A stretch of DNA of 64,000 nt from Lapillicoccus jejuensis (GTDB lineage: Bacteria; Actinomycetota; Actinomycetes; Actinomycetales; Dermatophilaceae). The stretch is from the NCBI RefSeq assembly GCF_006715055.1, contig NZ_VFMN01000001.1, positions 3,906,001 to 3,970,000 of the forward strand, in the 5' to 3' direction. Every line of letters starts with the position of its first letter. Within the stretch, counting starts at the first letter, position 1. This document shows, one piece after another, positions 1-64,000 of this stretch. A program made the position numbers and the translations under genes. The notes under the pieces were generated by a model. That model was not told the DNA's origin and ran no database searches. It was given only the letters and a program-made list of their open reading frames with translations.

Positions 1-583
1 CGGCGGTGCCGAGGTCGGCGAAGGAGGCCGAATTCGCCTGCACGAGCAGGATCTTGCAGGACGGGCAGGCGGCGGAGACCGCGTCGAGGTCGAGGGCCTG
101 CTCGCCGTCCCAGCCGACGTCGGTCTTGGGGGCCGTCGTGCCGCCGGTCTGGTTGACGATGGTGAGGCAGCCGTTGGCCTTGGTGCAGGCGGGCAGGCCG
201 AACTGCGAGCGGTAGACGCCCAGGTCGCGCTCCGCGTTCGGGTAGCCGTAGGCGTCGACGATGGCCACGGTGCGGGTCGTGGACAGCCCGGCCAGCTTGT
301 AGGCCGACTGGATGTCGCTGGGGGTCTTGCCGGAGATCGCAGCGGGCCGCGGCTTCCCGTCCGGGCTCACGGCGGCGGAGAAGGGGCTGACCTGCGTGCC
401 GGTCGAGGTGACGAGCTTCTGGGCGAAGCAGCGCGCCTGGCCCTTGGCGGCGGTGCCGCAGACGCTCTGGGCGTGCCGGGCGGCGGTGGCGCCGGCGGCG
501 CTGGCCGTCGTCTGGACACCACCGGCGACGAGGCCGGCGGCCGCCGCGAGGGCGGCGGCGAAGGTGGTGAGGGTTCTCCGCAT
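1..583 (-). CDS. Secreted S53 (sedolisin-like) serine-carboxyl peptidase, 5' part only
   Basis: The gene runs off the left edge, so only about the first 194 residues are visible. ATG at 583 is preceded by AGGAG about nine bases upstream. Residues 1-30 form a secretion signal (two Arg, an Ala-rich hydrophobic stretch, then AxA). A short pro-region is followed by the start of the catalytic fold (VAIVDAYGYPNAERDLGVYR). The segment GEQALDLD resembles the E-x-x-x-D catalytic pair of sedolisins. The catalytic Ser (SGTS motif) would lie outside the window. The likely role is extracellular proteolysis. Naming the family is fairly safe; substrate and activity are inferred. It is co-directional with, but separated by 232 bp from, the helicase gene. 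Confidence 0.8.
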   Translation of the reverse strand, partial: MRRTLTTFAAALAAAAGLVAGGVQTTASAAGATAARHAQSVCGTAAKGQARCFAQKLVTSTGTQVSPFSAAVSPDGKPRPAAISGKTPSDIQSAYKLAGLSTTRTVAIVDAYGYPNAERDLGVYRSQFGLPACTKANGCLTIVNQTGGTTAPKTDVGWDGEQALDLDAVSAACPSCKILLVQANSASFADLGTA

Positions 584-815
584 GAGGTGGAGCTCCTGTC
601 GAGGGTGGGACCGGACCGGTGGGCCCGTCGGCGCGGTGTGGTGCGCCGTCGCTCGCATCCGATCTCGCGGACGCGGCCCACGACAAGGCCCGCACGGGAA
701 ACTCGACGTCCGCAGAGGGACTCTTGGGCGGGCTCCTACCGGCTCTTGGTGCAATCGCCAGGACCCTCGGAGACGCTTCCCAGAGTCCTCCCAGGAAGAG
801 GTCTCCCGGGGCCGG

Positions 816-3488
816 TCAGCGTCGGACGAGCCGTGTGGCCGAGATGACCGGTTCGCCCGCCTCGTCGCTGGCGTCGAGGTCGACGAGCGCGACGAGCCGC
901 CAGTCGTGGTCGCCCTCGGGGTCGTCGACGACCTGCTCCAGACCCCAGCGGCGGTGGCCGTCGTCGGGCACCGGGACGCCGAGCGGGACGAGGTCCTCGG
1001 GATCGGGATGGACCTGGAAGAAGGCCGGACCGCGGGCGTCGGGGCCGAGCAGGACCTCGTCGTGATCCTGGGAATACTCTTCCCCTGCTTGCGCCCAGCG
1101 GTCGGCGTCCCACCCGGGGCGGCCGACCGGGACGCCGCCGACGGGCTCGGGGTCCGGGTCCAGGGCGGCGAGGCCCACCCAGTCGCGGACGGCGAGCATC
1201 CGCGCCCGGTGGAACAGGGCGTTGCGCAGCAGGACGGTGAGGGCCCGGCGGTCGGTGCTGAGCCGACGCGGCGGCGGGGCGGTGCCGTCGGGGCGTCGTA
1301 CGGCGTCGGGGTCGTCCTCCCCCGCGGTGAGCGCCTCCCACTCGTCGACGAGGCTCGAGTCGGTCTGGTGCACCACGGTGCCCAGCCAGGTGACGAGCTC
1401 GTCGAGCTCGTCGGTGCGGGCGGACTCGGGGACGGTCTGGCGCAGCGCGCGGTAGGCGTCGGAGAGGTAGCGCAGGACGATCCCCTCGGAGCGGCTGAGG
1501 CCGTAGAGCCGCACGAGGTCGCCGAAGCCGAGGGCACGCTCCCACATGTCGCGCACCACGGACTTCGGGGACAGGGCGGTGCCCGGGACCCAGGGGTGGC
1601 GGCCGCGGTAGGTCTCGAAGAGCGCGCTGAGCAGCTCGTCGAGGGGTCTCGGGTACGAGACGTCCTCGAGCAGCTCCATCCGCTCGTCGTACTCGATGCC
1701 GTCGGCCTTCATCTCGGCGACGGCCTCGCCGCGGGCGGCGTACTGCTGCGCCATGAGGATGGGGCGCGGGTCCTCCAACGTCGCCTCGATGACGGAGACG
1801 ACGTCGAGGGCGTACGTCGCGCTGTCGGGGTCGAGCACCTCGATGGCGCCGAGCGCGAAGGCGGACAGCGGCTGGTTGAGGGCGAAGCCGAGCTGGAGGT
1901 CCTCGACGAGCCGGACGATCCGGCCGTCCTCGTCCGGCGAGGGGAGCTGCTCGACGACGCCGGCGGCGAGCAGCGAGCGGTAGATCTGCACGGCCTGGCG
2001 CACGAGCCGCACCTGGCGGCGCGGCTCCTCGTGGTTGTCGCGCAGCAGGTGGCGGAAGGCCTCGACGGGGTCCTCGTCACGCTGGAGGACCTGCAGGACC
2101 ATCGCGTGGGTGACTCGCATCCGCGAGACGAGCGGCTCGGGCTCGGCCGCGACGATCCTCTCGAACGTGTCCTCGCTCCACGCGACGAAGCCGTCGGGGG
2201 CCTTCTTGCGCTGGACCTTGCGCTGCTTCTTCGGGTCGTCGCCGGCCTTGGCCAGGGCGCGGGCGTTCTCGATGACGTGGTCGGGGGCCTGGACGACGAC
2301 GGTGCCGGACGTGTCGTAGCCGGCACGGCCCGCGCGGCCGGCGATCTGGTGGAACTCGCGGGCGCGCAGCAGCCGCATCCGGGATCCGTCGAACTTCGTC
2401 AGGCCGGTGAGCAGGACGGTGCGGATGGGCACGTTGATCCCGACGCCGAGGGTGTCGGTGCCGCAGATGACCTTGAGCAGACCGCGCTGCGCGAGCTGCT
2501 CGACGAGCCGCCGGTACTTCGGCAGCATCCCGGCGTGGTGGACGCCGATCCCGTGCCGGACGAGACGCGACAGGGTGCGGCCGAAGCCGGCGGAGAACCG
2601 GAACCCGCCGATGGCCTCGGCGATCTCATCGCGCTCGGCGCGGGTCGCGACGGTGACCGACATGAGCGCCTGGGCGCGCTCGAGGGCGGCGGCCTGGGTG
2701 AAGTGCACGACGTAGACGGGGGCACGGCGGGTGGCCAGCAGCTCCTCGAGCGTCTCGTGCAGCGGGGTCATGGCCCACTCGTAGGAGAGCGGGACCGGGC
2801 GCTCGACCGACGTGACGACGGCGGTGGGGCGGCCGGAGCGGCGGGTGAGGTCCTCCTCGAACCGGGTCGTGTCGCCCAGGGTCGCCGACATGAGGAGGAA
2901 CTGGGTCTGCGGGAGCTCGAGCAGCGGCACCTGCCAGGCCCACCCGCGCTCGGGCTCGGAGTAGAAGTGGAACTCGTCCATGACGACCTGGCCGACGTCG
3001 GCCGCGCGGCCGCCGCGCAGCGCGATGTTGGCGAGGACCTCGGCGGTGCAGCAGATGATCGGGGCGGACGCGTTGACGGCGGCGTCGCCGGTGAGCATCC
3101 CGACGCGCTCGGGGCCGAAGACGTCGCACAGGGCGAAGAACTTCTCCGAGACGAGCGCCTTGATCGGTGCGGTGTAGAACGTGCGCCGGCCGTCGGCGAG
3201 GGCGGCGAGGTGGGCGGCGACGGCGACCATGCTCTTGCCGGACCCGGTGGGCGTGGCGAGGACGACGTGCGCGCCCGAGACGGCCTCGATGACGGCCTCG
3301 TCCTGGGCGGGGTAGAGCGTCAGGCCCTGCGCACCGACCCACTCGACGAACGCCTCGTAGACGGCGTCCGGGTCGGCCGGCGACCCGTCGGTGGTCCGCA
3401 GCCGCTCGGCGACGACGCCGAGCGCACCCCGCTCGGGGCCGGTCGGGCGTACGGCGTCCTGCTGCGTCACCTCCCCATCCAACCCCAC
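816..3488 (-). CDS. DEAD/DEAH-box helicase with C-terminal DUF3516
   Basis: This 890-residue superfamily-2 helicase belongs to the Ski2/HelY-like group common in Actinomycetota. Visible motifs are Walker A ATPTGSGKS (about 78-86), DEFH box (171-174), SAT (201-203) and motif VI QIAGRAGR (381-388). The remaining C-terminal half matches the actinobacterial DUF3516 extension. Its job is probably ATP-dependent RNA or DNA unwinding in the cytoplasm; the substrate is unknown. The chosen start is GTG at 3488 with GCGGAG a few bases upstream; an internal GTG six codons later is possible. Two 64-bp palindromic repeats lie just upstream (3523-3672), so they sit in or near its promoter region. Confidence 0.88.
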   Translation of the reverse strand: MGLDGEVTQQDAVRPTGPERGALGVVAERLRTTDGSPADPDAVYEAFVEWVGAQGLTLYPAQDEAVIEAVSGAHVVLATPTGSGKSMVAVAAHLAALADGRRTFYTAPIKALVSEKFFALCDVFGPERVGMLTGDAAVNASAPIICCTAEVLANIALRGGRAADVGQVVMDEFHFYSEPERGWAWQVPLLELPQTQFLLMSATLGDTTRFEEDLTRRSGRPTAVVTSVERPVPLSYEWAMTPLHETLEELLATRRAPVYVVHFTQAAALERAQALMSVTVATRAERDEIAEAIGGFRFSAGFGRTLSRLVRHGIGVHHAGMLPKYRRLVEQLAQRGLLKVICGTDTLGVGINVPIRTVLLTGLTKFDGSRMRLLRAREFHQIAGRAGRAGYDTSGTVVVQAPDHVIENARALAKAGDDPKKQRKVQRKKAPDGFVAWSEDTFERIVAAEPEPLVSRMRVTHAMVLQVLQRDEDPVEAFRHLLRDNHEEPRRQVRLVRQAVQIYRSLLAAGVVEQLPSPDEDGRIVRLVEDLQLGFALNQPLSAFALGAIEVLDPDSATYALDVVSVIEATLEDPRPILMAQQYAARGEAVAEMKADGIEYDERMELLEDVSYPRPLDELLSALFETYRGRHPWVPGTALSPKSVVRDMWERALGFGDLVRLYGLSRSEGIVLRYLSDAYRALRQTVPESARTDELDELVTWLGTVVHQTDSSLVDEWEALTAGEDDPDAVRRPDGTAPPPRRLSTDRRALTVLLRNALFHRARMLAVRDWVGLAALDPDPEPVGGVPVGRPGWDADRWAQAGEEYSQDHDEVLLGPDARGPAFFQVHPDPEDLVPLGVPVPDDGHRRWGLEQVVDDPEGDHDWRLVALVDLDASDEAGEPVISATRLVRR

Positions 3489-3522
3489 GGCCGCTCCGCC
3501 CCGACCACCGAGCCAACCCCTG

Positions 3523-3586
3523 CGAATCGGATTCGGCCCGCTCGGCTCGGGTCGTGACGAGAGCCGAGTGGACCGAATCCGATTCG
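3523..3586. repeat. 64-bp palindromic repeat, copy 1
   Basis: Outer arms CGAATCGGATTCGG and CCGAATCCGATTCG (14 bases each) are perfect reverse complements. Inside, CTCGGCTCGGGTC and GACGAGAGCCGAG form a second stem with two mismatches. Four unpaired bases lie between outer and inner arms on each side. Total length is exactly 64 bp, as in the other copies. It lies between the helicase start and the AbiEi-like gene. Confidence 0.9.
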
Positions 3587-3608
3587 AGTCGCACGGAGTC
3601 GAGCCCTG

Positions 3609-3672
3609 CGAATCGGATTCGGCCCGCTCGGCTCGGGTCGTGACGAGAGCCGAGTGGACCGAATCCGATTCG
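3609..3672. repeat. 64-bp palindromic repeat, copy 2 (tandem with copy 1)
   Basis: The sequence is identical to copy 1 across the 64 bp and also shares the flanks CCCTG and AGTCG, so about 74 bp are duplicated with an 86-bp period. The perfect identity suggests a recent local duplication or insertion of two identical units. Confidence 0.9.
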
Positions 3673-3750
3673 AGTCGGTTCGTCAGGAGCGCCGCAGAGC
3701 CGTTGGCCGCTTCCGTGCGGGCGATGTCTCTCCTCGAGAGGGGCTCTGCC

Positions 3751-4707
3751 TCAAGCGCCGGCCGCCGCGCGCAGATCCTGGTATCGCCGGCCGCGGCGCA
3801 CGGCCTCCTCGATCTTGGCGCGGAGGGCGACCGGATCCGCCAGCTCTGCCCACGTCACCCTCACGACCACCCAGTCCAGGTCCCGGATGCGGTCCTCACG
3901 ACGCTTCTCCCGGGTGACCACCTCTCCTGGATGGAGCAGGTCCCCGAAGTGGTCCACGAGGTCGGACGAACGTCCGTACTTGATCAAACCGTCGAACTCG
4001 ATGACGACGCGTTCCTCCCTCAGCACCAGGTCACCCAGGGCGGTGAAGCCTGGCGCCTCGATGCGGAACTGAGGCGTCGCCACCAGCCCCATCTGGACGA
4101 GGATCTCGCTGGTCCGGGTCTCCCCCGGCGACGCGTGGCGCCCGTCGGCTCGCTCGAGGACCTTGCCGATCCTGGCCACCCCGGGGACACGGCTCATCTT
4201 CTCGATCGCCTGGTGCAGCTCGTCTGGGGTGACGAGTCGACGATGCAGCGCGCCGTCCGCGGCCACCAGTGCGGACAGTGGTCCGACGTCGGTCCCCACC
4301 TGGACGACAGCCACGGCCGGGTGCACGTGGTCACCCACGACGAGCTCCGGGTCGACGAACCGACCGAGGGACAGCCCTCGCCGGCTGCGGGTGGGCCCGG
4401 CAGTGCGTCGGTTGAGCCGGACGGTGTCGAGGTCAGCGCCGTAGGTGGGGATCCCGAGCATGACGAGGGCCGAGTGGTACGACGCCACGGCCCGTCCCCC
4501 GTGCGACGACAGCATCGCCAGTGTCGTCAGCCGATGCCGATGCTCCGCGTCCGTCGGGGTCCCGAGGCACGCCCACCCCCGGGCCAGCCGGGTGAGCTCC
4601 CCGGCCTTGACGAGACGCCGTACGTCAGCGGCGTCGAGGCCGCCGCGGCACAGCACCCTCAGCTCGATGAGGCCGTTCGCGTCCGCCGATGCCTGCCAGT
4701 CCATCAC
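3751..4707 (-). CDS. AbiEi-like winged-helix protein with DUF559/Vsr-type nuclease fold
   Basis: This 318-residue protein is of a type frequent in Actinomycetota. The N-terminal ~60 residues (DVRRLVKAGELTRLARGWAC) look like the winged-helix of AbiEi-type antitoxin-domain proteins. The C-terminal ~100 residues carry RVVIEFDGLIKY followed by EKRREDRIRDLDWVVVRVTW, the pattern of Vsr/DUF559 PD-(D/E)XK-like nucleases. No AbiEii-type toxin gene is adjacent, so a classical two-gene toxin-antitoxin system is not visible. GTG at 4707 or ATG at 4704 can start it. The gene is bracketed by palindromic repeats on both sides (3523-3672 and 4803-4952), which could mean joint mobility or regulation. Biological role is unknown. 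Confidence 0.65.
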   Translation of the reverse strand: MMDWQASADANGLIELRVLCRGGLDAADVRRLVKAGELTRLARGWACLGTPTDAEHRHRLTTLAMLSSHGGRAVASYHSALVMLGIPTYGADLDTVRLNRRTAGPTRSRRGLSLGRFVDPELVVGDHVHPAVAVVQVGTDVGPLSALVAADGALHRRLVTPDELHQAIEKMSRVPGVARIGKVLERADGRHASPGETRTSEILVQMGLVATPQFRIEAPGFTALGDLVLREERVVIEFDGLIKYGRSSDLVDHFGDLLHPGEVVTREKRREDRIRDLDWVVVRVTWAELADPVALRAKIEEAVRRGRRYQDLRAAAGA

Positions 4708-4802
4708 GCCAGCGTGGGGCTCGGCGGCGGGCCCGCGCGCCGGGTGGCCCGCCGCCTGTGGATAGCCCTGGACGGACCAGGGCTGTGGACGGTGCAGCGG
4801 GA

Positions 4803-4866
4803 CGAATCGGATTCGGTGCGCTTGGCTCCCGTCACGACCCGAGCCGAGCGCGCCGAATCCGATTCG
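4803..4866. repeat. 64-bp palindromic repeat, copy 3
   Basis: It has the same 14-base outer arms as copies 1 and 2; the interior (CTTGGCTCCCGTC, then ACGACCCGAGCCGAG) has diverged but keeps the length. It sits about 100 bp upstream of the AbiEi-like gene start. Confidence 0.88.
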
Positions 4867-4888
4867 AGCCGCTCGGCTCGGCTCGACC

Positions 4889-4952
4889 TGGATCGGGATA
4901 GGGCCACTCGGCTCTCGTCAGGACCCGAGCCAAGTCAACCGAATCCGATTCG
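4889..4952. repeat. 64-bp palindromic repeat, copy 4 (degenerate left arm)
   Basis: The right arm CCGAATCCGATTCG is intact (4939-4952). The inner stem CTCGGCTC...GAGCCAAG is recognisable. The left outer arm matches the consensus at only 9 of 14 positions. It ends two bases before the stop codon of the marR-like gene (4955-4957). Confidence 0.75.
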
Positions 4953-4954
4953 GG

Positions 4955-5428
4955 TCAGTCGGCCAGGAGCGCGTGGAGGAGGGGGACGGCGCGAGCCAGG
5001 ATCTCGCGGTCCTCGGGTCCGAGCCGCTCGAGGTCGGTGGCGAGGCGGGTGGCGCTCTCGTGGCGGACCGCCTCGAGGGTGTCGTGCCCGTGGCGGGTGA
5101 GGGTCAGGCGGGTGGCGCGGGCGTCGTCCGGGTCGCGGTCGCGACGCACCCAGCCCTCCTCGACGAGGACGTCGACGAGCCGGGTCGTCGTCGGCGCGGT
5201 GACGCCCATGCGGCCGGCCAGGTCGCCCGCCCGCAGCCCCTCGGGCGCGCCGGCGAGAGCGGCCAGGGCCGACAACCGGGTCGGGGTGATGCCACCCGCC
5301 CGGGCCGGCTCGCGCAGCCGGGCGGCCAGGGCGTGGACCTCCGAGCGCAGCGACGCGGCCAGCTCGGCGGTGCCGGGAGCGACGTCGGTCCCGGCACCGG
5401 CGAGCGTCCTCGCCGCCCGCGGGCTCAC
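4955..5428 (-). CDS. MarR-family transcriptional regulator
   Basis: A 157-residue winged-helix protein. The segment RLSALAALAGAPEGLRAGDLAGRMGVTAPTTTRLVDVL covers the MarR recognition helix, and the wing RDRDPDDARATRLTLT follows the family pattern with the typical D-x-R. Its GTG start (5428) overlaps the TGA stop of the upstream exporter gene by four bases, so the two are translationally coupled. MarR proteins bind palindromes and usually repress an adjacent exporter until a phenolic or drug ligand binds. The inverted repeat at 7271-7285, upstream of the exporter, is the obvious operator candidate. The ligand is unknown. Confidence 0.88.
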   Translation of the reverse strand: MSPRAARTLAGAGTDVAPGTAELAASLRSEVHALAARLREPARAGGITPTRLSALAALAGAPEGLRAGDLAGRMGVTAPTTTRLVDVLVEEGWVRRDRDPDDARATRLTLTRHGHDTLEAVRHESATRLATDLERLGPEDREILARAVPLLHALLAD

Positions 5429-7251
5429 CGGAGCGCGGCCTCGGCCGCGTCCGTGCGCGCCTCGTCGGTGACGTCGTCGACCGCGTCGCCCTCGGGTCGG
5501 CCGTCGTCGACGACGATGTGCCCGGTCTCGTCGACGTGCACGTACTTGTGCCCCCGCAGCCACGACGCGACCGCGGCGACGAGGCAGGCGACGATGGCGA
5601 ACGCGAAGGCCACGACCAGCCCCTGGTGGAACGGCCCGGAGATCAGCGAGGGGAAGAAGCTGCGCCCGGTGAGGTACGACGCGTCGCCGGCCGGCAGGTG
5701 CGACAGCGTCGACGTCCCGAGGATCGACTGGATCGGGTTGTAGCCGAGCAGCGAGGCGAACAGCACCGACACCGGCGGCAGCGCCGCGACCTGCTGGGCC
5801 TGGGCCGCGCTCACGCCGTGAGCAGTGAGCCCGCTCGCCATCGCCTGCGGCAGCGACCCGGCGAGGCCGACGACCATGAGCGAGAAGAAGATGCCGATCG
5901 ACAGCACCATCGCGGAGTTCTGGAACGTCGTGCTCATCCCGGCACCGACGCCGCGCCGGTTCCCGGGAAGCGAGTTCATGATGCCCGTCCGGTTCGGCGA
6001 GGCGAAGAGCCCCATGCCGAGTCCGTTGAGCAGCAGGGCTACCGCGAACTGCCAGTAGGTGAAGTCGACCGGGAGCAGCATGAGCCAGACGAAGCTCAGC
6101 GCGGCCACGACCATGCCGCCGGTGGCGAACGGCCGCGCGCCGTACCGGTCCGACAGCCAGCCGGACACCGGACCCGCGACCAGGAAGCCGACGGTCATCG
6201 GCAGCATGAAGATGCCCGCCCACAGCGGCGTCGACTCGAACGAGTAGCCGCGCGCCGGCAGCCAGATCCCCTGGAGCCAGATGATGAGGACGAACATCAG
6301 GCCGCCACGGCCGAGCCCGGACAGCAGGCTGGCGAGGTTGCCGGCCGTGAAGGCGCGGATCCGGAACAGGTCGAGCCGGAACATCGGGTCCGCGATGCGG
6401 GTCTCGATGACGCAGAAGACCGCGAGGACCGCCGCGCCACCGATGAGGCAGGAGAGCACGAACGGGCTGGTCCACCCCATGATGTGCCCGCCGTAGGGCT
6501 GGATGCCGTAGGTGATCCCGACGAGGACGGAGATGAGACCGACGGCGAAGGTGAGGTTGCCCCACCAGTCGATCCGCCCGTGCTGGCGCACCCCGTTGTC
6601 CTGCAGCTTGAGGTAGGCCCAGACGGTGCCGAAGAGGCTCACCGGCACCGACACGAGGAAGACCAGCCGCCAGTCCAGCGGCGCGAGGATGCCACCGAGG
6701 ACGAGACCGATGAACGACCCGGCGATGCCGGCGACCATGTTGAGGCCCAGGCCGAGACCGCGCTGGTCGGCGGGGAACGCGTCGGTGATGATCGCGCTCG
6801 AGTTGGCCATGAGCAGCGCCCCGCCGACGCCCTGCAGCACGCGCATGACGATCATCCACAGCGCCCCGCGGGTGCCGTCGAACGGCGTCGCGGCCAGGGC
6901 GATGGAGAAGACGGTGAAGATCGCGAAGCCGGCGTTGTACATCTTCACGCGGCCGTACATGTCGCCCAGCCGGCCGAAGCTCACGACGAGCACGGCCGTG
7001 ACGACCATGTAGCCCATCATCAGCCAGAGCAGGTAGCTCGTGTTGCCCGCGGCGAGCGGGTTGATCCCCAGCCCGCGGAAGATGTCCGGCAGCGCGATGA
7101 GCAGGATCGAGCTGTTGACCGTCGCGATGAGGACGCCGAGCGTCGTGTTCGACAGCACGACCCACTTGGAGGTCCCGCCGCCGCCCGACGGCGGTGACCC
7201 CTCCTCGGGCGCGACGGGTCGGGTGGTGGCGGGGCGGGCTGTCGTGGTCAT
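5425..7251 (-). CDS. MFS exporter, DHA2 (EmrB/QacA) family, 14 TM
   Basis: This 608-residue membrane protein carries motif A-like sequence FGRLGDMYGRVKMY after the second helix and a conserved RVLQGVGGALLMANSSAIITDAFP segment (motif C region), both typical of drug:H+ antiporters. Its length and spread of hydrophobic segments fit 14 transmembrane helices. It has a hydrophilic C-terminal tail rich in Asp/Glu. It probably exports a toxic small molecule across the cytoplasmic membrane using the proton gradient. ATG at 7251 was chosen because it lies just downstream of the palindrome at 7271-7285. It forms a two-gene operon with the marR-like gene. Confidence 0.88.
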   Translation of the reverse strand: MTTTARPATTRPVAPEEGSPPSGGGGTSKWVVLSNTTLGVLIATVNSSILLIALPDIFRGLGINPLAAGNTSYLLWLMMGYMVVTAVLVVSFGRLGDMYGRVKMYNAGFAIFTVFSIALAATPFDGTRGALWMIVMRVLQGVGGALLMANSSAIITDAFPADQRGLGLGLNMVAGIAGSFIGLVLGGILAPLDWRLVFLVSVPVSLFGTVWAYLKLQDNGVRQHGRIDWWGNLTFAVGLISVLVGITYGIQPYGGHIMGWTSPFVLSCLIGGAAVLAVFCVIETRIADPMFRLDLFRIRAFTAGNLASLLSGLGRGGLMFVLIIWLQGIWLPARGYSFESTPLWAGIFMLPMTVGFLVAGPVSGWLSDRYGARPFATGGMVVAALSFVWLMLLPVDFTYWQFAVALLLNGLGMGLFASPNRTGIMNSLPGNRRGVGAGMSTTFQNSAMVLSIGIFFSLMVVGLAGSLPQAMASGLTAHGVSAAQAQQVAALPPVSVLFASLLGYNPIQSILGTSTLSHLPAGDASYLTGRSFFPSLISGPFHQGLVVAFAFAIVACLVAAVASWLRGHKYVHVDETGHIVVDDGRPEGDAVDDVTDEARTDAAEAALR

Positions 7252-7270
7252 TGCTTCGACCGTACTAACT

Positions 7271-7285
7271 GTTGCTGAAAGCAAC
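7271..7285. promoter_or_regulatory. Inverted repeat GTTGCTgaaAGCAAC, candidate MarR operator
   Basis: A perfect 6-base inverted repeat with a 3-base centre lies 19 bp upstream of the exporter start. The surroundings are unusually AT-rich for this genome. Its size fits sites bound by MarR dimers, and the marR gene is second in the same operon, so autoregulation is likely. Confidence 0.6.
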
Positions 7286-7325
7286 TTGTGTACGACGACC
7301 CCGTACGGCGCCCGCCCCGTCCGCC

Positions 7326-9128
7326 TCAGCGCGCGGCGGCGACCCACCCGTCGGCGACGAACGCCGACGCGTCCTCCTCCCCGTCGAGGAGCACGCCGCC
7401 CCCGACGGCCCGCACGGAGTCGACGTACACGCCGCGGCCGAGGTAGAGCGCGTCGGTGACCATCCGCCAGCGCACCGCCGTGGCCCCGGCGGGCAGGTCG
7501 GCCCGGGCCTGCTCCCAGGCCCGCACCCCGCTGAGCGCGACCGTCCCGTCGGTCTGCGTGACGGTGCCGCGGTCGCGCAGGGTGAAGGGCAGCGCCGTCC
7601 ACGTCGTGCCGTCGCTCGTCGTCTCCAGCGTGAGCGGGTCGGTCTCCTCCATGTCGAGCCAGGTGTCGAACGACAGCCGGGCCCCGGCAGGCGCCGGTCG
7701 CGTGAGGGTGGCCGTGAGCGTGGACGTCGTCGCGTCGGTGACCCCGGTGAACCACGCCGTGCGTCCCGCGACCGGCTGCACCGGCTGGGCCAGGGCCAGT
7801 CCCTGCGCCCACGCCCGGCGGGCGGGGTTGGTCGACGGACCGGTCCGCACCGGGTGGACGCGGTTGGTCAGCAGGATCGCGAAGCCCTGGGCGTCGAAGT
7901 CGACGACGACCGAGGTGCCCGTGTAGCCGGTGTGACCGGCCGTGACCGGGCTCGACATCCCCTGCATGTACCAGCGCTGGTCGAGCTCGAAGCCCAGCCC
8001 GTGCGCGTCACCGGGGAAGGCCTGGTTGAAGTCGGTGACCATCAGCCGCACGCTCTCCTGCGAGAGGATCCGCCGGCCCCGGTAGGTCCCGCCGTTGAGC
8101 AGCGCCTGACACAGCACGGAGAGGTCGTCGACGGTCGAGAAGACCCCGGCGTGGCCGGCGACGCCGTCGAGCGACCAGGCGTTCTCGTCGTGGACCGACC
8201 CCCACACCATGCCCCGCGGCGGCGCGGTCTGGTACTCCGTCGCGGCGATCTGGGTCCGCGTCGCCCACCCGTTCTCGACCGGGTTGTAGCCGGTCGAGGA
8301 CATCCCGAGGGGCCGCGTGATCCGCTCCCGCACGACCTGGTCGAGAGGCTTCCCGGTCATCCTCTGGACGAGGACGCCGAGGGTGATGAGGTTGAGGTCG
8401 CTGTAGAGGTAGACGGTGCCGGGCGGGTTGTCCAGCGGCTGGTCCATCACCGCCTGGATGCGCTCGGCCACGGTGTCGTAGGCGCTCCACAGCGGCAGCC
8501 ACGCGACGAACCCGGAGGTGTGCGTGAGGCACTGGCGGACCGTCACGGCCTCCTTGCCGTTGGCGGCGAACTCGGGCAGGTAGCGCGCGACCGGCGCCTC
8601 GAGCTCGACGAGCCCGGCCTCGATGAGCTGGACGACGGTGATCGACGTGAAGAGCTTCGAGCACGAGGCGAGGTCGTAGACCGTGCCCCGCCCGGTGCGG
8701 ATCCGCTGCGCGGGCGGCGCCATGGTCGATGCGTCCTGCCACAGGTAGGAGAACCCGCTCGCGTCGGTCCCGACGACCTTGCCGTGGTAGCCCATGAGCG
8801 CGGACGCGCCGGGGAAGAGCGCCCAGCCCGTGGCGGGTCGCTGCTCCCCCGCGCGAACCGCCTTGGTGGCCGCGGCGATCGGCTGCGACGCCAGCCCGAC
8901 CGACTCGGGCCGGGCGTCGCGCAGGACGGTCGCGGGGTCGCTGAAACGGACGCTCACGCCGCCAGCATGCCGGGCGGGGCTGCCGCCGGCCCGGCCGGTG
9001 TGCTCGGGCTGGGCGGCGTCCGAGCCTCCGGGGGCGGTCCCGGCGGCCCGGGCGGCGGACACCCTGAGGGGCAGCAGGCCGAGACCGAGCCCGGCGGAGA
9101 GGACGTGACGACGGGGAAGCGTGCTCAT
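7326..9128 (-). CDS. Secreted serine hydrolase, beta-lactamase/class C PBP-like
   Basis: This 600-residue protein has a twin-Arg-containing signal (PRRHVLSAGLGLGLLPL). The beta-lactamase-like domain carries SxxK as SCSK (155-158), the Tyr motif YSDLN (242-246) and HTG in GHTGYTG near residue 380. The last ~190 residues are a beta-rich module (FDTWLDMEETDPLTLETTSDGTTW) resembling accessory domains of secreted hydrolases. The next gene encodes a NagZ-like enzyme, recalling the Bacillus subtilis ybbE-ybbD (amiE-nagZ) pair for muropeptide rescue. A role in cell-wall fragment processing is therefore inferred. It could also be an esterase. ATG at 9128, 39 bp downstream of the GH3 gene, suggests an operon. 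Confidence 0.82.
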   Translation of the reverse strand: MSTLPRRHVLSAGLGLGLLPLRVSAARAAGTAPGGSDAAQPEHTGRAGGSPARHAGGVSVRFSDPATVLRDARPESVGLASQPIAAATKAVRAGEQRPATGWALFPGASALMGYHGKVVGTDASGFSYLWQDASTMAPPAQRIRTGRGTVYDLASCSKLFTSITVVQLIEAGLVELEAPVARYLPEFAANGKEAVTVRQCLTHTSGFVAWLPLWSAYDTVAERIQAVMDQPLDNPPGTVYLYSDLNLITLGVLVQRMTGKPLDQVVRERITRPLGMSSTGYNPVENGWATRTQIAATEYQTAPPRGMVWGSVHDENAWSLDGVAGHAGVFSTVDDLSVLCQALLNGGTYRGRRILSQESVRLMVTDFNQAFPGDAHGLGFELDQRWYMQGMSSPVTAGHTGYTGTSVVVDFDAQGFAILLTNRVHPVRTGPSTNPARRAWAQGLALAQPVQPVAGRTAWFTGVTDATTSTLTATLTRPAPAGARLSFDTWLDMEETDPLTLETTSDGTTWTALPFTLRDRGTVTQTDGTVALSGVRAWEQARADLPAGATAVRWRMVTDALYLGRGVYVDSVRAVGGGVLLDGEEDASAFVADGWVAAAR

Positions 9129-9167
9129 GGCGAAGCCTTCGGTGAGGTCGGGCGTAGGTGGTGGAGG

Positions 9168-10967
9168 TCAGTAGTGCAGGCCGTACCCGAAGGGGTACAG
9201 CGTCTGGGTCGGGTCCCCGGCGACGGGGACGACCACGGGCAGCCGGCCGGACGGGTTCACGGCGCCGGCGACGACGGCCGCGGCGGCGGTCAGCGCGACG
9301 GGGCTGTAGGAGTAGGCGGCCAGGTAGGTCGGCGCGTCACCGAGGTAGGCGACGTCGTACGGGTCGTTGACCGCGACGACGACCACCGGGACCCCGGTCG
9401 CGCGCAGCCGGTCGACGAGCGTCTTCTGCGCGGGGTAGGCGCTGACCTTGTACGACGACACGACGACGGCGTCCTGCCCGGCCGCCGCGTCGACGGCCGA
9501 CTGGATCGTCGCGTCGGTCGGTGCCGTCCCGGTCGACAGCACCGTCGTCGTCGCGCCGTGGCCACCGAGCGCCGTCCCGAGCGTCGCCGTCGTCGTCACG
9601 CCGTAGCCGGTGACGAGCACCTTCTTCCCGCTCACGGCGAGCGGCAGGACACCGTCGTCGTTGCGCACGAGGGTCGTCGTCCGCCGGCTCACCGCGTCGG
9701 CCGTCGCGAGGTGAGACGGCGTGCCGACGACGGTCATCACCGCGCCGGGGTGGACGTACGGCGACGCGACGACGCCGCGGCGGTGCTTGAGCGACAGGAT
9801 CCGGGTGACCTTGGCGTCGAGGTCGGCCATCGGGAGGCGGCCGGACCCCACGGCGTCGAGGACGGCGTGGAAGGACGCGTCGACGGACGGGGTCATGAGC
9901 AGGTGGTCGACCCCGGCGAGCAGCGCGCGGACGGCGACCTCGGGGTCGCCGTACAGGTCCCGCACGCCCTGCATCTCGAGCGAGTCGGTGATGACGACGC
10001 CGTCGTAGCCGAGCTCGTCGCGCAGCAGCCCGGTGAGGATGGGCTGCGACAGCGTCGCCGGGTCGCCCGAGGCGTCCAGCGACGGGAACTGGATGTGCGC
10101 GGTCATGATCATGTCGATGTCGGCGGCGACGGCCGCCCGGAACGGCGGGGCGTCGATGGTCTCCCACTGCGCCTTGGTGTGGGTGATGACGGGGAAACCG
10201 GTGTGGCTGTCGGTCGCCGTGTCGCCGTGGCCCGGGAAGTGCTTGGCCGTGGCGCTGATCCCGGCGTCCTGCTGGTAGCCGCCGACCTGGGCCGTGACCA
10301 TCCGCGAGACGAGCGTCGGGTCGGAGCCGAACGAGCGCACCCCGATGACGGGGTTGAGCGGGTTGACGTTGACGTCCGCGTCGGGCGCCGCGTCCGTCGT
10401 CAGGCCCATGGCCCGCAGCTCGCGGCCGGTGATCCGGGCCGCGGTCCGCGCGTCGGCGGTGCTGCGGCCGGCGCCCAGGGCCATCGAGCCGGGGAACTGC
10501 GTCGCCGGCGGCCCGATCCGCGTGACGATGCCCTGCTCCTGGTCGATGGTGAGAGTGAGCGGGACCTTCGCCCCCGCCGAGAGCGCCGCGCGCTGGAGAC
10601 CGTTGGACAGCCCCGCGACCTGCTGCGGGCCGCCGCCGACGTTGTCGCTCCAGGCGAAGTAGATGACGCCGCCGAGGTGGTACTTGCGGATCGCCTCGCG
10701 GGCGGTCGCGACGCCGTACAGCGCGGTGTTGCGGTCGTCGGCCGTGGTGGCCGTAGGCCCGTAGACGTACTGGACGAAGAGCTGGCCGACCTTCTCCTCC
10801 AGCGTCATCCCGGCCAGGGTGGCAGCGACCCACCGCTTGCCGGCGGCCGTCAGGGGCGGGGCGGTGGCGGCCGAGGCGGCCCCGGCGGAGCCGACCAGGG
10901 CGGCCCCGGCGGCCCCGGCGGCGAGCCCTCCGAGCACGGTGCGGCGGGTGGGGTGGGCGGCGGTCAT
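9168..10967 (-). CDS. nagZ: Secreted GH3 beta-N-acetylhexosaminidase (NagZ-like)
   Basis: This 599-residue family-3 glycoside hydrolase carries the NagZ signature KHFPGHGDT (242-250), where the Asp-His dyad acts as general acid/base, and the nucleophile in VITDSLEM (Asp328). A Tat-type signal (RRTVLGGLAAG) precedes an Ala-rich cleavage region, so it acts outside the membrane. A C-terminal ~200-residue GH3 C domain is present, as in Gram-positive NagZ. It should release GlcNAc from muropeptides. ATG at 10967 is preceded by AAGGGAG at good spacing; a further upstream in-frame start would bury the signal. The serine hydrolase gene follows it. An inverted repeat at 10988-11009 lies in the promoter. 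Confidence 0.88.
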   Translation of the reverse strand: MTAAHPTRRTVLGGLAAGAAGAALVGSAGAASAATAPPLTAAGKRWVAATLAGMTLEEKVGQLFVQYVYGPTATTADDRNTALYGVATAREAIRKYHLGGVIYFAWSDNVGGGPQQVAGLSNGLQRAALSAGAKVPLTLTIDQEQGIVTRIGPPATQFPGSMALGAGRSTADARTAARITGRELRAMGLTTDAAPDADVNVNPLNPVIGVRSFGSDPTLVSRMVTAQVGGYQQDAGISATAKHFPGHGDTATDSHTGFPVITHTKAQWETIDAPPFRAAVAADIDMIMTAHIQFPSLDASGDPATLSQPILTGLLRDELGYDGVVITDSLEMQGVRDLYGDPEVAVRALLAGVDHLLMTPSVDASFHAVLDAVGSGRLPMADLDAKVTRILSLKHRRGVVASPYVHPGAVMTVVGTPSHLATADAVSRRTTTLVRNDDGVLPLAVSGKKVLVTGYGVTTTATLGTALGGHGATTTVLSTGTAPTDATIQSAVDAAAGQDAVVVSSYKVSAYPAQKTLVDRLRATGVPVVVVAVNDPYDVAYLGDAPTYLAAYSYSPVALTAAAAVVAGAVNPSGRLPVVVPVAGDPTQTLYPFGYGLHY

Positions 10968-10987
10968 CACGGGCTCCCTTGCCAATC

Positions 10988-11009
10988 GTTCACGTCTTCT
11001 GCGGTGAAC
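10988..11009. promoter_or_regulatory. Inverted repeat GTTCAC-N10-GTGAAC upstream of nagZ
   Basis: Perfect 6-base arms are separated by 10 bases, so the half-sites lie about 1.5 helical turns apart. The site begins 20 bp upstream of the nagZ start, where RNA polymerase would bind. No regulator gene is adjacent. A dimeric repressor site is inferred. Confidence 0.45.
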
Positions 11010-11083
11010 ATGCAACTTAGCCACAGCACGAGCTCGGGACAAGCCCCCGGCATAGCCGGGCGGGCGGCGTGGTTCCCTCCGTC

Positions 11084-11377
11084 ATGAGCACTGTGCAGGC
11101 CGTCTGGAACGGCACCGTCATCGCCCGGTCCGACGACACGGTCGTCGTCGAGAACAACCACTACTTCCCACGGTCCTCGGTCGACGAGAGCCTCCTCGCG
11201 CCCAGCGACACGACGTCGGTGTGCCCGTGGAAGGGCACCGCGTCGTACGCCTCGCTCGTCGTCGACGGGCAGACCAACACCGACGCCATGTGGTTCTACC
11301 CCGAGCCGAAGGAGAAGGCCGAGATGGTCCGCGACCGGGTCGCCTTCTGGAAGGGCGTCCAGGTCAGCGAGGTCTGA
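11084..11377 (+). CDS. DUF427 domain protein
   Basis: A 97-residue protein spanning one complete DUF427 domain: VWNGTVIARSDDTVVVENNHYFP, then the signature CPWKGTASY and DAMWFYPEP. The family is a small beta fold common in Actinomycetota; its biochemical function is not established. ATG at 11084 is the start with the family-typical N-terminus. It is divergent from nagZ and convergent with the IolE-like gene, so it probably stands alone. Confidence 0.85.
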   Translation: MSTVQAVWNGTVIARSDDTVVVENNHYFPRSSVDESLLAPSDTTSVCPWKGTASYASLVVDGQTNTDAMWFYPEPKEKAEMVRDRVAFWKGVQVSEV

Positions 11378-11398
11378 GCCCCTGGAGCGCGGCGCGCC

Positions 11399-12307
11399 TC
11401 AGACCCAGCGGCGCAGCACCTCGCGGTTCGTCCCGCTGTCGCGGTACGGCGCCGCGGGGTCGCTGCCCGCGACCGGGTAGAGGTCCTGCTCGACGACGAG
11501 CCAGCCGTCCCAGCCGGAGGCGACGACGTCGTCCATGAGCTGCGCCATGGGCAGGTCGCCCTCGCCGAACGGCACGAACGTCCCGCCGGACCACACGTCG
11601 ATCATCCCGCCGCCGTTGCCGACGATCTCGCGCAGCACGGGGACGCGGACGTCCTTGAGGTGCAGGTGGTTGATCCGAGGCCGCCAGCGCTCCCACGCGG
11701 TCAGCACGTCGCCGCCGCCGATGAGCAGGTGGCCGGTGTCGAAGGTGAGGTCGACGTCCGTGCGGGCGAGGAACTCGTCGACCTCCTCGGGGGTCTCGAC
11801 GAAGGTGCAGGCGTGGTGGTGGAAGGTCGGCTCCAGACCGCGCCCCCTCACCCGCGCGGCGGCCGTGGCGAGGTTGCGGGCGAAGCGGTCCCACCCCTCC
11901 TCGTCGAGGCGGTGCCCCGCTCCCCCGCCGGGGTTCGCCTTGCGCTGCGCGTCGCCGCTGTCGGCGAGCGTCGGCAGGGGGGCCCGGCCGGGGTGCGCCT
12001 CGAGGGCGTCGGAGAAGACGTCGAGCGCCTCGTCCAGGCTGGGCAGCGCCGCCGCGAAGGCCTCGTCGTCGCTGAACGGCAGGTCGACCCAGCCGCCGGC
12101 CAGCTCCAGCCCGTGCCCGCGCAGCCGGTCGCGCAGCTCGCGACCGCGGCCGAGGAAGCCGACGGGGCCGAGGTCGACGCCGGCGTACCCGTCCCGCTCC
12201 AGCGCCGTGGCGACCTGCTCGCCCGTCGGGAGCACCAGGCCCGGGTCGTCGGGGGTCAGCTCGAACACGCCGAAGTTCACGGGGGCACCGGCCACGGAGA
12301 TCGCCAC
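11399..12307 (-). CDS. iolE: TIM-barrel sugar isomerase/epimerase, probable inosose dehydratase (IolE-like)
   Basis: A 302-residue AP-endonuclease-2-type TIM barrel (sugar phosphate isomerase/epimerase family). It opens with IAGAPVNFGVFEL and has HHHACTFVETPEE, FDTGHL, HLHLKDV and VEQDLY, which supply the metal-binding His, Glu and Asp of the family. It is divergent from a complete iolG-C-aldolase-B-D-A operon that otherwise lacks the 2-keto-myo-inositol dehydratase step, so it is the natural IolE candidate. GTG at 12307 lacks a Shine-Dalgarno. A TTGACA box (12338-12343) and TCATCG 17 bp further place the transcription start at or next to the GTG. The exact reaction is inferred from context. 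Confidence 0.75.
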   Translation of the reverse strand: MAISVAGAPVNFGVFELTPDDPGLVLPTGEQVATALERDGYAGVDLGPVGFLGRGRELRDRLRGHGLELAGGWVDLPFSDDEAFAAALPSLDEALDVFSDALEAHPGRAPLPTLADSGDAQRKANPGGGAGHRLDEEGWDRFARNLATAAARVRGRGLEPTFHHHACTFVETPEEVDEFLARTDVDLTFDTGHLLIGGGDVLTAWERWRPRINHLHLKDVRVPVLREIVGNGGGMIDVWSGGTFVPFGEGDLPMAQLMDDVVASGWDGWLVVEQDLYPVAGSDPAAPYRDSGTNREVLRRWV

Positions 12308-12337
12308 GGGAGGACGATGACGACCGTCCGGTCCCAC

Positions 12338-12408
12338 TGTCAAGTCGATGAGACAACATCCTAATGTCAGGACATTTGCTTGACAGGTCGTCACGTCGCG
12401 CACGACGA
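12338..12408. promoter_or_regulatory. Divergent iolE-like / iolG promoter region with operator
   Basis: A minus-strand TTGACA lies at 12338-12343 and a plus-strand TTGACA at 12380-12385. Between them is the near-palindrome ATGTC-AG-GACAT within TAATGTCAGGACA (12362-12374). The same 13 bases occur in front of the gntR gene at 21204-21216. The layout suggests one operator controlling both directions. Confidence 0.65.
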
Positions 12409-12448
12409 TGGGGCCGCCCATCCCGCAGGACCAGAGAGGCTCCCCACC

Positions 12449-13453
12449 ATGCGCATCGGACTCGCCGGCGTCGGCCGGATCGGCGCCTTCCACGCCGAGA
12501 CGCTCCGGGACCTCCCCGGGGTCGACGAGGTCGTCGTCGCCGACGCCCTGCCCGACGCGGCCCGGGCCGTCGCCGACACGCTCGGGGTCGGCTTCGCCGC
12601 CACCGCCGAGGAGCTGCTCGCCTCCGGGCTCGACGGCTTCGTCGTCGCGACGGCCACCCCCGGCCACGCCCCGCTGCTGCGGGCCGGCGTCGCCGCCGGC
12701 GTCCCGACCTTCTGCGAGAAGCCGGTCGCGGCGACCCTCGAGGAGACCGTCGAGCTGGCCCGGCTCGTCGCCGGCAGCGACGTCCCCGTCCACGTCGGGT
12801 TCCAGCGTCGCTTCGACGCCGGCTACCGACGGGCCAAGGCCGCGGTCGACGCCGGCGAGCTCGGCTTCGTCCACTCGGTGCGCAGCCAGACCCACGACGA
12901 GGCGCCGCCGCACGCGTCGTACGTGCCCGGCAGCGGTGGGATCTTCCGCGACTGCAACGTCCACGACTTCGACGTCCTGCGGTTCGTCACGGGCCACGAG
13001 GTGGTCACCGCCTACGCCGCCGGCGGCAACAAGGGCGCCGACTTCTTCCGCGACGCGGGCGACGTCGACACGGCCGCGGCCCTGCTCACCCTCGATGACG
13101 GCACCCTCGTCACCGTCACCTCGACCCGCTACCACGGCGCCGGTCACGACGTGCGGATGGAGGTGGCCGGCAGCGAGGGCACCATCGGCGTCGGGTACGA
13201 CGACTCGCTCGCCCTGCGATCGGCCGAGGAGGGGGCGTCGTACCCGGCGGGGCCGGTGCACCACTCCTTCATGGACCGCTTCCTCCCGGCCTACCGCGCC
13301 GAGCTCACCGCGTTCGTCGAGGTCGCCCGGGGCGAGCGGCCGAGCCCGTGCACCGTCGACGACGCCCTCCAGGCCTTCCGCACCGCCGAGGCGTGCGACC
13401 GCTCTCGCCGCGAGGGACGCATCGTGCACCTCGACGAGGTGCCGGGCGCATGA
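12449..13453 (+). CDS. iolG: myo-Inositol 2-dehydrogenase (Gfo/Idh/MocA family)
   Basis: This 334-residue NAD-dependent oxidoreductase has an N-terminal Rossmann motif IGLAGVGRIGAFHAE, the EKPVA motif (FCEKPVAATLEE) and the catalytic-domain segment GGIFRDCNVHDFDVLRF with the conserved D-x-x-x-H. It oxidises myo-inositol to scyllo-inosose (2-keto-myo-inositol), the first step of the pathway. ATG at 12449 fits the Rossmann start; AGAGAGG lies about nine bases upstream. It is first in a six-gene operon and its stop overlaps the iolC start as ATGA. Related dehydrogenases can also act on scyllo- or D-chiro-inositol. Confidence 0.88.
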   Translation: MRIGLAGVGRIGAFHAETLRDLPGVDEVVVADALPDAARAVADTLGVGFAATAEELLASGLDGFVVATATPGHAPLLRAGVAAGVPTFCEKPVAATLEETVELARLVAGSDVPVHVGFQRRFDAGYRRAKAAVDAGELGFVHSVRSQTHDEAPPHASYVPGSGGIFRDCNVHDFDVLRFVTGHEVVTAYAAGGNKGADFFRDAGDVDTAAALLTLDDGTLVTVTSTRYHGAGHDVRMEVAGSEGTIGVGYDDSLALRSAEEGASYPAGPVHHSFMDRFLPAYRAELTAFVEVARGERPSPCTVDDALQAFRTAEACDRSRREGRIVHLDEVPGA

Positions 13454-14463
13454 ACGGCGAGGGGACGGGTGCCGACGGGACGACCGACGACGGGGCGCCG
13501 TACGACCTGGTGACCATCGGCCGCTGCGGGGTCGACATCTACCCGCTCGACCACGGCGTCGGGCTGGCGCAGGTGAGGACGTTCGAGAAGTTCCTCGGCG
13601 GCAGCGCGACCAACGTCGCGGTCGCGGCCGCCCGGCACGGGCGGCGGACCGCCGTCGTCACGCGGACCGGGCGGGACCCGTTCGGGGAGTACGTCGCCGC
13701 CGAGATCGCGCGGCTCGGCGTGGACAACGCCTTCGTCGAGCCGGTCGACGGGCCGCCGACGCCGGTGACCTTCTGCGAGATCTTCCCCCCGGACGACTTC
13801 CCGCTCTGGTTCTACCGCTACCCCACCGCCCCGGACCTGCTCATCGACCCGGCCACGCTGCCGCTCGACGCGGTCCGCGACGCGCGGATCTACTGGTCGA
13901 CCGTCACCGGCCTGTCGCAGGAGCCGAGCCGCGCGGCGCACCACGTCGCCTGGCGGGCGCGCGAGCGACGACCGATGACCGTGCTCGACCTCGACTGGCG
14001 GCCGATGTTCTGGCCCGACGAGGAGACCGGACGCGCCGAGGTCGGCCGCGCGCTCGAGCACGTGACGATCGCCGTCGGCAACCGCGAGGAGTGCGCCGTC
14101 GCGGTCGACGAGACCGACCCGCACCGCGCCGCCGACGCGCTGCTGGACCGCGGTCTCGACCTCGCCGTCGTCAAGCTGGGCCCGCGCGGGGTGCTCGCCG
14201 CCACGCGCGAGGAGCGGGTCGAGGTGCCGACGCACCCCGTCGAGGTCGTCAACGGGCTCGGGGCCGGTGACGCCTTCGGCGGGGCGCTCGTGCACGGCCT
14301 CCTGGCCGGCTGGTCGCTGGAGCGGACCCTGCGGCTGGCCAACGTCGCCGGTGCCATCGTCGCCTCGCGGCTCGAGTGCTCGACGGCGATGCCGACCACG
14401 GCGGAGGTCGAGGCGGTGGCCGCCGGCGCCTCCCCCGCCGATGTACGGCCGGCGGTCCGATGA
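13450..14463 (+). CDS. iolC: 5-Dehydro-2-deoxygluconokinase
   Basis: A 337-residue PfkB-family sugar kinase. The N-terminal signature is FLGGSATNVAVAAARHG; the C-terminal signature VVNGLGAGDAFGGALVHG includes the GAGD anion hole and the catalytic Asp. It phosphorylates 2-deoxy-5-keto-D-gluconate to the 6-phosphate in inositol breakdown. Length matches single-domain IolC; Gram-negative forms often carry a fused DUF2090 aldolase-like domain, which here is a separate downstream gene. It starts with ATG at 13450, overlapping the iolG stop by four bases. Confidence 0.9.
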   Translation: MNGEGTGADGTTDDGAPYDLVTIGRCGVDIYPLDHGVGLAQVRTFEKFLGGSATNVAVAAARHGRRTAVVTRTGRDPFGEYVAAEIARLGVDNAFVEPVDGPPTPVTFCEIFPPDDFPLWFYRYPTAPDLLIDPATLPLDAVRDARIYWSTVTGLSQEPSRAAHHVAWRARERRPMTVLDLDWRPMFWPDEETGRAEVGRALEHVTIAVGNREECAVAVDETDPHRAADALLDRGLDLAVVKLGPRGVLAATREERVEVPTHPVEVVNGLGAGDAFGGALVHGLLAGWSLERTLRLANVAGAIVASRLECSTAMPTTAEVEAVAAGASPADVRPAVR

Positions 14464-15365
14464 CCGCCGGCACGACGACCGTCCCGGTCGCGGTGGACGA
14501 CCTCACCGAGGTGCGGGTCCGCGAGCCGCACCGGATCGCCACCGGCTGGGCCGCACGTCGTCGCCGCCCGCTCGTCGGCGACGACGGCCGGCTGCTGCTC
14601 GTCGCCGCCGACCACCCGGCCCGCGGGGCCCTCGGAGTCCGCGCCGACCCCCTGGCCATGGCCGACCGGCGCGAGCTGCTCACCCGCCTCGTCACCGCCC
14701 TGGGGCGCCCGGGCGTCGACGGGGTCCTCGGCACGCCCGACGTCCTCGACGACCTGCTCCTGCTCGGGGCGCTCGAGGACAAGGTCGCCGTCGGCTCGAT
14801 GAACCGCGGCGGTCTGCAGGGCGCGAGCTTCGAGCTCGACGACCGCTTCACCGCGTACGACGCCCCGCGGATCGCCGCGCTCGGCCTCGAGGGCGGCAAG
14901 ATGCTCACCCGCATCTGCCTCGACGACATCGGGACGGCCGCGACGCTGCAGGCCAGCGCCGACGCGGTGACGGCCCTCGCCGACGCCGGGCTAATGGCCA
15001 TGGTCGAGCCGTTCCTCTCGGTCCGCCGTGACGGACGGGTCGGCAACCTGCTCGACGCCGAGTCGGTGCTGCGGTCGGCCGCGATCGCCGCCGGGCTCGG
15101 GGCGTCCAGCGCGCACACCTGGCTCAAGCTGCCCGTCGTCGACGGGCTCGAGCAGGTCATGGCCGGGACGACGCTGCCGACGCTGCTGCTCGGGGGTGAC
15201 CCGGTCGGCGATCCCGCCGACACCTACGCCGCGTGGGGCCGGGGCCTCGCCCTCCCCGCGGTCCGCGGGCTCGTCGTCGGCCGCGCCCTGCTGTACCCCC
15301 CGGACGGCGACGTCGCCGCCGCGGTGGACGTGGCGGCCGGGCTCGTGCACGGTGGTGACTCGTGA
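14460..15365 (+). CDS. Cgl0158-family (beta/alpha)8 aldolase-like protein, candidate IolJ
   Basis: A 301-residue TIM-barrel protein of the kind found in actinobacterial iol clusters (Corynebacterium Cgl0158-type, often labelled deoxyribose-phosphate aldolase-like). Visible features are LLLVAADHPARG near residue 38, LEGGKML with a candidate Schiff-base Lys, AMVEPFL, and THTWLKLPV-like AHTWLKLPV. By position between iolC and iolB it should cleave 2-deoxy-5-keto-gluconate 6-phosphate to dihydroxyacetone phosphate and malonic semialdehyde. That assignment is inferred from the missing pathway step. ATG at 14460 overlaps the iolC stop by four bases. Confidence 0.72.
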   Translation: MTAGTTTVPVAVDDLTEVRVREPHRIATGWAARRRRPLVGDDGRLLLVAADHPARGALGVRADPLAMADRRELLTRLVTALGRPGVDGVLGTPDVLDDLLLLGALEDKVAVGSMNRGGLQGASFELDDRFTAYDAPRIAALGLEGGKMLTRICLDDIGTAATLQASADAVTALADAGLMAMVEPFLSVRRDGRVGNLLDAESVLRSAAIAAGLGASSAHTWLKLPVVDGLEQVMAGTTLPTLLLGGDPVGDPADTYAAWGRGLALPAVRGLVVGRALLYPPDGDVAAAVDVAAGLVHGGDS

Positions 15366-16294
15366 GCCGCTGGACCTTCCCGCTCGGCACCCTGCGCCAC
15401 GACGGCTGGGACGTCGTCGTCGACGACGCCCTCGACGGGTGGCAGCACACCGGGCTCCTCGTCGTCGACCTCACCGCCGGTGACGAGCGCCGGTTCACCA
15501 CTGCGACGCGCGAGGCCGTCGTCCTCCCCCTCTCCGGCGGCGCCACGGTCACCGTCACGGGCCCGTACGGCGACCTCATGGCCGACCTCGCGCCCCGGGC
15601 CTCGGTCTTCGCCGGAGCACCCGACGTCGTCTACGCACCCCGCGGCAGCGACGTCGTCGTCAGCGCGACGGCGGGCCCGACGCGGGTGGCGCTCTGCCTG
15701 GCTGTCGTCCCCGGCGAGGCGCCCGACGACGTCCCGCCACCGCGACACCTCCCCGCCGCCGACGTCCCGGTCGAGCTGCGCGGTGCTGGGCAGGCCTCCC
15801 GCGAGGTCCGTAACTTCGGCGTGCCGGGCGTCCTCGGCGCCGAGCGGATCATCGCCTGCGAGGTCGTCACACCCGAGGGCAACTGGAGCTCGTACCCGCC
15901 GCACAAGCACGACGAGGAACGGCCCGACGAGGAGACCGCGCTCGAGGAGATCTACTACCACGAGGTGCGGGTGACCCCCGGGTCGCCGGCGCCCGGCCCC
16001 AACGGCGAGGGTGCCGACCCACACGGGTACCTGAGGGTCTACGGCAGCGGCGCAGACCGCGAGATCGACGAGCTGACGCCGGTGCGCACCGGCGACGTCG
16101 TGCTCGTCCCGCACGGCTGGCACGGTCCGGCGATGGCCGTCCCCGGCTACGACCTGTACTACCTCAACGTCATGGCCGGCCCCGGTCCGGAGCGCGCCTG
16201 GCTGATCTGCGACGACCCCGCCCACGGCTGGGTACGGAGCACCTGGGCCGACCAGCCGGTCGACCCCCGCCTGCCGCTGGGAGGACCCCGATGA
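15362..16294 (+). CDS. iolB: 5-Deoxy-glucuronate isomerase
   Basis: This 310-residue double-stranded beta-helix protein of the IolB/KduI family has the metal-binding set PPHKHDEERPDEETALEEIYYHEV (two His, Glu) and a later His in VPHGWHGP. It isomerises 5-deoxy-D-glucuronate to 2-deoxy-5-keto-D-gluconate. GTG at 15362 overlaps the upstream TGA as GTGA. Length and motif order match the family. Confidence 0.92.
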   Translation: MSRWTFPLGTLRHDGWDVVVDDALDGWQHTGLLVVDLTAGDERRFTTATREAVVLPLSGGATVTVTGPYGDLMADLAPRASVFAGAPDVVYAPRGSDVVVSATAGPTRVALCLAVVPGEAPDDVPPPRHLPAADVPVELRGAGQASREVRNFGVPGVLGAERIIACEVVTPEGNWSSYPPHKHDEERPDEETALEEIYYHEVRVTPGSPAPGPNGEGADPHGYLRVYGSGADREIDELTPVRTGDVVLVPHGWHGPAMAVPGYDLYYLNVMAGPGPERAWLICDDPAHGWVRSTWADQPVDPRLPLGGPR

Positions 16295-18291
16295 CCGAGC
16301 CTGCCTCCGGCGTGTCGAGCACCGTGCGGCTCACCGTCGCCCAGGCCCTCGTCCGCTTCCTCGCCGCCCAGTGGTCCGAGCGCGACGGGGAGCGGCAGAA
16401 GCTCTTCGCCGGGATGCTCGGCATCTTCGGCCACGGCAACGTCGCCGGTGTCGGCCAGGCCCTGCTCGAGAACGAGCTCGAGGCGACCGGGGACGACCGC
16501 CTGCCCTACGTCCTCGCCCGCAACGAGCAGGCCATGGTCCACACCGCCGTCGGCTACGCCCGCCAGCGCGACCGCCTGCAGACCTGGGCCTGCACGGCGT
16601 CGGTCGGCCCGGGCTCGACGAACATGCTCACCGGCGCGGCGCTGGCGACGGTCAACCGGATCCCCGTGCTGCTGCTGCTGTCCGGCACCTTCGCCACGCG
16701 GGTGAGCGCGCCCGTGCTCCAGGAGCTCGAGGCGCCGTACGCCGGCGACGTCACCGTCAACGACGCCTTCCGGCCGCTGTCGCGCTTCTTCGACCGGGTG
16801 AGCCGCCCGGAGCAGCTGCCGTCGGCGCTGCTCGCCGCCATGCGGGTGCTCACCGACCCGGCCGAGACCGGCGCCGTCACCCTCGCGCTCCCCCAGGACG
16901 TCCAGGCGGAGGCGCACGACTGGCCCGTCGAGCTCTTCGCGCCGCGGGTGTGGCGCATCGGTCGACCCCAGGCCGACCCGGCCGACCTCGGCGACGCCGT
17001 GGCGCTGCTGCGCTCCGCCCGGCGCCCGATGGTCGTCGCCGGCGGCGGTGTCCACTACGCGCAGGCCGAGGACGCGCTGCGCACCTTCTGCGAGGCGACC
17101 GGGGTCCCCGTCGGCGAGACCCAGGCCGGCAAGGGCAGCCTCCCGCACGGCCACCCGCAGCTGCTCGGCGCCGTCGGCTCGACCGGCACGACCGCGGCCA
17201 ACGCGGTCGCCGAGCGCGCCGACGTCGTCCTCGGGGTCGGCACGCGGTGGAGCGACTTCACGACCGCGTCGCGCACCGCGTTCCAGGACCCGGGCGTACG
17301 CTTCGTCAACCTCAACGTCGCCCGGTTCGACGCCGGCAAGCAGGCCGGGCTCCCCCTCGTCGGCGACGCCCGCGACACCCTCACCGCGCTCACCGCCGCC
17401 CTCGACGGGTGGTCGGTCGAGGCGTCGTACCGGCAGGAGCAGCAACGGCTCCAGGCCGACTGGGACGAGCTCGTGGAGGGCGCCTACCACCCGGCGGCCG
17501 AGGTGACCGACGCCCTCGCCGACGGCCTGCTCACCCAGGGTGAGGTCCTCGGGGCGGTCAACGAGCTGAGCGACCCGCGCGACGTCGTCCTCTGCGCCGC
17601 CGGCTCGATGCCCGGGGACCTGCACAAGCTGTGGCGGGTGCGCGACCGCAAGGGCTACCACGTCGAGTACGGCTTCTCCTGCATGGGTTACGAGATCCCG
17701 GCGTCGATCGGCATCAGGCTCGCCGACCCGTCGCGCGACGTCTTCGCCATGGTCGGCGACGGCGGCTGGCTGATGATGCCGACCGAGCTCGTCACCGCCG
17801 TGCAGGAGCGCATCAAGGTCGTCGTCGTCCTCGTGCAGAACCACGGCTTCCACTCGATCGGCTCGCTCTCGCAGTCGCTCGGCTCGCAGCGCTTCGGCAC
17901 GCGCTACCGCTTCCGCGGCGAGGACGGCCGGCTCGACGGCCAGTTCCTCCCGGTCGACCTCGCGGCCAACGCCCGCAGCCTCGGGGCCACGGTCATCGAG
18001 GTGCGTTCTCGGGAAGAGCTCATCCAGGCGATCAAGGCCGCGAAGGCCGCGCCCGAGGACGGCGGCCCGGTCGTCGTCCACGTCGAGACCGACCCCTTCG
18101 TCGGCGCGCCGGACAGCGCATCCTGGTGGGACGTGCCGGTCAGCGAGGTCGCCTCGCTGGACACGACCCGCACGGCCCACGACGAGTACCTGACGCACAA
18201 GGCGCGACAGCGCCCGTACGTCGCCCCGCACCACGAGCCCCTCACCAGCAGCGCCACCAGCCGCACCACCGACGGAGGACGACCGGCATGA
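16291..18291 (+). CDS. iolD: 3D-(3,5/4)-trihydroxycyclohexane-1,2-dione acylhydrolase
   Basis: This 666-residue thiamine-diphosphate enzyme has the usual three-domain layout. The N-terminal domain contains ARNEQAMVHTAVGYARQ (the Glu that activates ThDP). The middle domain has GGGVHYAQAEDALR. The C-terminal ThDP-binding motif is AMVGDGGWLMMP followed by VQNHGFHSIGSL. It hydrolyses the cyclic diketone to 5-deoxy-D-glucuronate, opening the inositol ring. ATG at 16291 overlaps the iolB stop. The 3' end overlaps the start of the dehydrogenase gene, again as ATGA, preceded by GGAGGAC. Confidence 0.93.
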   Translation: MTEPASGVSSTVRLTVAQALVRFLAAQWSERDGERQKLFAGMLGIFGHGNVAGVGQALLENELEATGDDRLPYVLARNEQAMVHTAVGYARQRDRLQTWACTASVGPGSTNMLTGAALATVNRIPVLLLLSGTFATRVSAPVLQELEAPYAGDVTVNDAFRPLSRFFDRVSRPEQLPSALLAAMRVLTDPAETGAVTLALPQDVQAEAHDWPVELFAPRVWRIGRPQADPADLGDAVALLRSARRPMVVAGGGVHYAQAEDALRTFCEATGVPVGETQAGKGSLPHGHPQLLGAVGSTGTTAANAVAERADVVLGVGTRWSDFTTASRTAFQDPGVRFVNLNVARFDAGKQAGLPLVGDARDTLTALTAALDGWSVEASYRQEQQRLQADWDELVEGAYHPAAEVTDALADGLLTQGEVLGAVNELSDPRDVVLCAAGSMPGDLHKLWRVRDRKGYHVEYGFSCMGYEIPASIGIRLADPSRDVFAMVGDGGWLMMPTELVTAVQERIKVVVVLVQNHGFHSIGSLSQSLGSQRFGTRYRFRGEDGRLDGQFLPVDLAANARSLGATVIEVRSREELIQAIKAAKAAPEDGGPVVVHVETDPFVGAPDSASWWDVPVSEVASLDTTRTAHDEYLTHKARQRPYVAPHHEPLTSSATSRTTDGGRPA

Positions 18292-19787
18292 CCGACCCCA
18301 CCCGCATCACCCACCTCGTCGGCGGCAAGCCGTGGACCGGGGAGGCCGAGCGGACCGGCCAGGTCTTCAACCCCGCGACCGGTGAGCAGACCGGGGTCGT
18401 CGACTTCGCGTCGGCGGACCTGGTCGGCGAGGTCGTCGAGACGGCCCGTCAGGCCGGGCTGGCCTGGGGCACCACGTCGCTGGCCAAGCGCAGCGCCGTC
18501 CTCTTCGCCTTCCGGCAGCTGCTCGACGAGCGCAAGGAGGACATCGCGGCGCTCATCACCGCCGAGCACGGCAAGGTCCTCAGCGACGCCGTCGGCGAGG
18601 TGACCCGCGGCCTCGAGGTCGCCGAGTTCGCCTGCGGCATCCCGCACCTGCTCAAGGGCGGCTTCAGCGAGAACGCGTCGACCGGGGTCGACGTCTACTC
18701 GCTGCGCCAGCCGCTCGGCGTCGTCGCCGTCATCTCGCCGTTCAACTTCCCGGCCATGGTGCCGCTGTGGTTCGTCCCGGTCGCGGTCGCGTGCGGCAAC
18801 TCGGTCGTCCTCAAGCCGTCCGAGAAGGACCCGTCGGCGGCCGTGGCCGTCGCGCAGCTGTGGCTCGAGGCCGGGCTGCCGGAGGGCGTCGTCAACGTCG
18901 TCCACGGCGACAAGGAGGCGGTCGACGCGCTGCTCACCCACCCGGACGTCGCCTCGGTCTCCTTCGTCGGCTCGACCCCGATCGCCCGTTACGTCTACGA
19001 GACGGGTACGGCGCACGGCAAGCGCGTCCAGGCCCTCGGCGGCGCGAAGAACCACATGCTCGTCCTGCCCGACGCCGACCTCGACCTCGCCGCCGACGCC
19101 GCCGTCAACGCCGGCTTCGGCTCCGCGGGCGAACGGTGCATGGCCATCTCGGCCCTCGTCGCCGTCGAGCCCGTCGCTGACGCCCTCGTCACGAAGATCG
19201 CCGAGCGGATGACCACCCTGCGCACCGGCGACGGCACCAAGGGCACCGACATGGGGCCCCTGGTGACGAGCCAGCACCGGGACAAGGTCGCCGGGTACGT
19301 CGACGCGGGCGTCGCCGAGGGCGCTCGGCTGGTCGTCGACGGCCGCGACGGCGAGTTCGACGGCGGCTCCGGCGGCTACTGGCTCGGGCCGACGCTCTTC
19401 GACCAGGTCACGCCGCAGATGTCGATCTACACCGACGAGATCTTCGGCCCGGTCCTCTCGGTCGTGCGCGTCGGCTCCTACGACGAGGGCCTCGACCTCA
19501 TCAACGCCAACCAGTACGGCAACGGCGTCGCGATCTTCACCAACGACGGCGGCGCCGCCCGGCGCTTCCAGCACGAGGTGCAGGTCGGGATGATCGGCGT
19601 CAACGTGCCGATCCCCGTCCCGGTCAGCTACTACTCCTTCGGCGGGTGGAAGAACAGCCTCTTCGGCGACAGCCACGCCTACGGACCCGACGGCATCCAC
19701 TTCTTCACCCGCGGCAAGGTCGTGACCTCGCGCTGGCTCGACCCGAGCCACGGCGGGCTCGACCTCGGGTTCCCGCAGAACCGCTGA
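18288..19787 (+). CDS. iolA: CoA-acylating (methyl)malonate-semialdehyde dehydrogenase
   Basis: A 499-residue aldehyde dehydrogenase superfamily member. Visible motifs are ISPFNFPAMVPLWF, FVGSTPIARYVYE, ALGGAKNHMLVLPDADLD, the catalytic Cys in GSAGERCMAIS and EIFGPVLSVVRV. GAKNH and GERC are the hallmarks of MmsA/IolA. It converts malonic semialdehyde to acetyl-CoA and CO2, the last inositol step, and may also serve valine catabolism. ATG at 18288 has a strong Shine-Dalgarno (GGAGGAC) and overlaps the iolD stop. It ends the operon. Confidence 0.92.
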   Translation: MTDPTRITHLVGGKPWTGEAERTGQVFNPATGEQTGVVDFASADLVGEVVETARQAGLAWGTTSLAKRSAVLFAFRQLLDERKEDIAALITAEHGKVLSDAVGEVTRGLEVAEFACGIPHLLKGGFSENASTGVDVYSLRQPLGVVAVISPFNFPAMVPLWFVPVAVACGNSVVLKPSEKDPSAAVAVAQLWLEAGLPEGVVNVVHGDKEAVDALLTHPDVASVSFVGSTPIARYVYETGTAHGKRVQALGGAKNHMLVLPDADLDLAADAAVNAGFGSAGERCMAISALVAVEPVADALVTKIAERMTTLRTGDGTKGTDMGPLVTSQHRDKVAGYVDAGVAEGARLVVDGRDGEFDGGSGGYWLGPTLFDQVTPQMSIYTDEIFGPVLSVVRVGSYDEGLDLINANQYGNGVAIFTNDGGAARRFQHEVQVGMIGVNVPIPVPVSYYSFGGWKNSLFGDSHAYGPDGIHFFTRGKVVTSRWLDPSHGGLDLGFPQNR

Positions 19788-19887
19788 CCGGGAGCGCGCG
19801 GCCTGCGTCGACGTCCGCCGTGACCCGGGTCGACGAGCGTCCGTCGACGGAACCCGCCACGCCACCCGAGGACGGCCTCCAGACCGC

Positions 19888-20328
19888 CTATGGAGCGCCG
19901 TCCGCCTGGTCGTTCGCGAGCAGCCACTCGACACAGGTGAACAGGTCGGGGAACCGCGGGTCGCGCAGGGACGCGGGATCCTCCATCGTGTCGACGAAGC
20001 CGACGTCGCCCTCGGTCGTCAGCAGGTAGTAGTTGCCGCACCCGTCGCCCGCCACGGGCAACCACATCTGCTGTGCCCACCCGGGCCACAGCGCCGCCAC
20101 GGTCGGCAGGTCGCAGGAGGGGGCGTCGGGACGCTGACCGAAGAACCCCCCGGGACCGATGCGGGCCCCGTTGCAGACGCTGAGGAACGCCGCGAGCTCA
20201 GCGGGCAGAGGTCGCCCCAGGCGCGCCTCGAGCGCCACCAGCTCGGCGGGCGTGGCACCGCGGACCGTCTCGTCAGGAGCTCGGACCGCGCCCTGCACGA
20301 GCGCGCCCACGCGCGACGGAGTTGCCAT
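19888..20328 (-). CDS. SMI1/KNR4 family protein
   Basis: A 146-residue protein with the SMI1/KNR4 (SUKH) pattern: TPAELVALEARLGRPLPAELAAFLSVCNG at the N-terminal half, then GNYYLLTTEGDVGFVD and a C-terminal LFTCVEWLL helix. SUKH proteins are often immunity proteins against contact-dependent or polymorphic toxins, but many stand alone, as here. No toxin gene is adjacent. ATG at 20328 has AAGGAG six bases upstream. It is convergent with iolA and unlikely to be part of the inositol system. Confidence 0.8.
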   Translation of the reverse strand: MATPSRVGALVQGAVRAPDETVRGATPAELVALEARLGRPLPAELAAFLSVCNGARIGPGGFFGQRPDAPSCDLPTVAALWPGWAQQMWLPVAGDGCGNYYLLTTEGDVGFVDTMEDPASLRDPRFPDLFTCVEWLLANDQADGAP

Positions 20329-20439
20329 GCGGGCTCCTTCCTTCGCCGTTCTGCTGGACCACTGCGGCCGGTCGTTTACCCGCTCCGTGCTGGCTCGTCC
20401 GTGGCCCCGCCACGTTCCGACCGATCGTGGCACAGGGCG

Positions 20440-21180
20440 TCAGCGCTCGTCGACGACGACCTCGAGCGAGTAGTCCTCGGCGCGGTAGACGTGGTCGCCG
20501 AACTCGACCGCGTTGCCGCCGACGTCGAAGGCCATCCGCGCCATCGTCAGCACCGGCTGGCTGCCGCGGATGCGCAGGTGACGACGCTCGACGGCGGACG
20601 GCATCCGCGCGCCGATGCTCTGCCGCGCCACGACGGGGCGGGCGCCGCGCTGGCGCAGGACGTCGTACAGGCCGGTCTCCTCGAGCTCCTCGCGGGTGAC
20701 GTCGGCGTAGGCCGGCGGGAGCCAGTTGCGCATGAGCGCGAGCGGGGCGTCGTCGACGAGCCGCAGCCGCACGACGCACAGCAGGTCCGCGTCGTCCGGC
20801 AGGTCCAGCGCGGAGGCGGCGCGCGGGTCGCGGCCGACCTCGAGGTCGAGGACGGTGGTGCGCGGCGCGCGGCCGTCGCGGCGCAGGTCGTCGTACAGGC
20901 TCGTGAGCTCGAAGCCGCGGTGGACCTTGCGGTTGGCGACCGTCGTGCCGACCCCGCGGCGGCGCACGAGCAGGCCCTGGTCGACCATCTCCTGGATCGC
21001 GCGACGCACGGTCGGTCGCGAGAGCCCGAGCCGCCGGCACAGGTCGAGCTCGTTCTCGAAGGCGTCACCCGGCTGCAGGCGCCCGTCGACGACCGAGGCG
21101 CTCAGCTGCTCGGCGAGCTGGTGGTAGAGCGGCACCGGCGACGAGCGGTCGATCCGGACCTCGACGAGCTGGGCGACCAT
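20440..21180 (-). CDS. GntR/HutC-family regulator, probable inositol (iol) regulator
   Basis: A 246-residue regulator with an N-terminal GntR winged helix (PLYHQLAEQLSASVVDGRLQ ... NELDLCRRLGLSRPTVRRAIQEMVDQGLLVRRRGVGT) and a C-terminal UTRA ligand domain (residues ~90-240, ending HVYRAEDYSLEVVV). Its promoter contains TAATGTCAGGACA (21204-21216), which also lies in the iol promoter, arguing that it controls both itself and the inositol operon. TAGGAT six bases before the ATG suggests a leaderless message. The ligand is probably an inositol catabolite; that is inference. It lies about 650 bp beyond the end of the iol operon. Confidence 0.82.
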   Translation of the reverse strand: MVAQLVEVRIDRSSPVPLYHQLAEQLSASVVDGRLQPGDAFENELDLCRRLGLSRPTVRRAIQEMVDQGLLVRRRGVGTTVANRKVHRGFELTSLYDDLRRDGRAPRTTVLDLEVGRDPRAASALDLPDDADLLCVVRLRLVDDAPLALMRNWLPPAYADVTREELEETGLYDVLRQRGARPVVARQSIGARMPSAVERRHLRIRGSQPVLTMARMAFDVGGNAVEFGDHVYRAEDYSLEVVVDER

Positions 21181-21189
21181 CGGCCGATC

Positions 21190-21217
21190 CTAGCGGTTCG
21201 TCGTAATGTCAGGACAA
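21190..21217 (-). promoter_or_regulatory. gntR promoter with operator TAATGTCAGGACA
   Basis: On the minus strand the order is TTGTCCTGACATTA (operator, overlapping a -35-like TTGTCC), then TAGGAT about 19 bases on, then six bases and the ATG. The operator is a 13-base exact match to 12362-12374 in the iol intergenic region. Confidence 0.65.
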
Positions 21218-21221
21218 CAGA

Positions 21222-22076
21222 TCAGCTCGTGACGTCCTTGCCCGCGAACCTCGCCCAGGCGAGCAGCCCGAAGACGACGACGTACGCCGCGTCGACGGCC
21301 AACCCCTGCAGGACGGTCTCGGTGAACACCGGGTCGCGCAGCAGGTCCCCGAACGCGAGCCACCGGTCGACGAGCAGCCACGGGTGCAGCCAGGCCAGCT
21401 GGGGGATGCCGTCGAGGATGAGCGACAGCGTCGAGAAGATCACCGTCGCCACGGTCGCCGCGATCGGCTGCTCGGTGAGCGTCGAGATGAACAGCCCCAC
21501 CGCGGCCAGCCCGGTCAGGCAGGCCGCGAGGTAGAGCATGACGAGGACCAGTCGCCCGAGCGCCGCGGCGAAGGACAGCTGCGTGCCCGACAGGGTGGTG
21601 AGCGGCCCGGTCCCGAAGAGCGCGATGCCGACGACCGCCCCGACGACGGCGACGACGGCCACGCCCCAGAACGCACCGATGGCCAGCCCGGCCAGCTTCG
21701 TGACGAGCAGCCTCGTGCGGCTGACCGGGACGGTGAGCAGGTAGCGCAGCGTGCCGAGGTTGGCCTCGCCGGCCACCGCGTCCCCGGCGAGGACCGCGAC
21801 GGCCAGCGGCAGGAAGAGCGGCAGCTCGAGGGTGAGCGCGGCGAAGGCGACGAAGAGCCCGTTCGAGGTGACGGACGACAGGAAGTCCGGGCCGCGGCCG
21901 GCCGACGGGCCTGAGGTCACCTTCACCGCGACGGCCAGGACGACGGGGACGGCCGCGAGGACGAGCAGCCCCATCTGGTTGCGCCGACGCCCGGCGACGA
22001 GCCGCAGCTCGGACCCCAGCAACCGCAGGGCCGCGCGGGGGCGCGCGGTGGGCCGCGCGCGCTCAGCCACTGACAT
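21222..22076 (-). CDS. ABC-2 type transporter permease
   Basis: A 284-residue integral membrane protein with about six hydrophobic helices. The segment AVAVLAGDAVAGEANLGTLRYLLTVPVSRTRLLVTKL is the conserved cytoplasmic loop of ABC-2 permeases with the E-x-x-x-GT-x-x-x-LL-x-x-P-V-S-R pattern. Its start overlaps the end of the ATPase gene by 14 bases, so both form one export system. The substrate is unknown; such pairs often export lipids, peptides or antibiotics. Confidence 0.88.
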   Translation of the reverse strand: MSVAERARPTARPRAALRLLGSELRLVAGRRRNQMGLLVLAAVPVVLAVAVKVTSGPSAGRGPDFLSSVTSNGLFVAFAALTLELPLFLPLAVAVLAGDAVAGEANLGTLRYLLTVPVSRTRLLVTKLAGLAIGAFWGVAVVAVVGAVVGIALFGTGPLTTLSGTQLSFAAALGRLVLVMLYLAACLTGLAAVGLFISTLTEQPIAATVATVIFSTLSLILDGIPQLAWLHPWLLVDRWLAFGDLLRDPVFTETVLQGLAVDAAYVVVFGLLAWARFAGKDVTS

Positions 22077-23004
22077 CGAAGCCCTCCCCCGTCAGCTGGA
22101 CGAACAGGTCCTCCAGGCTGGGCGCCGTCACGGCGAAGGCCCGGACGCCGACCCCCGCGTGGACGAGTGCCTCGACGACGCGCTCGGGGACGACGTCACC
22201 CGGCTGCGCGACGACCTCGTCGCCGCGCACCTCGACCCCGGACAGGCCCAGCCGGACCAGGACGTCACGGGCCGCGTCGGGCGTCGCGGTCGTCACCCGC
22301 ACGACTGGGGCGACCGTCCCGCGCACCTGCGCGGCCGTGCCCTGGGCGACGAGCCGGCCGACGCTCATGACGCCGAGGTGGGTGCTGATCTGCTCCACCT
22401 CCGAGAGCAGGTGGCTGGAGACGAGCACCGTCGTCCCCTCCTGGGCCAGCGACCCGACGAGGTGGCGCACCTCGCGGGTCCCCTGCGGGTCCAGCCCGTT
22501 GGTCGGCTCGTCGAGGACGAGCAGGTCGCGCGGCTGGAGCAGTGCCCCGGCGATGGCGAGGCGCTGGCGCATCCCCAGCGAGTAGTTGCGGTACCGCTTG
22601 GTCGCGGCCGCCAGCAGCCCGACCCGGTCCATCGCCGCGTCCACCCTCGCCCGGGTCGTGCGCCGGTCGCTCGTGAGGTCGGCCGCGTCGAGCCGCACGA
22701 GGTTGGCCCGACCCGACAGGTACGGGTGGAACGCGGGTCCCTCGACGAGGCAGCCGACCCGGGTGAGGGCCGGGACCGGGTCGCGCGCGACGTCGTACCC
22801 GAGCAGCGTGCGCGAGCCGGCGCTCGGCGACACGAGCCCCAGCAGCATGCGGATGGTCGTCGTCTTGCCCGAGCCGTTGGGCCCGAGGAACCCGTAGACC
22901 GCCCCGTGCGGGACGACGAGGTCGATCCCGTCGACGGCGGTCTGGGCGCCGAAGCGCTTGGTCAGGCCGGTGGTGGCGACGGCGAGGTCGCCGGCGGCGG
23001 TCAT
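22063..23004 (-). CDS. ABC transporter ATP-binding protein
   Basis: A 313-residue ATPase. Walker A is GPNGSGKTTT, the signature is YSLGMRQRLAIAGALL, Walker B is LLVLDEPTNGLDPQG, and the switch His is in VSSHLLSEVEQ. A ~90-residue C-terminal extension after the nucleotide-binding domain matches multidrug/ABC-2 type ATPases. ATG at 23004 lies 46 bp after the LolA-like gene and lacks a clear Shine-Dalgarno. It pairs with the overlapping permease gene downstream. Confidence 0.9.
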   Translation of the reverse strand: MTAAGDLAVATTGLTKRFGAQTAVDGIDLVVPHGAVYGFLGPNGSGKTTTIRMLLGLVSPSAGSRTLLGYDVARDPVPALTRVGCLVEGPAFHPYLSGRANLVRLDAADLTSDRRTTRARVDAAMDRVGLLAAATKRYRNYSLGMRQRLAIAGALLQPRDLLVLDEPTNGLDPQGTREVRHLVGSLAQEGTTVLVSSHLLSEVEQISTHLGVMSVGRLVAQGTAAQVRGTVAPVVRVTTATPDAARDVLVRLGLSGVEVRGDEVVAQPGDVVPERVVEALVHAGVGVRAFAVTAPSLEDLFVQLTGEGFDVSG

Positions 23005-23050
23005 GGGGCGGTCGCGCTCGTGCGTCCGTACGGCGTGCTCGCGCGCGGGC

Positions 23051-24226
23051 TCAGTGCGCCGACAGGGCGGCGTACAGCCGGTCGGGGGCGACCGCACCGA
23101 CGGCGACCCGGCCGTCGTCGGTGAGCACGGCGGAGAACAGCGCGCCGTCGAGGAGTCGTCCCGAGCCCCAGGACCCGGACACCTTGGGCAGGACGCCGAG
23201 CGCCGCCGACGGGTCCTGGGCGCCCGAGGGGTCGGAGGTGGCGCCGGAGCCGGCGGCCTTCGTGGCCGCGCCGACGGAGGCGACGAGGACGGAGGACCAG
23301 CCGTCACCGACCACGTGCGGGGCGAGGGCCTGCGCGGCCGCCTCACCCTTGGCCCTGTCGGCCGCGTCGGGCGCGGACGGCTGGGGGACGGACTCGGTCC
23401 GCACCGTCGCGCCGGGCGGCGGGGTGAACGCGAAGGTCGAGGCGGCCGGGGTGCTGAGGTCGACGGAGGTGAAGCCGACGTCGACGGCCGGGGTCGACGC
23501 GCCGCGGGCGAAGACCTCGACCCGCAGCGGGACCTTGGTGGCGCCGTCGAGGGCGATGCGGACCTGGCCGACCCGGGTGGCCGCGTCCTTCGGGGTGAGG
23601 ACGAGCTCGTAGGCGTCTCTCCCGGCGACCGTCGCCAGCCCGCTCGTCGTGACGTCGGTGGTCCTCCCCGCGGCGGCGAGCGCCTGGTCGGCGGCCTCCT
23701 GGGGTGTGCGGGGCACGAGGTCCGTGGGGGTCCGGTTCGCCGCAGCCCCCGGCTTGCCGGTCGGGGCGGGCAGCTCGACCTTGGTGGCGGTCTTCTCGGC
23801 GCTGTCCCAGGTCCACACGGTCCGGCCGTCGCGCACGACGTCGGACTCCCCCAGCTGACTGACGAGGGCGACCCGCTGCCGCGTCGGACCGTCGACCCAG
23901 ACCCGCCAGGTACGGGTCCCGCTGAGCAACGTCATGGGCGACAGACCCCCCGAGGCGCTGGACCCGCCGGCGCCGGACCCGGCCAGGCTGCCGAGGTCGG
24001 GCAGCCCGAGGTCGACGCGCTGGCGCACGGTGCCGGAGAGACCGGTGACCGACCCCGCCGCCGCCGACCGCTGCGCGGCCACGAGCAGCTGCTGCGCCGT
24101 GAGCGTCGGCAGCCCACCGTCCGCCGAGGCGGGGCGACCCACCCACAGCGCGCCACCGGCGATGACGGCGACGGCGGCGACGGGGGCGGACCAGCGGACG
24201 GCGGGGCGGTGCAGGGTGGTGCTCAT
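23051..24226 (-). CDS. Secreted/anchored LolA-like protein
   Basis: A 391-residue protein with an N-terminal signal or anchor (APVAAVAVIAGGALWV). The core resembles the LolA-type lipoprotein-carrier fold seen in actinobacterial proteins that precede ABC transporters: TWRVWVDGPTRQRVAL, VVRDGRTVWTWDSAEKTATKVELP, then YELVLTPKD and KVPLRVEVF. It has Ala/Ser/Gly-rich spacers. Actinomycetota mostly lack a Lol system, so the carrier name describes the fold only; it may bind a lipid or sense the envelope for the ABC pair immediately downstream. Confidence 0.68.
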   Translation of the reverse strand: MSTTLHRPAVRWSAPVAAVAVIAGGALWVGRPASADGGLPTLTAQQLLVAAQRSAAAGSVTGLSGTVRQRVDLGLPDLGSLAGSGAGGSSASGGLSPMTLLSGTRTWRVWVDGPTRQRVALVSQLGESDVVRDGRTVWTWDSAEKTATKVELPAPTGKPGAAANRTPTDLVPRTPQEAADQALAAAGRTTDVTTSGLATVAGRDAYELVLTPKDAATRVGQVRIALDGATKVPLRVEVFARGASTPAVDVGFTSVDLSTPAASTFAFTPPPGATVRTESVPQPSAPDAADRAKGEAAAQALAPHVVGDGWSSVLVASVGAATKAAGSGATSDPSGAQDPSAALGVLPKVSGSWGSGRLLDGALFSAVLTDDGRVAVGAVAPDRLYAALSAH

Positions 24227-24300
24227 GGCTCCAGTGTGCGCCTGCTCCGCCGGACGGCGCCTCCGACCGGGGGATGATCCGGGCCGGTTCAGGGTGGGGG

Positions 24301-25392
24301 TCAGGGTCGACCCTCACCCCGGTCGCGCTCGAGGACGTCCGGCTCGCCGCGGCCGTGCCGCAGCAGCCGCCCTCGGGCGACCTGCTCCCGCTCGGTCGCC
24401 CGGGCCTTCTCGATGTTGCGGTCGTCGCGCGGCGGCAGCTGGATGCTCTCCTCGGCCGCGACCCCGGCCTGGAGCTCGCGACCGCGCTCGAGCTCGGCGT
24501 CGAGCTCGGCGCCGAAGAGCAGGGCCAGGTTGGTCAGCCAGATCCACAGCAGGAAGACGACGACGCCGGCCAGCGATCCGTAGGTCTTGTCGTAGCTGGA
24601 GAAGTGGGCCACGTAGAAGCCGAACAGCACGGAGACGACGACCCACGCGACGATGGCCACGCCGGCCCCGAGGCTGATCCAGCGGAAGCGCGGCTGCTCG
24701 ACGTTGGGGGTGACGTAGTAGAGCAGCGCCACCACCACGACGACGACCACGAGGACGACGGGCCACTTGACGAGGTCCCACACGGTCACGGCGGTGGACC
24801 CCAGCCCGAGCGCCCCGCCGACGGCGTCGGCCGCCGGCCCGGTCACGGCGAGGGCCACCGCGACGAGGGCGGCCAGCACGACGAGCACGAGCGTGAGCAG
24901 GAGCATGACGGGCCGCAGCTTCCAGAAGGGTCGGCCCTCGCGCACCTCGTAGACCCGGTTCATCGCCCGCCCGAACGAGCCGACGTACCCGGAGGCGGAC
25001 CACAGCGCGGCGAGCAGGCCGGTGACGAAGGCGAGGCCGGCCCCTGGGGACTGGCTGAGCGAGGTGAGCACCGGCTCGAGCGTGGTGGCGACGGAGCCGC
25101 CGCCGACGCCGCGCAGGATCCCCAGCAGCGTCTGCACGGTCGAGGGCCCCTGGCCGACGAGCCCGACCAGCGACAGGAGCGCGATGAGGGCGGGGAAGAG
25201 GGCGAGGACGCCGTAGTAGGTGAGGGCGGCGGCGAGGTCGATGCACTGGTCCTTGGAGAACTCGCGCACCGTGCGGCGCAGCACGTAGCGCCACGACGGC
25301 TTCGTGAGCCGGGCCGGCGACTCCGGCGCGTCCGCGGACGTGGGGGCGTCGTTCTCGTCGGGGGCGGTGACGGTACGGCGGTCGGTGGTCAC
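24301..25392 (-). CDS. YihY/BrkB-family inner membrane protein (first copy)
   Basis: A 363-residue protein with six hydrophobic helices and the family features AAALTYYGVLALFPALIALLSLVG near residue 60, LWSASGYVGSFGRAMNRVY, and the terminal GAELDAELER. Charged N- and C-terminal tails are cytoplasmic. Function is unsettled: the family was once called ribonuclease BN, which is not supported; roles in transport or envelope have been proposed. GTG at 25392 has GGAGG seven bases upstream. A paralogue lies at 28054-29136. It is divergent from the phosphatase gene. Confidence 0.87.
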   Translation of the reverse strand: MTTDRRTVTAPDENDAPTSADAPESPARLTKPSWRYVLRRTVREFSKDQCIDLAAALTYYGVLALFPALIALLSLVGLVGQGPSTVQTLLGILRGVGGGSVATTLEPVLTSLSQSPGAGLAFVTGLLAALWSASGYVGSFGRAMNRVYEVREGRPFWKLRPVMLLLTLVLVVLAALVAVALAVTGPAADAVGGALGLGSTAVTVWDLVKWPVVLVVVVVVVALLYYVTPNVEQPRFRWISLGAGVAIVAWVVVSVLFGFYVAHFSSYDKTYGSLAGVVVFLLWIWLTNLALLFGAELDAELERGRELQAGVAAEESIQLPPRDDRNIEKARATEREQVARGRLLRHGRGEPDVLERDRGEGRP

Positions 25393-25454
25393 GGTGGGTC
25401 CTCCGGGGCTCGGCCCGGACGGCGGGGTCGCCCGGGGTCGGCGCGCCCTACCCG

Positions 25455-25494
25455 GTTCGCGGGACGTTCACCCCGCGGTCGGCCGGGCGTCACG
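25455..25494 (+). promoter_or_regulatory. PHO-box-like array upstream of the phosphatase gene
   Basis: Four heptamers spaced exactly 11 bases apart start at 25455, 25466, 25477 and 25488: GTTCGCG, GTTCACC, GGTCGGC, CGTCACG. GTTCACC is the core of actinobacterial PhoP direct repeats; the neighbours match it at four or five positions. The array ends 22 bp before the start codon of a secreted phosphatase. Confidence 0.5.
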
Positions 25495-25516
25495 GCCGTG
25501 GGTGTCGACTGGGCCC

Positions 25517-27158
25517 GTGACCGACGACCGCGCCCTGTTCGACTCCACCGTCCGCCGCCGCAGCGTCATCGCGGGCGCCCTCGCGGGCGTCGCCGCCGGG
25601 GTCGGCGCGGTCAGCACGGCGGTGAGCGCCGCCGCCGACCCGGCGCCGCACGTCCAGGGCGCCCCGTCCGCCCCGGTCGACGCCGGACCGGTCCGCACCC
25701 CGCGCGTGGACGGGCTGCACCTGCAGTTCGGGGCGGACGCGACCAGCCAGGTCGTCGTCTCGTGGCACACCCTGGCGCCCGTCGCCTTCCCCCGCGTCCT
25801 CGTCGGGGACCAGCCGCACGGCTACCACCGCACCGTGCCCGCCGCGACGCGCTCGTACGTCGACGCGCAGTCGGGCCGGCGGGTCTTCGCCCACCACGCC
25901 GCCGTCAACGGTTTGCGCCCGTCGACCGACTACCTGTACGTCGCCGTCCACGACGGCGCGCAGGCCGAGCTCGGCTCGGTGCGCACGGCGCCGCGCGGCC
26001 GCTCGGGCGGCTTCACGTTCACCTCGTTCGGCGACCAGGGCACGCCGACGCTGGGCAAGCGCTACGTGCCGCCGACGGGCGTGACGATCGCCGACCCGCC
26101 GTACGTCAACGACAACCTCGGCTCCCCCGCGGCCGGCGACACCACCGCCGGGGTGGAGCGGGTGCAGCCGCTCTTCCACCTCTTCAGCGGCGACCTCTGC
26201 TACGCCAACCTCTCGCAGGACCGCGTGCGCACGTGGTGGGACTTCTGGGAGAACAACTCCCGCAGCGCCCGGCACCGGCCGTGGATGCCGTCCCCTGGGA
26301 ACCACGAGAACGAGCTCGGCAACGGGCCGATCGGCTACGCCGCCTACCAGACCTACTTCGAGCTGCCCGAGGCCGGTGGCCAGCGGGCCCAGGACCGCGG
26401 TCTCTGGTACTCGTTCACCGTCGGGGCGCTGCGGGTCATCGCGCTCGCCAACGACGACGTCTGCTACCAGGACGGTGGGAACTCGTACGTGCGCGGCTAC
26501 TCCCGCGGCCGGCAGAAGGCGTGGCTCGAGGCCGAGCTGAAGGCGGCGCGCGCCGGTCGCGACGTCGACTGGGTCGTCGTGTGCATGCACCAGGTCGCGG
26601 TCTCGACGGCCAACCAGTTCAACGGCGCCGACCTCGGGATCCGGCAGGAGTGGCTGCCGCTCTTCGACGCGTACGGCGTCGACCTCGTCGTCTGCGGGCA
26701 CGAGCACCACTACGAGCGCTCGCACCCGGTCCGCGGTCACGAGGACGACGAGACGCTCACCCCGTTGCCGCGGGCCACCGGCACGCAGGTCGTCGATACG
26801 ACGCAGGGCACGGTGCACATGGTCATCGGCGGCGGGGGCACCTCGGCGCCGTCGAACACGCTCTTCTTCCAGCCGCCGGCCTGCCGGGTCATCGTCGGCG
26901 TCGGCGAGCCGGACCCGGTCACGCACAAGCGGCCGCCGGTCTACGTCCAGGAGGACGCCGGTCTACGTCCAGGAGGACGCCCCGTGGTCGGCGGTGCGCA
27001 ACGCCGCCCACGCCTACGGGTTCGCGGCCTTCGAGGTCGACCCGGGCGAGCGCGGCGGCGCCACGACGATGACGGTGACCTACTACGACGTCACCGGGGT
27101 CGGCGGGGCGCTGTCGGCCTTCGAGACCTTCACGCTCACGCGTCCGCGGCCGGACTGA
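25517..27158 (+). pseudogene. Purple-acid-phosphatase-like secreted metallophosphoesterase, frameshifted by 22-bp duplication
   Basis: A Tat signal (RRRSVIAGALAGVAAG) is followed by an N-terminal fibronectin-like domain (VDGLHLQFGADATSQVVVSWHT) and a calcineurin-like domain with FGDQG, GDLCYAN, GNHENE, VCMHQ and CGHEHHYERSHP, a full metal-ligand set. At 26935-26978 a 22-base unit occurs twice in tandem and shifts the frame. Removing one copy gives an uninterrupted 539-residue protein ending TGA at 27156-27158; as written the frame runs on in unrelated sequence to 27379. It would release phosphate outside the cell. GTG at 25517 was chosen by signal position. Either a very recent mutation, a slippage switch, or an assembly error. 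Confidence 0.85.
26935..26978 (+). repeat. 22-bp perfect tandem duplication inside the phosphatase gene
   Basis: The unit begins GCCGGTCTACG and ends CAGGAGGAC; copies occupy 26935-26956 and 26957-26978 with no mismatch. Twenty-two is not a multiple of three, so the duplication changes the reading frame. Confidence 0.95.
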
Positions 27159-27659
27159 GGTGCCCGGGCAGGGGTGAGGGCCGGCGGCGCTCCCCAGCTC
27201 CCACCGGCCCTCCAGAGTGCGGATGGCTCCCCCACGGAACCGCGACACTCCCCGTCGGCCCCTCTCCCCAGGAGCCGTCGCTCACGCTAGCGGCAGGAGG
27301 CGGTCACGGGCCGTCCGTGGCCGCAAGCGGCCAATGGGCGATCCGGGCACACCGGACGCACCGGGGCAGGCCGACCTGAGGTCGCGGGTCGACCTCGAGG
27401 CGGCCGGTCACCCCGCGACCCGCACGAGCGGGTCGAGGCCCTGGCCGGCTCGCGCCACGCGCAGGTCGGACACGGCGCCGTTCGCCGCCGTGGCCGAGGT
27501 CGCGGGCCGGACCGGCTTCGGCGACGAGCTCGTCGACGTCACCGTCGACGGCGTGCCGCAGCCGCGGCCGGTCCCGGTCTTCAGCGCGGCGGTCGACCGA
27601 CCGGGCACGAAGCGAAGGCCCCTGCTCCGCGTGTCCGCAGGTCAGGGGCCGTGCCGTGC
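27159..27659. other. Gene-poor stretch with a possible gene relic
   Basis: No gene can be supported here. Between about 27480 and 27605 one plus-strand frame has strongly coding-like codon use (V-A-E-V-A-G-R-T-G-F-G-D-E-L-V-D-V-T-V-D-...), but it has no convincing start, runs into the tRNA-Val gene, and matches nothing I recognise. It may be a decayed gene fragment next to the tRNA locus. Confidence 0.35.
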
Positions 27660-27734
27660 TGGTGGGCGATACTGGGTTTGAACCAGTGACCTCTTCCGTG
27701 TCAAGGAAGCGCGCTACCACTGCGCCAATCGCCC
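27660..27734 (-). tRNA. tRNA-Val (GAC)
   Basis: Cloverleaf on the minus strand: acceptor GGGCGAT/ATCGCCC, anticodon stem CTTCC/GGAAG with loop TTGACAC giving anticodon GAC, and T-arm CTGGTTCAAACCCAG. The 3' CCA is encoded (27660-27662). It is the last of three tRNAs in one transcript. Confidence 0.95.
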
Positions 27735-27769
27735 GTGCGGGCCGGAGCCCTCAGGGCCCCGAGTGTCCG

Positions 27770-27840
27770 AGGTGGAGACGGGATTTGAACCCGTGTACAC
27801 GGCTTTGCAGGCCGTTGCCTCGCCTCTCGGCCACTCCACC
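27770..27840 (-). tRNA. tRNA-Cys (GCA)
   Basis: Acceptor GGTGGAG/CTCCACC, anticodon stem ACGGC/GCCGT with loop CTGCAAA giving GCA, T-arm ACGGGTTCAAATCCCGT, discriminator U. CCA is not encoded. Middle gene of the cluster. Confidence 0.95.
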
Positions 27841-27861
27841 GTGAAGGCATGGAACCCTCCG

Positions 27862-27934
27862 AGCGGACGACCGGGCTCGAACCGGCGACCTCAACCTTGG
27901 CAAGGTTGCGCTCTACCAACTGAGCTACGTCCGC
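27862..27934 (-). tRNA. tRNA-Gly (GCC)
   Basis: Acceptor GCGGACG/CGTCCGC, D-arm GCTCAGTTGGTAGAGC, anticodon stem CAACC/GGTTG with loop TTGCCAA giving GCC, T-arm CCGGTTCGAGCCCGG, discriminator U. CCA is not encoded. First gene after the promoter. Confidence 0.96.
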
Positions 27935-27975
27935 GGATGCTGACCGTTCGGGCTTCCCCGTTCGGCGCGTTCTGA

Positions 27976-28004
27976 ACATTAGCGGATGCCCTCGGCGATT
28001 CCAA
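27976..28004 (-). promoter_or_regulatory. tRNA operon promoter
   Basis: On the minus strand TTGGAA (27999-28004) and TAATGT (27976-27981) are separated by exactly 17 bases. It lies about 40 bp upstream of tRNA-Gly and is the best-looking housekeeping promoter in the window. Confidence 0.7.
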
Positions 28005-28053
28005 AACCGGTACCGGCACGGGCGACCGCCCCACCCGTCACACACGTCCCAGG

Positions 28054-29136
28054 TCAGCTGGCGGCGCGCTCGGGGTGCGCCGGCTCGTCGTGCGCCCGCT
28101 CGTCGTCGACCCAGCGCGGGTCGACGAACTGGCGCTGCTCGTCGCGGTCCTCCTGGGCGACCGGGTCGGCCTCGACGCCGCGGGCCGGCCGGCTGCGACC
28201 GGTCAGGGCGGCGCGCACCCGCGACACCAGGCGTGCGCGGGTGCTCTGGCGGGTCTCGAGCGGCCAGACCACCCGGGTCGCGGCGTTGAGCCCGGCCCCG
28301 ATGAGGACGGCGATCGCGAGGGCGTAGAGCCAGATGAGGACGACGATCGGCGCTGAGAGGGGCCCGTAGATCGACGTGCCCCCCAGCGAGGCGTCGACCG
28401 ACGCCCGGACGACGAACGAGGCCAGCGCCCAGATGACGAGGGCGAGGACGGCGCCGGGCACGTCGCGCCACCACGGCGCCCGCCTCGGGGTCGCGACGTG
28501 GAACAGGGTCGTCAGCGCGGCGACGACCGCGAGGACGACGACCGGCCAGTAGAGCAGCCCCAGCAGGTGCAGCCGCTCGGGCAGCCAGGACGCCAGCAGC
28601 GACGGGCCGATGAGCATGAGCGGCAGCACGACGACGCCGAAGAGCAGCCCCAGCGCGTAGAGCGAGAACGACAGGGCTCGGGTGCCGACGATCCCCCGGA
28701 TCCCGCTCTGCCCGTACATGATCGCGATGGTGTCCAGGAAGACGTTGAGGGCGCGGGAGCCCGACCACAGGGCGAGGACGAAGCCGATCGAGACGAGGTC
28801 GTAGCGGCCCTGCCCGAGGACGTCCTGCACCGTGGGGACGAGGACGTCGGCGAGGGCCTGCTCGGTGAGGAACCGGGCGGCGTACGTCTGGATCGTCGCC
28901 ACCACCTGGGCGACGGTGTCGGGGCCGAGCCACCGGCCGACGTACCCGACCCCGCCGAAGAGGGCGAGGACGAGCGGCGGCGCCGACAACAGCATGAAGA
29001 AGGCGGCCTCGGATGCCAGCCCGGTCACCCGGTACTTCAGGCAGGCGCGCACGGTCTCGAGGACCAGGCGCGCGAAGGTCGTGGCGCCGGGCACCCGTTC
29101 GAGTCGCCCGCGCAGGCGGGTCCGCAGCGTCGTCAT
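28054..29136 (-). CDS. YihY/BrkB-family inner membrane protein (second copy)
   Basis: A 360-residue multi-helix protein with the family core GLASEAAFFMLLSAPPLVLALFGGVGYV, LALWSGSRALNVFLDTIAIMYG and IYGPLSAPIVVLIWLYALAIAVLIGAGLNAA. A charged C-terminal tail (VDPRWVDDERAHDEPAHPE) follows. It is clearly related to, but well diverged from, the protein at 24301-25392. ATG at 29136. The tRNA operon lies just downstream in the same direction. Function is unknown beyond membrane location. Confidence 0.85.
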   Translation of the reverse strand: MTTLRTRLRGRLERVPGATTFARLVLETVRACLKYRVTGLASEAAFFMLLSAPPLVLALFGGVGYVGRWLGPDTVAQVVATIQTYAARFLTEQALADVLVPTVQDVLGQGRYDLVSIGFVLALWSGSRALNVFLDTIAIMYGQSGIRGIVGTRALSFSLYALGLLFGVVVLPLMLIGPSLLASWLPERLHLLGLLYWPVVVLAVVAALTTLFHVATPRRAPWWRDVPGAVLALVIWALASFVVRASVDASLGGTSIYGPLSAPIVVLIWLYALAIAVLIGAGLNAATRVVWPLETRQSTRARLVSRVRAALTGRSRPARGVEADPVAQEDRDEQRQFVDPRWVDDERAHDEPAHPERAAS

Positions 29137-29199
29137 GGCCCCACCACGGTACGGCGCGCGGCCACCCCCGGGTGCGCCCCGCGCCGTACGCTCGCCGGC

Positions 29200-30855
29200 A
29201 TGCCGACGCACGAGGTGACCAACCAGGTGCCGCCCCTGCGCGGGTACGACGTCGTCGGGTCCGACCCGGTGCTCGTCGAGGCGCTCGCGCGCTGGGGCTC
29301 CACGGCGGACGCCGCCGACCTGCACGCGCTGGGTCACCTGGCCGGGACCGAGCGGGCGCAGCGCTGGGGCGAGCAGGCCGACCGGAACCCGCCGCGGCTG
29401 GTCACGCACGACCCCCGAGGGGTCCGCGTCGACGAGGTCGACTTCCACCCGGCCTGGCACGAGCTGCTCACCGTCGCCGTCGGTCACGGGCTGACCGCCG
29501 AGCCGTGGACGCGTCCCGCGGGCTCGGGCGCGCACCTGCGGCGCGCCGTCGGCTTCGTCGCCTGGAGCCAGGTCGAGGCCGGGCACGGCTGCCCGGTCTC
29601 GATGACGTACGCCGCCGCACCCGCCCTCGCCCGCGACCCCGAGCAGGCCGCCCGCTGGTCGCCGCTGCTCGCCTCGCGCACCTACGACCCGGGGCTGCGA
29701 CGCGCCGCCGACAAGGCGGGCGCGCTCGCCGGGATGGGGATGACCGAGAAGCAGGGCGGCTCCGACGTGCGCGCGAACACGACCCGCGCGGTGCGGGCGC
29801 CCGGGGGGCCGCTGCCGGGGGCGACGTACCGGCTCACCGGGCACAAGTGGTTCACCTCGGCGCCGATGGACGACGTCTTCCTCGTCCTCGCCGCCGTCGA
29901 GCCCGGCTCCCCCTCGTGCTTCGTCGTGCCGCGCGTCCTCGACGACGGCACCCGCAACGTCTTCGCCCTGCAGCGCCTCAAGGACAAGCTCGGCAACCGC
30001 AGCAACGCCTCGTCCGAGGTCGAGCTCGACGGCACCTGGGGCGCGCTCCTCGGCGAGGAGGGCCGCGGCGTCCGGGCCATCATCGACATGGTCGGGGCGA
30101 CCCGGCTGGACTGCGTCCTCGGCTCGGCCGCGACGATGCGCCAGGCCCTGGTCCGCGCGGTCCACCACGCGCGCCACCGGCACGCCTTCGGCCGGTCGCT
30201 GGTCGAGCAGCCGGCGATGACCAACGTCCTGGCCGACCTCGCCCTCGAGTCCGAGGCCGCCACCCTCCTCGGCCTGCGGCTCGCGCACGCCGTCGACGAG
30301 GGCGAGACCGCGTTCGCCCGGCTGGCCGTCGCCGTCGGCAAGTACTGGGTCTGCAAGCGGACGCCACCGATGGTCGCCGAGGCCCTGGAGTGCCTGGGCG
30401 GCAACGGGTACGTCGAGGAGAACGGCGTCGCCCGCCTCTACCGCGAGGCGCCGCTCAACTCGGTCTGGGAGGGCTCGGGCACCGTCAACGCCCTCGACGT
30501 CGTCCGCGCCCTGTCGCGGGAACCGGCATCCCTGGAAGCCGTTGCCAAGGAGCTGACCCTCTCGCGGGGGCTGGACGCCCGCTTCGACGCCGCGGTGGAC
30601 GACGTCCTGGCGCGCGCCGAGGCGACCGCGGCGGCCGACCCGCTCGCGGCCCAGTTCGGCGCCCGCCGGCTCGTCGAGGACCTGGCGCTCGTGCTGCAGG
30701 CCGCCCTGGTCCTGCGCCACTCCCCCGCCGCCGTGGCCGAGGCGTTCGTCGCGTCGCGCCTGGCCCCGGAGCGGGGCGGCCGGTGCTTCGGCACGCTCGC
30801 CGTCGACCTCGCCGGTCGCTCGCGCGAGGTCGTCGACCGCGCCTTCGTCGGCTAG
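29200..30855 (+). CDS. aidB: AidB-like acyl-CoA dehydrogenase family flavoprotein
   Basis: This 551-residue protein opens with THEVTNQVPPLRGYDV and continues RNPPRLVTHDPRGVRVDEVDFHPAWHELL, matching the N-terminal domain peculiar to AidB. Acyl-CoA dehydrogenase features follow: GMGMTEKQGGSDVRANTT, HKWFTSAPMDD, and ALECLGGNGYVEE with the region of the catalytic Glu. In E. coli AidB is a FAD- and DNA-binding protein of the adaptive response to alkylation; isovaleryl-CoA dehydrogenase activity is weak. ATG at 29200 is preceded by TACGCT seven bases upstream, so translation is probably leaderless. It is divergent from the BrkB gene. The alkylation role here is by homology only. Confidence 0.82.
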   Translation: MPTHEVTNQVPPLRGYDVVGSDPVLVEALARWGSTADAADLHALGHLAGTERAQRWGEQADRNPPRLVTHDPRGVRVDEVDFHPAWHELLTVAVGHGLTAEPWTRPAGSGAHLRRAVGFVAWSQVEAGHGCPVSMTYAAAPALARDPEQAARWSPLLASRTYDPGLRRAADKAGALAGMGMTEKQGGSDVRANTTRAVRAPGGPLPGATYRLTGHKWFTSAPMDDVFLVLAAVEPGSPSCFVVPRVLDDGTRNVFALQRLKDKLGNRSNASSEVELDGTWGALLGEEGRGVRAIIDMVGATRLDCVLGSAATMRQALVRAVHHARHRHAFGRSLVEQPAMTNVLADLALESEAATLLGLRLAHAVDEGETAFARLAVAVGKYWVCKRTPPMVAEALECLGGNGYVEENGVARLYREAPLNSVWEGSGTVNALDVVRALSREPASLEAVAKELTLSRGLDARFDAAVDDVLARAEATAAADPLAAQFGARRLVEDLALVLQAALVLRHSPAAVAEAFVASRLAPERGGRCFGTLAVDLAGRSREVVDRAFVG

Positions 30856-30861
30856 GTCGCC

Positions 30862-32391
30862 CTACCCGCGAGCCCCGCCGACACCGAGGACGACGGCCAG
30901 TCCCAGCGCGCTGCGCGGGTCGTACGGCGCCCGCCACAGGCCGCCGTGCACCGCCCCGTCGGCCTCCTCCTCCCACGGCGGGCGCAGCGGCGGCCGCGGT
31001 GACGTGAGGTCGTGCACGAGCAGCGCGGCCATGAGGGTGTTGCTCGTCGCCGGCTCGAAGACCTCGATGCCGAAGCGGTGCGCGCCGGCGTACGCCGCCG
31101 CGAGGGCCCGGTTGCGCAGGACCGACCGGGTCCGGGTCGGCGGCGCGACCTTGAGCGAGACGTCGACGCCGTCGCGGCGCGCCGCGGTGGCCCGCCAGCG
31201 CTGGATCCGCTTGGCCAGCAGGTAGTTCGGGCCCTGCTGCGGGACGACGCTGTCGTTGAGACCGGGGTCCGACCCGGGCGCGTAGTTGCGCTTGAGCAGC
31301 CGGCCGCCGCTCACCGCCCGCAGCGCGGGCCGCAGCAGCCGGGTCGCGGCGGCCGGCTCGTCGTACCCCCGGGCGGACTGGACGACCGCCTCGCCCGGGA
31401 CGGCGAAGACGTCGGTGGGGGTCGCGAGGAAGGCGAGGGCGAGGTCGTCGCGCCGGCCGAGCAGCTCGGCGCTGAGGGCGTCGACGGCGGTCGAGACGCG
31501 CAGGTTCGTCGCCCCGTCCGCGTAGACGTAGTTGCCGAGGACGAGCGGCCCGTCGAGGTCCGTCAGCCAGTCGGCGACGGCGGCCAGGTCGTGCAGCAGG
31601 TCGGCTCCCTCGACGCCACCACCGTCCCCGCTGGCACCGCCGCCCCCGCCGGGGTCCGACACCGGCAGCGTCAGCCGGCCGCCGGACTCCTGCGCGAGCG
31701 GCCGCAGCCGGCGCCAGATCTCGGGCCGCGGCAGGTCGACGCCGACGACGTCGGCGCCCCAGCCGAGCAGCGCGCGCAGCGGCCCCATCTCGGCGCCGGC
31801 GCCGAGGACGACGACGCGCCGGCCCTCGAGCCGCAGCCGCTCCGGCTCGGCCGCGACGGTGCGCACCGCCTGGGCCGCCGCCGGCTCGAGGATGCCGCGG
31901 GCGAGCCAGTCGTCGAGCTGGCGCAGCAGGGCGTCACCCTCGAGCCGCCCCCCGCGCAGCGGCAGGCTCAGGGTCGCCCGCGGCCGTCCCGTCCCGGTGA
32001 CGACCTCCGTGCGCAGCGGCCGCGCGCCGCCCGGCCGGGCGGTGAAGGCCTCGGCCAGCGGCCGGTCGTCCTCGCCGTCGTCGACCCTGACCCGCATCCG
32101 CTCGTGGACCGACGCCAACCCGGCGCGGGCCACACCGAGCGCGGCCGCCTCGTCGGCCAGCCCCACCTCGACCAGCCGGCGGAAGTGGGTGAGGTAGCCC
32201 TGCCGCCAGCTGGTGTCCCGCTGCGCGGCGGCCGCACCGACCGGGTCGACCGGGCGCAGCGCGTCGGCGACGACGGCGCGCCCGAGGGCCGACGTCGACC
32301 GGGTGCCGCCCTGCTCGGCGACCTCCGGGACCACGACCCCGGTGGGGCGCCCGGGCGATCCGGGTCCGGTGGGTCCAGCGGGTCCGACCAC
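30862..32391 (-). CDS. Uncharacterised actinobacterial protein with a Rossmann-like domain
   Basis: A 509-residue protein I do not recognise functionally. The middle has [39 protein letters not shown], a nucleotide-binding betaalphabeta pattern. Later segments (PLVLGNYVYADGATNLRVSTAVDAL, LAFLATPTDVFAVP, PNYLLAKRIQRWRA) look like a conserved catalytic body. The N-terminal segment SWRQGYLTHFRRLVEVGLADEAAALG is helical. GTG at 32391 is eight bases after the ppk2 stop, so the two are probably co-transcribed and coupled. A dehydrogenase or transferase is possible. Confidence 0.65.
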   Translation of the reverse strand: MVGPAGPTGPGSPGRPTGVVVPEVAEQGGTRSTSALGRAVVADALRPVDPVGAAAAQRDTSWRQGYLTHFRRLVEVGLADEAAALGVARAGLASVHERMRVRVDDGEDDRPLAEAFTARPGGARPLRTEVVTGTGRPRATLSLPLRGGRLEGDALLRQLDDWLARGILEPAAAQAVRTVAAEPERLRLEGRRVVVLGAGAEMGPLRALLGWGADVVGVDLPRPEIWRRLRPLAQESGGRLTLPVSDPGGGGGASGDGGGVEGADLLHDLAAVADWLTDLDGPLVLGNYVYADGATNLRVSTAVDALSAELLGRRDDLALAFLATPTDVFAVPGEAVVQSARGYDEPAAATRLLRPALRAVSGGRLLKRNYAPGSDPGLNDSVVPQQGPNYLLAKRIQRWRATAARRDGVDVSLKVAPPTRTRSVLRNRALAAAYAGAHRFGIEVFEPATSNTLMAALLVHDLTSPRPPLRPPWEEEADGAVHGGLWRAPYDPRSALGLAVVLGVGGARG

Positions 32392-32399
32392 GGCGACGC

Positions 32400-33260
32400 T
32401 CAGCTCTCCGCGAGCCGGCGCTGCTCGGCCGCGACGTCGTAGGAGGCCGGCGGCCACTGCGGGTCCAGCCGCTCGAACGCGTCGAGCAGCAGGGTCTGGA
32501 CGGCGAGCCGCGCATACCACTTGTGGTCGGCCGGGACGACGTACCAGGGCGCGGCGGTGGTCGAGCAGCGGGTGAGCGCGACCTGGTAGGCCTCCATGTA
32601 GTCGTCCCAGTAGCCGCGCTCGTCGACGTCGCCCGGGTTGTACTTGTAGTACTTGTCGGGGCGGTCGAGGCGCTTGGTCAGCCGCGCCTTCTGCTCGTCG
32701 CGGGACAGGTGCAGCATGACCTTGACGACGGTCGTGCCGTCGCGCACGAGGTCGCGCTCGAAGGCGTTGATGATCGCGTAGCGGCCGCGCCACTCGGCCG
32801 GCTCGACGAGGTCGTGGACGCGCACCGCGAGGACGTCCTCGTAGTGGCTGCGGTCGAAGACGCCGACCCGGCCCGGACCGGGCAGCGCGTTGCGGATGCG
32901 CCAGAGGAACTCGTGCCGGCGCTCCTCGTCGGTCGGCTTCTTGAACGCCGTCGCGCGCACCCCCTCGGGGTCCATCGCCCCGACGACGTGGCGCATGATG
33001 CCGCCCTTGCCGGCGGTGTCCATGCCTTGCACGACCAGGAGCAGCCGTCTCTCGCTGCCGGCGGTCGACTCGGCGTGCAGCTTCTCCTGCCAGTCGCCGA
33101 GCTCGTCGAGACGCTCCCAGAGCAGGGCCGCCCCCGCCTTCTTGCCGCCGTCGAAGCCCGGCGTCGAGCCCGGGTCGACGTCGGCCAGCCGGAAGCCCTT
33201 CCCCACCCGCAGCTCGTCGGCCAGGGAGTGGACGTCGGCGACCTTCGTCTTCTTCGACAT
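32400..33260 (-). CDS. ppk2: Polyphosphate kinase 2 family protein
   Basis: A 286-residue PPK2. Walker A-like QGMDTAGKGG (about 80-89), Walker B FDRSHYEDVL and the lid Lys/Arg stretch KARLTKRLDRPDKYYKYNPGD are in the expected order, with the closing HKWYARLAV motif. The single-domain length suggests class I or III PPK2, phosphorylating NDP or NMP with polyphosphate. ATG at 33260 has AGGA at good spacing; ATG at 33269 is an alternative adding three residues. It is followed at eight bases by the Rossmann protein gene. Confidence 0.9.
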   Translation of the reverse strand: MSKKTKVADVHSLADELRVGKGFRLADVDPGSTPGFDGGKKAGAALLWERLDELGDWQEKLHAESTAGSERRLLLVVQGMDTAGKGGIMRHVVGAMDPEGVRATAFKKPTDEERRHEFLWRIRNALPGPGRVGVFDRSHYEDVLAVRVHDLVEPAEWRGRYAIINAFERDLVRDGTTVVKVMLHLSRDEQKARLTKRLDRPDKYYKYNPGDVDERGYWDDYMEAYQVALTRCSTTAAPWYVVPADHKWYARLAVQTLLLDAFERLDPQWPPASYDVAAEQRRLAES

Positions 33261-33322
33261 GGCCGCCATCCTGCCCCACCGGCCGGCGCGTACGCGGCGG
33301 CGCGCGTGGGCATACTCGCGCC

Positions 33323-34087
33323 GTGCGACTGCTCCTGGCCGACCCGCCCGCCTCGTCCCCCGTCCCCGTCGGCGGCGAGCTCGACGACCTCGCCCTCGCG
33401 CGGCTCTACACGACGCCTCCGGACGGTGCGCCGTGGCTGCGGGTCAACTTCGCCGCGAGCGTCGACGGCTCGATCACCGGCGCCGACGGCCGCTCGGGGA
33501 CCGTCAACACCGAGGTCGACCACGTCGTCTTCGAGCTGCTGCGCGCGCTCAGCGACGCGGTCGTCGTCGGTGCCGGGACCGTCCGCGGGGAGGGGTACGG
33601 CGCCCTGTCCGTCGCCGAGCACCTCGCCCCCGTCCGCGCCGGGGCCGGCATCGACCCGGACCTGCCGCTCGTCGTCGTCTCGGGCCAGGGCGTCGTCCCC
33701 GACACCGTGCGCGACGCCGACCCGGGCCGCGTGCTCATGGCCACGACGTCGTCCGCCCCGAGCCTCGACGAGGCCCGCGAGGTCCTCGGCGAGGAGCACG
33801 TCCTCGTCTGCGGGCGCACCCACGTCGGGCACGAACGGCTCGTCGCCCAGCTCCACGAGCGCGGACTGCGCCGGCTGCTCAGCGAGGGCGGCCCGCACCT
33901 GCTCTCCTCGATGGTGCAGGCCGGGGTCGTCGACGAGATCTGCCTGTCGGTGACGCCGGTCGTCGTCGGCGGCGACGGGCCGCGGATCACCCAGGGACCC
34001 GCGCTGACCGGTGACTACCTGCCCCGGGTCCTCGTCGAGGGCGAGGGCACGGTCATGGGGCGCTGGCTGCGGTCCGACCACCGCTGA
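33323..34087 (+). CDS. Pyrimidine reductase family protein (RibD C-terminal domain)
   Basis: A 254-residue dihydrofolate-reductase-like fold. WLRVNFAASVDGSITGADGRSG at the start, DAVVVGAGTVRGEGYG, and SEGGPHLLSSMVQAGVVDEICLSVTPVVVGG are the RibD-C signature segments for NADPH and substrate binding. It lacks the deaminase domain, so it is either a stand-alone riboflavin-pathway reductase or a reductase of another pathway. CATACT six bases before GTG 33323 suggests leaderless translation. Its last 35 bases overlap the convergent hydrolase gene. Confidence 0.83.
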   Translation: MRLLLADPPASSPVPVGGELDDLALARLYTTPPDGAPWLRVNFAASVDGSITGADGRSGTVNTEVDHVVFELLRALSDAVVVGAGTVRGEGYGALSVAEHLAPVRAGAGIDPDLPLVVVSGQGVVPDTVRDADPGRVLMATTSSAPSLDEAREVLGEEHVLVCGRTHVGHERLVAQLHERGLRRLLSEGGPHLLSSMVQAGVVDEICLSVTPVVVGGDGPRITQGPALTGDYLPRVLVEGEGTVMGRWLRSDHR

Positions 34088-35270
34088 CGACTGCTCCGGC
34101 GCCGAGGAACTCCTCGACCGCGCGCTCCCAGCGCCGCGGGTCGAGGTTCCACTCCTTGCAGTGCCGCGCGGTGTCCCACCGCTCGAGGGTGACCAGGTCG
34201 GGCCGGGCCCGTGCGAGCGCGAGCGCCGGCCCCACGGGGACGAACTCGTCGTCGACGGAGGCCTGGAGCAGGACGCGGTGGTGCAGCTCGTCGGACCGGG
34301 CGACCCAGTCGGTGAGGGCGACGTCGACCGGGTCGTGCACGCCGACGAGACGCCGGCCCGCCCGGCGCCCCATGAGCCCCGTCCCGACCATCCGCAGCGG
34401 AGCGGGGATGTGGTGCAGCCGCGCGTGGTGGGCGAGCACGTCGCCCCAGTCGACGACGGGCGAGTCGAGCAGCACGGCGTCGACGCGGTCCGACAGCGGC
34501 GAGCGGTCGAGGGTCTGCAGGACGATGGCGCCGCCCATCGACCACCCGCCGAGGACGAGCCCGGCGGCGCCGTGCCGCAGCGCGAAGGCCATCGCCGCAT
34601 CGAGGTCGCGCCACTCGCTCAGGCCGAGGTTGTAGCGCCCGTCCGGGGCCGGCGGGGCGCCGACGTCGTTGCGGTAGCTGATGACCAGGCACGTGTAGCC
34701 GAGCCGCCGGAGCACCGGCACGGCGCGCAGGCACTCCTCACGGCGGGCGCCGCGGCCGTGCACGAGGACCGCCCACCGCCCGGTGCCGGGCCCGGGCGGA
34801 CCGGCCGGGTCCGGCTCGACCAGCCAGGACGGCAGCGGTCCGAGCTCGCCGTCGACGGCGACGTCGCGGTGCGGGATCCCGAGGCTGACGCGGGGCGAGT
34901 CCCAGTACCAGTACTGGTCCCACCGCGCGCCGCCCGGCTCGAGCGGGCCGCGGTCGACGGCGACGAGCCGGCGGACGACGGCGCGGTCGTCCCGCTCGAG
35001 GACGTCCCCGATGCGCGCGTGCGCCTCCTCGCCGGACCACAGGCCGTAGCGGCCGGGGACGACGGTCTCCGGCCCCACGGCCAGGGTCACCGTGTCCGCG
35101 CCGACGGCGAGGACGCGGACGTCGTCGGGCCGGCGCGGGTCGGGGGTGAGGACGGCCCGGGCGAAGTACGCCGACGTCGCGAGGCCGCCCAGCGCGAGCA
35201 CCCCGGCGCCGGCCGCGCCGCCCGCGGCCACGGCGCGCACGGCGCTGCGGGCCGGGGGTGAGCTCGACAT
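34053..35270 (-). CDS. Alpha/beta hydrolase with N-terminal membrane segment
   Basis: A 405-residue protein. An Ala/Gly hydrophobic segment (residues ~10-37) could anchor it. The hydrolase fold has HGRGARREECLRAVPVLRRLGY (oxyanion region), the nucleophile elbow GGWSMGG, DSPVVDWGD, an acid in QASVDDEFVP and a terminal His in TARHCKEWN. Substrate is unknown; it resembles peptidase/esterase-like proteins of Actinomycetota. ATG at 35270 has CATGAT six bases upstream on the same strand. It is divergent from the ligase gene and its tail overlaps the pyrimidine reductase gene by 35 bp. Confidence 0.8.
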   Translation of the reverse strand: MSSSPPARSAVRAVAAGGAAGAGVLALGGLATSAYFARAVLTPDPRRPDDVRVLAVGADTVTLAVGPETVVPGRYGLWSGEEAHARIGDVLERDDRAVVRRLVAVDRGPLEPGGARWDQYWYWDSPRVSLGIPHRDVAVDGELGPLPSWLVEPDPAGPPGPGTGRWAVLVHGRGARREECLRAVPVLRRLGYTCLVISYRNDVGAPPAPDGRYNLGLSEWRDLDAAMAFALRHGAAGLVLGGWSMGGAIVLQTLDRSPLSDRVDAVLLDSPVVDWGDVLAHHARLHHIPAPLRMVGTGLMGRRAGRRLVGVHDPVDVALTDWVARSDELHHRVLLQASVDDEFVPVGPALALARARPDLVTLERWDTARHCKEWNLDPRRWERAVEEFLGAGAVVSGGRTAASAP

Positions 35271-35287
35271 GGCGTCATCATGGCAGC

Positions 35288-36361
35288 GTGCGCCAGCCCC
35301 TCGACCTCCCGGTCCAGCCCATGCTCGCCAAGGCCGTCGACACGGTCCCCGCCGCCGACAGCGTCCGCGGGGGCCTGGCCTACGAGCCGAAGTGGGACGG
35401 CTTCCGCTGCCTGGTCCTGCGCGACGGCGACGAGGTCGAGCTGGCCAGCCGCGGCAGCAAGCCCTTGACCCGCTACTTCCCGGAGGTGGTGGACGCCGTA
35501 CGGCGCCTGCTGCCCCAGCGCTGCGTCGTCGACGCGGAGGTCGTCGTGCGCAGCGGCGAGCCCGGCGCCGAGCGGCTGCAGTGGGAGCAGCTGTCGCAGC
35601 GGATCCACCCCGCGCAGTCGCGCATCACGCGGCTGTCGCGGGAGACGCCCGCCGAGCTGGTCTGCTTCGACCTGCTCGCGCTGGGCGACGAGGCGCTGCT
35701 CGACCGGCCGTTCCGCGAGCGCCGCGCCCGGCTCGAGGAGGCGCTGGCGCACCTCGGCGCGGCCGACCCCGTGCACCTGACCCGGATCACCACCGACGCC
35801 GACGTCGCCCGCGACTGGTTCGAGCGGTTCGAGGGCGCCGGGCTCGACGGCGTCGTCGCCAAGCCGCTCGAGCAGCCCTACGCGCCGAACAAGCGCACGA
35901 TGCTCAAGATCAAGCACCACCGCACCGCCGACGCCGTCGTCTACGGGTACCGGGTCCACAAGAGCGGCCAGGGCGTCGGCTCGCTCCTGCTCGGCCTGTA
36001 CGACGACGCGCCCGACGAGGGTGGCTCGCTGTTCGGCGTCGGCGGCATCGCCGCCTTCACGGCGAAGCGCCGCCTCGAGCTCGTCGACGAGCTGGCGCCC
36101 CTCGTCGTGCGCGACGACGAGGGGCGACCCGAGGCCGCCGAGACCGACCGTTCGCGGTTCTCGGGCAGCAAGGACGTGTCGTACGTGCCGCTGCGCCCCG
36201 AGCGGGTCGTCGAGGTCGCCTTCGACCAGCTCGAGGGCCGACGCTTCCGGCACGCGGTGACGTTCCTGCGCTGGCGTCCCGACCGCGACGCGCCGTCGTG
36301 CCGGATCGAGCAGGTCGACCGCGCGCCGGCGTACGACCTCGGTGAGGTGCTCGGCGGCTGA
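35288..36361 (+). CDS. ligC: ATP-dependent DNA ligase, LigC-like
   Basis: A 357-residue two-domain ligase: nucleotidyltransferase motif I EPKWDGFR with the adenylated Lys, VVDAEVVV (motif III region), DGVVAKPLEQPY (motif IV) and MLKIKHHRTADAVVYGYR (motif V), then an OB domain with PLRPERVVEVAFDQLEGRRFRH. No polymerase or nuclease domain is fused, unlike LigD. Mycobacterial LigC works with Prim-PolC in base excision repair; the Prim-PolC homologue here is 3.7 kb away (40040). GTG at 35288 was chosen by homology and CATCAT six bases upstream; an upstream GTG at 35258 would overlap the divergent gene. Confidence 0.87.
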   Translation: MRQPLDLPVQPMLAKAVDTVPAADSVRGGLAYEPKWDGFRCLVLRDGDEVELASRGSKPLTRYFPEVVDAVRRLLPQRCVVDAEVVVRSGEPGAERLQWEQLSQRIHPAQSRITRLSRETPAELVCFDLLALGDEALLDRPFRERRARLEEALAHLGAADPVHLTRITTDADVARDWFERFEGAGLDGVVAKPLEQPYAPNKRTMLKIKHHRTADAVVYGYRVHKSGQGVGSLLLGLYDDAPDEGGSLFGVGGIAAFTAKRRLELVDELAPLVVRDDEGRPEAAETDRSRFSGSKDVSYVPLRPERVVEVAFDQLEGRRFRHAVTFLRWRPDRDAPSCRIEQVDRAPAYDLGEVLGG

Positions 36362-36376
36362 GCCCCGCCCGGGCGC

Positions 36377-36868
36377 TCAGCCCAGCGCGGCGACCGCCGC
36401 GTCGTAGTCGGGCTCCTGGCCGATCTCGGGGACCAGCTGCGTGTGCACGACGCGGCCGTCCTCGTCGAGCACGACGACGGCGCGGGCGTAGAGGCCCTCG
36501 AACCCGCCGTCCACGAGGCGCACCCCGTAGTCGTCGCCGAAGCTCGAGCGGAAGCCGGACGCCGTGACCACCTTGTCGATGCCCTCGGCGCCGCAGAACC
36601 GGGCCTGCGCGAACGGCAGGTCGGCCGAGACGCAGACGACGCGGGTGTTGTCCAGGTCGGCCGCACGGGCGTTGAACTCGCGCACGCTCGCGGCGCACAC
36701 CCCGGTGTCGACGCTGGGGAAGATGTTGAGCACGTGGCGCACGCCCGGCTCGCGGGTGACGGCGGAGAAGTCCGAGCCGACGAGGTGGAAGTCGGGGGCA
36801 GCGTCGCCGACGGCGGGCAGCTCGCCGACGAGGTGGGCGGGGGTCCCGCCGAGGGCAGTGGTGGCCAT
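36377..36868 (-). CDS. tpx: Thiol peroxidase (Tpx-type peroxiredoxin)
   Basis: A 163-residue atypical 2-Cys peroxiredoxin. The peroxidatic Cys is in [17 protein letters not shown] and the resolving Cys in [15 protein letters not shown], with the Tpx hallmark spacing. It reduces hydroperoxides using thioredoxin in the cytoplasm. ATG at 36868 matches the usual Tpx N-terminus. It is convergent with the ligase gene, 15 bp apart. Confidence 0.93.
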
Positions 36869-37272
36869 GACGGATGTCTAGCAGCCCGGACGCCCGGCCG
36901 GGGCGGCGGGGGCCGACCCGTCGAGGAGGGGTTCCCCCGAACGGCCATTCGTGAGACGGTCACGCGTGTTGTTCCGGCCGTGCACTACCGCATTCTGGTA
37001 CAGGCCGGTAGGTTTCGGACATCACGGTTGAGCGACACTCCCCGTCGCCCACCCCTCCACCGGCCCTTCCCCCCGGCCGGCTCCCCCACGCAGCACCCCC
37101 GCCGCACCCCTCGCAGCACCCCCACGCCGCCTCCCCGCGGCACGCCACGTCCCCGACCGCACCTCCCCGCCCCGCTCCCGGACGCCCCGCGTCCCACCCG
37201 ACCCCGACAGCCCTTCGCGGCCCGTCGAGGCCCGGCCCGACTCCCCCCGGGCCGGGTCCACGAGGACTCACG
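36869..37272 (+). other. Long leader region with a strongly C-rich, G-poor strand
   Basis: No gene is supported. From about 37021 to 37262 the plus strand is dominated by C with runs such as CCCCCC and few purines, very unlike flanking genes. It directly precedes the CHAP protein gene. If transcribed it would be an almost unstructured pyrimidine-rich leader of 200 bases or more. I saw no ydaO or other riboswitch consensus in it. Confidence 0.6.
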
Positions 37273-40035
37273 ATGCCCACGACCACGCCCCTGCCCCTGC
37301 CCACCAGCGCCCGCCGCCGGTACGGCGCCCCGTACGCCGGCCGCCACCGTCACGCCGCCGCCCCGCTGCTGAGGGCCCGCAGCGTCCTCGCGCTCGTGGC
37401 GCTCGTCGTGGCCGCCGCCGTCGGCCCGGCCGCGTGGTCGCCCGCGACGGCCTTCACCTGGTTCAACACCCTGTGCAAGAGCTTCGCCACCTGCAACACC
37501 TACGGGCTCGGCAACGCGGGCTACCAGAACGTCTACACGCAGTCGTTCTTCGGGATGTACCCCGGCCACAACTGCACGAACTACGCGGCCTACCGGCTCA
37601 AGGCACGCGGCATCAACGCGTCGTACCTCGCCGGCCAGGGCAACGGCTACCAGTGGGGCCCGGTCGCCGCGTCCCGCGGCGTGCGGGTCGACAAGACCCC
37701 GCAGGTCGGCGACATCGCGTGGTTCGACCAGAAGGCCGGCCTCAGCAGCAACGGCCACGTCGCCTACGTCGAGGCGGTCGACCCGACCACGAAGCGGGTC
37801 AAGGTCTCCGAGGACAACTGGGGCGGCGACTTCGACTGGCGCTGGTACCTCATCGCCGACGTCACCGGCTTCATCCACTTCGGGGGCGCGCCGAGCTCCA
37901 CCTCGTCGTTCCCGCCCGCCAACGGCACCTACGTGCGGATCGCCGAGAACGGCCAGGTCTACCGGATCGCCGGCGGCGCCCCGATCTACGTGACGAGCTT
38001 CGCCGGCTTCGGCTCCGTCCCGCCGATCACCTCGATCTCCGCGGCCGCCTTCGCGACGCTGCCCGCCTACCCCGCCGACGGCACCTTCCTCACCGGGACC
38101 GACGGCCGCGTCTACCGCGTCGCCGGCGGCGCGCCGCTCTACGTCTCGTCGTGGACCAGCTTCGGCGGCCAGCAGCCGACCACCCTCGTCGACGCCGCGA
38201 CCATCGCCAACGCCGGCGGCAGCGGCGTCTTCGGCCACCTGCTCGCGGCCCCCCGCAACGGCAGCTTCCTGCGCAACACCGCCGACGGCCGCACGTACGT
38301 CGTCGCCGGCGGCGCCCCGCTGGCCGTCCCCTCCTGGTCGGCGTACGGCGCCCCGCAGCCCTACACGGCGATCGACCCGTGGGAGCTGACGCACGGGCCG
38401 CACCTGCGCAGCCTGCCCACCGACGTGTTCCTGCGCGGCGGGCCGTCGGGCCGGCTCGTCCACGTCAGCGGGGGCCGGCCCCTCGGGTTCACCTCGTGGA
38501 CCGCCTTCGGCGGCCAGCAGCCCGTCACCGTCGTCGACGACGCCACCCTCGCGGCCTGCGACCACCTGCTGTGCAGCGCCTTCGGGCGGCTCGACGCCGT
38601 CACCGCGGTGCCGGGCGGCGCCACCCTCTCCGGCTGGGCCGACGACCCCGACACCGGTGACCCGGTGCAGGTCTCGCTCGAGTCGGACGGGGTGCGCGTG
38701 GCGACCAGCCCGGCCTCGGTGAGCCGGCCCGACGTCGACGCCGTCTACCACCACGGCGCCGCGCGCGGCTTCTCCGCCGCGGTCACCCTGCCCTCGGGCA
38801 CGCACCAGGTGTGCGCCCGGGCGATCGGCGTGGGCGCCGGGGACCCGAGCACGCTGCTGGGCTGCGCGAGCGTCCAGGTCAGCGCCGGCTCGACGGTCAC
38901 CGTCGCCCCGGCCCGGATCGTCGACACCCGCACCGGCCTCGGCGGCCAGTCCGGTGCGACCGGTCCGGGACGCACGACGACGGTCACGGTCACCGGCCGG
39001 GGCGGCGTCCCCGCCACCGGGGTCACCGCGGTCGTCCTCAACGTCACCGTCACCGGCGCCACGAGGTCGGGCTACCTCACCGTCTACCCGGCCGGACGCG
39101 CCCGACCGAAGGCCTCGAACCTCAACTTCGCCGTCGGCCAGACCGTGCCGAACCTCGTCCTCGCCACCGTCGGCTCGAACGGGCAGATGTCGCTCTACAA
39201 CGGCTCTGGCGGCACCGTGCACCTCGTCGTCGACGTCGCCGGCTACGTCATCGGCGGGTCCGCCGTGGTCGCCGGCTCCACCCTGTCCTCGACGCCGGCC
39301 CGGGTCGCCGACACCCGCACCGGCCTCGGCGTCGGGTCCACCGCCCCGCTCATTGACGGGGCGGTGCGCACGGTCGTCGTCGCCGGCCACGGCAACGTGC
39401 CGCCCGCCGGGGTCGCCGCGGTCGTCGTCAACGTGACGACGACCGGCGCCACGGGCTCGGGCTACGTCACCGCGTACGCCGCCGGGGCGAGCCGCCCCGA
39501 CGCCGCCAACGTCCAGTTCGCGCCGGGGACCACCGTGCCGAACCTCGTCCTCGTCCCGCTCGGGGCGGGAGGGGCGATCCAGCTCTACGCCCACACGAGC
39601 GGGTCGGTGCACGTCGTCGTCGACGTCGCCGGCTGGGTCCTCGGGGGCACCCCCTCGACGCCGGGGGCCACCCTGGCCTCCACCCAGAGCCGCCTCGTCG
39701 ACACCCGGTACGGCGTCGGGGTCACGCTCGGGGCGGTCCGCTCCGGCACCTCGGTGTCCCTGCCCGTGCTGGGCCGCTCCGGCGTCCCCGCGTCGGGGGT
39801 GGACGCCGTCGTCCTCAACGTCACCGCGACGCGGGGCACCACGTCCGGCTACCTGACCGTCTACCCCGGCGGACGACCCCGCCCGCTGGCGTCCAACGTC
39901 AACTTCCGGCCGCAGACCAACGTCGCCAACCTCGTCGTCGTCCCGGTCGGCGCGAACGGGACGGTGTCGCTCTACAACGGCTCGCCGGGCTCCGTCGACG
40001 CGGTCGTCGACGTCGTCGGCTGGATCCGCCGCTGA
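37273..40035 (+). CDS. Large secreted CHAP-domain amidase/peptidase with two kinds of repeats
   Basis: A 920-residue extracellular protein. A long N-region ends in a hydrophobic signal (ALVALVVAAAVGP, residues 38-60). The CHAP domain (~60-205) has catalytic Cys101 in GHNCTNYAAY, His162 in NGHVAYVE and the EDNWGG motif. Residues ~215-425 hold four repeats of about 55 residues with the pattern VAGGAPLYVSSWTSFGG. Residues ~545-920 hold three ~125-residue repeats starting with VDTRTGLG and ending VVDVAGW. CHAP enzymes cut peptidoglycan cross-bridges or stems; the repeats probably bind surface material. ATG at 37273 is preceded by an unusual C-rich leader. Confidence 0.85.
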   Translation: MPTTTPLPLPTSARRRYGAPYAGRHRHAAAPLLRARSVLALVALVVAAAVGPAAWSPATAFTWFNTLCKSFATCNTYGLGNAGYQNVYTQSFFGMYPGHNCTNYAAYRLKARGINASYLAGQGNGYQWGPVAASRGVRVDKTPQVGDIAWFDQKAGLSSNGHVAYVEAVDPTTKRVKVSEDNWGGDFDWRWYLIADVTGFIHFGGAPSSTSSFPPANGTYVRIAENGQVYRIAGGAPIYVTSFAGFGSVPPITSISAAAFATLPAYPADGTFLTGTDGRVYRVAGGAPLYVSSWTSFGGQQPTTLVDAATIANAGGSGVFGHLLAAPRNGSFLRNTADGRTYVVAGGAPLAVPSWSAYGAPQPYTAIDPWELTHGPHLRSLPTDVFLRGGPSGRLVHVSGGRPLGFTSWTAFGGQQPVTVVDDATLAACDHLLCSAFGRLDAVTAVPGGATLSGWADDPDTGDPVQVSLESDGVRVATSPASVSRPDVDAVYHHGAARGFSAAVTLPSGTHQVCARAIGVGAGDPSTLLGCASVQVSAGSTVTVAPARIVDTRTGLGGQSGATGPGRTTTVTVTGRGGVPATGVTAVVLNVTVTGATRSGYLTVYPAGRARPKASNLNFAVGQTVPNLVLATVGSNGQMSLYNGSGGTVHLVVDVAGYVIGGSAVVAGSTLSSTPARVADTRTGLGVGSTAPLIDGAVRTVVVAGHGNVPPAGVAAVVVNVTTTGATGSGYVTAYAAGASRPDAANVQFAPGTTVPNLVLVPLGAGGAIQLYAHTSGSVHVVVDVAGWVLGGTPSTPGATLASTQSRLVDTRYGVGVTLGAVRSGTSVSLPVLGRSGVPASGVDAVVLNVTATRGTTSGYLTVYPGGRPRPLASNVNFRPQTNVANLVVVPVGANGTVSLYNGSPGSVDAVVDVVGWIRR

Positions 40036-40039
40036 CCGG

Positions 40040-41218
40040 TCAGGGCCGCGTGCGCGGCCCGCGCGAGGCGCGCCGACGCTTGGCCGCCTCCCAGCCGCCC
40101 GGCGGCTCCTGCGGGTTGTCGCGCAGGTAGCCGCCGTCGGAGCCGAGGTACTCCGCGTCGTCGTACCGCTGCTTGGAGGGCTGCACCCGCGGCGGCTCGC
40201 CGGGCATCTTGGGGTAGTCCGGCGGGAAGGACAGCTCGCCGAGCCCGTCGGCGAGGTCGCGCTCCCACCAGCCCAGCGCCGTGGTCAGGCTCGCCGACGA
40301 ACCGCCGTACGACGCCCAGGGGTCCGGCCGGGAGTCGACGAGCCCCGGGACTGTGCGCACGGTGAAGTCGGCCATCGACACCCGGGGCAGGTCGTCCCAG
40401 GCCACCGGCATGCTCACCGGTGCCCCGGGCAGCGGCCGCGGGCTGTACGCCGACGCGATCGTCCGGTCGCGGCAGGCCTGGTTGAAGTCGACGAAGACCT
40501 TGTCGCCGCGCTCCTCCTTCCACCACGCCGTCGTCACGAGGTCGGGTAACCGGCGCTCGAGCTCGCGGGCGATCGCGATGACGCCGTGCCGCACGTCGAG
40601 GAACTCGTGCTCGGGCTGGACCCGCGCGTAGACGTGCACCCCGCGGCTGCCGGTCGTCTTGGCGTACGGCGCGAGCCCGGCGTCCTGCATCACCCCGCGC
40701 AGCGCGAGCGCGGCCTCGACGACGTCGGCGAAGGGACGACCCGGCTGCGGGTCGAGGTCGAGGCGGACCTCGTCGGGGCGGTCGAGCGGTCCGGGGCCGT
40801 CCTGCGACGAGGCCTCGGCGTCGAGGCCCGGCGGCGCGGTGACCGGCCAGGGGTGGAAGGTCACGGTGTTCATCTGCACCGCCCACACCGCGGTCGCGAC
40901 CTCGTCGACGACCAGCTGCGGGTGCGAGCGACCGGAGGGGTAGGTCACGGTCACCGACCGCGACCAGGCGGGCGCGCCCTTCGGTGGGTTCTTCGCGTAG
41001 AACATCTCCCCGTCGATCCCCTGGGGGAACCGCTGGAGGGTGACCGGGCGGTGACCGGCGAGGGCGAGGAACCGGTCCCCCACCGCGACGACGTACCGGG
41101 CCAGGTCGAGCTTGGTGATCCCGGCGTCGGGCCACATCACCCGGTCCGGGCTCGACACGCGGACGCGGCGGGGGCCGTCGGGCCCCTCGACCTCGAGGAC
41201 GGTGGCGTCGCTGGCCAT
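40040..41218 (-). CDS. Prim-PolC / LigD-polymerase-type primase-polymerase
   Basis: A 392-residue archaeo-eukaryotic primase-type polymerase of the LigD PolDom family. FPQGIDGEMFYAKNPPKGAP, the metal-binding pair in VRLDLDPQPG, TTGSRGVHVYARV and DFNQACRDRTIASAYSPRPLPGAPVSMPVAWDDL are all present in order. No ligase domain is fused. In mycobacteria the homologue fills short gaps, preferring ribonucleotides, with LigC. ATG at 41218 has TAGGCT six bases upstream, so it is probably leaderless. It converges with the CHAP gene, ending four bases after its stop. Confidence 0.88.
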   Translation of the reverse strand: MASDATVLEVEGPDGPRRVRVSSPDRVMWPDAGITKLDLARYVVAVGDRFLALAGHRPVTLQRFPQGIDGEMFYAKNPPKGAPAWSRSVTVTYPSGRSHPQLVVDEVATAVWAVQMNTVTFHPWPVTAPPGLDAEASSQDGPGPLDRPDEVRLDLDPQPGRPFADVVEAALALRGVMQDAGLAPYAKTTGSRGVHVYARVQPEHEFLDVRHGVIAIARELERRLPDLVTTAWWKEERGDKVFVDFNQACRDRTIASAYSPRPLPGAPVSMPVAWDDLPRVSMADFTVRTVPGLVDSRPDPWASYGGSSASLTTALGWWERDLADGLGELSFPPDYPKMPGEPPRVQPSKQRYDDAEYLGSDGGYLRDNPQEPPGGWEAAKRRRASRGPRTRP

Positions 41219-41276
41219 GCCCGCAGCCTAGGCCCGCCACCCGACACGGCCCGGGCTGAGGACGTCCTGGGAGAAC

Positions 41277-41305
41277 GCTGACCTTCTCCTTACCTGCTGT
41301 TCACC
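41277..41305 (+). promoter_or_regulatory. PHO-box-like array upstream of the secreted nuclease gene
   Basis: Heptamers GCTGACC (41277), CCTTACC (41288) and GTTCACC (41299) repeat at exact 11-base spacing, each ending ACC, as in PhoP direct-repeat sites (core GTTCACC plus four bases). The array is about 80 bp before a secreted nuclease gene, a typical phosphate-starvation target. Confidence 0.55.
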
Positions 41306-41386
41306 GTGTCGGTACCGAAACGCCCCCCTGTCCCGCCTACGGTCGGCCCGCCCACGTCCTCCGCCCACCCTCGGGAGCCCTCACCC

Positions 41387-44122
41387 ATGCCGCACCACCG
41401 GCCACCCACACCCCGGGCCGCGCGCGGCGTCGTCACCACGACGGCCGCCCTCGCCCTGCTCAGCCCCCTCCTCGTCGCCCAGGCCCCCTCGGCCCAGGCC
41501 GTCGACACCACCTCGCCCGTCGTCGTCAGCGAGGTGTACGGCGGCGGCGGCAACACCGGCGCGCCGTACAAGAACGACTTCGTCGAGCTCTACAACACCG
41601 GGACCACCGCGGTCGACCTGTCGACCTGGTCGGTGCAGTACGGCTCGGCCACCGGCTCCTCCTACGCCCTGACCAGGCTCACCGGGACCATCGCCCCCGG
41701 CGCCTACTACCTCGTCGCCGAGGCGGCCGGCACGGGCACGGCGCCCGCGCTGCCGACCCCCGACGCCACCGGCACCCTCGCGATGAGCGGCACGGCCGGC
41801 AAGATCGCCCTCGTCTCGAACCAGACGGTGCTGGCCTGCGGCGCCGACTGCGACGGCGCCGCCGGCGTCGTCGACTTCGTCGGGTACGGCGGCGCCAACG
41901 ACTACGCGGGCACCGGCCCGACCGGGGTCCTGTCGAACACGACGTCCGCGCAGCGCACCATCACGCCGTTCGCCAACACCGGCGACAACAGCAAGGACTT
42001 CACCGTCGCGGCCCCGACGCCCAAGGCGGCGCCGGGCTCGACCGGTGGGGGCGGCGGGGGCACCGACTGCGGCGTCACCCCGCTGCCGACCGAGTGCACG
42101 CCCGGCCCGGCCACGATCCAGGACGTCCAGGGCGACGGGTTCGTCTCGCCGCTCAAGGGCCAGACCGTCACCCGCGTCCCCGGCGTCGTCACCGCGGTGA
42201 GCACCGGCAGCCCGAAGGGCTTCTGGGTGCAGGACCCGACCCCGGACACCGCGCGCACCACGGCGTCGTCCGGCGTCTTCGTCTTCACCTCGGCCGCGGC
42301 CCCCGCCGTCGGCAGCGCCGTGGTCGTCAGCGGCACCGTCAGCGACTACTACCCGCTGTCCTCCGGCGAGACCCTCGCGACGACGGCCAGCCTGTCCACC
42401 ACCGAGATCATCAACCCGACGGTGACGACGGTGAGCACCGGCAACGCCGTCCCGGTCGCGCTCGCCCTCACCCCGGACACCGTCCCCGCGCTCTACGCGC
42501 CGGCACCGGCCGACGGCAACGTCGAGAGCATCTCGCCGGTCGACCCGACCCACTCCGCCCTGGAGTTCTGGGAGGCCCACGAGGGCATGCTCGTCTCCGT
42601 CGACGACGCCCCCGTCGTCGGCCCGGGCAAGCCGCAGTACGGCGAGATCTACGTGACGACCAAGCCCGAGGACAAGCGCACCCCGCGCGGCGGCACCTAC
42701 CTGCCGTCGTACGTCGGCACGCCGTCCGGCCGCCTGCTCGTCGCGCCGCTCGCCGGTGTGAGCACTCCCCCGGCGAACGTCGGCGACGTGCTCACCGGCA
42801 CCACGAGCGGCCCGGTCGACTGGTCGTCGTACGGCGGCTACTCGCTGCGGGCCACCCGGATCGGCACCTGGCAGGACAACCACCTCGCGCCGGGCGTGGC
42901 CCGGGCGTCGGCGAGCGACCAGCTGAGCGTCGCGACGTACAACGTCGAGAACCTCGCCCCGTCGGACCCGCAGGCCAAGTTCGACCGGCTCGCCGCGGGC
43001 GTCGTCACCAACCTGCGCTCGCCCGACGTCATCACCGTCGAGGAGGTGCAGGACAACACCGGCGCGACCGACGACGGCACCACCGCCTCGGACGTCACCG
43101 TGGCCAAGCTCACCGCGGCGATCACCGCCGCCGGCGGGCCGTCGTACTCCTCGACGTCGATCGACCCGGTGAACGACCAGGACGGCGGGCAGCCGGGCGG
43201 CAACATCCGGATCGTGTTCCTGTACAACGCCGCCCGTGTCGGCTTCACCCCGAAGGGCACCCCGTCCGCGACCACCGCCGTCACGGTGACCAAGGACGTG
43301 GACGGGACGCCGACGCTGTCGACGAACCCCGGCCGAATCGACCCGACCAACCCGGCCTTCGACAGCTCGCGCAAGCCGCTGGCCGCCGAGTTCACCTTCC
43401 AGGGCAAGAAGCTGATCGTCGTCGGGAACCACTGGAACTCCAAGGGCGGCGACCAGAGCGCCGACGGCCGCTTCCAGCCGCCGACCCGGTCCTCGGAGGT
43501 GCAGCGCGTGGCCCAGGCCACCGCGGTGCACGGGTTCGTCCAGGACGTCCTCGGCGTCGACGCAGGCGCGAACCTCGTCCTCGCCGGTGACTTCAACGAC
43601 TACCAGTTCTCGACCGCGGTGACGACGCTGACCGACGACGGCGCGACGCTCACCGACCTCATCACCACGCTGCCGGAGGACGAGCGCTACACCTACGTGT
43701 TCAACGGGATCTCGCAGGTGCTCGACCACATCGTCGTCAGCAAGGCGATCACCGACGTGGAGTACGACGTCGTGCACGTCAACGCGGAGTTCTCCGACCA
43801 GGCCTCCGACCACGACCCGCAGGTCGCCCGGATCCGGCCGGCCGCGCACGTCGCGCCCGTCGGCACGCTGACCGTCAGCCCGAAGCGGCAGAGCCCCGGT
43901 CAGTACGTGCAGGTCCGGCTGAACGGGTCGGTGCCCCAGGTCGCCGTCGCCGTCCAGCTCGACGGCACGGGTCCGAAGGCCAGCCTGAGGACCAACAAGA
44001 ACGGGGCTGGGACGACGTCGTTCTTCCTGCCCGTCTCGACCTCGCGCGGCATCCACCAGATCGTCGCCACGCTGCCCGACGGACGGACGGTCTCGACACC
44101 GGTCCGGGTGGTCGCCCCCTGA
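41387..44122 (+). CDS. Secreted multidomain nuclease: lamin-tail + EEP nuclease (ExeM-like)
   Basis: A 911-residue extracellular protein. After the signal (TTTAALALLSPLLVAQAPSAQA) comes a lamin-tail domain (VVSEVYGGGGNTGAPYKNDFVELYN), then an OB-like region (~240-490), and an endonuclease/exonuclease/phosphatase domain from LSVATYNVENLAP (~512) with VVGNHWNSKGG, LAGDFND and the terminal SDHDP pair. A beta-sandwich of about 90 residues closes it. It resembles ExeM/NucH-type extracellular DNases that free phosphate from DNA. ATG at 41387 follows GGGAG. The PHO-box-like array upstream fits that role. A strong hairpin follows its stop. Confidence 0.87.
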   Translation: MPHHRPPTPRAARGVVTTTAALALLSPLLVAQAPSAQAVDTTSPVVVSEVYGGGGNTGAPYKNDFVELYNTGTTAVDLSTWSVQYGSATGSSYALTRLTGTIAPGAYYLVAEAAGTGTAPALPTPDATGTLAMSGTAGKIALVSNQTVLACGADCDGAAGVVDFVGYGGANDYAGTGPTGVLSNTTSAQRTITPFANTGDNSKDFTVAAPTPKAAPGSTGGGGGGTDCGVTPLPTECTPGPATIQDVQGDGFVSPLKGQTVTRVPGVVTAVSTGSPKGFWVQDPTPDTARTTASSGVFVFTSAAAPAVGSAVVVSGTVSDYYPLSSGETLATTASLSTTEIINPTVTTVSTGNAVPVALALTPDTVPALYAPAPADGNVESISPVDPTHSALEFWEAHEGMLVSVDDAPVVGPGKPQYGEIYVTTKPEDKRTPRGGTYLPSYVGTPSGRLLVAPLAGVSTPPANVGDVLTGTTSGPVDWSSYGGYSLRATRIGTWQDNHLAPGVARASASDQLSVATYNVENLAPSDPQAKFDRLAAGVVTNLRSPDVITVEEVQDNTGATDDGTTASDVTVAKLTAAITAAGGPSYSSTSIDPVNDQDGGQPGGNIRIVFLYNAARVGFTPKGTPSATTAVTVTKDVDGTPTLSTNPGRIDPTNPAFDSSRKPLAAEFTFQGKKLIVVGNHWNSKGGDQSADGRFQPPTRSSEVQRVAQATAVHGFVQDVLGVDAGANLVLAGDFNDYQFSTAVTTLTDDGATLTDLITTLPEDERYTYVFNGISQVLDHIVVSKAITDVEYDVVHVNAEFSDQASDHDPQVARIRPAAHVAPVGTLTVSPKRQSPGQYVQVRLNGSVPQVAVAVQLDGTGPKASLRTNKNGAGTTSFFLPVSTSRGIHQIVATLPDGRTVSTPVRVVAP

Positions 44123-44150
44123 CCTGACCCGACCGGAGCACGACCCGGTG

Positions 44151-44186
44151 CGCCGGGGTGGAGGGAACACGTCCTCCACCCCGGCG
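44151..44186 (+). terminator. Hairpin terminator after the nuclease gene
   Basis: Perfect 14-bp stem CGCCGGGGTGGAGG / CCTCCACCCCGGCG around an 8-base loop, 28 bp after the nuclease stop. It is followed by CGTTGTCGT rather than a clean T-run, as is usual in high-GC genomes. Confidence 0.7.
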
Positions 44187-44245
44187 CGTTGTCGTCGGTG
44201 ATGTCCATTCGCAGCGCCCTCGCGGCCCTCACCGGCAGGAGCACC

Positions 44246-44680
44246 ATGAGCAGCACCCCCCAGACCGAGACCGGGAAGACCTACGAGGTCGCCAAGACCG
44301 ACGAGCAGTGGCGCGCCGAGCTGTCGCCGGCCGAGTACCAGGTCCTGCGCCAGGCCGGCACCGAGCGGCCCTACGTCGGCGAGTACACCGACACCAAGAC
44401 CGAGGGCGTCTACTCGTGCCGCGCCTGCGGCGCCGAGCTGTTCCGCAGCGAGACGAAGTTCGACTCGCACTGCGGCTGGCCCTCGTTCTACGCCCCGCTC
44501 GCCGAGGACCGCGTCGAGTACATCGAGGACCGCACCATGGGCATGAAGCGCGTCGAGGTCCGGTGCGGCACCTGCGGCAGCCACCTCGGTCACGTCTTCG
44601 AGGGCGAGGGCTACGGCACGCCGACCGACCAGCGCTACTGCATCAACTCGATCAGCCTGAGGCTCGAGCCGAAGGCCTGA
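44246..44680 (+). CDS. msrB: Peptide-methionine (R)-S-oxide reductase
   Basis: A 144-residue MsrB. Zinc is held by Cys58/Cys61 (CRACG) and Cys107/Cys110 (CGTCG); the catalytic Cys132 lies in RYCINSISL; SHCGWPSF and GSHLGHVFEGEGYGTPTD complete the signature. It repairs oxidised methionine in the cytoplasm. ATG at 44246 has AGGAG just upstream; an in-frame start at 44201 is possible but unnecessary. Confidence 0.94.
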   Translation: MSSTPQTETGKTYEVAKTDEQWRAELSPAEYQVLRQAGTERPYVGEYTDTKTEGVYSCRACGAELFRSETKFDSHCGWPSFYAPLAEDRVEYIEDRTMGMKRVEVRCGTCGSHLGHVFEGEGYGTPTDQRYCINSISLRLEPKA

Positions 44681-44700
44681 GCGCGCCGGCAGCCGGGACG

Positions 44701-44738
44701 ACGACGGCGCCCCACCCGAGCGGGTGGGGCGCCGTCGT
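44701..44738. terminator. Strong bidirectional hairpin between msrB and chdC
   Basis: A perfect 17-bp stem (left arm starts ACGACGGCGCC, right arm ends GGCGCCGTCGT) with a 4-base GAGC loop lies between the convergent stops at 44680 and 44756. No T-run, but the stem is among the strongest in the window. Confidence 0.75.
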
Positions 44739-44755
44739 GCGTGACGGGTGGCGGG

Positions 44756-45463
44756 TCAGCGCAGGGCGGCGACGAGGTCCGCGATCTCGACCCGGGGGCC
44801 GGTGTAGAACGGGACCTCCTCGCGGACGTGGTTGCGCGCCTGCGAGGCGCGCAGGTCGCGCATGAGGTCGACGATGCGGTGCAGCTCGTCGGCCTCGAAG
44901 GCCAGCACCCACTCGTAGTCGCCGAGGGCGAACGCGGCGACGGTGTTGGCGCGCACGTCCGGGTAGCCGCGCGCCATCTGCCCGTGCTCGACGAGCATGT
45001 CGCGCCGCTGCGCGTCGTCGAGCAGGTACCAGTCGTAGGAGCGCACGAACGGGTAGACGCAGACGTACTTGCGGGCCTCCTCGTCGGCGAGGAACGCCGG
45101 CACGTGGCTCTTGTTGAACTCCGCCGGCCGGTGCAGCGCCGCGACCGACCACACCGGGTCCAGCAGGGCGCCGAGCTCGGTGCGCAGCAGCCGGTGGTAC
45201 GCCGCCTGCAGCTGCTCGATCGTCTCGGCGTGCCACCAGACCATGACGTCGGCGTCGGCGCGCAGCCCCGCGACGTCGTAGAGACCGCGGACGACGACGT
45301 CCTCGGCGGCCAGCTCGTCGACCAGCGCGGTGAGCTCGGCGGTCATCGCGTCGCGGTCGGCGTCGCCGACCGGCTCGGCCACGGCGAAGACCGACCACAT
45401 CGCGTAGCGGATCGTGTCGTTGATCTCCCGCATCCGGGCGGGGGTCGGGCGGCTGCTGCTCAT
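44756..45463 (-). CDS. chdC: Coproheme decarboxylase (HemQ/ChdC, chlorite dismutase-like)
   Basis: A 235-residue ferredoxin-like dimeric beta-barrel protein of the chlorite-dismutase family. [44 protein letters not shown] and [16 protein letters not shown] carry the conserved Tyr and substrate residues of actinobacterial ChdC. It converts coproheme to haem b, the last step of the coproporphyrin-dependent pathway. ATG at 45463 with GGGAGG upstream. It follows cgoX by 23 bp, so they are probably one operon. Confidence 0.92.
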
Positions 45464-45486
45464 GACCCCATGATCCCTCCCGGGGG

Positions 45487-46935
45487 TCACCCACCCGCAG
45501 GTGGGTGGGCGCGCAGGTGCTCGAGCACCCGGGCGGCGGCCGCCCGACCGGTGGCGACCACGGCGGGCACCCCGACGCCGTCGTACGACGCCCCGGCGAC
45601 CGCGAGACCCGGGTGGGCCGCGACGGCGTCGCGGACGCGGGCGACCCGGTCGAGGTGACCGACGGCGTACTGCGGCAGCCCGCCGCCCCAGCGCTGCACG
45701 TGCGCCCCGACCGGGGCGGGGACGCGGCCGCGCAGGATCGTCGACAGGTCGTCGACGACCGTGGCCACGAGGTCCGCGTCGTCGCGCTGGAGGGCGGCCT
45801 CCTCGCCCGCCCGGCCGACCGACGCGCGCAGCACGACGAGCTCGGGGTCGAGCGCGTCGACCCAGGCCCACTTGGCGAAGGTGAAGGTGGCCGCCTTGAC
45901 CCGGACCGGCTCGGTCGGCGGGACGAGGAAGCCGGTGCTGCCGGCGACGCCGGCGCCCTCGAGGACGGGGGCGAGGACGCGGCGCGGGACGGCGAGGGTG
46001 ACGACGGCCATCGACGCCGTCCCGATCTCCCCGAGCGCGGCGGCGGCGTCGGGGGCGACGTCGTGCAGCAGGCGGGCGGCCGGGGCGGCCGGGACGGCGA
46101 GGACGACGGCGTCGGCGTCGGCCTCCTCCTCGGCCACGGTCGGCCCGACCGTCAGGGCCCAGCCGGTGCCCGTACGACGCAGGCCCCGCACCGTCGTGCC
46201 GGTGCGGACGTCGACGCCGCGCTCGCGCAGCGCCTGCGTGAGGTCGGCGGCCATCCGCCCCAGCCCGCCGCGGTAGCCGGCGAAGACCGGGGAGGGGTGG
46301 CCGCCCGCGGTCGCGGTGGCCCCGGCGGCGGCGCGGGCGGCCGCGTCGAGCAGCGGCTCACCCGCGCGGGCGGCGGCCCACAGCGCCGGGACGGTGGCGC
46401 GGGCCGACAGGCGCCGGGCGTGCCCGGCGTAGACGCCGGCGAGCAGCGGCTCGACGAGCCGGTCGACGACGGCGGCCCCGAGCCGGTCCTCGACGAGGGC
46501 GCCCACCGCGACGTCGTCGGCCTCGAGGGGCGCCAGGGGTCGGGAGCGCTCGGCGCGGACCCGCTCGACCTCGGCGTCGTCGAGCAGGCCGCGGGCGGTG
46601 TCCGGGTCGGACGGGACGCCCATGAGGGTGCGCGGCGGCAGCGGGTGGTGGGCGCCGCGCGACCACACCGTCGCAGCGCGGCCCCCCGGGTGGGTGAGCG
46701 CGTCACCGAGGCCGGCCTCGCGGGCCAGGTCGACCGCCTCGGGGCGGCGCGCGAGGACCGACTCCGCGCCGACGTCGACGGCGAGGCCGGCGACCGTGCC
46801 GGTGCGCAGCTTCCCGCCGGTGTCCGGGGCGGCCTCGAGGACGGTGACGCGCAGGCCGGGCTCCCCCGCCGCGACGAGGTCCCAGGCGGTGGCCAGCCCG
46901 GCCATCCCGGCTCCGACGACGACCACGTGAGGCAT
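45487..46935 (-). CDS. cgoX: Coproporphyrinogen III oxidase (HemY/CgoX, FAD-dependent)
   Basis: This 482-residue flavoprotein begins with the FAD-binding [17 protein letters not shown] and [16 protein letters not shown], then [16 protein letters not shown]. The C-terminal FAD segment [24 protein letters not shown] closes the fold. In Actinomycetota, HemY-type enzymes oxidise coproporphyrinogen III in the coproporphyrin branch; the adjacent chdC supports that. ATG at 46935. It is divergent from the DUF4349 gene. Confidence 0.9.
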
Positions 46936-47086
46936 GCCGTCAGCGTCGCAGACGCCGCCGGCACCCGGGTCGGCGGGACACCGTGACCGAACCGTGACGC
47001 CGCGGGAGGCCCTGCGGCGCAACGGTCGTCGGGACCCAGCGTGTCCCCCGGGGAGAAGCACCACCCGAGCCGCCCTGGAGGTCGTC

Positions 47087-48190
47087 GTGAGCCCGTCCGT
47101 CCCGTCCCCGTCACCGTCCTCGTCCCCGTCACCGTCCTCGTCCCCGTCGCGGCGTCGGCGTCGGCGCGCTGCGGCGCTCGTCCCGGCCGCGCTCGTCGTC
47201 GTCCTCGCCGCCGGTCTGGCCGGCTGCTCGGGAGGCAGCAGCGGCAGCAGCGGTGGGGCCGCCGGGGTCGCCGAGCAGGGACCCGGCACCGCGCTCGAGG
47301 CCGACGGCACCGCCGCGTCCGGGGGCGTCGCGCCGGCCGGCGCCGCGCCGGCCCAGGGGGCCGCCGCCGGTAACTCGGACGCGGCGAGTGCGCGCAGCGG
47401 CGCCGCGGTGTCGGCGCCGCGGCTCGTGCGGGTGGCCACGCTGCGCCTCGAGGTCGGCGACGTCACCCGCAGCGCCGTCCAGGTGCGCGCCGTCGCGCAG
47501 GGCGCGGGCGGGTCGGTCACCCGGGAGGATCTCAGCAGCTCCGTGGGCGACGCGAAGAGCAGCACGAGCACCAGCACCAGCACGAGCACCACCGGGTCGA
47601 TGACCGTCCAGGTGCCGCAGGACCGGCTCGACGCCGTCGTCGACCAGCTGGCCGAGCTCGGCACGGTGCTGCAGCGCACGACGTCGTCGCAGGACGTCAC
47701 GTCGACGTACGTCGACACGGCCTCCCGGGTCGCGACCATGCAGGCCTCCGTGGCCCGGCTGCGCACGCTCCTCGCGCAGGCCAAGGACCTCGGCCAGGTC
47801 GTGGCCCTCGAGGACGAGCTGACCAAGCGCGAGGCCGACCTCGAGTCCACCCAGGCCCAGCTCGCCGACCTGCAGGGGCGCACGACGATGGCCACCGTCA
47901 GCCTCGCCCTCAGCACCCCGGCCTCCACGGCGTCGCCGACGCCGGCCGGCTCCCCCGGGTTCCTCGACGGCCTGCGCGGCGGGTGGCACGCCTTCGTCAC
48001 GGCGGTCGTCTGGCTGCTCACGGCGCTCGGCGCCGTCCTGCCGTTCCTCGCCCTCGGCGCCGCGGTGGTCCTGCCGGTGGTGGCCTGGCGGCGACGTCGT
48101 ACGGCCGCGGTCGAGGCTCCCCGCGCCCTCGAGGCCCCCGAGGCGCCCGCCGCGCCGGAGGAGGAGAAGGCGCCTACCGTGGCGTCGTGA
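47087..48190 (+). CDS. DUF4349 lipoprotein with C-terminal membrane helix
   Basis: A 367-residue protein. The N-terminus is a Ser/Pro repeat (SPSPSS, from an 18-bp tandem repeat) and RRRRRR, then a lipoprotein signal ending LAAGLAGC with the lipobox Cys at 47. The DUF4349 body has RVATLRLEVGDVTRSAVQVRAVAQGAGG, TVQVPQDRLDAVVDQLAELG and a coiled coil (VALEDELTKREADLESTQAQLADLQGR), followed by a transmembrane helix near residue 310 and an acidic tail. Function is unknown; an envelope role is likely. GTG at 47087 has GGAG six bases upstream. It overlaps the P450 start by four bases. Confidence 0.82.
   Translation: MSPSVPSPSPSSSPSPSSSPSRRRRRRAAALVPAALVVVLAAGLAGCSGGSSGSSGGAAGVAEQGPGTALEADGTAASGGVAPAGAAPAQGAAAGNSDAASARSGAAVSAPRLVRVATLRLEVGDVTRSAVQVRAVAQGAGGSVTREDLSSSVGDAKSSTSTSTSTSTTGSMTVQVPQDRLDAVVDQLAELGTVLQRTTSSQDVTSTYVDTASRVATMQASVARLRTLLAQAKDLGQVVALEDELTKREADLESTQAQLADLQGRTTMATVSLALSTPASTASPTPAGSPGFLDGLRGGWHAFVTAVVWLLTALGAVLPFLALGAAVVLPVVAWRRRRTAAVEAPRALEAPEAPAAPEEEKAPTVAS
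47105..47152 (+). repeat. 18-bp tandem repeat coding for Ser/Pro repeat
   Basis: About 2.6 copies of an 18-base unit (CCGTCACCGTCCTCGTCC) encode SPSPSS. Because the unit is a multiple of three, copy-number change would alter length but not frame. Confidence 0.8.
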
Positions 48191-49443
48191 GCAGCGCCGC
48201 CCCCACCCTCCCCGCCTCCTCGAGCGAGCCTCTGCGCCTCGGCGACGCGTTCGTCCAGGACCCGCACAGCGTCTACGCGCGGCTGCGCGACGAGGCGCCG
48301 GTGCAGCGGGTCGCGCTGCCGAGCGGGCTCGAGGCGTGGCTGGTGACGCGGTACGACGACGTGCGCGCCGGCCTCGCGGACCCGCGGCTGGCCAAGGACT
48401 TCCGCCGGCTGCGCGCCGCCGCCGGCATCCGCCCGGGGACCGGTCGGCCGCTGGCGCAGGACTCGCTGTCGAGCCACATGCTCTCCGCCGACCCGCCCGA
48501 CCACCGGCGGCTGCGGACGCTGGTCAACCAGGCCTTCACCCCGCGGACCGTCGAGCGGCTGCGGCCGCGCGTCGAGCAGATCGCTGCCGGCCTGCTCGAC
48601 GCGCTGCCCGGCCACGCCGACGAGGACGGCGTCGTCGACCTGCTCGAGCACTACGCGCTGCCGCTGCCGATCACCGTCATCTGCGAGCTGCTCGGCGTCC
48701 CCGAGGCGGACCGCGACGACGTGCGCCGGTGGTCCGACGACCTGCTCAGCCCCGAGGACGTCGAGGCGGTGCCGCAGTCGGCGGGCGAGTTCGCGGCCTA
48801 CCTGGGCGCGCTCGTCGCCACCAAGCGGTCGGACCCGGGTGACGACCTGCTCTCGGGGCTGGCCACCGCGACGCTGGGCGGGTCGGGCGACGGCGACGAC
48901 CGGCTGAGCGAGGACGAGCAGGTGGGGATGGCCTTCCTGCTCGTCGTCGCCGGGCACGAGACCACGGTGAACCTCGTCGGGACGGGAGCCCTCGCGCTGC
49001 TGCGCCGGCCCGAGCTGGCCGAGCGGGTGCGCGCCGACGAGGCGTCGCGCGGGGCCGTCGTCGAGGAGCTGCTGCGCCACGACGGGCCGGTCAACGGGGC
49101 GACGCTGCGGTTCACCACCGAGGAGGTCGAGATCGCCGGGGTCCGCCTGCCCGCGGGCGAGATCGTCCTGCTCTCGCTGGGGTCGGCGGACTGCGACCCG
49201 CGTCGCTTCGCCGACCCGGCGAAGGTCGACCTCGAGCGCGGCGGCGCCGGGCACCTCGCCTTCGGTCACGGCATCCACTTCTGCCTCGGCGCGCCGCTGG
49301 CCCGCCTCGAGGGCGTCGTCGCCCTCGGCCGGCTCCTCGAGCGCTACCCCGGGATCACGCTCGCCGCCGGGCCGGACGACCTGCGCTGGCGGCGCAGCGT
49401 CCTGCTGCGCGGGCTGCGCGAGCTCCCGGTCCGCCTGGGCTGA
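48187..49443 (+). CDS. Cytochrome P450
   Basis: A 418-residue soluble P450. The I-helix oxygen-activation motif is AGHETT (255-260), the K-helix ExxR is EELLR, and the haem-binding loop FGHGIHFCLGAPLAR has the axial Cys at about 366. It lacks a membrane anchor, as in CYP105/107-type bacterial enzymes, so it needs ferredoxin and reductase from elsewhere. Substrate is unknown. GTG at 48187 overlaps the DUF4349 stop (GTGA), so the two are co-translated, a curious pairing. A palindromic repeat follows the stop. Confidence 0.93.
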   Translation: MSSAAPTLPASSSEPLRLGDAFVQDPHSVYARLRDEAPVQRVALPSGLEAWLVTRYDDVRAGLADPRLAKDFRRLRAAAGIRPGTGRPLAQDSLSSHMLSADPPDHRRLRTLVNQAFTPRTVERLRPRVEQIAAGLLDALPGHADEDGVVDLLEHYALPLPITVICELLGVPEADRDDVRRWSDDLLSPEDVEAVPQSAGEFAAYLGALVATKRSDPGDDLLSGLATATLGGSGDGDDRLSEDEQVGMAFLLVVAGHETTVNLVGTGALALLRRPELAERVRADEASRGAVVEELLRHDGPVNGATLRFTTEEVEIAGVRLPAGEIVLLSLGSADCDPRRFADPAKVDLERGGAGHLAFGHGIHFCLGAPLARLEGVVALGRLLERYPGITLAAGPDDLRWRRSVLLRGLRELPVRLG

Positions 49444-49454
49444 GCCAAGCGCCG

Positions 49455-49518
49455 CGAATCGGATTCGGTGGACTTGGCTCGGGTCGTGACCCGAGCCGAG
49501 CGGGCCGAATCCGATTCG
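49455..49518. repeat. 64-bp palindromic repeat, copy 5
   Basis: The cleanest copy: outer arms CGAATCGGATTCGG / CCGAATCCGATTCG are perfect and inner arms CTTGGCTCGGGTC / GACCCGAGCCGAG pair with a single G-T-type change, around a GT centre. It fills the gap between the convergent P450 and hemE stops, where it could also terminate transcription. Confidence 0.92.
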
Positions 49519-49530
49519 GGTGGACGACCC

Positions 49531-50610
49531 TCAGCGCGTCGAGAGCTCGTGGACGAGCTCGACGACGCGGGTGAGGACGTCGGGGTCGGTGTCGGGCAGC
49601 ACGCCGTGGCCGAGGTTGACGATGTGCCCACGGGCGTCGGCGCCCTCGTCGAGGATCTCGCGCACCCGCTGCTCGACCACCGGCCACGGAGCGAAGAGCA
49701 GGGCCGGGTCGAGGTTGCCCTGGACCGAGTAGCCGGGACCGAGGCGCCGTACGGCGTCGCGCAGCGAGACCCGGAAGTCGACGCCCACGACGTCGGCGCC
49801 CGCCGCGCCCATCGAGCCCAGCAGCTCGCCGGTGCCGACGCCGAAGTGGATCCGCGGGACGCCGAGGTCGGCGACGGCGGCGAGCGCGGTGGCCGAGTGC
49901 GGCTGCACGAAGCGCTCGTAGTCGGCCCGCGACAGCACCCCCGCCCACGAGTCGAAGAGCTGGACGACGCTCGCGCCGGCCTGCGCCTGCACCCGCAGGA
50001 ACGCGCCGGAGATCTGCGCCAGCCGGGCGCACAGGTCGGACCACAGCCGCGGGTCGCCGTGCATGAGCGCCTTGGTGTGCTCGTGGTTGCGCGAGGGGCC
50101 GCCCTCGACGAGGTACGACGCCAGCGTGAACGGCGCACCGGCGAAGCCGATGAGCGGGGTCGCACCGAGCTCGGCGACGAGCAGCCGCACCGACTCGGTG
50201 ATGTCGGGGACGTGCTCGGGCGTCAGCTCGGGCAGGCGGTCGAGGTCGGCGCGTGTGCGGAACGGCTGCGCGACGACCGGCCCCGTCCCCGGCACGATGT
50301 CGAGGTCGACGCCGACCGCGGCGAGCGGGACGACGATGTCGCTGAAGAAGATCGCCGCGTCGACGCCGTGCCGGCGCACCGGCTGCAGGGTGATCTCGGT
50401 GACCAGCTCGGGGCGGCGGCACGACTCGAGCATCGCGACCCCGGCGCGCAGCGCGCGGTACTCGGGCAGGCTGCGGCCGGCCTGGCGCATGAACCACACC
50501 GGCGCCCGACGGACCGGTCGGCCGAGGGCGGCACGGACGAGGTCGCTGTCGCGGGGGTCCGCGTCGTCGTCGGTCGTCTGCTCCATCACGCGCTCGGTCA
50601 CACGCTCCAT
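49531..50610 (-). CDS. hemE: Uroporphyrinogen decarboxylase
   Basis: A 359-residue TIM-barrel enzyme. The N-terminal signature is [19 protein letters not shown], with the invariant catalytic Asp in [30 protein letters not shown] and the C-terminal [11 protein letters not shown] and [14 protein letters not shown] match HemE. It decarboxylates uroporphyrinogen III to coproporphyrinogen III, the substrate of the CgoX/ChdC branch encoded 3-5 kb away. ATG at 50610 was chosen; ATG at 50586 is a shorter alternative. Confidence 0.95.
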
Positions 50611-50657
50611 CGTTCCACGGCGCCGGTCGTGCCACGGACGGTCGTGCCACGGGACGG

Positions 50658-51503
50658 TCACGCCACGGAGAGCGCGGCGACCCCGGCGAGCGACACGACG
50701 ACGCCGACGACCTGGATCCGCTGCAACCGCTCGTGCAGGAGCACCCGGGCCAGCAGGGTCGTCACGACCGGGTAGAGCGAGGCGAGGACCGCGACGACGC
50801 TGACCATCCCCAGCCCGGACGCCGTCGCGAAGAGCGCGTTGGCGCCGAGGTCGCCGAGCCCGATCGGCAGCAGCCAGCGCAGGTCGCCCGCGCGCGTGCC
50901 GCCGACCGTGCCCAGCCGCAGCGCGAGGACGACGTACAGCGTCGTGCTGGTCAGCCGCATCCCCCACAGCGTCGCGACCGTCGACACGTGCGAGCCGCGC
51001 GCGACGAGGAAGAGGACGGTGCCGAAGCCCACCGCGGCGACGACGGCCAGCAGCACCGGCCGCGCGCTCACTCCACCGCGCAGCTCGGGGCCGGAGGCGA
51101 GGATCGTGCCGAGGACCGCGATCGCCATCCCGGCCCACGCCAGGGTCGTCGGCTGGTCGCCGGTGAGGACGCCGAGCAGGACGGGGACGGCGGCGCCGGT
51201 CGCCGCGATCGGGGCGACGACCCCCATGGTCCCCGCGGAGAGGCCGGCGTAGAACGCCGCGAGGGCGACCGAACCGGTCGCGCCCGCGGCGACGGCGTAC
51301 GGCGCCCACTCGGCCCACCGGTCGAACGGCACCGGGTGACCCAGCGCGGCCACGACGAGCAAGGTCACCGTCATGGCGACGAGCCCGACGACCTGCGAGG
51401 CGCCGACGACCGCGGCGGCCGGCAGCCGCCGGGACAGCAGCCCGCCGAGGAAGTCGCTCGTCCCCCAGGTCAGCGAGCAGAGCAGGGCGAGCACGGCCGA
51501 CAC
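50658..51503 (-). CDS. EamA/DMT-family transporter
   Basis: A 281-residue, ten-helix permease made of two EamA repeats ([22 protein letters not shown] and [20 protein letters not shown] begin the halves; each ends in a GxxxxxxG-rich helix such as [16 protein letters not shown]). It probably exports small metabolites. GTG at 51503 is seven bases after TAGCGT, fitting leaderless translation; GTG at 51512 would add three residues. It is divergent from the DUF3000 gene and lies 47 bp downstream of hemE. Confidence 0.85.
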
Positions 51504-51563
51504 GGGCGCCACGCTACCGGCGAGATCCGGGCCCGCGGCCCCGGGCCGCCGTACCGTGGGCTC

Positions 51564-52184
51564 GTGCGTGGACGAACCCTCCCGGGTGACCAGTCGCCCG
51601 ACTTCGCGCGGGCCGTGGCCGCCCTGCGCGACGCGCGGCTGCGGCCCGAGGTCCGGGTGACCGAGGTGCCCGCGCCTCAGCGCATCGCGCCGTACGCCGT
51701 CGCGCTGACCGCCGAGGTCGTCGGCGCGGCCGGCGACGAGGACGAGCTGGCCTCGGGCCGCTTCGTCCTGCTGCACGACCCGAGCGCCCCGGCGCCGTGG
51801 GAGGGCGAGTGGCGCGTGGTCACCTTCGTGCGCGCCGAGCTCGAGCCCGAGCTGGCCGGCGACCCGATGCTGGGGCAGGTCGGCTGGTCGTGGCTCGTCG
51901 ACGCGCTCGAGCAGCGCGGGGTCGACTACGCGAACGAGGCGGGCACCGTGACGCGGGTCGTCTCCGAGAGCTTCGCCGGGCTGGCCGACCGCGAGCCGAG
52001 CGTCGAGATGGAGGTGCGGGCGTCGTGGACGCCCGAGATCGGCCCGGCCCTGGGCGGGCTCGGCGGCGCCCGGCCGGACGAGCTCGGCGCCCACCTGCTC
52101 GCCTGGTCCGACCTGCTGTGCACCGTGGCCGGGCTGCCGCCCCTGCCCGAGGGCGTCACGGCCCTGCCGGGCCAACGGCGCTGA
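51564..52184 (+). CDS. DUF3000 domain protein
   Basis: A 206-residue actinobacterial-specific protein. Conserved-looking parts are PDFARAVAALRDARLRPEVRVTEVPAPQRIAPYAVALTAEV, GRFVLLHDPSAPAPWEGEWRVVTFVRAELEPE and VGWSWLVDALEQRGVDY. Function is not known; the gene usually sits between hemE and RNase D in this phylum, as it does here. GTG at 51564 is six bases after TACCGT, so it is probably leaderless. Confidence 0.87.
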   Translation: MRGRTLPGDQSPDFARAVAALRDARLRPEVRVTEVPAPQRIAPYAVALTAEVVGAAGDEDELASGRFVLLHDPSAPAPWEGEWRVVTFVRAELEPELAGDPMLGQVGWSWLVDALEQRGVDYANEAGTVTRVVSESFAGLADREPSVEMEVRASWTPEIGPALGGLGGARPDELGAHLLAWSDLLCTVAGLPPLPEGVTALPGQRR

Positions 52185-52298
52185 GCGTCCGTCGCCGTAC
52201 GGCGACGCGGTTCGCTCACCGGCAGCGGCGACACGGCGGGGGGCGACACGGCGGGGGCGACGCTGCGGGGCACGGCGTTGTCACCTAGGGTCGGCTCC

Positions 52299-53576
52299 GT
52301 GAGCGACGACACGGCCCAGCGGCCGGCGTCGCCGGACGACGGGACGACCACCGCCGCCGCGGTCGACGCCGACGAGGCGCCCGAGCGCGTCCTCACCCCC
52401 CTGCTCGAGCCGGCCGACGGCGTCCCCGAGGTGGTCGCCGACGAGCGGCGGCTGCTCGAGGCGGCCGCCGCCATCGCCGGTGGCACCGGGCCGGTGGCCG
52501 TCGACGCCGAGCGCGCCTCGGGCCACCGCTACGGCCAGCGCGCCTACCTGGTCCAGCTGCGCCGGGAGGGTTCCGGCACCTGGCTGCTCGACCCCGTCGC
52601 GTGCCCCGACCTGTCCCCCGTCGACGAGGCCATCGGCGACACGGAGTGGGTGCTGCACGCGGCCACGCAGGACCTGCCGTGCCTGGCCGAGGTCGGGCTG
52701 CACCCCCGGGCCCTGTTCGACACCGAGCTGGGCGCGCGGCTCGTGGGCCTGCCCCGGGTCGGGCTCGGCGCGGCCGTCGAGCACTACCTCGGTCTGTCGC
52801 TCGCCAAGGAGCACTCCGCCGTCGACTGGTCGCGCCGGCCGCTGCCCGAGCCGTGGCTGCGGTACGCCGCCCTCGACGTCGAGGTCCTCGTCGCGCTGCG
52901 CGACGCCGTCGACGCCGACCTGCGCGAGCAGGGCAAGCAGGAGTGGGCCCGCCAGGAGTTCGAGGCGCTGCTGGCCTTCACCGGTCCGCCGGTGCGCCAG
53001 GACCCGTGGCGCCGGACCTCGGGCATGCACAAGGTGCGCAAGCGCCGCGGGCTCGCCGTCGTCCGCGAGCTGTGGCTGGCCCGCGACCGCCTCGCCCGGC
53101 AGCGCGACACCTCCCCCGGTCGGGTGCTGTCCGACGCGGCCCTCGTCGAGCTCGCCCTGGCCACCCCGCACACCCCCGCCGACCTCGAGGCCCGCGAGCT
53201 GCGGGTCGCCCGGCGCAACCCGCGGCCCTGGCTCGAGGCCGTCCGCCGGGCCGAGGCGATCCCCGAGCGCGAGCTGCCGCCCCTGGCGCTGCCCGCCACC
53301 GGCCCCCCGCCGCAGCGTGCGTGGGCCGACCGCGACCCCGTCGCCGCGGCGCGGCTGGCGCAGGCCCGCGAGGAGCTGGCCGCGTTCGCCGAGGAGCACC
53401 GCGTGCCGGTGGAGAACCTGCTCACCCCCGAGACGCTGCGCCGGGTGCTGTGGCAGCCGCCGCAGGACACGTCGGTCGAGGGGGTCGGCACCGCGCTCGG
53501 CGCCTACGGCGCCCGCCCGTGGCAGGTCGAGATCGCCGCGCCCGTCGTCGCGACGGCGATCGCCGAGAACTCCTGA
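52299..53576 (+). CDS. rnd: Ribonuclease D (3'-5' exonuclease + HRDC)
   Basis: A 425-residue protein. The DEDD exonuclease motifs are PVAVDAERASGHRYGQRAYLVQL (D-x-E), ATQDLPCL, LFDTELGARL and YAALDVEVLVAL (Y-x-x-x-D). The HRDC domain follows (TSGMHKVRKRRGLAVVRELWLARDRLA). It trims tRNA and other RNA 3' ends. GTG at 52299 is seven bases after TAGGGT (52286-52291), so the message is probably leaderless. It is not overlapped by its neighbours. Confidence 0.9.
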   Translation: MSDDTAQRPASPDDGTTTAAAVDADEAPERVLTPLLEPADGVPEVVADERRLLEAAAAIAGGTGPVAVDAERASGHRYGQRAYLVQLRREGSGTWLLDPVACPDLSPVDEAIGDTEWVLHAATQDLPCLAEVGLHPRALFDTELGARLVGLPRVGLGAAVEHYLGLSLAKEHSAVDWSRRPLPEPWLRYAALDVEVLVALRDAVDADLREQGKQEWARQEFEALLAFTGPPVRQDPWRRTSGMHKVRKRRGLAVVRELWLARDRLARQRDTSPGRVLSDAALVELALATPHTPADLEARELRVARRNPRPWLEAVRRAEAIPERELPPLALPATGPPPQRAWADRDPVAAARLAQAREELAAFAEEHRVPVENLLTPETLRRVLWQPPQDTSVEGVGTALGAYGARPWQVEIAAPVVATAIAENS

Positions 53577-53680
53577 CGCGACCCGCTCCACGACCCACGT
53601 CGTGCCCCTCTCCTCGCCCTCTCCGCGACGCTCCCCGGAGGGTGTGGTGGGCCTCACCACCGGCCGCGTCGGGTCGTTGG

Positions 53681-53694
53681 TTACCGGCCAGTAG
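53681..53694. promoter_or_regulatory. Near-palindrome TTACCGGCCAGTAG in the fadA promoter
   Basis: It matches the perfect palindrome TTACTGGCCAGTAA at 12 of 14 positions and overlaps a TAGCAT -10-like box (53692-53697). It resembles TetR-type operators of fatty-acid degradation genes; the regulator is not in this window. Confidence 0.5.
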
Positions 53695-53741
53695 CATCGG
53701 GGCACCACGTTGTCCCCGAGCTGTCCACGACAGGAGCCCCC

Positions 53742-54989
53742 ATGCCCCGCACCCTGCGCGAGGTCGTCTTCGTCGAGGGCGTCCGCACGCCCTTCGGCAG
53801 GGCCGGCGAGAAGGGCATCTACGCCCAGACGCGCGCCGACGACCTCGTCATCAAGTGCATCCGCGAGCTGCTGCGGCGCCACCCCGAGCTGCCGAAGGAG
53901 CGGGTCGAGGAGGTCGCCGTCGCCGCGACGACGCAGATCGGCGACCAGGGCCTGACCCTCGGCCGCACCGCCGCGCTGCTGGCAGGACTGCCGAACACCA
54001 CCCCCGGTTACTCGGTCGACCGGATGTGCGCCGGCGCGATGACCGCCGTGACGACGACGGCCGGCGCCATCGCCTTCGGCGCGTACGACGTCGCCATCGC
54101 CGCCGGGGTCGAGCACATGGGCCGCCACCCGATGGGCGAGGGCGTCGACCCCAACCCGCGCTTCGTCGCCGAGCGGGTCGTCGACGACTCCGCGCTCGTC
54201 ATGGGCTCGACCGCGGAGAACCTGCACGACCGCTTCCCCCAGCTAACCAAGGACCGCGCCGACGCCTTCGCCGTCGGCTCGCAGCGCAAGCTCGCGCAGG
54301 CCTACGAGGACGGCGACATCCAGCCAGGTCTGGTGCCCGTCGCCACGCGTCACGAGGAGCTGGGCTGGGACCTGGCCACCGTCGACGAGCCGCCGCGGCC
54401 GGGCACGACGGTGGAGGACCTCGCCGCGCTCAAGACGCCGTTCCGCCCGCACGGCCGGGTCACCGCCGGCAACAGCGCCGGCCTCAACGACGGCGCCACC
54501 GCGTGCCTGCTCGCCAGCGAGGAGGCGGCCGCCGAGCTCGGCCTGCCCGTGCGGATGCGGCTGGTGTCCTACTCGTTCGTCGGCGTCGAGCCCGAGGTCA
54601 TGGGGGTCGGTCCGGTGCCCGCCACCGAGAAGGCGCTGAAGCAGGCCGGCCTCACCATCGACGACCTCGGGCTCTTCGAGCTCAACGAGGCGTTCGCCGT
54701 GCAGGTCCTGGCCTTCCTCGACCACTTCGGCCTCGCCGACGACGACCCGCGGGTCAACCGGTACGGCGGCGCCATCGCCACCGGCCACCCGCTCGCCTCC
54801 TCCGGGGTGCGGCTGATGACCCAGCTCGCGCGGCAGTTCGAGCAGCACCCCGAGGTGCGCTACGGGCTGACGGCGATGTGCATCGGCATCGGGATGGGTG
54901 GCGCGGTGATCTGGGAGAACCCGCACCACGCCGACTACGTCAGCAGCGTCGCCACCCCCGGTGTCGCTGGCCAGGAAGAGGTTGCCTGA
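53742..54989 (+). CDS. fadA: Acetyl-CoA C-acyltransferase (thiolase), beta-oxidation
   Basis: A 415-residue thiolase. The acyl-accepting Cys is in DRMCAGAMTAV, and the C-terminal signatures GLFELNEAFAVQVLAF, GGAIATGHPLASSG (His) and AMCIGIGMGGAVIWE (second Cys) are complete. It performs the last, thiolytic step of fatty-acid beta-oxidation. ATG at 53742 has AGGAG upstream. The fadB-type gene starts two bases after its stop, so the two form the classic trifunctional complex. Confidence 0.93.
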   Translation: MPRTLREVVFVEGVRTPFGRAGEKGIYAQTRADDLVIKCIRELLRRHPELPKERVEEVAVAATTQIGDQGLTLGRTAALLAGLPNTTPGYSVDRMCAGAMTAVTTTAGAIAFGAYDVAIAAGVEHMGRHPMGEGVDPNPRFVAERVVDDSALVMGSTAENLHDRFPQLTKDRADAFAVGSQRKLAQAYEDGDIQPGLVPVATRHEELGWDLATVDEPPRPGTTVEDLAALKTPFRPHGRVTAGNSAGLNDGATACLLASEEAAAELGLPVRMRLVSYSFVGVEPEVMGVGPVPATEKALKQAGLTIDDLGLFELNEAFAVQVLAFLDHFGLADDDPRVNRYGGAIATGHPLASSGVRLMTQLARQFEQHPEVRYGLTAMCIGIGMGGAVIWENPHHADYVSSVATPGVAGQEEVA

Positions 54990-54990
54990 G

Positions 54991-57129
54991 ATGACGACGA
55001 CGCTCGAGACCCCTCTCCGGGCCACCGCCGCCTTCCCCGAGGAGGTCGTCACGCAGTCCCACGTGCGCGACGTGACGCTGCCCGGCGGGGCCGGGACGAT
55101 GGCCCTGCTGACCCTCGACAACGGGTTCGACCACACCAAGCCCACGACCTTCGGGCCGGCCGGGATCGCCGGGCTGGAAGCCGCCGTGCGCCGCCTGCAC
55201 GCGCGCGCCGAGGCCGGGGAGATCCAGGCCGTCGGGATCACCGGCAAGCCGTTCGTCTTCGCCGTCGGCGCCGACCTCAAGGCCGTCGCCGGCGCGACCT
55301 CGCGCGACCAGGCCCTCGATGTCGCCCGCGCCGGCCACCGCGCCTTCGCCGCGTTCATGGACCTGCCCGTGCCGACCTTCGCCTTCGTCAACGGGGCCGC
55401 GATGGGTGGCGGGGTCGAGATCGCCCTGGCCTGCGACCACCGCACCATCTCCTCGGGCGTCCCCGCCGTGGCGCTGCCCGAGACCTTCCTCGGTCTCGTC
55501 CCCGGCTGGGGCGGCTGCTACCTGCTGCCGCGGCTGGTCGGACCGCAGGCCGCGCTCACCGTCATCGTCGAGAACCCGATGAACACCAACCGGGTGCTCA
55601 AGGGGCCGCAGGCCGCCGCGCTCGGGATGGCCGACGCGGTGTTCGAGCCCGCCGACTTCCTCGAGGAGTCGCTGGCCTGGGCCGCGCGGGTGGTGACCGG
55701 GCAGGTCGCCGTACCCCGGCCGAACCGGACCACAGACGAGGCCGAGTGGGACGCGGCGCTGAAGAAGGCGAAGGGGCTGGTCCTGAGCAAGACCGGTGGC
55801 GCGTCCCCCGCGCCGCTGCGGGCCCTCGAGCTCGTCCGCGCCGCGCGCACCGCCACCCGCGAGGAGGCGTTCGCCGCCGAGGACGAGGCGCTGGCCGACC
55901 TCGTCATGGGCGACGAGCTGCGGGCCGGGCTCTACGCGTTCGACCTCGTCCAGCGTCGAGCCAAGCGTCCCGCCGGCGCCCCGGACAAGGCCCTGGCCCG
56001 CAAGGTCGGCAAGGTCGGCGTCGTCGGCGCCGGGCTCATGGCCAGCCAGCTGGCGCTGCTCTTCGTCCAGCGGCTCAAGGTGCCCGTCGTCCTCACCGAC
56101 CTGGACCAGGAGCGCGTCGACAAGGGCGTCGCCTGGGTGCACGGCGAGCTGCGCACGCAGGCCGAGAAGGGGCGGCTCTCCCCCGACGGGTTGAACCGGC
56201 TCACCGCGCTCGTCACCGGGTCGACGAGCAAGGACGGCTTCGCCGACGCCGACGTCGTCATCGAGGCGGTGTTCGAGGAGATGTCGGTCAAGAAGACGGT
56301 CTTCGCGCAGGTCGAGGAGGTCGTCTCCGACGAGTGCGTCCTCATGACCAACACCTCGTCGCTGTCGGTCACGCAGATGGCGGCCGACCTGCGTCACCCG
56401 GAGCGGGTGGTCGGCTTCCACTTCTTCAACCCCGTAGCGGTCATGCCGCTCGTCGAGATCGTCACCGGCGAGGCCACGGGTGAGGTCGCCCTGGCGACCG
56501 CCTTCGCCACGGGCAAGGCCCTGAAGAAGACCTGCATCCTCGTCAAGGACAGCCCGTCGTTCATCGTCAACCGGCTGCTCGGTCGGTGGATGGGCGAGGT
56601 CGCCAAGGTGGTCGACGAGGGCACGCCGCTCGAGGTCGCCGACTCCGCCTTCGCCGGGCTCGCACCGATGCCGCCGTTCCACCTGCTCGGGCTCGTCGGG
56701 CCGGCGATCGCGTTGCACAACAACGAGACCCTGGCCGCGGCGTTCCCCGACCGGTTCTACGTCTCCCCCGGCCTGCAGCGGATCGTCGAGGCGGGCAAGG
56801 GCAGCATCTACCGGTACGACGGCGGTGCCCCGCAGGTCGACGAGGAGGTCCGGGCCCTCATGCCGGCCCCGACCGAGCCGGTCGTGCTCGGTGTCGAGGA
56901 GATCCGCGAGCGGGTGCTGTCGGTCATCGCCGACGAGGCCCGGCGGATGCTCGACGAGGGCGTCGTCCGCGAGCCGATGGACCTCGACCTCGCGATGATC
57001 ACCGGCGCCGGCTTCCAGTTCTGGAACGGCGGGATCCTGCCGCTGCTCGACCGCACCGGGGTGAGCGAGAAGGTCACCGGGCGTCGGTTCCTGCCCGCCG
57101 GGGTCGCGAGCGTCCCGACGCCGGCCTGA
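54991..57129 (+). CDS. fadB: Multifunctional fatty-acid oxidation protein (enoyl-CoA hydratase / 3-hydroxyacyl-CoA dehydrogenase)
   Basis: A 712-residue fusion. The N-terminal crotonase domain (~1-300) has FAVGADLKAVAG and GAAMGGGVEIALACDHR with a catalytic Glu in LPETFLGLVPGWGG. The dehydrogenase part has the Rossmann motif GVVGAGLMASQLA (~350), FHFFNPVAVMPLVEIV with the catalytic His, VKDSPSFIVNRLL, and a C-terminal helical domain with PPFHLLGLVG. It hydrates enoyl-CoA and oxidises 3-hydroxyacyl-CoA. ATG at 54991 has AGGAAGAGG upstream, inside the end of fadA. It ends in a long inverted repeat. Confidence 0.93.
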   Translation: MTTTLETPLRATAAFPEEVVTQSHVRDVTLPGGAGTMALLTLDNGFDHTKPTTFGPAGIAGLEAAVRRLHARAEAGEIQAVGITGKPFVFAVGADLKAVAGATSRDQALDVARAGHRAFAAFMDLPVPTFAFVNGAAMGGGVEIALACDHRTISSGVPAVALPETFLGLVPGWGGCYLLPRLVGPQAALTVIVENPMNTNRVLKGPQAAALGMADAVFEPADFLEESLAWAARVVTGQVAVPRPNRTTDEAEWDAALKKAKGLVLSKTGGASPAPLRALELVRAARTATREEAFAAEDEALADLVMGDELRAGLYAFDLVQRRAKRPAGAPDKALARKVGKVGVVGAGLMASQLALLFVQRLKVPVVLTDLDQERVDKGVAWVHGELRTQAEKGRLSPDGLNRLTALVTGSTSKDGFADADVVIEAVFEEMSVKKTVFAQVEEVVSDECVLMTNTSSLSVTQMAADLRHPERVVGFHFFNPVAVMPLVEIVTGEATGEVALATAFATGKALKKTCILVKDSPSFIVNRLLGRWMGEVAKVVDEGTPLEVADSAFAGLAPMPPFHLLGLVGPAIALHNNETLAAAFPDRFYVSPGLQRIVEAGKGSIYRYDGGAPQVDEEVRALMPAPTEPVVLGVEEIRERVLSVIADEARRMLDEGVVREPMDLDLAMITGAGFQFWNGGILPLLDRTGVSEKVTGRRFLPAGVASVPTPA

Positions 57130-57213
57130 CCGACGTCTTCTTGCGCCGGATGTGCCCGTCCTGGCCCGCTGCGGCCCGGGAACGGGCACATCCGGAGCAC
57201 GGAGTCGGTCAGG
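57125..57213. terminator. Long nested inverted repeat between fadB and the LLM gene
   Basis: Outer arms CCTGACCGAC (57125-57134) and GTCGGTCAGG (57204-57213), and inner arms CCGGATGTGCCCG (57146-57158) and CGGGCACATCCGG (57183-57195), are all perfect. The outer arms include the stop codons of both convergent genes. Probably a bidirectional terminator. Confidence 0.75.
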
Positions 57214-58195
57214 GGTGGACCAGGGGCGCGAGCGCGTCCAGGGCGGCGGCGGGGTCGTCGCCGACGGGGTAGAGCGCCTGGGAGCGGACGCCGGCCCCGG
57301 CGACCTCGGCCAGCCGGGTCCTCGCCTGCTCCGCGGTGCCGGCGACGGCCAGCTGCCGTACCCACGCCGCCGGGAGGGTCGCGACCGCCTCGTCGACCGA
57401 ACCGGCCGCGGCGACGTGGGCGGCCAGGTCGTCGGCGAACGGAAGGTCGACCAGGTGGGGCGCCCAGGCGGGGTCGGCGACGAAGCGCAGCGCCGGACGG
57501 ACGGCGCCGATCGCGGCGGCCTCCCCCGGCGCGCCGTCAGCCTCGGGGGCGACGCTCGCGACCTGGTACGCGACGAGCGTCGCGTCGGGTCCGACGCGGC
57601 TCCGTACGGACGCGACGTACTCGGGCGTCGTCGGCTCGGCGAGCAGCACGCCGTCGGCGTGCTGCGCGGCCACCTCCATCGACCGCGGCCCGCGGACGCC
57701 GGCCAGCAGCGGCGGCACGGTGCGGGGCGGATGGGCGAGGCGGACGTGGTCGAGGGCGACGTACCGGCCGGCGGTCGTCACCTCCTCGCCGCGCAGCAGC
57801 GCCCGGAGGGCGTCGAGGTACTCGCCCAGCAGGGTGAGCGGGCTGGCGACGGTGGCGCCGACCTGGTCGTTCCAGGAGGCCATGCCGTGCCCGACGCCCA
57901 CGGTGAGCCGGCCGGGGTGCAGCCCGGCGAGGGTGGCGACCTCGAGGGCGGCGTACGCGACGTTGCGGGCGCCGACCGGGAGGACGCCGAGACCGACGTC
58001 GAGCCGCTGCGTCACCGCGAGGGCGGTCGCGGCCTGCGCGACGCCCCCGTGCAGGAAGCAGTCCTCGACGACCCACAGCTCGTCGAAGCCGAGCTCCTCC
58101 ACACGCCGGACGAAGGGGACGAGGCGTTCGGCGGGGAGGGACGGCGGGACGATGACGCCGACGCGGGGGCGGGTCTCGGGCGGGGCGGCGCTCAC
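57209..58195 (-). CDS. LLM-class oxidoreductase (luciferase-like, F420- or FMN-dependent)
   Basis: A 328-residue TIM barrel. RVGVIVPPSLPAERLVPFVRRVEELGFDELWVVED, VGLGVLPVGARNVAYAALEVATLAGLHPGRLTVGVGHG and VPPLLAGVRGPRSMEVAAQHADGVLLAEPTTPEYV are the conserved luciferase-like elements. The set favours actinobacterial F420-dependent members, but the cofactor cannot be told for certain. GTG at 58195 is six bases after TACGAT (leaderless); ATG at 58216 would add seven residues. Substrate is unknown. Confidence 0.86.
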   Translation of the reverse strand: MSAAPPETRPRVGVIVPPSLPAERLVPFVRRVEELGFDELWVVEDCFLHGGVAQAATALAVTQRLDVGLGVLPVGARNVAYAALEVATLAGLHPGRLTVGVGHGMASWNDQVGATVASPLTLLGEYLDALRALLRGEEVTTAGRYVALDHVRLAHPPRTVPPLLAGVRGPRSMEVAAQHADGVLLAEPTTPEYVASVRSRVGPDATLVAYQVASVAPEADGAPGEAAAIGAVRPALRFVADPAWAPHLVDLPFADDLAAHVAAAGSVDEAVATLPAAWVRQLAVAGTAEQARTRLAEVAGAGVRSQALYPVGDDPAAALDALAPLVHP

Positions 58196-58219
58196 CCGGC
58201 GATCGTAGGAGGGCATCGC

Positions 58220-58801
58220 GTGACGAGCGGGTACGACGCCCGGGTGACCGGCTCCCCCGACACCAGCCTCCTGCGCCCCGGACTGCGGCTCGTCATCGCC
58301 GGCACCGTCGGTCGGGCGTACCGGCCCGACCGCTACTACGCCGGGCCCGGCAACCGGTTCTGGGAGCTGCTCGAGGGCAGCGGGCTGGTCCCCGTGCGGC
58401 TGGACCCGGACCGGGCGGACGAGCTGCCCGCGCACGGAGTCGGGCTCACCGACCTCGTCACCGAGCGCGTCCAGCGACCGCGCGAGGAGCCCGAGGTCGT
58501 CATCCACCGGGCACCCTTCGACCGCGCCGTCCGCCGGGTGCGTCCGCGGGTGGTGGCGTTCGTCAGCAAGACGGCGGCCACGTGGTACGCCCGGGGCGCG
58601 GGGCAGCGCCTCCCCCGCGGGTACGGCGAGCTGTCGTGGACGGTCGCCGGCGTCCCGGCCTTCGTCTTGCCGGGGCCGTCGGGGGCCAACAACGGCATGC
58701 CGGTCCAGCTGCGGCTGGCGCTGTGGACCGACCTGGCCGACTACCTCGAGCACCTAGAGCACCTTGAGGCGCAGGACCACACGGCCGATGGGCTACCGTG
58801 A
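58220..58801 (+). CDS. Uracil-DNA glycosylase superfamily protein (Mug-like)
   Basis: A 193-residue protein. LRLVIAGTVGRAYRPDRYYAGPGNRFWELLEGSGL is the N-terminal motif and FVLPGPSGANNGM the C-terminal His-less loop seen in Mug/TDG-like families. HGVGLTDLVTERV lies between. The classical catalytic Asn of Mug (GINPG) is replaced by GTVGR, so activity and target (uracil, hypoxanthine or mismatched thymine) are uncertain. GTG at 58220 has a strong AGGAGGG six bases upstream. It is divergent from the LLM gene. Confidence 0.78.
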   Translation: MTSGYDARVTGSPDTSLLRPGLRLVIAGTVGRAYRPDRYYAGPGNRFWELLEGSGLVPVRLDPDRADELPAHGVGLTDLVTERVQRPREEPEVVIHRAPFDRAVRRVRPRVVAFVSKTAATWYARGAGQRLPRGYGELSWTVAGVPAFVLPGPSGANNGMPVQLRLALWTDLADYLEHLEHLEAQDHTADGLP

Positions 58802-58826
58802 GGAGGTCGGCGTGTCGGTTCGTTCG

Positions 58827-58844
58827 TATCTCATATATGAGATA
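58827..58844. promoter_or_regulatory. Perfect 18-bp AT-rich palindrome TATCTCATATATGAGATA at the murA-like start
   Basis: It is symmetric over all 18 bases and ends two bases before the GTG start. It contains TATATG seven bases before the start (candidate -10). Fourteen A/T in 18 bp is exceptional in this genome. The encoded protein carries an XRE DNA-binding domain, so self-binding is likely. Confidence 0.75.
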
Positions 58845-58846
58845 AC

Positions 58847-60391
58847 GTGACCGTCATGACCGTCACGGACACCTACCTCGTGCGCATCGGCTCCCTCATC
58901 CGGGACGCGCGGCGCCACAAGGGCCTGACCCAGGCCGAGCTCGCCTCCTCGCTGCAGACCAGCCAGAGCGCGGTCGCGCGGATCGAGCAGGGCCAGCAGA
59001 ACCTCAGCCTCGAGATGCTGGCGCGGATCGGCGAGAGCCTCGACTCGGAGTTCGTCTCCCTCGGCTCGTCGGGCCCGCAGCACCTGCGCATCGTCGGCGG
59101 ACAGAAGCTGCACGGCGCCATCGACGTCAAGACGAGCAAGAACGCCGCCGTCGCGCTCCTGTGCGCCTCGCTGCTCAACCGGGGGCGCACGACGCTGCGC
59201 AACCTCGCCCGGATCGAGGAGGTCAACCGCATCCTCGAGGTCCTCGGCTCGATCGGCGTGAAGACCCGCTGGCTGCCCGGGACCAGCGACCTCGAGATCG
59301 TGCCGCCGGCGCAGCTCGACCTCGACGCGATCGACGTCGAGGCGGCGCGCCGCACGCGGACCGTCATCATGTTCCTCGGTCCGCTGCTTCACGACCTCGA
59401 CCGGTTCCACCTGCCCTACGCCGGTGGCTGCGACCTCGGCACCCGCACCGTCGAGCCGCACATGGCGGCGCTGCGCCCGTTCGGGCTCGACGTCGTCGCG
59501 ACGCAGGGGTTCTACGAGGCGGCGGTCGACCGCTCCCGCAGCCCGCAGCGGGCGATCGTCCTCACCGAGCGCGGCGACACCGTCACCGAGAACGTGCTCA
59601 TGGCCGCAGCCCGGCACGACGGCGTCACCGTCATCCGCAACGCCTCGCCGAACTACATGGTCCAGGACCTCTGCTTCTTCCTGCAGCAGCTCGGCGTCGG
59701 CATCGAGGGCATCGGGACGACGACGCTCACCGTCACCGGTCGCAGCATGATCGACGTCGACGTGGAGTTCTCCCCCTCGGAGGACCCGATCGAGGCGATG
59801 AGCCTCGTGGCCGCCGCCGTCGTCACCGAGTCGCAGATCACCATCCGCCGGGTGCCGATCGAGTTCATGGAGATCGAGCTGGCGACCCTCGAGGGAATGG
59901 GGATGCGCTACGAGGTCTCCGAGGAGTACACGTCGTACAACGGGCACACGCGCCTGGTCGACCTCACGACCATCCCCGGCCCGCTCACGGCGCCGATCGA
60001 CAAGATCCACCCGCTGCCGTTCCCCGGGCTCAACATCGACAACCTGCCCTTCTTCGCGCTCATCGGCGCCATGGCCGAGGGCACGACGATGCTGCACGAC
60101 TGGGTCTACGAGAACCGGGCCATCTACCTCACCGAGCTGACCAAGGTCGGCGGCAAGGTCCAGCTGCTCGACCCGCACCGGGTGCTCATCGAGGGCCCGA
60201 CCCGCTGGCGCGCCGCCGAGGTCATGTGCCCGCCGGCGCTGCGCCCCGGCGTGGTCGTGCTGCTGGCGATGCTCGCCGCGCCGGGCACGTCGGTGCTGCG
60301 CAACGTCTACGTCATCAACCGCGGGTACGAGGACCTCGCGGAACGCCTCAACGCGCTCGGCGCCACCATCGAGGTCTTCCGCGACATCTGA
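58847..60391 (+). CDS. UDP-GlcNAc 1-carboxyvinyltransferase (MurA) homologue fused to an N-terminal XRE HTH
   Basis: A 514-residue two-part protein. Residues 13-68 are an XRE helix-turn-helix (LIRDARRHKGLTQAELASSLQTSQSAVARIEQG). Residues ~78-514 are the EPSP-synthase-like fold of MurA with Lys98-Asn99 in SKNAAV, catalytic Cys195 in GGCDLGTRTVEPH and the C-terminal NRGYEDLAERLNALGA Arg motif, so transferase activity looks intact. It is about 70 residues longer than normal MurA. MurA makes enolpyruvyl-UDP-GlcNAc for peptidoglycan. The genome presumably has a standard murA elsewhere. GTG at 58847 directly after the palindrome implies leaderless, self-regulated expression. Confidence 0.9.
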   Translation: MTVMTVTDTYLVRIGSLIRDARRHKGLTQAELASSLQTSQSAVARIEQGQQNLSLEMLARIGESLDSEFVSLGSSGPQHLRIVGGQKLHGAIDVKTSKNAAVALLCASLLNRGRTTLRNLARIEEVNRILEVLGSIGVKTRWLPGTSDLEIVPPAQLDLDAIDVEAARRTRTVIMFLGPLLHDLDRFHLPYAGGCDLGTRTVEPHMAALRPFGLDVVATQGFYEAAVDRSRSPQRAIVLTERGDTVTENVLMAAARHDGVTVIRNASPNYMVQDLCFFLQQLGVGIEGIGTTTLTVTGRSMIDVDVEFSPSEDPIEAMSLVAAAVVTESQITIRRVPIEFMEIELATLEGMGMRYEVSEEYTSYNGHTRLVDLTTIPGPLTAPIDKIHPLPFPGLNIDNLPFFALIGAMAEGTTMLHDWVYENRAIYLTELTKVGGKVQLLDPHRVLIEGPTRWRAAEVMCPPALRPGVVVLLAMLAAPGTSVLRNVYVINRGYEDLAERLNALGATIEVFRDI

Positions 60392-60443
60392 GCCGAGCGC
60401 TCGGCCACCCGAGCGCACCGGTCGGCCGGCCCGCCTCCCACCA

Positions 60444-60468
60444 CCCCCGCGCCTCACCGGCGCGGGGG
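60444..60468. terminator. Hairpin between the murA-like and HNH genes
   Basis: Perfect 10-bp stem CCCCCGCGCC / GGCGCGGGGG with loop TCACC; the loop includes the HNH stop codon. The two genes converge here, 62 bp apart. Confidence 0.65.
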
Positions 60469-62244
60469 CGGTGTCGGTGGGGCGTGCCAGGTGACGCCGG
60501 TGGAGGTGACGGTGGCGCGCAGGTCATGGGTGTGGACGTGGGTGTGGTGGCGTCGGCACAGCAGGGCGGCGTTGCTGCGGTCGGTGGTGCCGCCGCGTGA
60601 CCACCATTCGGCGTGGTGGACGTCGCACCAGGTGGCGGGGACGGTGCAGCCGGGGTAGGAGCAGTGCTTGTCGCGTCGCCACACGACCAGGCGCTGCGCG
60701 GGGGCGAACAGGCGCTTGGTGCGGCCGAGGTCGAGGACCTGGCCGTCGGCGCCGAGGAGGGCGGGGATGATCCCGGCTTCGCAGGCGAGGCGGCGGACGG
60801 TGGCGGCGGACAGGACCTCCCCGGTGCTGGTGATGCCGGCGCGGTCGAGGGCGCCGACCAGGGCGTCGAAGTCGATGGTGACGAGCAGCTGGGTCTTGTC
60901 TCCGAGCCCGGGCCGCGGCCCGAACGCCGCCCCAGCACCCGCCCCAGCCTCGGCCTTCGGCTCAGCCCCGGTGTCGTCATCCCGAGCAGAGCCGGCTGAG
61001 CCGGCAGTCGAGCCGCCGCTGGAACCGCCGCTGGAACCGCCGCTGGGACCACCGCTGGAGCCCCCGGTCGAGCCGCCGGTCGAGCCACCGCCGGACCAGC
61101 CGCCGGGGACGCCGGCGGGGACGCCGGCGTCGCCGCCGCCGGCGGCGACGGCGCGGGTGACGAGGTCGAGCAGGGCGTCGGCGCGGCGGGTCGCCGCCGA
61201 GCGGGGGTCGGTCATCTCCCCCGGTTCGAGGGTGCCGTCCTGCAACCGGCGCGGCGCGGACAGCGCGGACACGGCGGCGTCGACGATCGCGGCGCCCTCG
61301 GGGTCCAGGGTCAGCTTGTACGAGGCCAGGCCGGTGGCGGAGCAGCCGCCGTCGGTGCGGGTGAACGCCCGCGCCAGCCGACCCCGGCGTTCGTCGTCCT
61401 CAAGGTCCTTCGCGGGCTTGACCAGCTGCGCGGCCTCGCGCAGGTGCCGGGCCAGGAGCTTCGCGTCGACGCCGCGCAGGGACCCGGGCGCTTCGACCTC
61501 GCGCGGGTCGCTCGACCCGTCGGGCCGGACCTCGGGCAGGACGTCGGAGGCGCCGACGACGAACCCGGCGACCCACGTCGTCAGGTCCTCCTCGTCCGCC
61601 ACGGGCTGGATCTGCTGGGCGAACCGCACGATCTGCGCGGCCCGCCCGACCGGCAGCGCGGTGGAGAAGATCGCCGCCCGCACGACGTCCGCACCGGGGA
61701 TCCGGTCCCGCGACGCGCCCCCGAGCTGTCCTGTGTCAGGCGCGGCAGTGGCTCGGGCCACCGTGACCGCAGCGGCGACGGCGTTCACCTCCGGCAGCGG
61801 CGCCCGCGCCCCCAGCGCCTGCCTCAGATAGTCCGGCACCGAGAACCCCGCCTCGGCGGCCAAGCCCCGCGAGAGGACCTCCCCGAGCAGGACCTGCTCC
61901 AGCACCTCCAACCGCGCCCGCGCCTCGCCGACGTCCGCGAACGCCGACAGCACCTGCCCGGTCGACAGCCGGCACCCCTGCGACGTCGACGTCGGTTCCG
62001 CTGCTGCCCGCAGGTGCGCCACCGCCACGGCGGTCGCGGAGTCCAGCAGCTCGCTCGACCCGGCCGCCGAGACCTCCTGCGCAGCGCTGTCCTCGCGCGG
62101 CGCTCCGAACCCGGCCGACCACCCCGCCAGCTCCCCCAGCACGTCCCCGACCCGACGCCACGACCCCGCACCAGCAGACCCCGCACCACCAGGCGCGGCA
62201 GCGGCGTCCGCCGCACCACGCTCCGGGGTCAGGTCCTCGTCCAT
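60454..62244 (-). CDS. DUF222 / HNH endonuclease domain protein (13E12-repeat type)
   Basis: A 596-residue protein. DUF222 covers ~60-370 (VLSAFADVGEARARLEVLEQVLLGEVL ... YLRQALG), a Gly/Ser linker of about 50 residues follows (from ~385), and a C-terminal HNH motif CSYPGCTVPATWCDVHHAEWWSRGG with the second half LLCRRHHTHVHTH ends it. Such genes are multicopy in many Actinomycetota; their role is unclear and mobility or selfish behaviour has been suspected. ATG at 62244 has TAGCGT six bases upstream. The Gly/Ser linker is coded by 12-bp tandem repeats (61010-61090). Confidence 0.88.
   Translation of the reverse strand: MDEDLTPERGAADAAAAPGGAGSAGAGSWRRVGDVLGELAGWSAGFGAPREDSAAQEVSAAGSSELLDSATAVAVAHLRAAAEPTSTSQGCRLSTGQVLSAFADVGEARARLEVLEQVLLGEVLSRGLAAEAGFSVPDYLRQALGARAPLPEVNAVAAAVTVARATAAPDTGQLGGASRDRIPGADVVRAAIFSTALPVGRAAQIVRFAQQIQPVADEEDLTTWVAGFVVGASDVLPEVRPDGSSDPREVEAPGSLRGVDAKLLARHLREAAQLVKPAKDLEDDERRGRLARAFTRTDGGCSATGLASYKLTLDPEGAAIVDAAVSALSAPRRLQDGTLEPGEMTDPRSAATRRADALLDLVTRAVAAGGGDAGVPAGVPGGWSGGGSTGGSTGGSSGGPSGGSSGGSSGGSTAGSAGSARDDDTGAEPKAEAGAGAGAAFGPRPGLGDKTQLLVTIDFDALVGALDRAGITSTGEVLSAATVRRLACEAGIIPALLGADGQVLDLGRTKRLFAPAQRLVVWRRDKHCSYPGCTVPATWCDVHHAEWWSRGGTTDRSNAALLCRRHHTHVHTHDLRATVTSTGVTWHAPPTPPPRR
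61010..61090 (-). repeat. 12-bp tandem repeats coding for a Gly-Gly-Ser linker
   Basis: About six to seven imperfect 12-base units (GGAACCGCCGCT-like on the plus strand) encode repeated SGGS/TGGS. The unit is a multiple of three, so slippage would change linker length only. Confidence 0.75.
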
Positions 62245-62424
62245 GTGCCAACGCTAGACGCGACCACCGACAGCCCAAGCCGGCTGTTGCACGCCAATCC
62301 CGCTGTTGCGCAGCCGAATTCGCCCCAGAGAACAATTCGGACGTCTCGTCACCCTGACCGACGCTTTGCTTGACACGGAGACACCCGCCGCCCTACACGA
62401 GGGCGCCTGGGTAGGTTGGCCGGC

Positions 62425-63189
62425 ATGACGCAGGTCTCCCCCACCCAGCCCCTCGTCGGTCGTCGCGCGCTCGTCACGGGTGCCGCTTCGGGGATCGGCG
62501 AGGCGATCGCCCGGCGCTTCGCCGAGGCCGGCGCCCACGTCGTCGCGGTCGACCTCGACGCAGACCGGCTCGCCCCGCTGGCTGAGCTCGACGACGTCGA
62601 GACGGTCGCGATCGACCTCTCCGACCTCGACGGGCTCAGCGCCCTCCCGACCGACGTCGACATCCTCGTCAACAACGCCGGCATCCAGCACGTCGCCCCC
62701 ATCGAGTCCTTCCCGCTCGACCGCTTCGACCTCATCCTGAGGCTCATGCTGGCCTCGCCGTTCCGGCTCGTGCGGCAGTCGCTGCCGCACATGTACGAGG
62801 GCGGCTGGGGTCGGGTCGTCAACGTCTCCAGCGCTCACGGGCTGCGGGCCAGCGAGTTCAAGTCGGCGTACGTCACCGCGAAGCACGGCCTCGAGGGACT
62901 GTCCAAGACGATCGCGCTGGAGGGGGCCCCGCACGGCGTGACGAGCAACTGCATCAACCCGGGCTACGTCCGGACCCCGTTGGTGGAGAAGCAGATCGCC
63001 GACCAGGCCGCGTCGCACGGGATCCCCGAGAGCGAGGTGCTCGACACCGTCATGCTCGCCTCCGCGGCCGTCAAACGGCTCGTCGAGCCGGAGGAGGTCG
63101 CCGAGCTCACGCTCTTCCTCTGCGGCTCCGCCTCCGCCTCGGTGACCGGCAGCTCGTTCGCCATGGACGGCGGCTGGACCGCCCACTGA
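62425..63189 (+). CDS. 3-Hydroxybutyrate dehydrogenase-like SDR
   Basis: A 254-residue short-chain dehydrogenase. The NAD motif is TGAASGIGEAIA, NNAG appears as VNNAGIQHVAP, the catalytic Ser lies in VVNVSSAHGLRAS and Tyr-x-x-x-Lys in YVTAKHG. The IQHVAPIE and HGLRAS segments fit D-beta-hydroxybutyrate dehydrogenase, which interconverts hydroxybutyrate and acetoacetate. ATG at 62425 is seven bases after TAGGTT, so probably leaderless; TTG at 62416 is unlikely. Exact substrate inferred. Confidence 0.85.
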   Translation: MTQVSPTQPLVGRRALVTGAASGIGEAIARRFAEAGAHVVAVDLDADRLAPLAELDDVETVAIDLSDLDGLSALPTDVDILVNNAGIQHVAPIESFPLDRFDLILRLMLASPFRLVRQSLPHMYEGGWGRVVNVSSAHGLRASEFKSAYVTAKHGLEGLSKTIALEGAPHGVTSNCINPGYVRTPLVEKQIADQAASHGIPESEVLDTVMLASAAVKRLVEPEEVAELTLFLCGSASASVTGSSFAMDGGWTAH

Positions 63190-63201
63190 GGCAGAGCGGC
63201 C

Positions 63202-63606
63202 TCAGCGGCCCCGGCAGTCCACCCAGGCCACCTGCGTCATGGCCGTGCCCGGGTCCGCGCCCGTCACCCACATGCCCCCGAAGACCACGGTCTGCTGCAC
63301 CCCGATCGTGCTCAGGCACTCGGGCCACCCCCGCTCGTGGAAGCTGCCGGCGGCGTCGTACCAGGACACGCTGGTCGCGGCGCCGAATCCCGCGCCGTCC
63401 ACGGTCGCGCTGAAGATGTGGTCGCCGACGTACGCCGTCGTCACGTAGGTGCTCGTCGTGACGGTCTTCGCCGTGCTCGCCCCCCACCCATAGCCGATGA
63501 GGCCCGCGACAGCGATCGCGCACGCGACCATGACCCGGCGTTGCCGGACCGACCGGCGCTCGGCGCGCGACGATCCCGTGGCCGGCACCAGCGACAACCT
63601 GCTCAT
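63202..63606 (-). CDS. Small membrane-anchored hypothetical protein
   Basis: A 134-residue protein I do not recognise. A basic N-terminus (RAERRSVRQRR) precedes one hydrophobic helix (VMVACAIAVAGLIGYGWG, ~26-44); the rest (SATVDGAGFGAATSVSWYDAAGSFHERGWPECL ... VAWVDCRGR) is polar with two Cys that could form a disulfide outside the membrane. ATG at 63606 has GGAG upstream. It is co-directional with the aldehyde dehydrogenase, 71 bp downstream of it, and convergent with the SDR gene. Function unknown. Confidence 0.7.
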   Translation of the reverse strand: MSRLSLVPATGSSRAERRSVRQRRVMVACAIAVAGLIGYGWGASTAKTVTTSTYVTTAYVGDHIFSATVDGAGFGAATSVSWYDAAGSFHERGWPECLSTIGVQQTVVFGGMWVTGADPGTAMTQVAWVDCRGR

Positions 63607-63677
63607 CACTTCTCCGTCCGGCGAACGATCCGTTCGCCGCAGGATCGCACACACGCAGGCCCCGCGGGCCCGAGACG

Positions 63678-64000
63678 CTAGCCCAGCTTGAACGGGTCGC
63701 GCGTGCCGCCGGTCAGCTCGATGTAGACCGACTTGGTCTCCAGGTACTCGTCGACCGCGGCCGCGCCGTTCTCCCGCCCGATGCCGGACAGCTTGTAGCC
63801 GCCGAAGGGCATGTTCGGTGCGACGACGCGGTAGGCGTTGACCCACACCGTGCCCGCCTTGATCCGCGCCGCCACCCGGTGCGCGCGGTGGACGTCCTTG
63901 GTCCACACCGCTCCCGCCAGCCCGTACGGCGTGTCGTTGGCCAGCCGGACCGCCTCCTCCTCGTCCGAGAAGGTGTAGGCCGACAGTACCGGCCCGAAGA
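63678..64000 (-). CDS. Aldehyde dehydrogenase, 3' part (runs off the right edge)
   Basis: Only the C-terminal ~107 residues are visible: FGPVLSAYTFSDEEEAVRLANDTPYGLAGAVWT, then TVWVNAYRVVAPNMPFGGYKLSGIGRENG and a closing YIELTGGTRDPFKLG. This matches the end of NAD-dependent betaine/gamma-aminobutyraldehyde-type dehydrogenases. The catalytic Cys and Glu are outside the window, so the substrate cannot be told. Confidence 0.87.
   Translation of the reverse strand, partial: FGPVLSAYTFSDEEEAVRLANDTPYGLAGAVWTKDVHRAHRVAARIKAGTVWVNAYRVVAPNMPFGGYKLSGIGRENGAAAVDEYLETKSVYIELTGGTRDPFKLG

Follow-up and report, generated by a model that had tools for sequence, protein, structure and literature searches.

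Presumed first committed enzyme of cell-wall precursor synthesis very probably carries a self-repressing DNA-binding domain in many soil actinobacteria

The window analysed here is a stretch of 64,000 nucleotides, bases 3906001–3970000 of the 4,579,077-base, one-contig genome of Lapillicoccus jejuensis. Near its end lies a forward-strand gene, 58847–60391 with its stop codon in the limits given by an earlier sequence-only reading and the list of open reading frames, whose product joins two domains. An XRE helix-turn-helix (HTH) domain is encoded at 58898–59044 (+), a linker at 59045–59074 (+), and a MurA/EPSP-synthase-type domain, assigned by Pfam, NCBIfam and structures, at 59096–60388 (+), with the Pfam match ending at 60349. 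Pfam places HTH_3 at residues 18–66 of the protein (E 5e-11) and EPSP_synthase at residues 84–501 (E 4e-45), which bears out the fusion of an XRE HTH to a MurA-type enzyme that the sequence-only reading had described. The XRE-type HTH lies above curated cut-offs in two models, HTH_3 (42.8 bits vs. 23) and HTH_31 (39 vs. 27). Within it, the segment TSQSAVARIE (58958–58987 (+); residues 35–44 counted from the ATG at 58856) is assigned as the recognition helix by its covariation with the operator described below, and by residue alignment the codon at 59429–59431 (+) encodes Cys192, the equivalent of E. coli MurA Cys115. At the end of the HTH and in the linker, L62, D63, V67, P74, L77 and R78 are invariant across 26 proteins.

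Directly 5' of the fusion gene, 58223–58801 (+) encodes a protein of the uracil-DNA-glycosylase superfamily, above the cut-off of Pfam UDG and below those of the NCBIfam mug models. A fixed operon partner was rejected, because neighbours vary among the seven loci inspected; across 80 loci, fadB lies near the fusion in 16 and aconitase in 46.

Just upstream of the coding sequence is an 18-bp palindrome, TATCTCATATATGAGATA, at 58827–58844, which we regard as the operator on account of its uniqueness, its conservation upstream of the fusion and its covariation with the helix. The sequence-only reading had called it perfect and AT-rich, and both descriptions stand. The window holds four perfect palindromes of at least 18 bp, against a mean of 2.25 in 20 mononucleotide shuffles, and this is the only one with at least 70% AT (none in the 20 shuffles). 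With up to three mismatches allowed, TATCTCATATATGAGATA occurs once in the window, vs. 0 in 100 shuffles, and at one place in the whole genome. The sequence-only reading had advised looking for the same palindrome at murA-related or other genes; neither the search with up to three mismatches nor a whole-genome scan with a relaxed pattern found a second site in the source genome besides 58827–58844, and a wider regulon there was therefore rejected. So was a chance repeat, since the palindrome is unique in the genome and conserved in relatives.

That conservation, on which the sequence-only reading had staked its proposal, is extensive. A near-consensus site (score 11–12 of 12) lies upstream of the fusion in 213 of 227 loci. 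The operator scores of these loci were 12 in 170, 11 in 43, 10 in 7, 8 in 5 and 7 in 2; since each is the best placement within up to 220 nt, with misses scoring 7–10, the score alone is no test. A scan of named genomes also gave the best 80 of 585 relatives (74–85% identity, nearly full length), which come from Dermatophilaceae-type genera, Streptomyces, Nocardioidaceae and metagenome-assembled genomes (MAGs), and most of these 80 have the site just upstream. The fusion is not universal: at E ≤1e-90, a draw of 396 genomes across the actinobacterial phylum held it in 16, and a draw of 118 across the class in 25; besides these draws the search covered named genomes. Exact ATCTCANNNNTGAGAT occurs in 12 of the 25 fusion-bearing class genomes, each time directly upstream of the fusion gene, and only one extra exact site was found in all 25 (in G073). 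The 93 fusion-less class genomes include 11 that together hold 12 scattered exact ATCTCANNNNTGAGAT sites.

The position of the site relative to the promoter is equally regular. For this comparison we used those 177 of 191 longer loci whose operator scored 11 or 12. In 171 of them, operator base 17 is the first base of a TANNNT hexamer; in the window it is TAACGT (58843–58848 (+)), a predicted -10 element whose first two bases are the operator's last two, so that the palindrome does overlap the -10 as first described. No -35 hexamer upstream of the site is conserved in the consensus line of the aligned loci. The first in-frame ATG or GTG lies 10 or 11 nt past the operator in 143 of the 177 loci. 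In the window, as in ten other loci, the first candidate start is a GTG 2 nt past the operator (58847); the window's ATG at 58856–58858 (+) lies 11 nt past the palindrome and 7 nt past the -10 element, and from the start spacing across the 177 loci this ATG is the likely true start. The earlier statement that the site ends two bases before the start is thus correct for GTG 58847, but that codon is the less likely of the two. With the ATG only 7 nt past the -10 element, transcription would likely begin at the start codon, giving a transcript that is probably leaderless, and the same spacing would place the operator in the spacer, with two bases in common with the -10.

Helix and operator vary together. 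Where the helix segment [TS]SQ[SG]A carries Ser (193 unique loci), 182 loci have ATCTCA as the left half-site, 8 have AACTCA and 3 have neither; where it carries Gly, the left half is AACTCA in 15 of 15 unique loci (Fisher p 2e-17, uncorrected for kinship). All seven unique loci in which the helix is degraded or the HTH missing are without the site, and only 3 of 208 unique loci with an intact helix lack a good left half. Because the 215 "unique" loci may hold one genome twice, changes on a tree are a better measure than such counts. In a 191-row FastTree tree built from the MurA domain only, which counts changes rather than losses, Ser/Gly changes five times and the half-site T/A six times. 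The two make five independent pairs on the best tree, two of them on starred branches, the only ones for which direction was tallied, and there they never change in opposite directions. The helix state changes five times, with four starred-branch pairs, again never opposite ways; the degraded class on the tree includes L258, also without a site, which is outside the 227 loci. With two Ser/Gly pairs and four helix-loss pairs on starred branches, the sign tests fall short of significance.

The degraded-helix cases comprise all four genomes examined of genus g3 (L111, L180, L181 and L182), a member of family f29 (L219/L247, genome G135), and L217/L246 and L258 from genus g341. L179 lacks the HTH altogether, its frame apparently starting seven codons before the linker; its congener L149 keeps both the HTH and a perfect site. 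An intact recognition helix without a site was found at L014, a single good half-site at L012, one good and one weak half-site at L133, L229 and L230–L232, and a changed left half-site at L110 and L138. On this comparative evidence, which is strong for the predicted binding, the fused HTH very probably pairs with the 18-bp site. Given that pairing, the geometry of the promoter makes repression very likely. The self-binding and self-repression proposed at the outset are in this way well supported by comparison (conservation, helix covariation and co-loss), the repressive sign being read from geometry.

We then considered the enzyme half. By sequence, MurAs are the closest solved structures (E 7e-52), with NikO weaker (E 6e-20). 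The protein scores above the cut-off of the NCBIfam MurA subfamily NF006873 (321.5 vs. 297 bits) and below that of the murA equivalog TIGR01072 (305.9 vs. 392.7 bits). An AlphaFold2 model built from 26 sequences has a mean pLDDT of 85.2, with values below 50 at residues 1–5, 64–72 (in the linker), 191–197, 388–390 and 486–489. It aligns with C. jejuni MurA over 414 residues (Z 45.1, rmsd 2.0), compared with Z 39.9 for NikO and at most 34.8 for AroA-type entries. The predicted fold is that of MurA over the whole enzyme domain.

We compared the residues of 104 fusion proteins, the window's and those of 103 loci, with later loci and the frame-broken L111 excluded. In E. coli numbering, K22, N23, R91, C115, R120, D305, R331, R371 and R397, each of which we take to be a catalytic or PEP-site residue, are unchanged in 104 of 104. 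On the UDP side, K160E, S162G, V163D, G164T, P121T, L124P, R232P and D369P are found in all 104, the placement of D369 beside an insertion being uncertain, and 103 have lost D123, 88 of them having E instead. The available text of PMC8698320 assigns positions S162, V163 and G164 to the diphosphate region. The intact active site claimed in the sequence-only reading is therefore true of the chemistry half only, and with the UDP side failing the comparison the protein is best classed as a MurA-like branch that presumably works as a MurA. Position 115 is Asp in six of six aligned HTH-less actinobacterial MurAs (L002 and L112–L116). Asp there is of the fosfomycin-insensitive type; Cys takes its place in the fusion and also in L266, a further MurA without an HTH.

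To judge the role of the enzyme, we counted other MurA copies. Counts of genomes with a sole MurA use only sets in which all candidates were scored (G171 excepted), because more than 12 first-look candidates can hide a second MurA, and some of the genomes so counted are incomplete assemblies. In Mumia's family (f29, which includes Mumia quercus), 58 of 61 genomes hold the fusion, including three with it in pieces (G148, G152 and G154) and one with a fragment (G119). Mumia quercus is placed there because G136 of f29 and G545, the genome of L021, share their two PF00275 coordinates. Of the 58, 42 yielded no MurA besides the fusion, and 16 have both (G171, with 24 of its 28 candidates scored, is counted here). 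Restricted to good-quality genomes (≥90% complete, ≤5% contamination), no other MurA was found in 29 of 43. Counts of PF00275 proteins gave the fusion and an AroA-like protein only in 7 of 7 genomes of a smaller set from the same family, in 18 of 20 genomes of another set, where G604 has a second MurA, and in 8 of the 20 genomes behind named loci. These eight, which include a MAG (L046) and an uncultured isolate (L027), are Mumia quercus, a Nocardioidaceae MAG, Piscicoccus, Janibacter, Mobilicoccus, Ornithinimicrobium, Phycicoccus sp. CSK15P-2 and Serinicoccus. Seven genomes were checked directly, and in all seven the remaining PF00275 protein is AroA, scoring above the TIGR01356 cut-off; beyond those seven it was assigned to AroA by its score or by having escaped the fusion query. 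In G660, rated 100% complete, the fusion is the single PF00275 protein and there is no AroA match.

The source genome does have a second murA, as the sequence-only reading had suggested checking: L002 (G000:C1:2917309-2918553), which lacks an HTH. Unlike it, G588, of the window's own genus, yielded no second MurA. Nor was another MurA found in the genomes whose fusion has a degraded or missing HTH (G619, G583, G654, G135, G634, G659 and G676), so the enzyme half appears to be retained when the regulatory half is lost. Many relatives yielded no MurA but the fusion, which points to an enzyme that also regulates itself rather than a regulator with a vestigial enzyme. A degenerate enzyme was rejected on the same ground and because the catalytic residues are kept in 104 of 104. 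From the invariant catalytic residues and the genomes with no other MurA found, we consider it highly probable that the enzyme half has MurA activity. On the UDP side, either UDP-GlcNAc would be held differently or the acceptor would differ, and the same genomes favour the former.

L111 (G081:C1:1261840-1263365), its genome's only MurA found, is read in two frames with a break near residue 385–390; the gene is unbroken in three congeners, and the break may be a sequencing error, a pseudogene or frameshifting. In Nostocoides jenkinsii (G553, L013), adjacent PF00275 fragments at C1:2441072-2441981, matching profile positions 1–170 and 297–417, have the appearance of a second family member in decay, with an intact fusion gene elsewhere in the genome.

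In Streptomyces the orthologue is very likely murA2 (SCO5998; sven5810 / vnz_28735), judging from the aconitase neighbourhood and the promoter motif. Of 56 Streptomyces loci, 41 include aconitase within the fetched sequence, and in four that were inspected it is divergent and about 0.46–0.62 kb upstream; SCO5998 (MurA2) adjoins aconitase SCO5999 (PMC12161575, available text). S. venezuelae murA2 is described as belonging to the Group II genes of BldM-WhiI and as showing a BldM-WhiI footprint (PMC4125116, available text). Read on the opposite strand and with up to three mismatches allowed, the BldM-WhiI consensus TGnnCCGnnCGGGTGA was found no more than 70 bp upstream of the site in 42 of 55 Streptomyces loci (10% in shuffles of the same stretches) and in 15 of 145 other loci (7% in shuffles), 11 of the 145 carrying group code g24 and so being probably Streptomyces. 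In 34 of the 55 the motif starts 28–30 bp before the site, which would place a developmental activator site ahead of the operator in Streptomyces. The consensus is unlike the palindrome, its matches lie upstream of it, and the window promoter lacks the motif, with five mismatches to TGnnCCGnnCGGGTGA at best. Published excerpts add a SigB-dependent promoter for SCO5998 from a two-plasmid screen (PMC8346170), a predicted DmdR1 (iron) site at the Streptomyces promoter region (PMC12161575), and the failure of murA2 overexpression to reproduce the exploration defect of whiI overexpression (PMC11005364). In Streptomyces loci such as L066, the operator is within the intergenic region shared with divergent aconitase, the place of the predicted DmdR1 site. 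As far as the available portions go, this murA2 literature speaks of external control (BldM-WhiI, SigB and predicted DmdR1) and leaves the HTH, the palindrome and autoregulation unmentioned.

Taken together, the fusion is probably a working MurA joined to its own single-target repressor. We propose that two fusion molecules would bind the 18-bp palindrome through their N-terminal XRE domains, presumably as a dimer. The bound palindrome would fill the spacer and share two bases with the -10 element of a leaderless promoter, and the bound protein would block RNA polymerase at its own promoter, so that the enzyme level might be kept constant. A tentative extension of the self-repressor explanation, not a competitor to it and close to the sensor suggested by the sequence-only reading, is that the protein is a ligand-gated trigger enzyme of the PutA, NadR or BirA kind in which UDP-GlcNAc, PEP or product at the MurA site alters DNA binding and so reports precursor supply. 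Enzyme and repressor domain share one polypeptide wherever the site is found, the six residues at the HTH end and in the linker (L62, D63, V67, P74, L77 and R78) are invariant in 26 proteins, and fusion and site are kept even in genomes with another MurA, all of which suit such gating; yet linker residues 64–72 are of low model confidence, no computed result points to coupling of active site and HTH, and plain concentration-dependent autorepression requires no ligand. If gating occurred, active-site occupancy by precursors might set the grip of the protein on its own leaderless promoter, and in lineages such as Mumia and Janibacter the fusion might be the whole supply of enolpyruvyl-UDP-GlcNAc, a picture we regard as speculative.

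The chemistry itself could be otherwise. NikO uses an acceptor other than UDP-GlcNAc, and the replacement of S162, V163, G164, P121, L124, R232 and D369 in every fusion protein, like the missed TIGR01072 cut-off, would suit a NikO-like enzyme with a secondary role in the cell wall. Such an enzyme is unlikely, since in the many genomes with no other MurA found something must make enolpyruvyl-UDP-GlcNAc, NF006873 is exceeded, and NikO is a weaker match than the MurAs both by sequence and by structure. Somewhat less likely still is an HTH that activates its own promoter in positive autoregulation. XRE proteins can activate, and the lack of a conserved -35 hexamer upstream of the site would be in keeping with an activated promoter, but the site lies in the spacer with bases common to the -10, the usual position for repressors, and in Streptomyces the BldM-WhiI-like motif, which in 34 of 55 loci starts 28–30 bp ahead of the site, suggests that activation has another source there. 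It is highly improbable that the palindrome belongs to another regulator and the HTH to other targets: the intact helix of L014 without a site, and BldM-WhiI and predicted DmdR1 at the Streptomyces promoter (PMC4125116 and PMC12161575, available text), are what this would lead one to expect, but the palindrome covaries and is co-lost with the fusion's own recognition helix, and the BldM-WhiI consensus has a different sequence, its matches lying upstream of the palindrome.

If the self-repressor explanation is right, a single chain would feed back directly on transcription where peptidoglycan synthesis is committed, Streptomyces murA2, a BldM-WhiI developmental gene, would have an extra layer of control, and the behaviour of fosfomycin is predicted to differ between the Cys115 fusion and the Asp115 MurA in the same cell. 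Were precursor sensing also to occur, fosfomycin, which targets Cys115, would alter transcription too. Relatives without the HTH or the recognition helix offer natural controls. Judging from sequence comparison, the presumed first committed enzyme of cell-wall precursor synthesis in many soil actinobacteria very probably carries a self-repressing DNA-binding domain.

Among the matches listed in the open-access literature, and in the portions available, no MurA with a fused HTH or with autoregulation of this kind is described; actinobacteria are known to regulate MurA as a protein, reportedly through CwlM in mycobacteria, for instance. The fusion shares the fold and the nine catalytic/PEP residues of the E. 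coli enzyme with canonical MurA (E. coli murA; L002), which in contrast has no HTH and differs in its UDP-side residues, L002 having Asp at position 115 where the fusion has Cys. PutA, BirA and NadR are autoregulating trigger enzymes. Like them, the fusion carries an enzyme and a DNA-binding domain in one chain; they act on their own promoters, and by comparison the fusion's promoter carries the predicted operator of the fused domain. It differs from them in its enzyme, and a single site was found in the source genome. The HTH resembles those of the HipB and Y4mF-type XRE antitoxins, its match to TIGR03070 couple_hipB (E 1e-14, 54.3 bits) falling below the cut-off of 71.65. The HipB operator, TATCCN8GGATA (PMC3920265, available text), has the same length and the same outer arms, TATC...GATA, as the fusion's site. 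However, HipB and Y4mF are paired with a toxin and have four sites, whereas the HTH described here is joined to an enzyme and has one.
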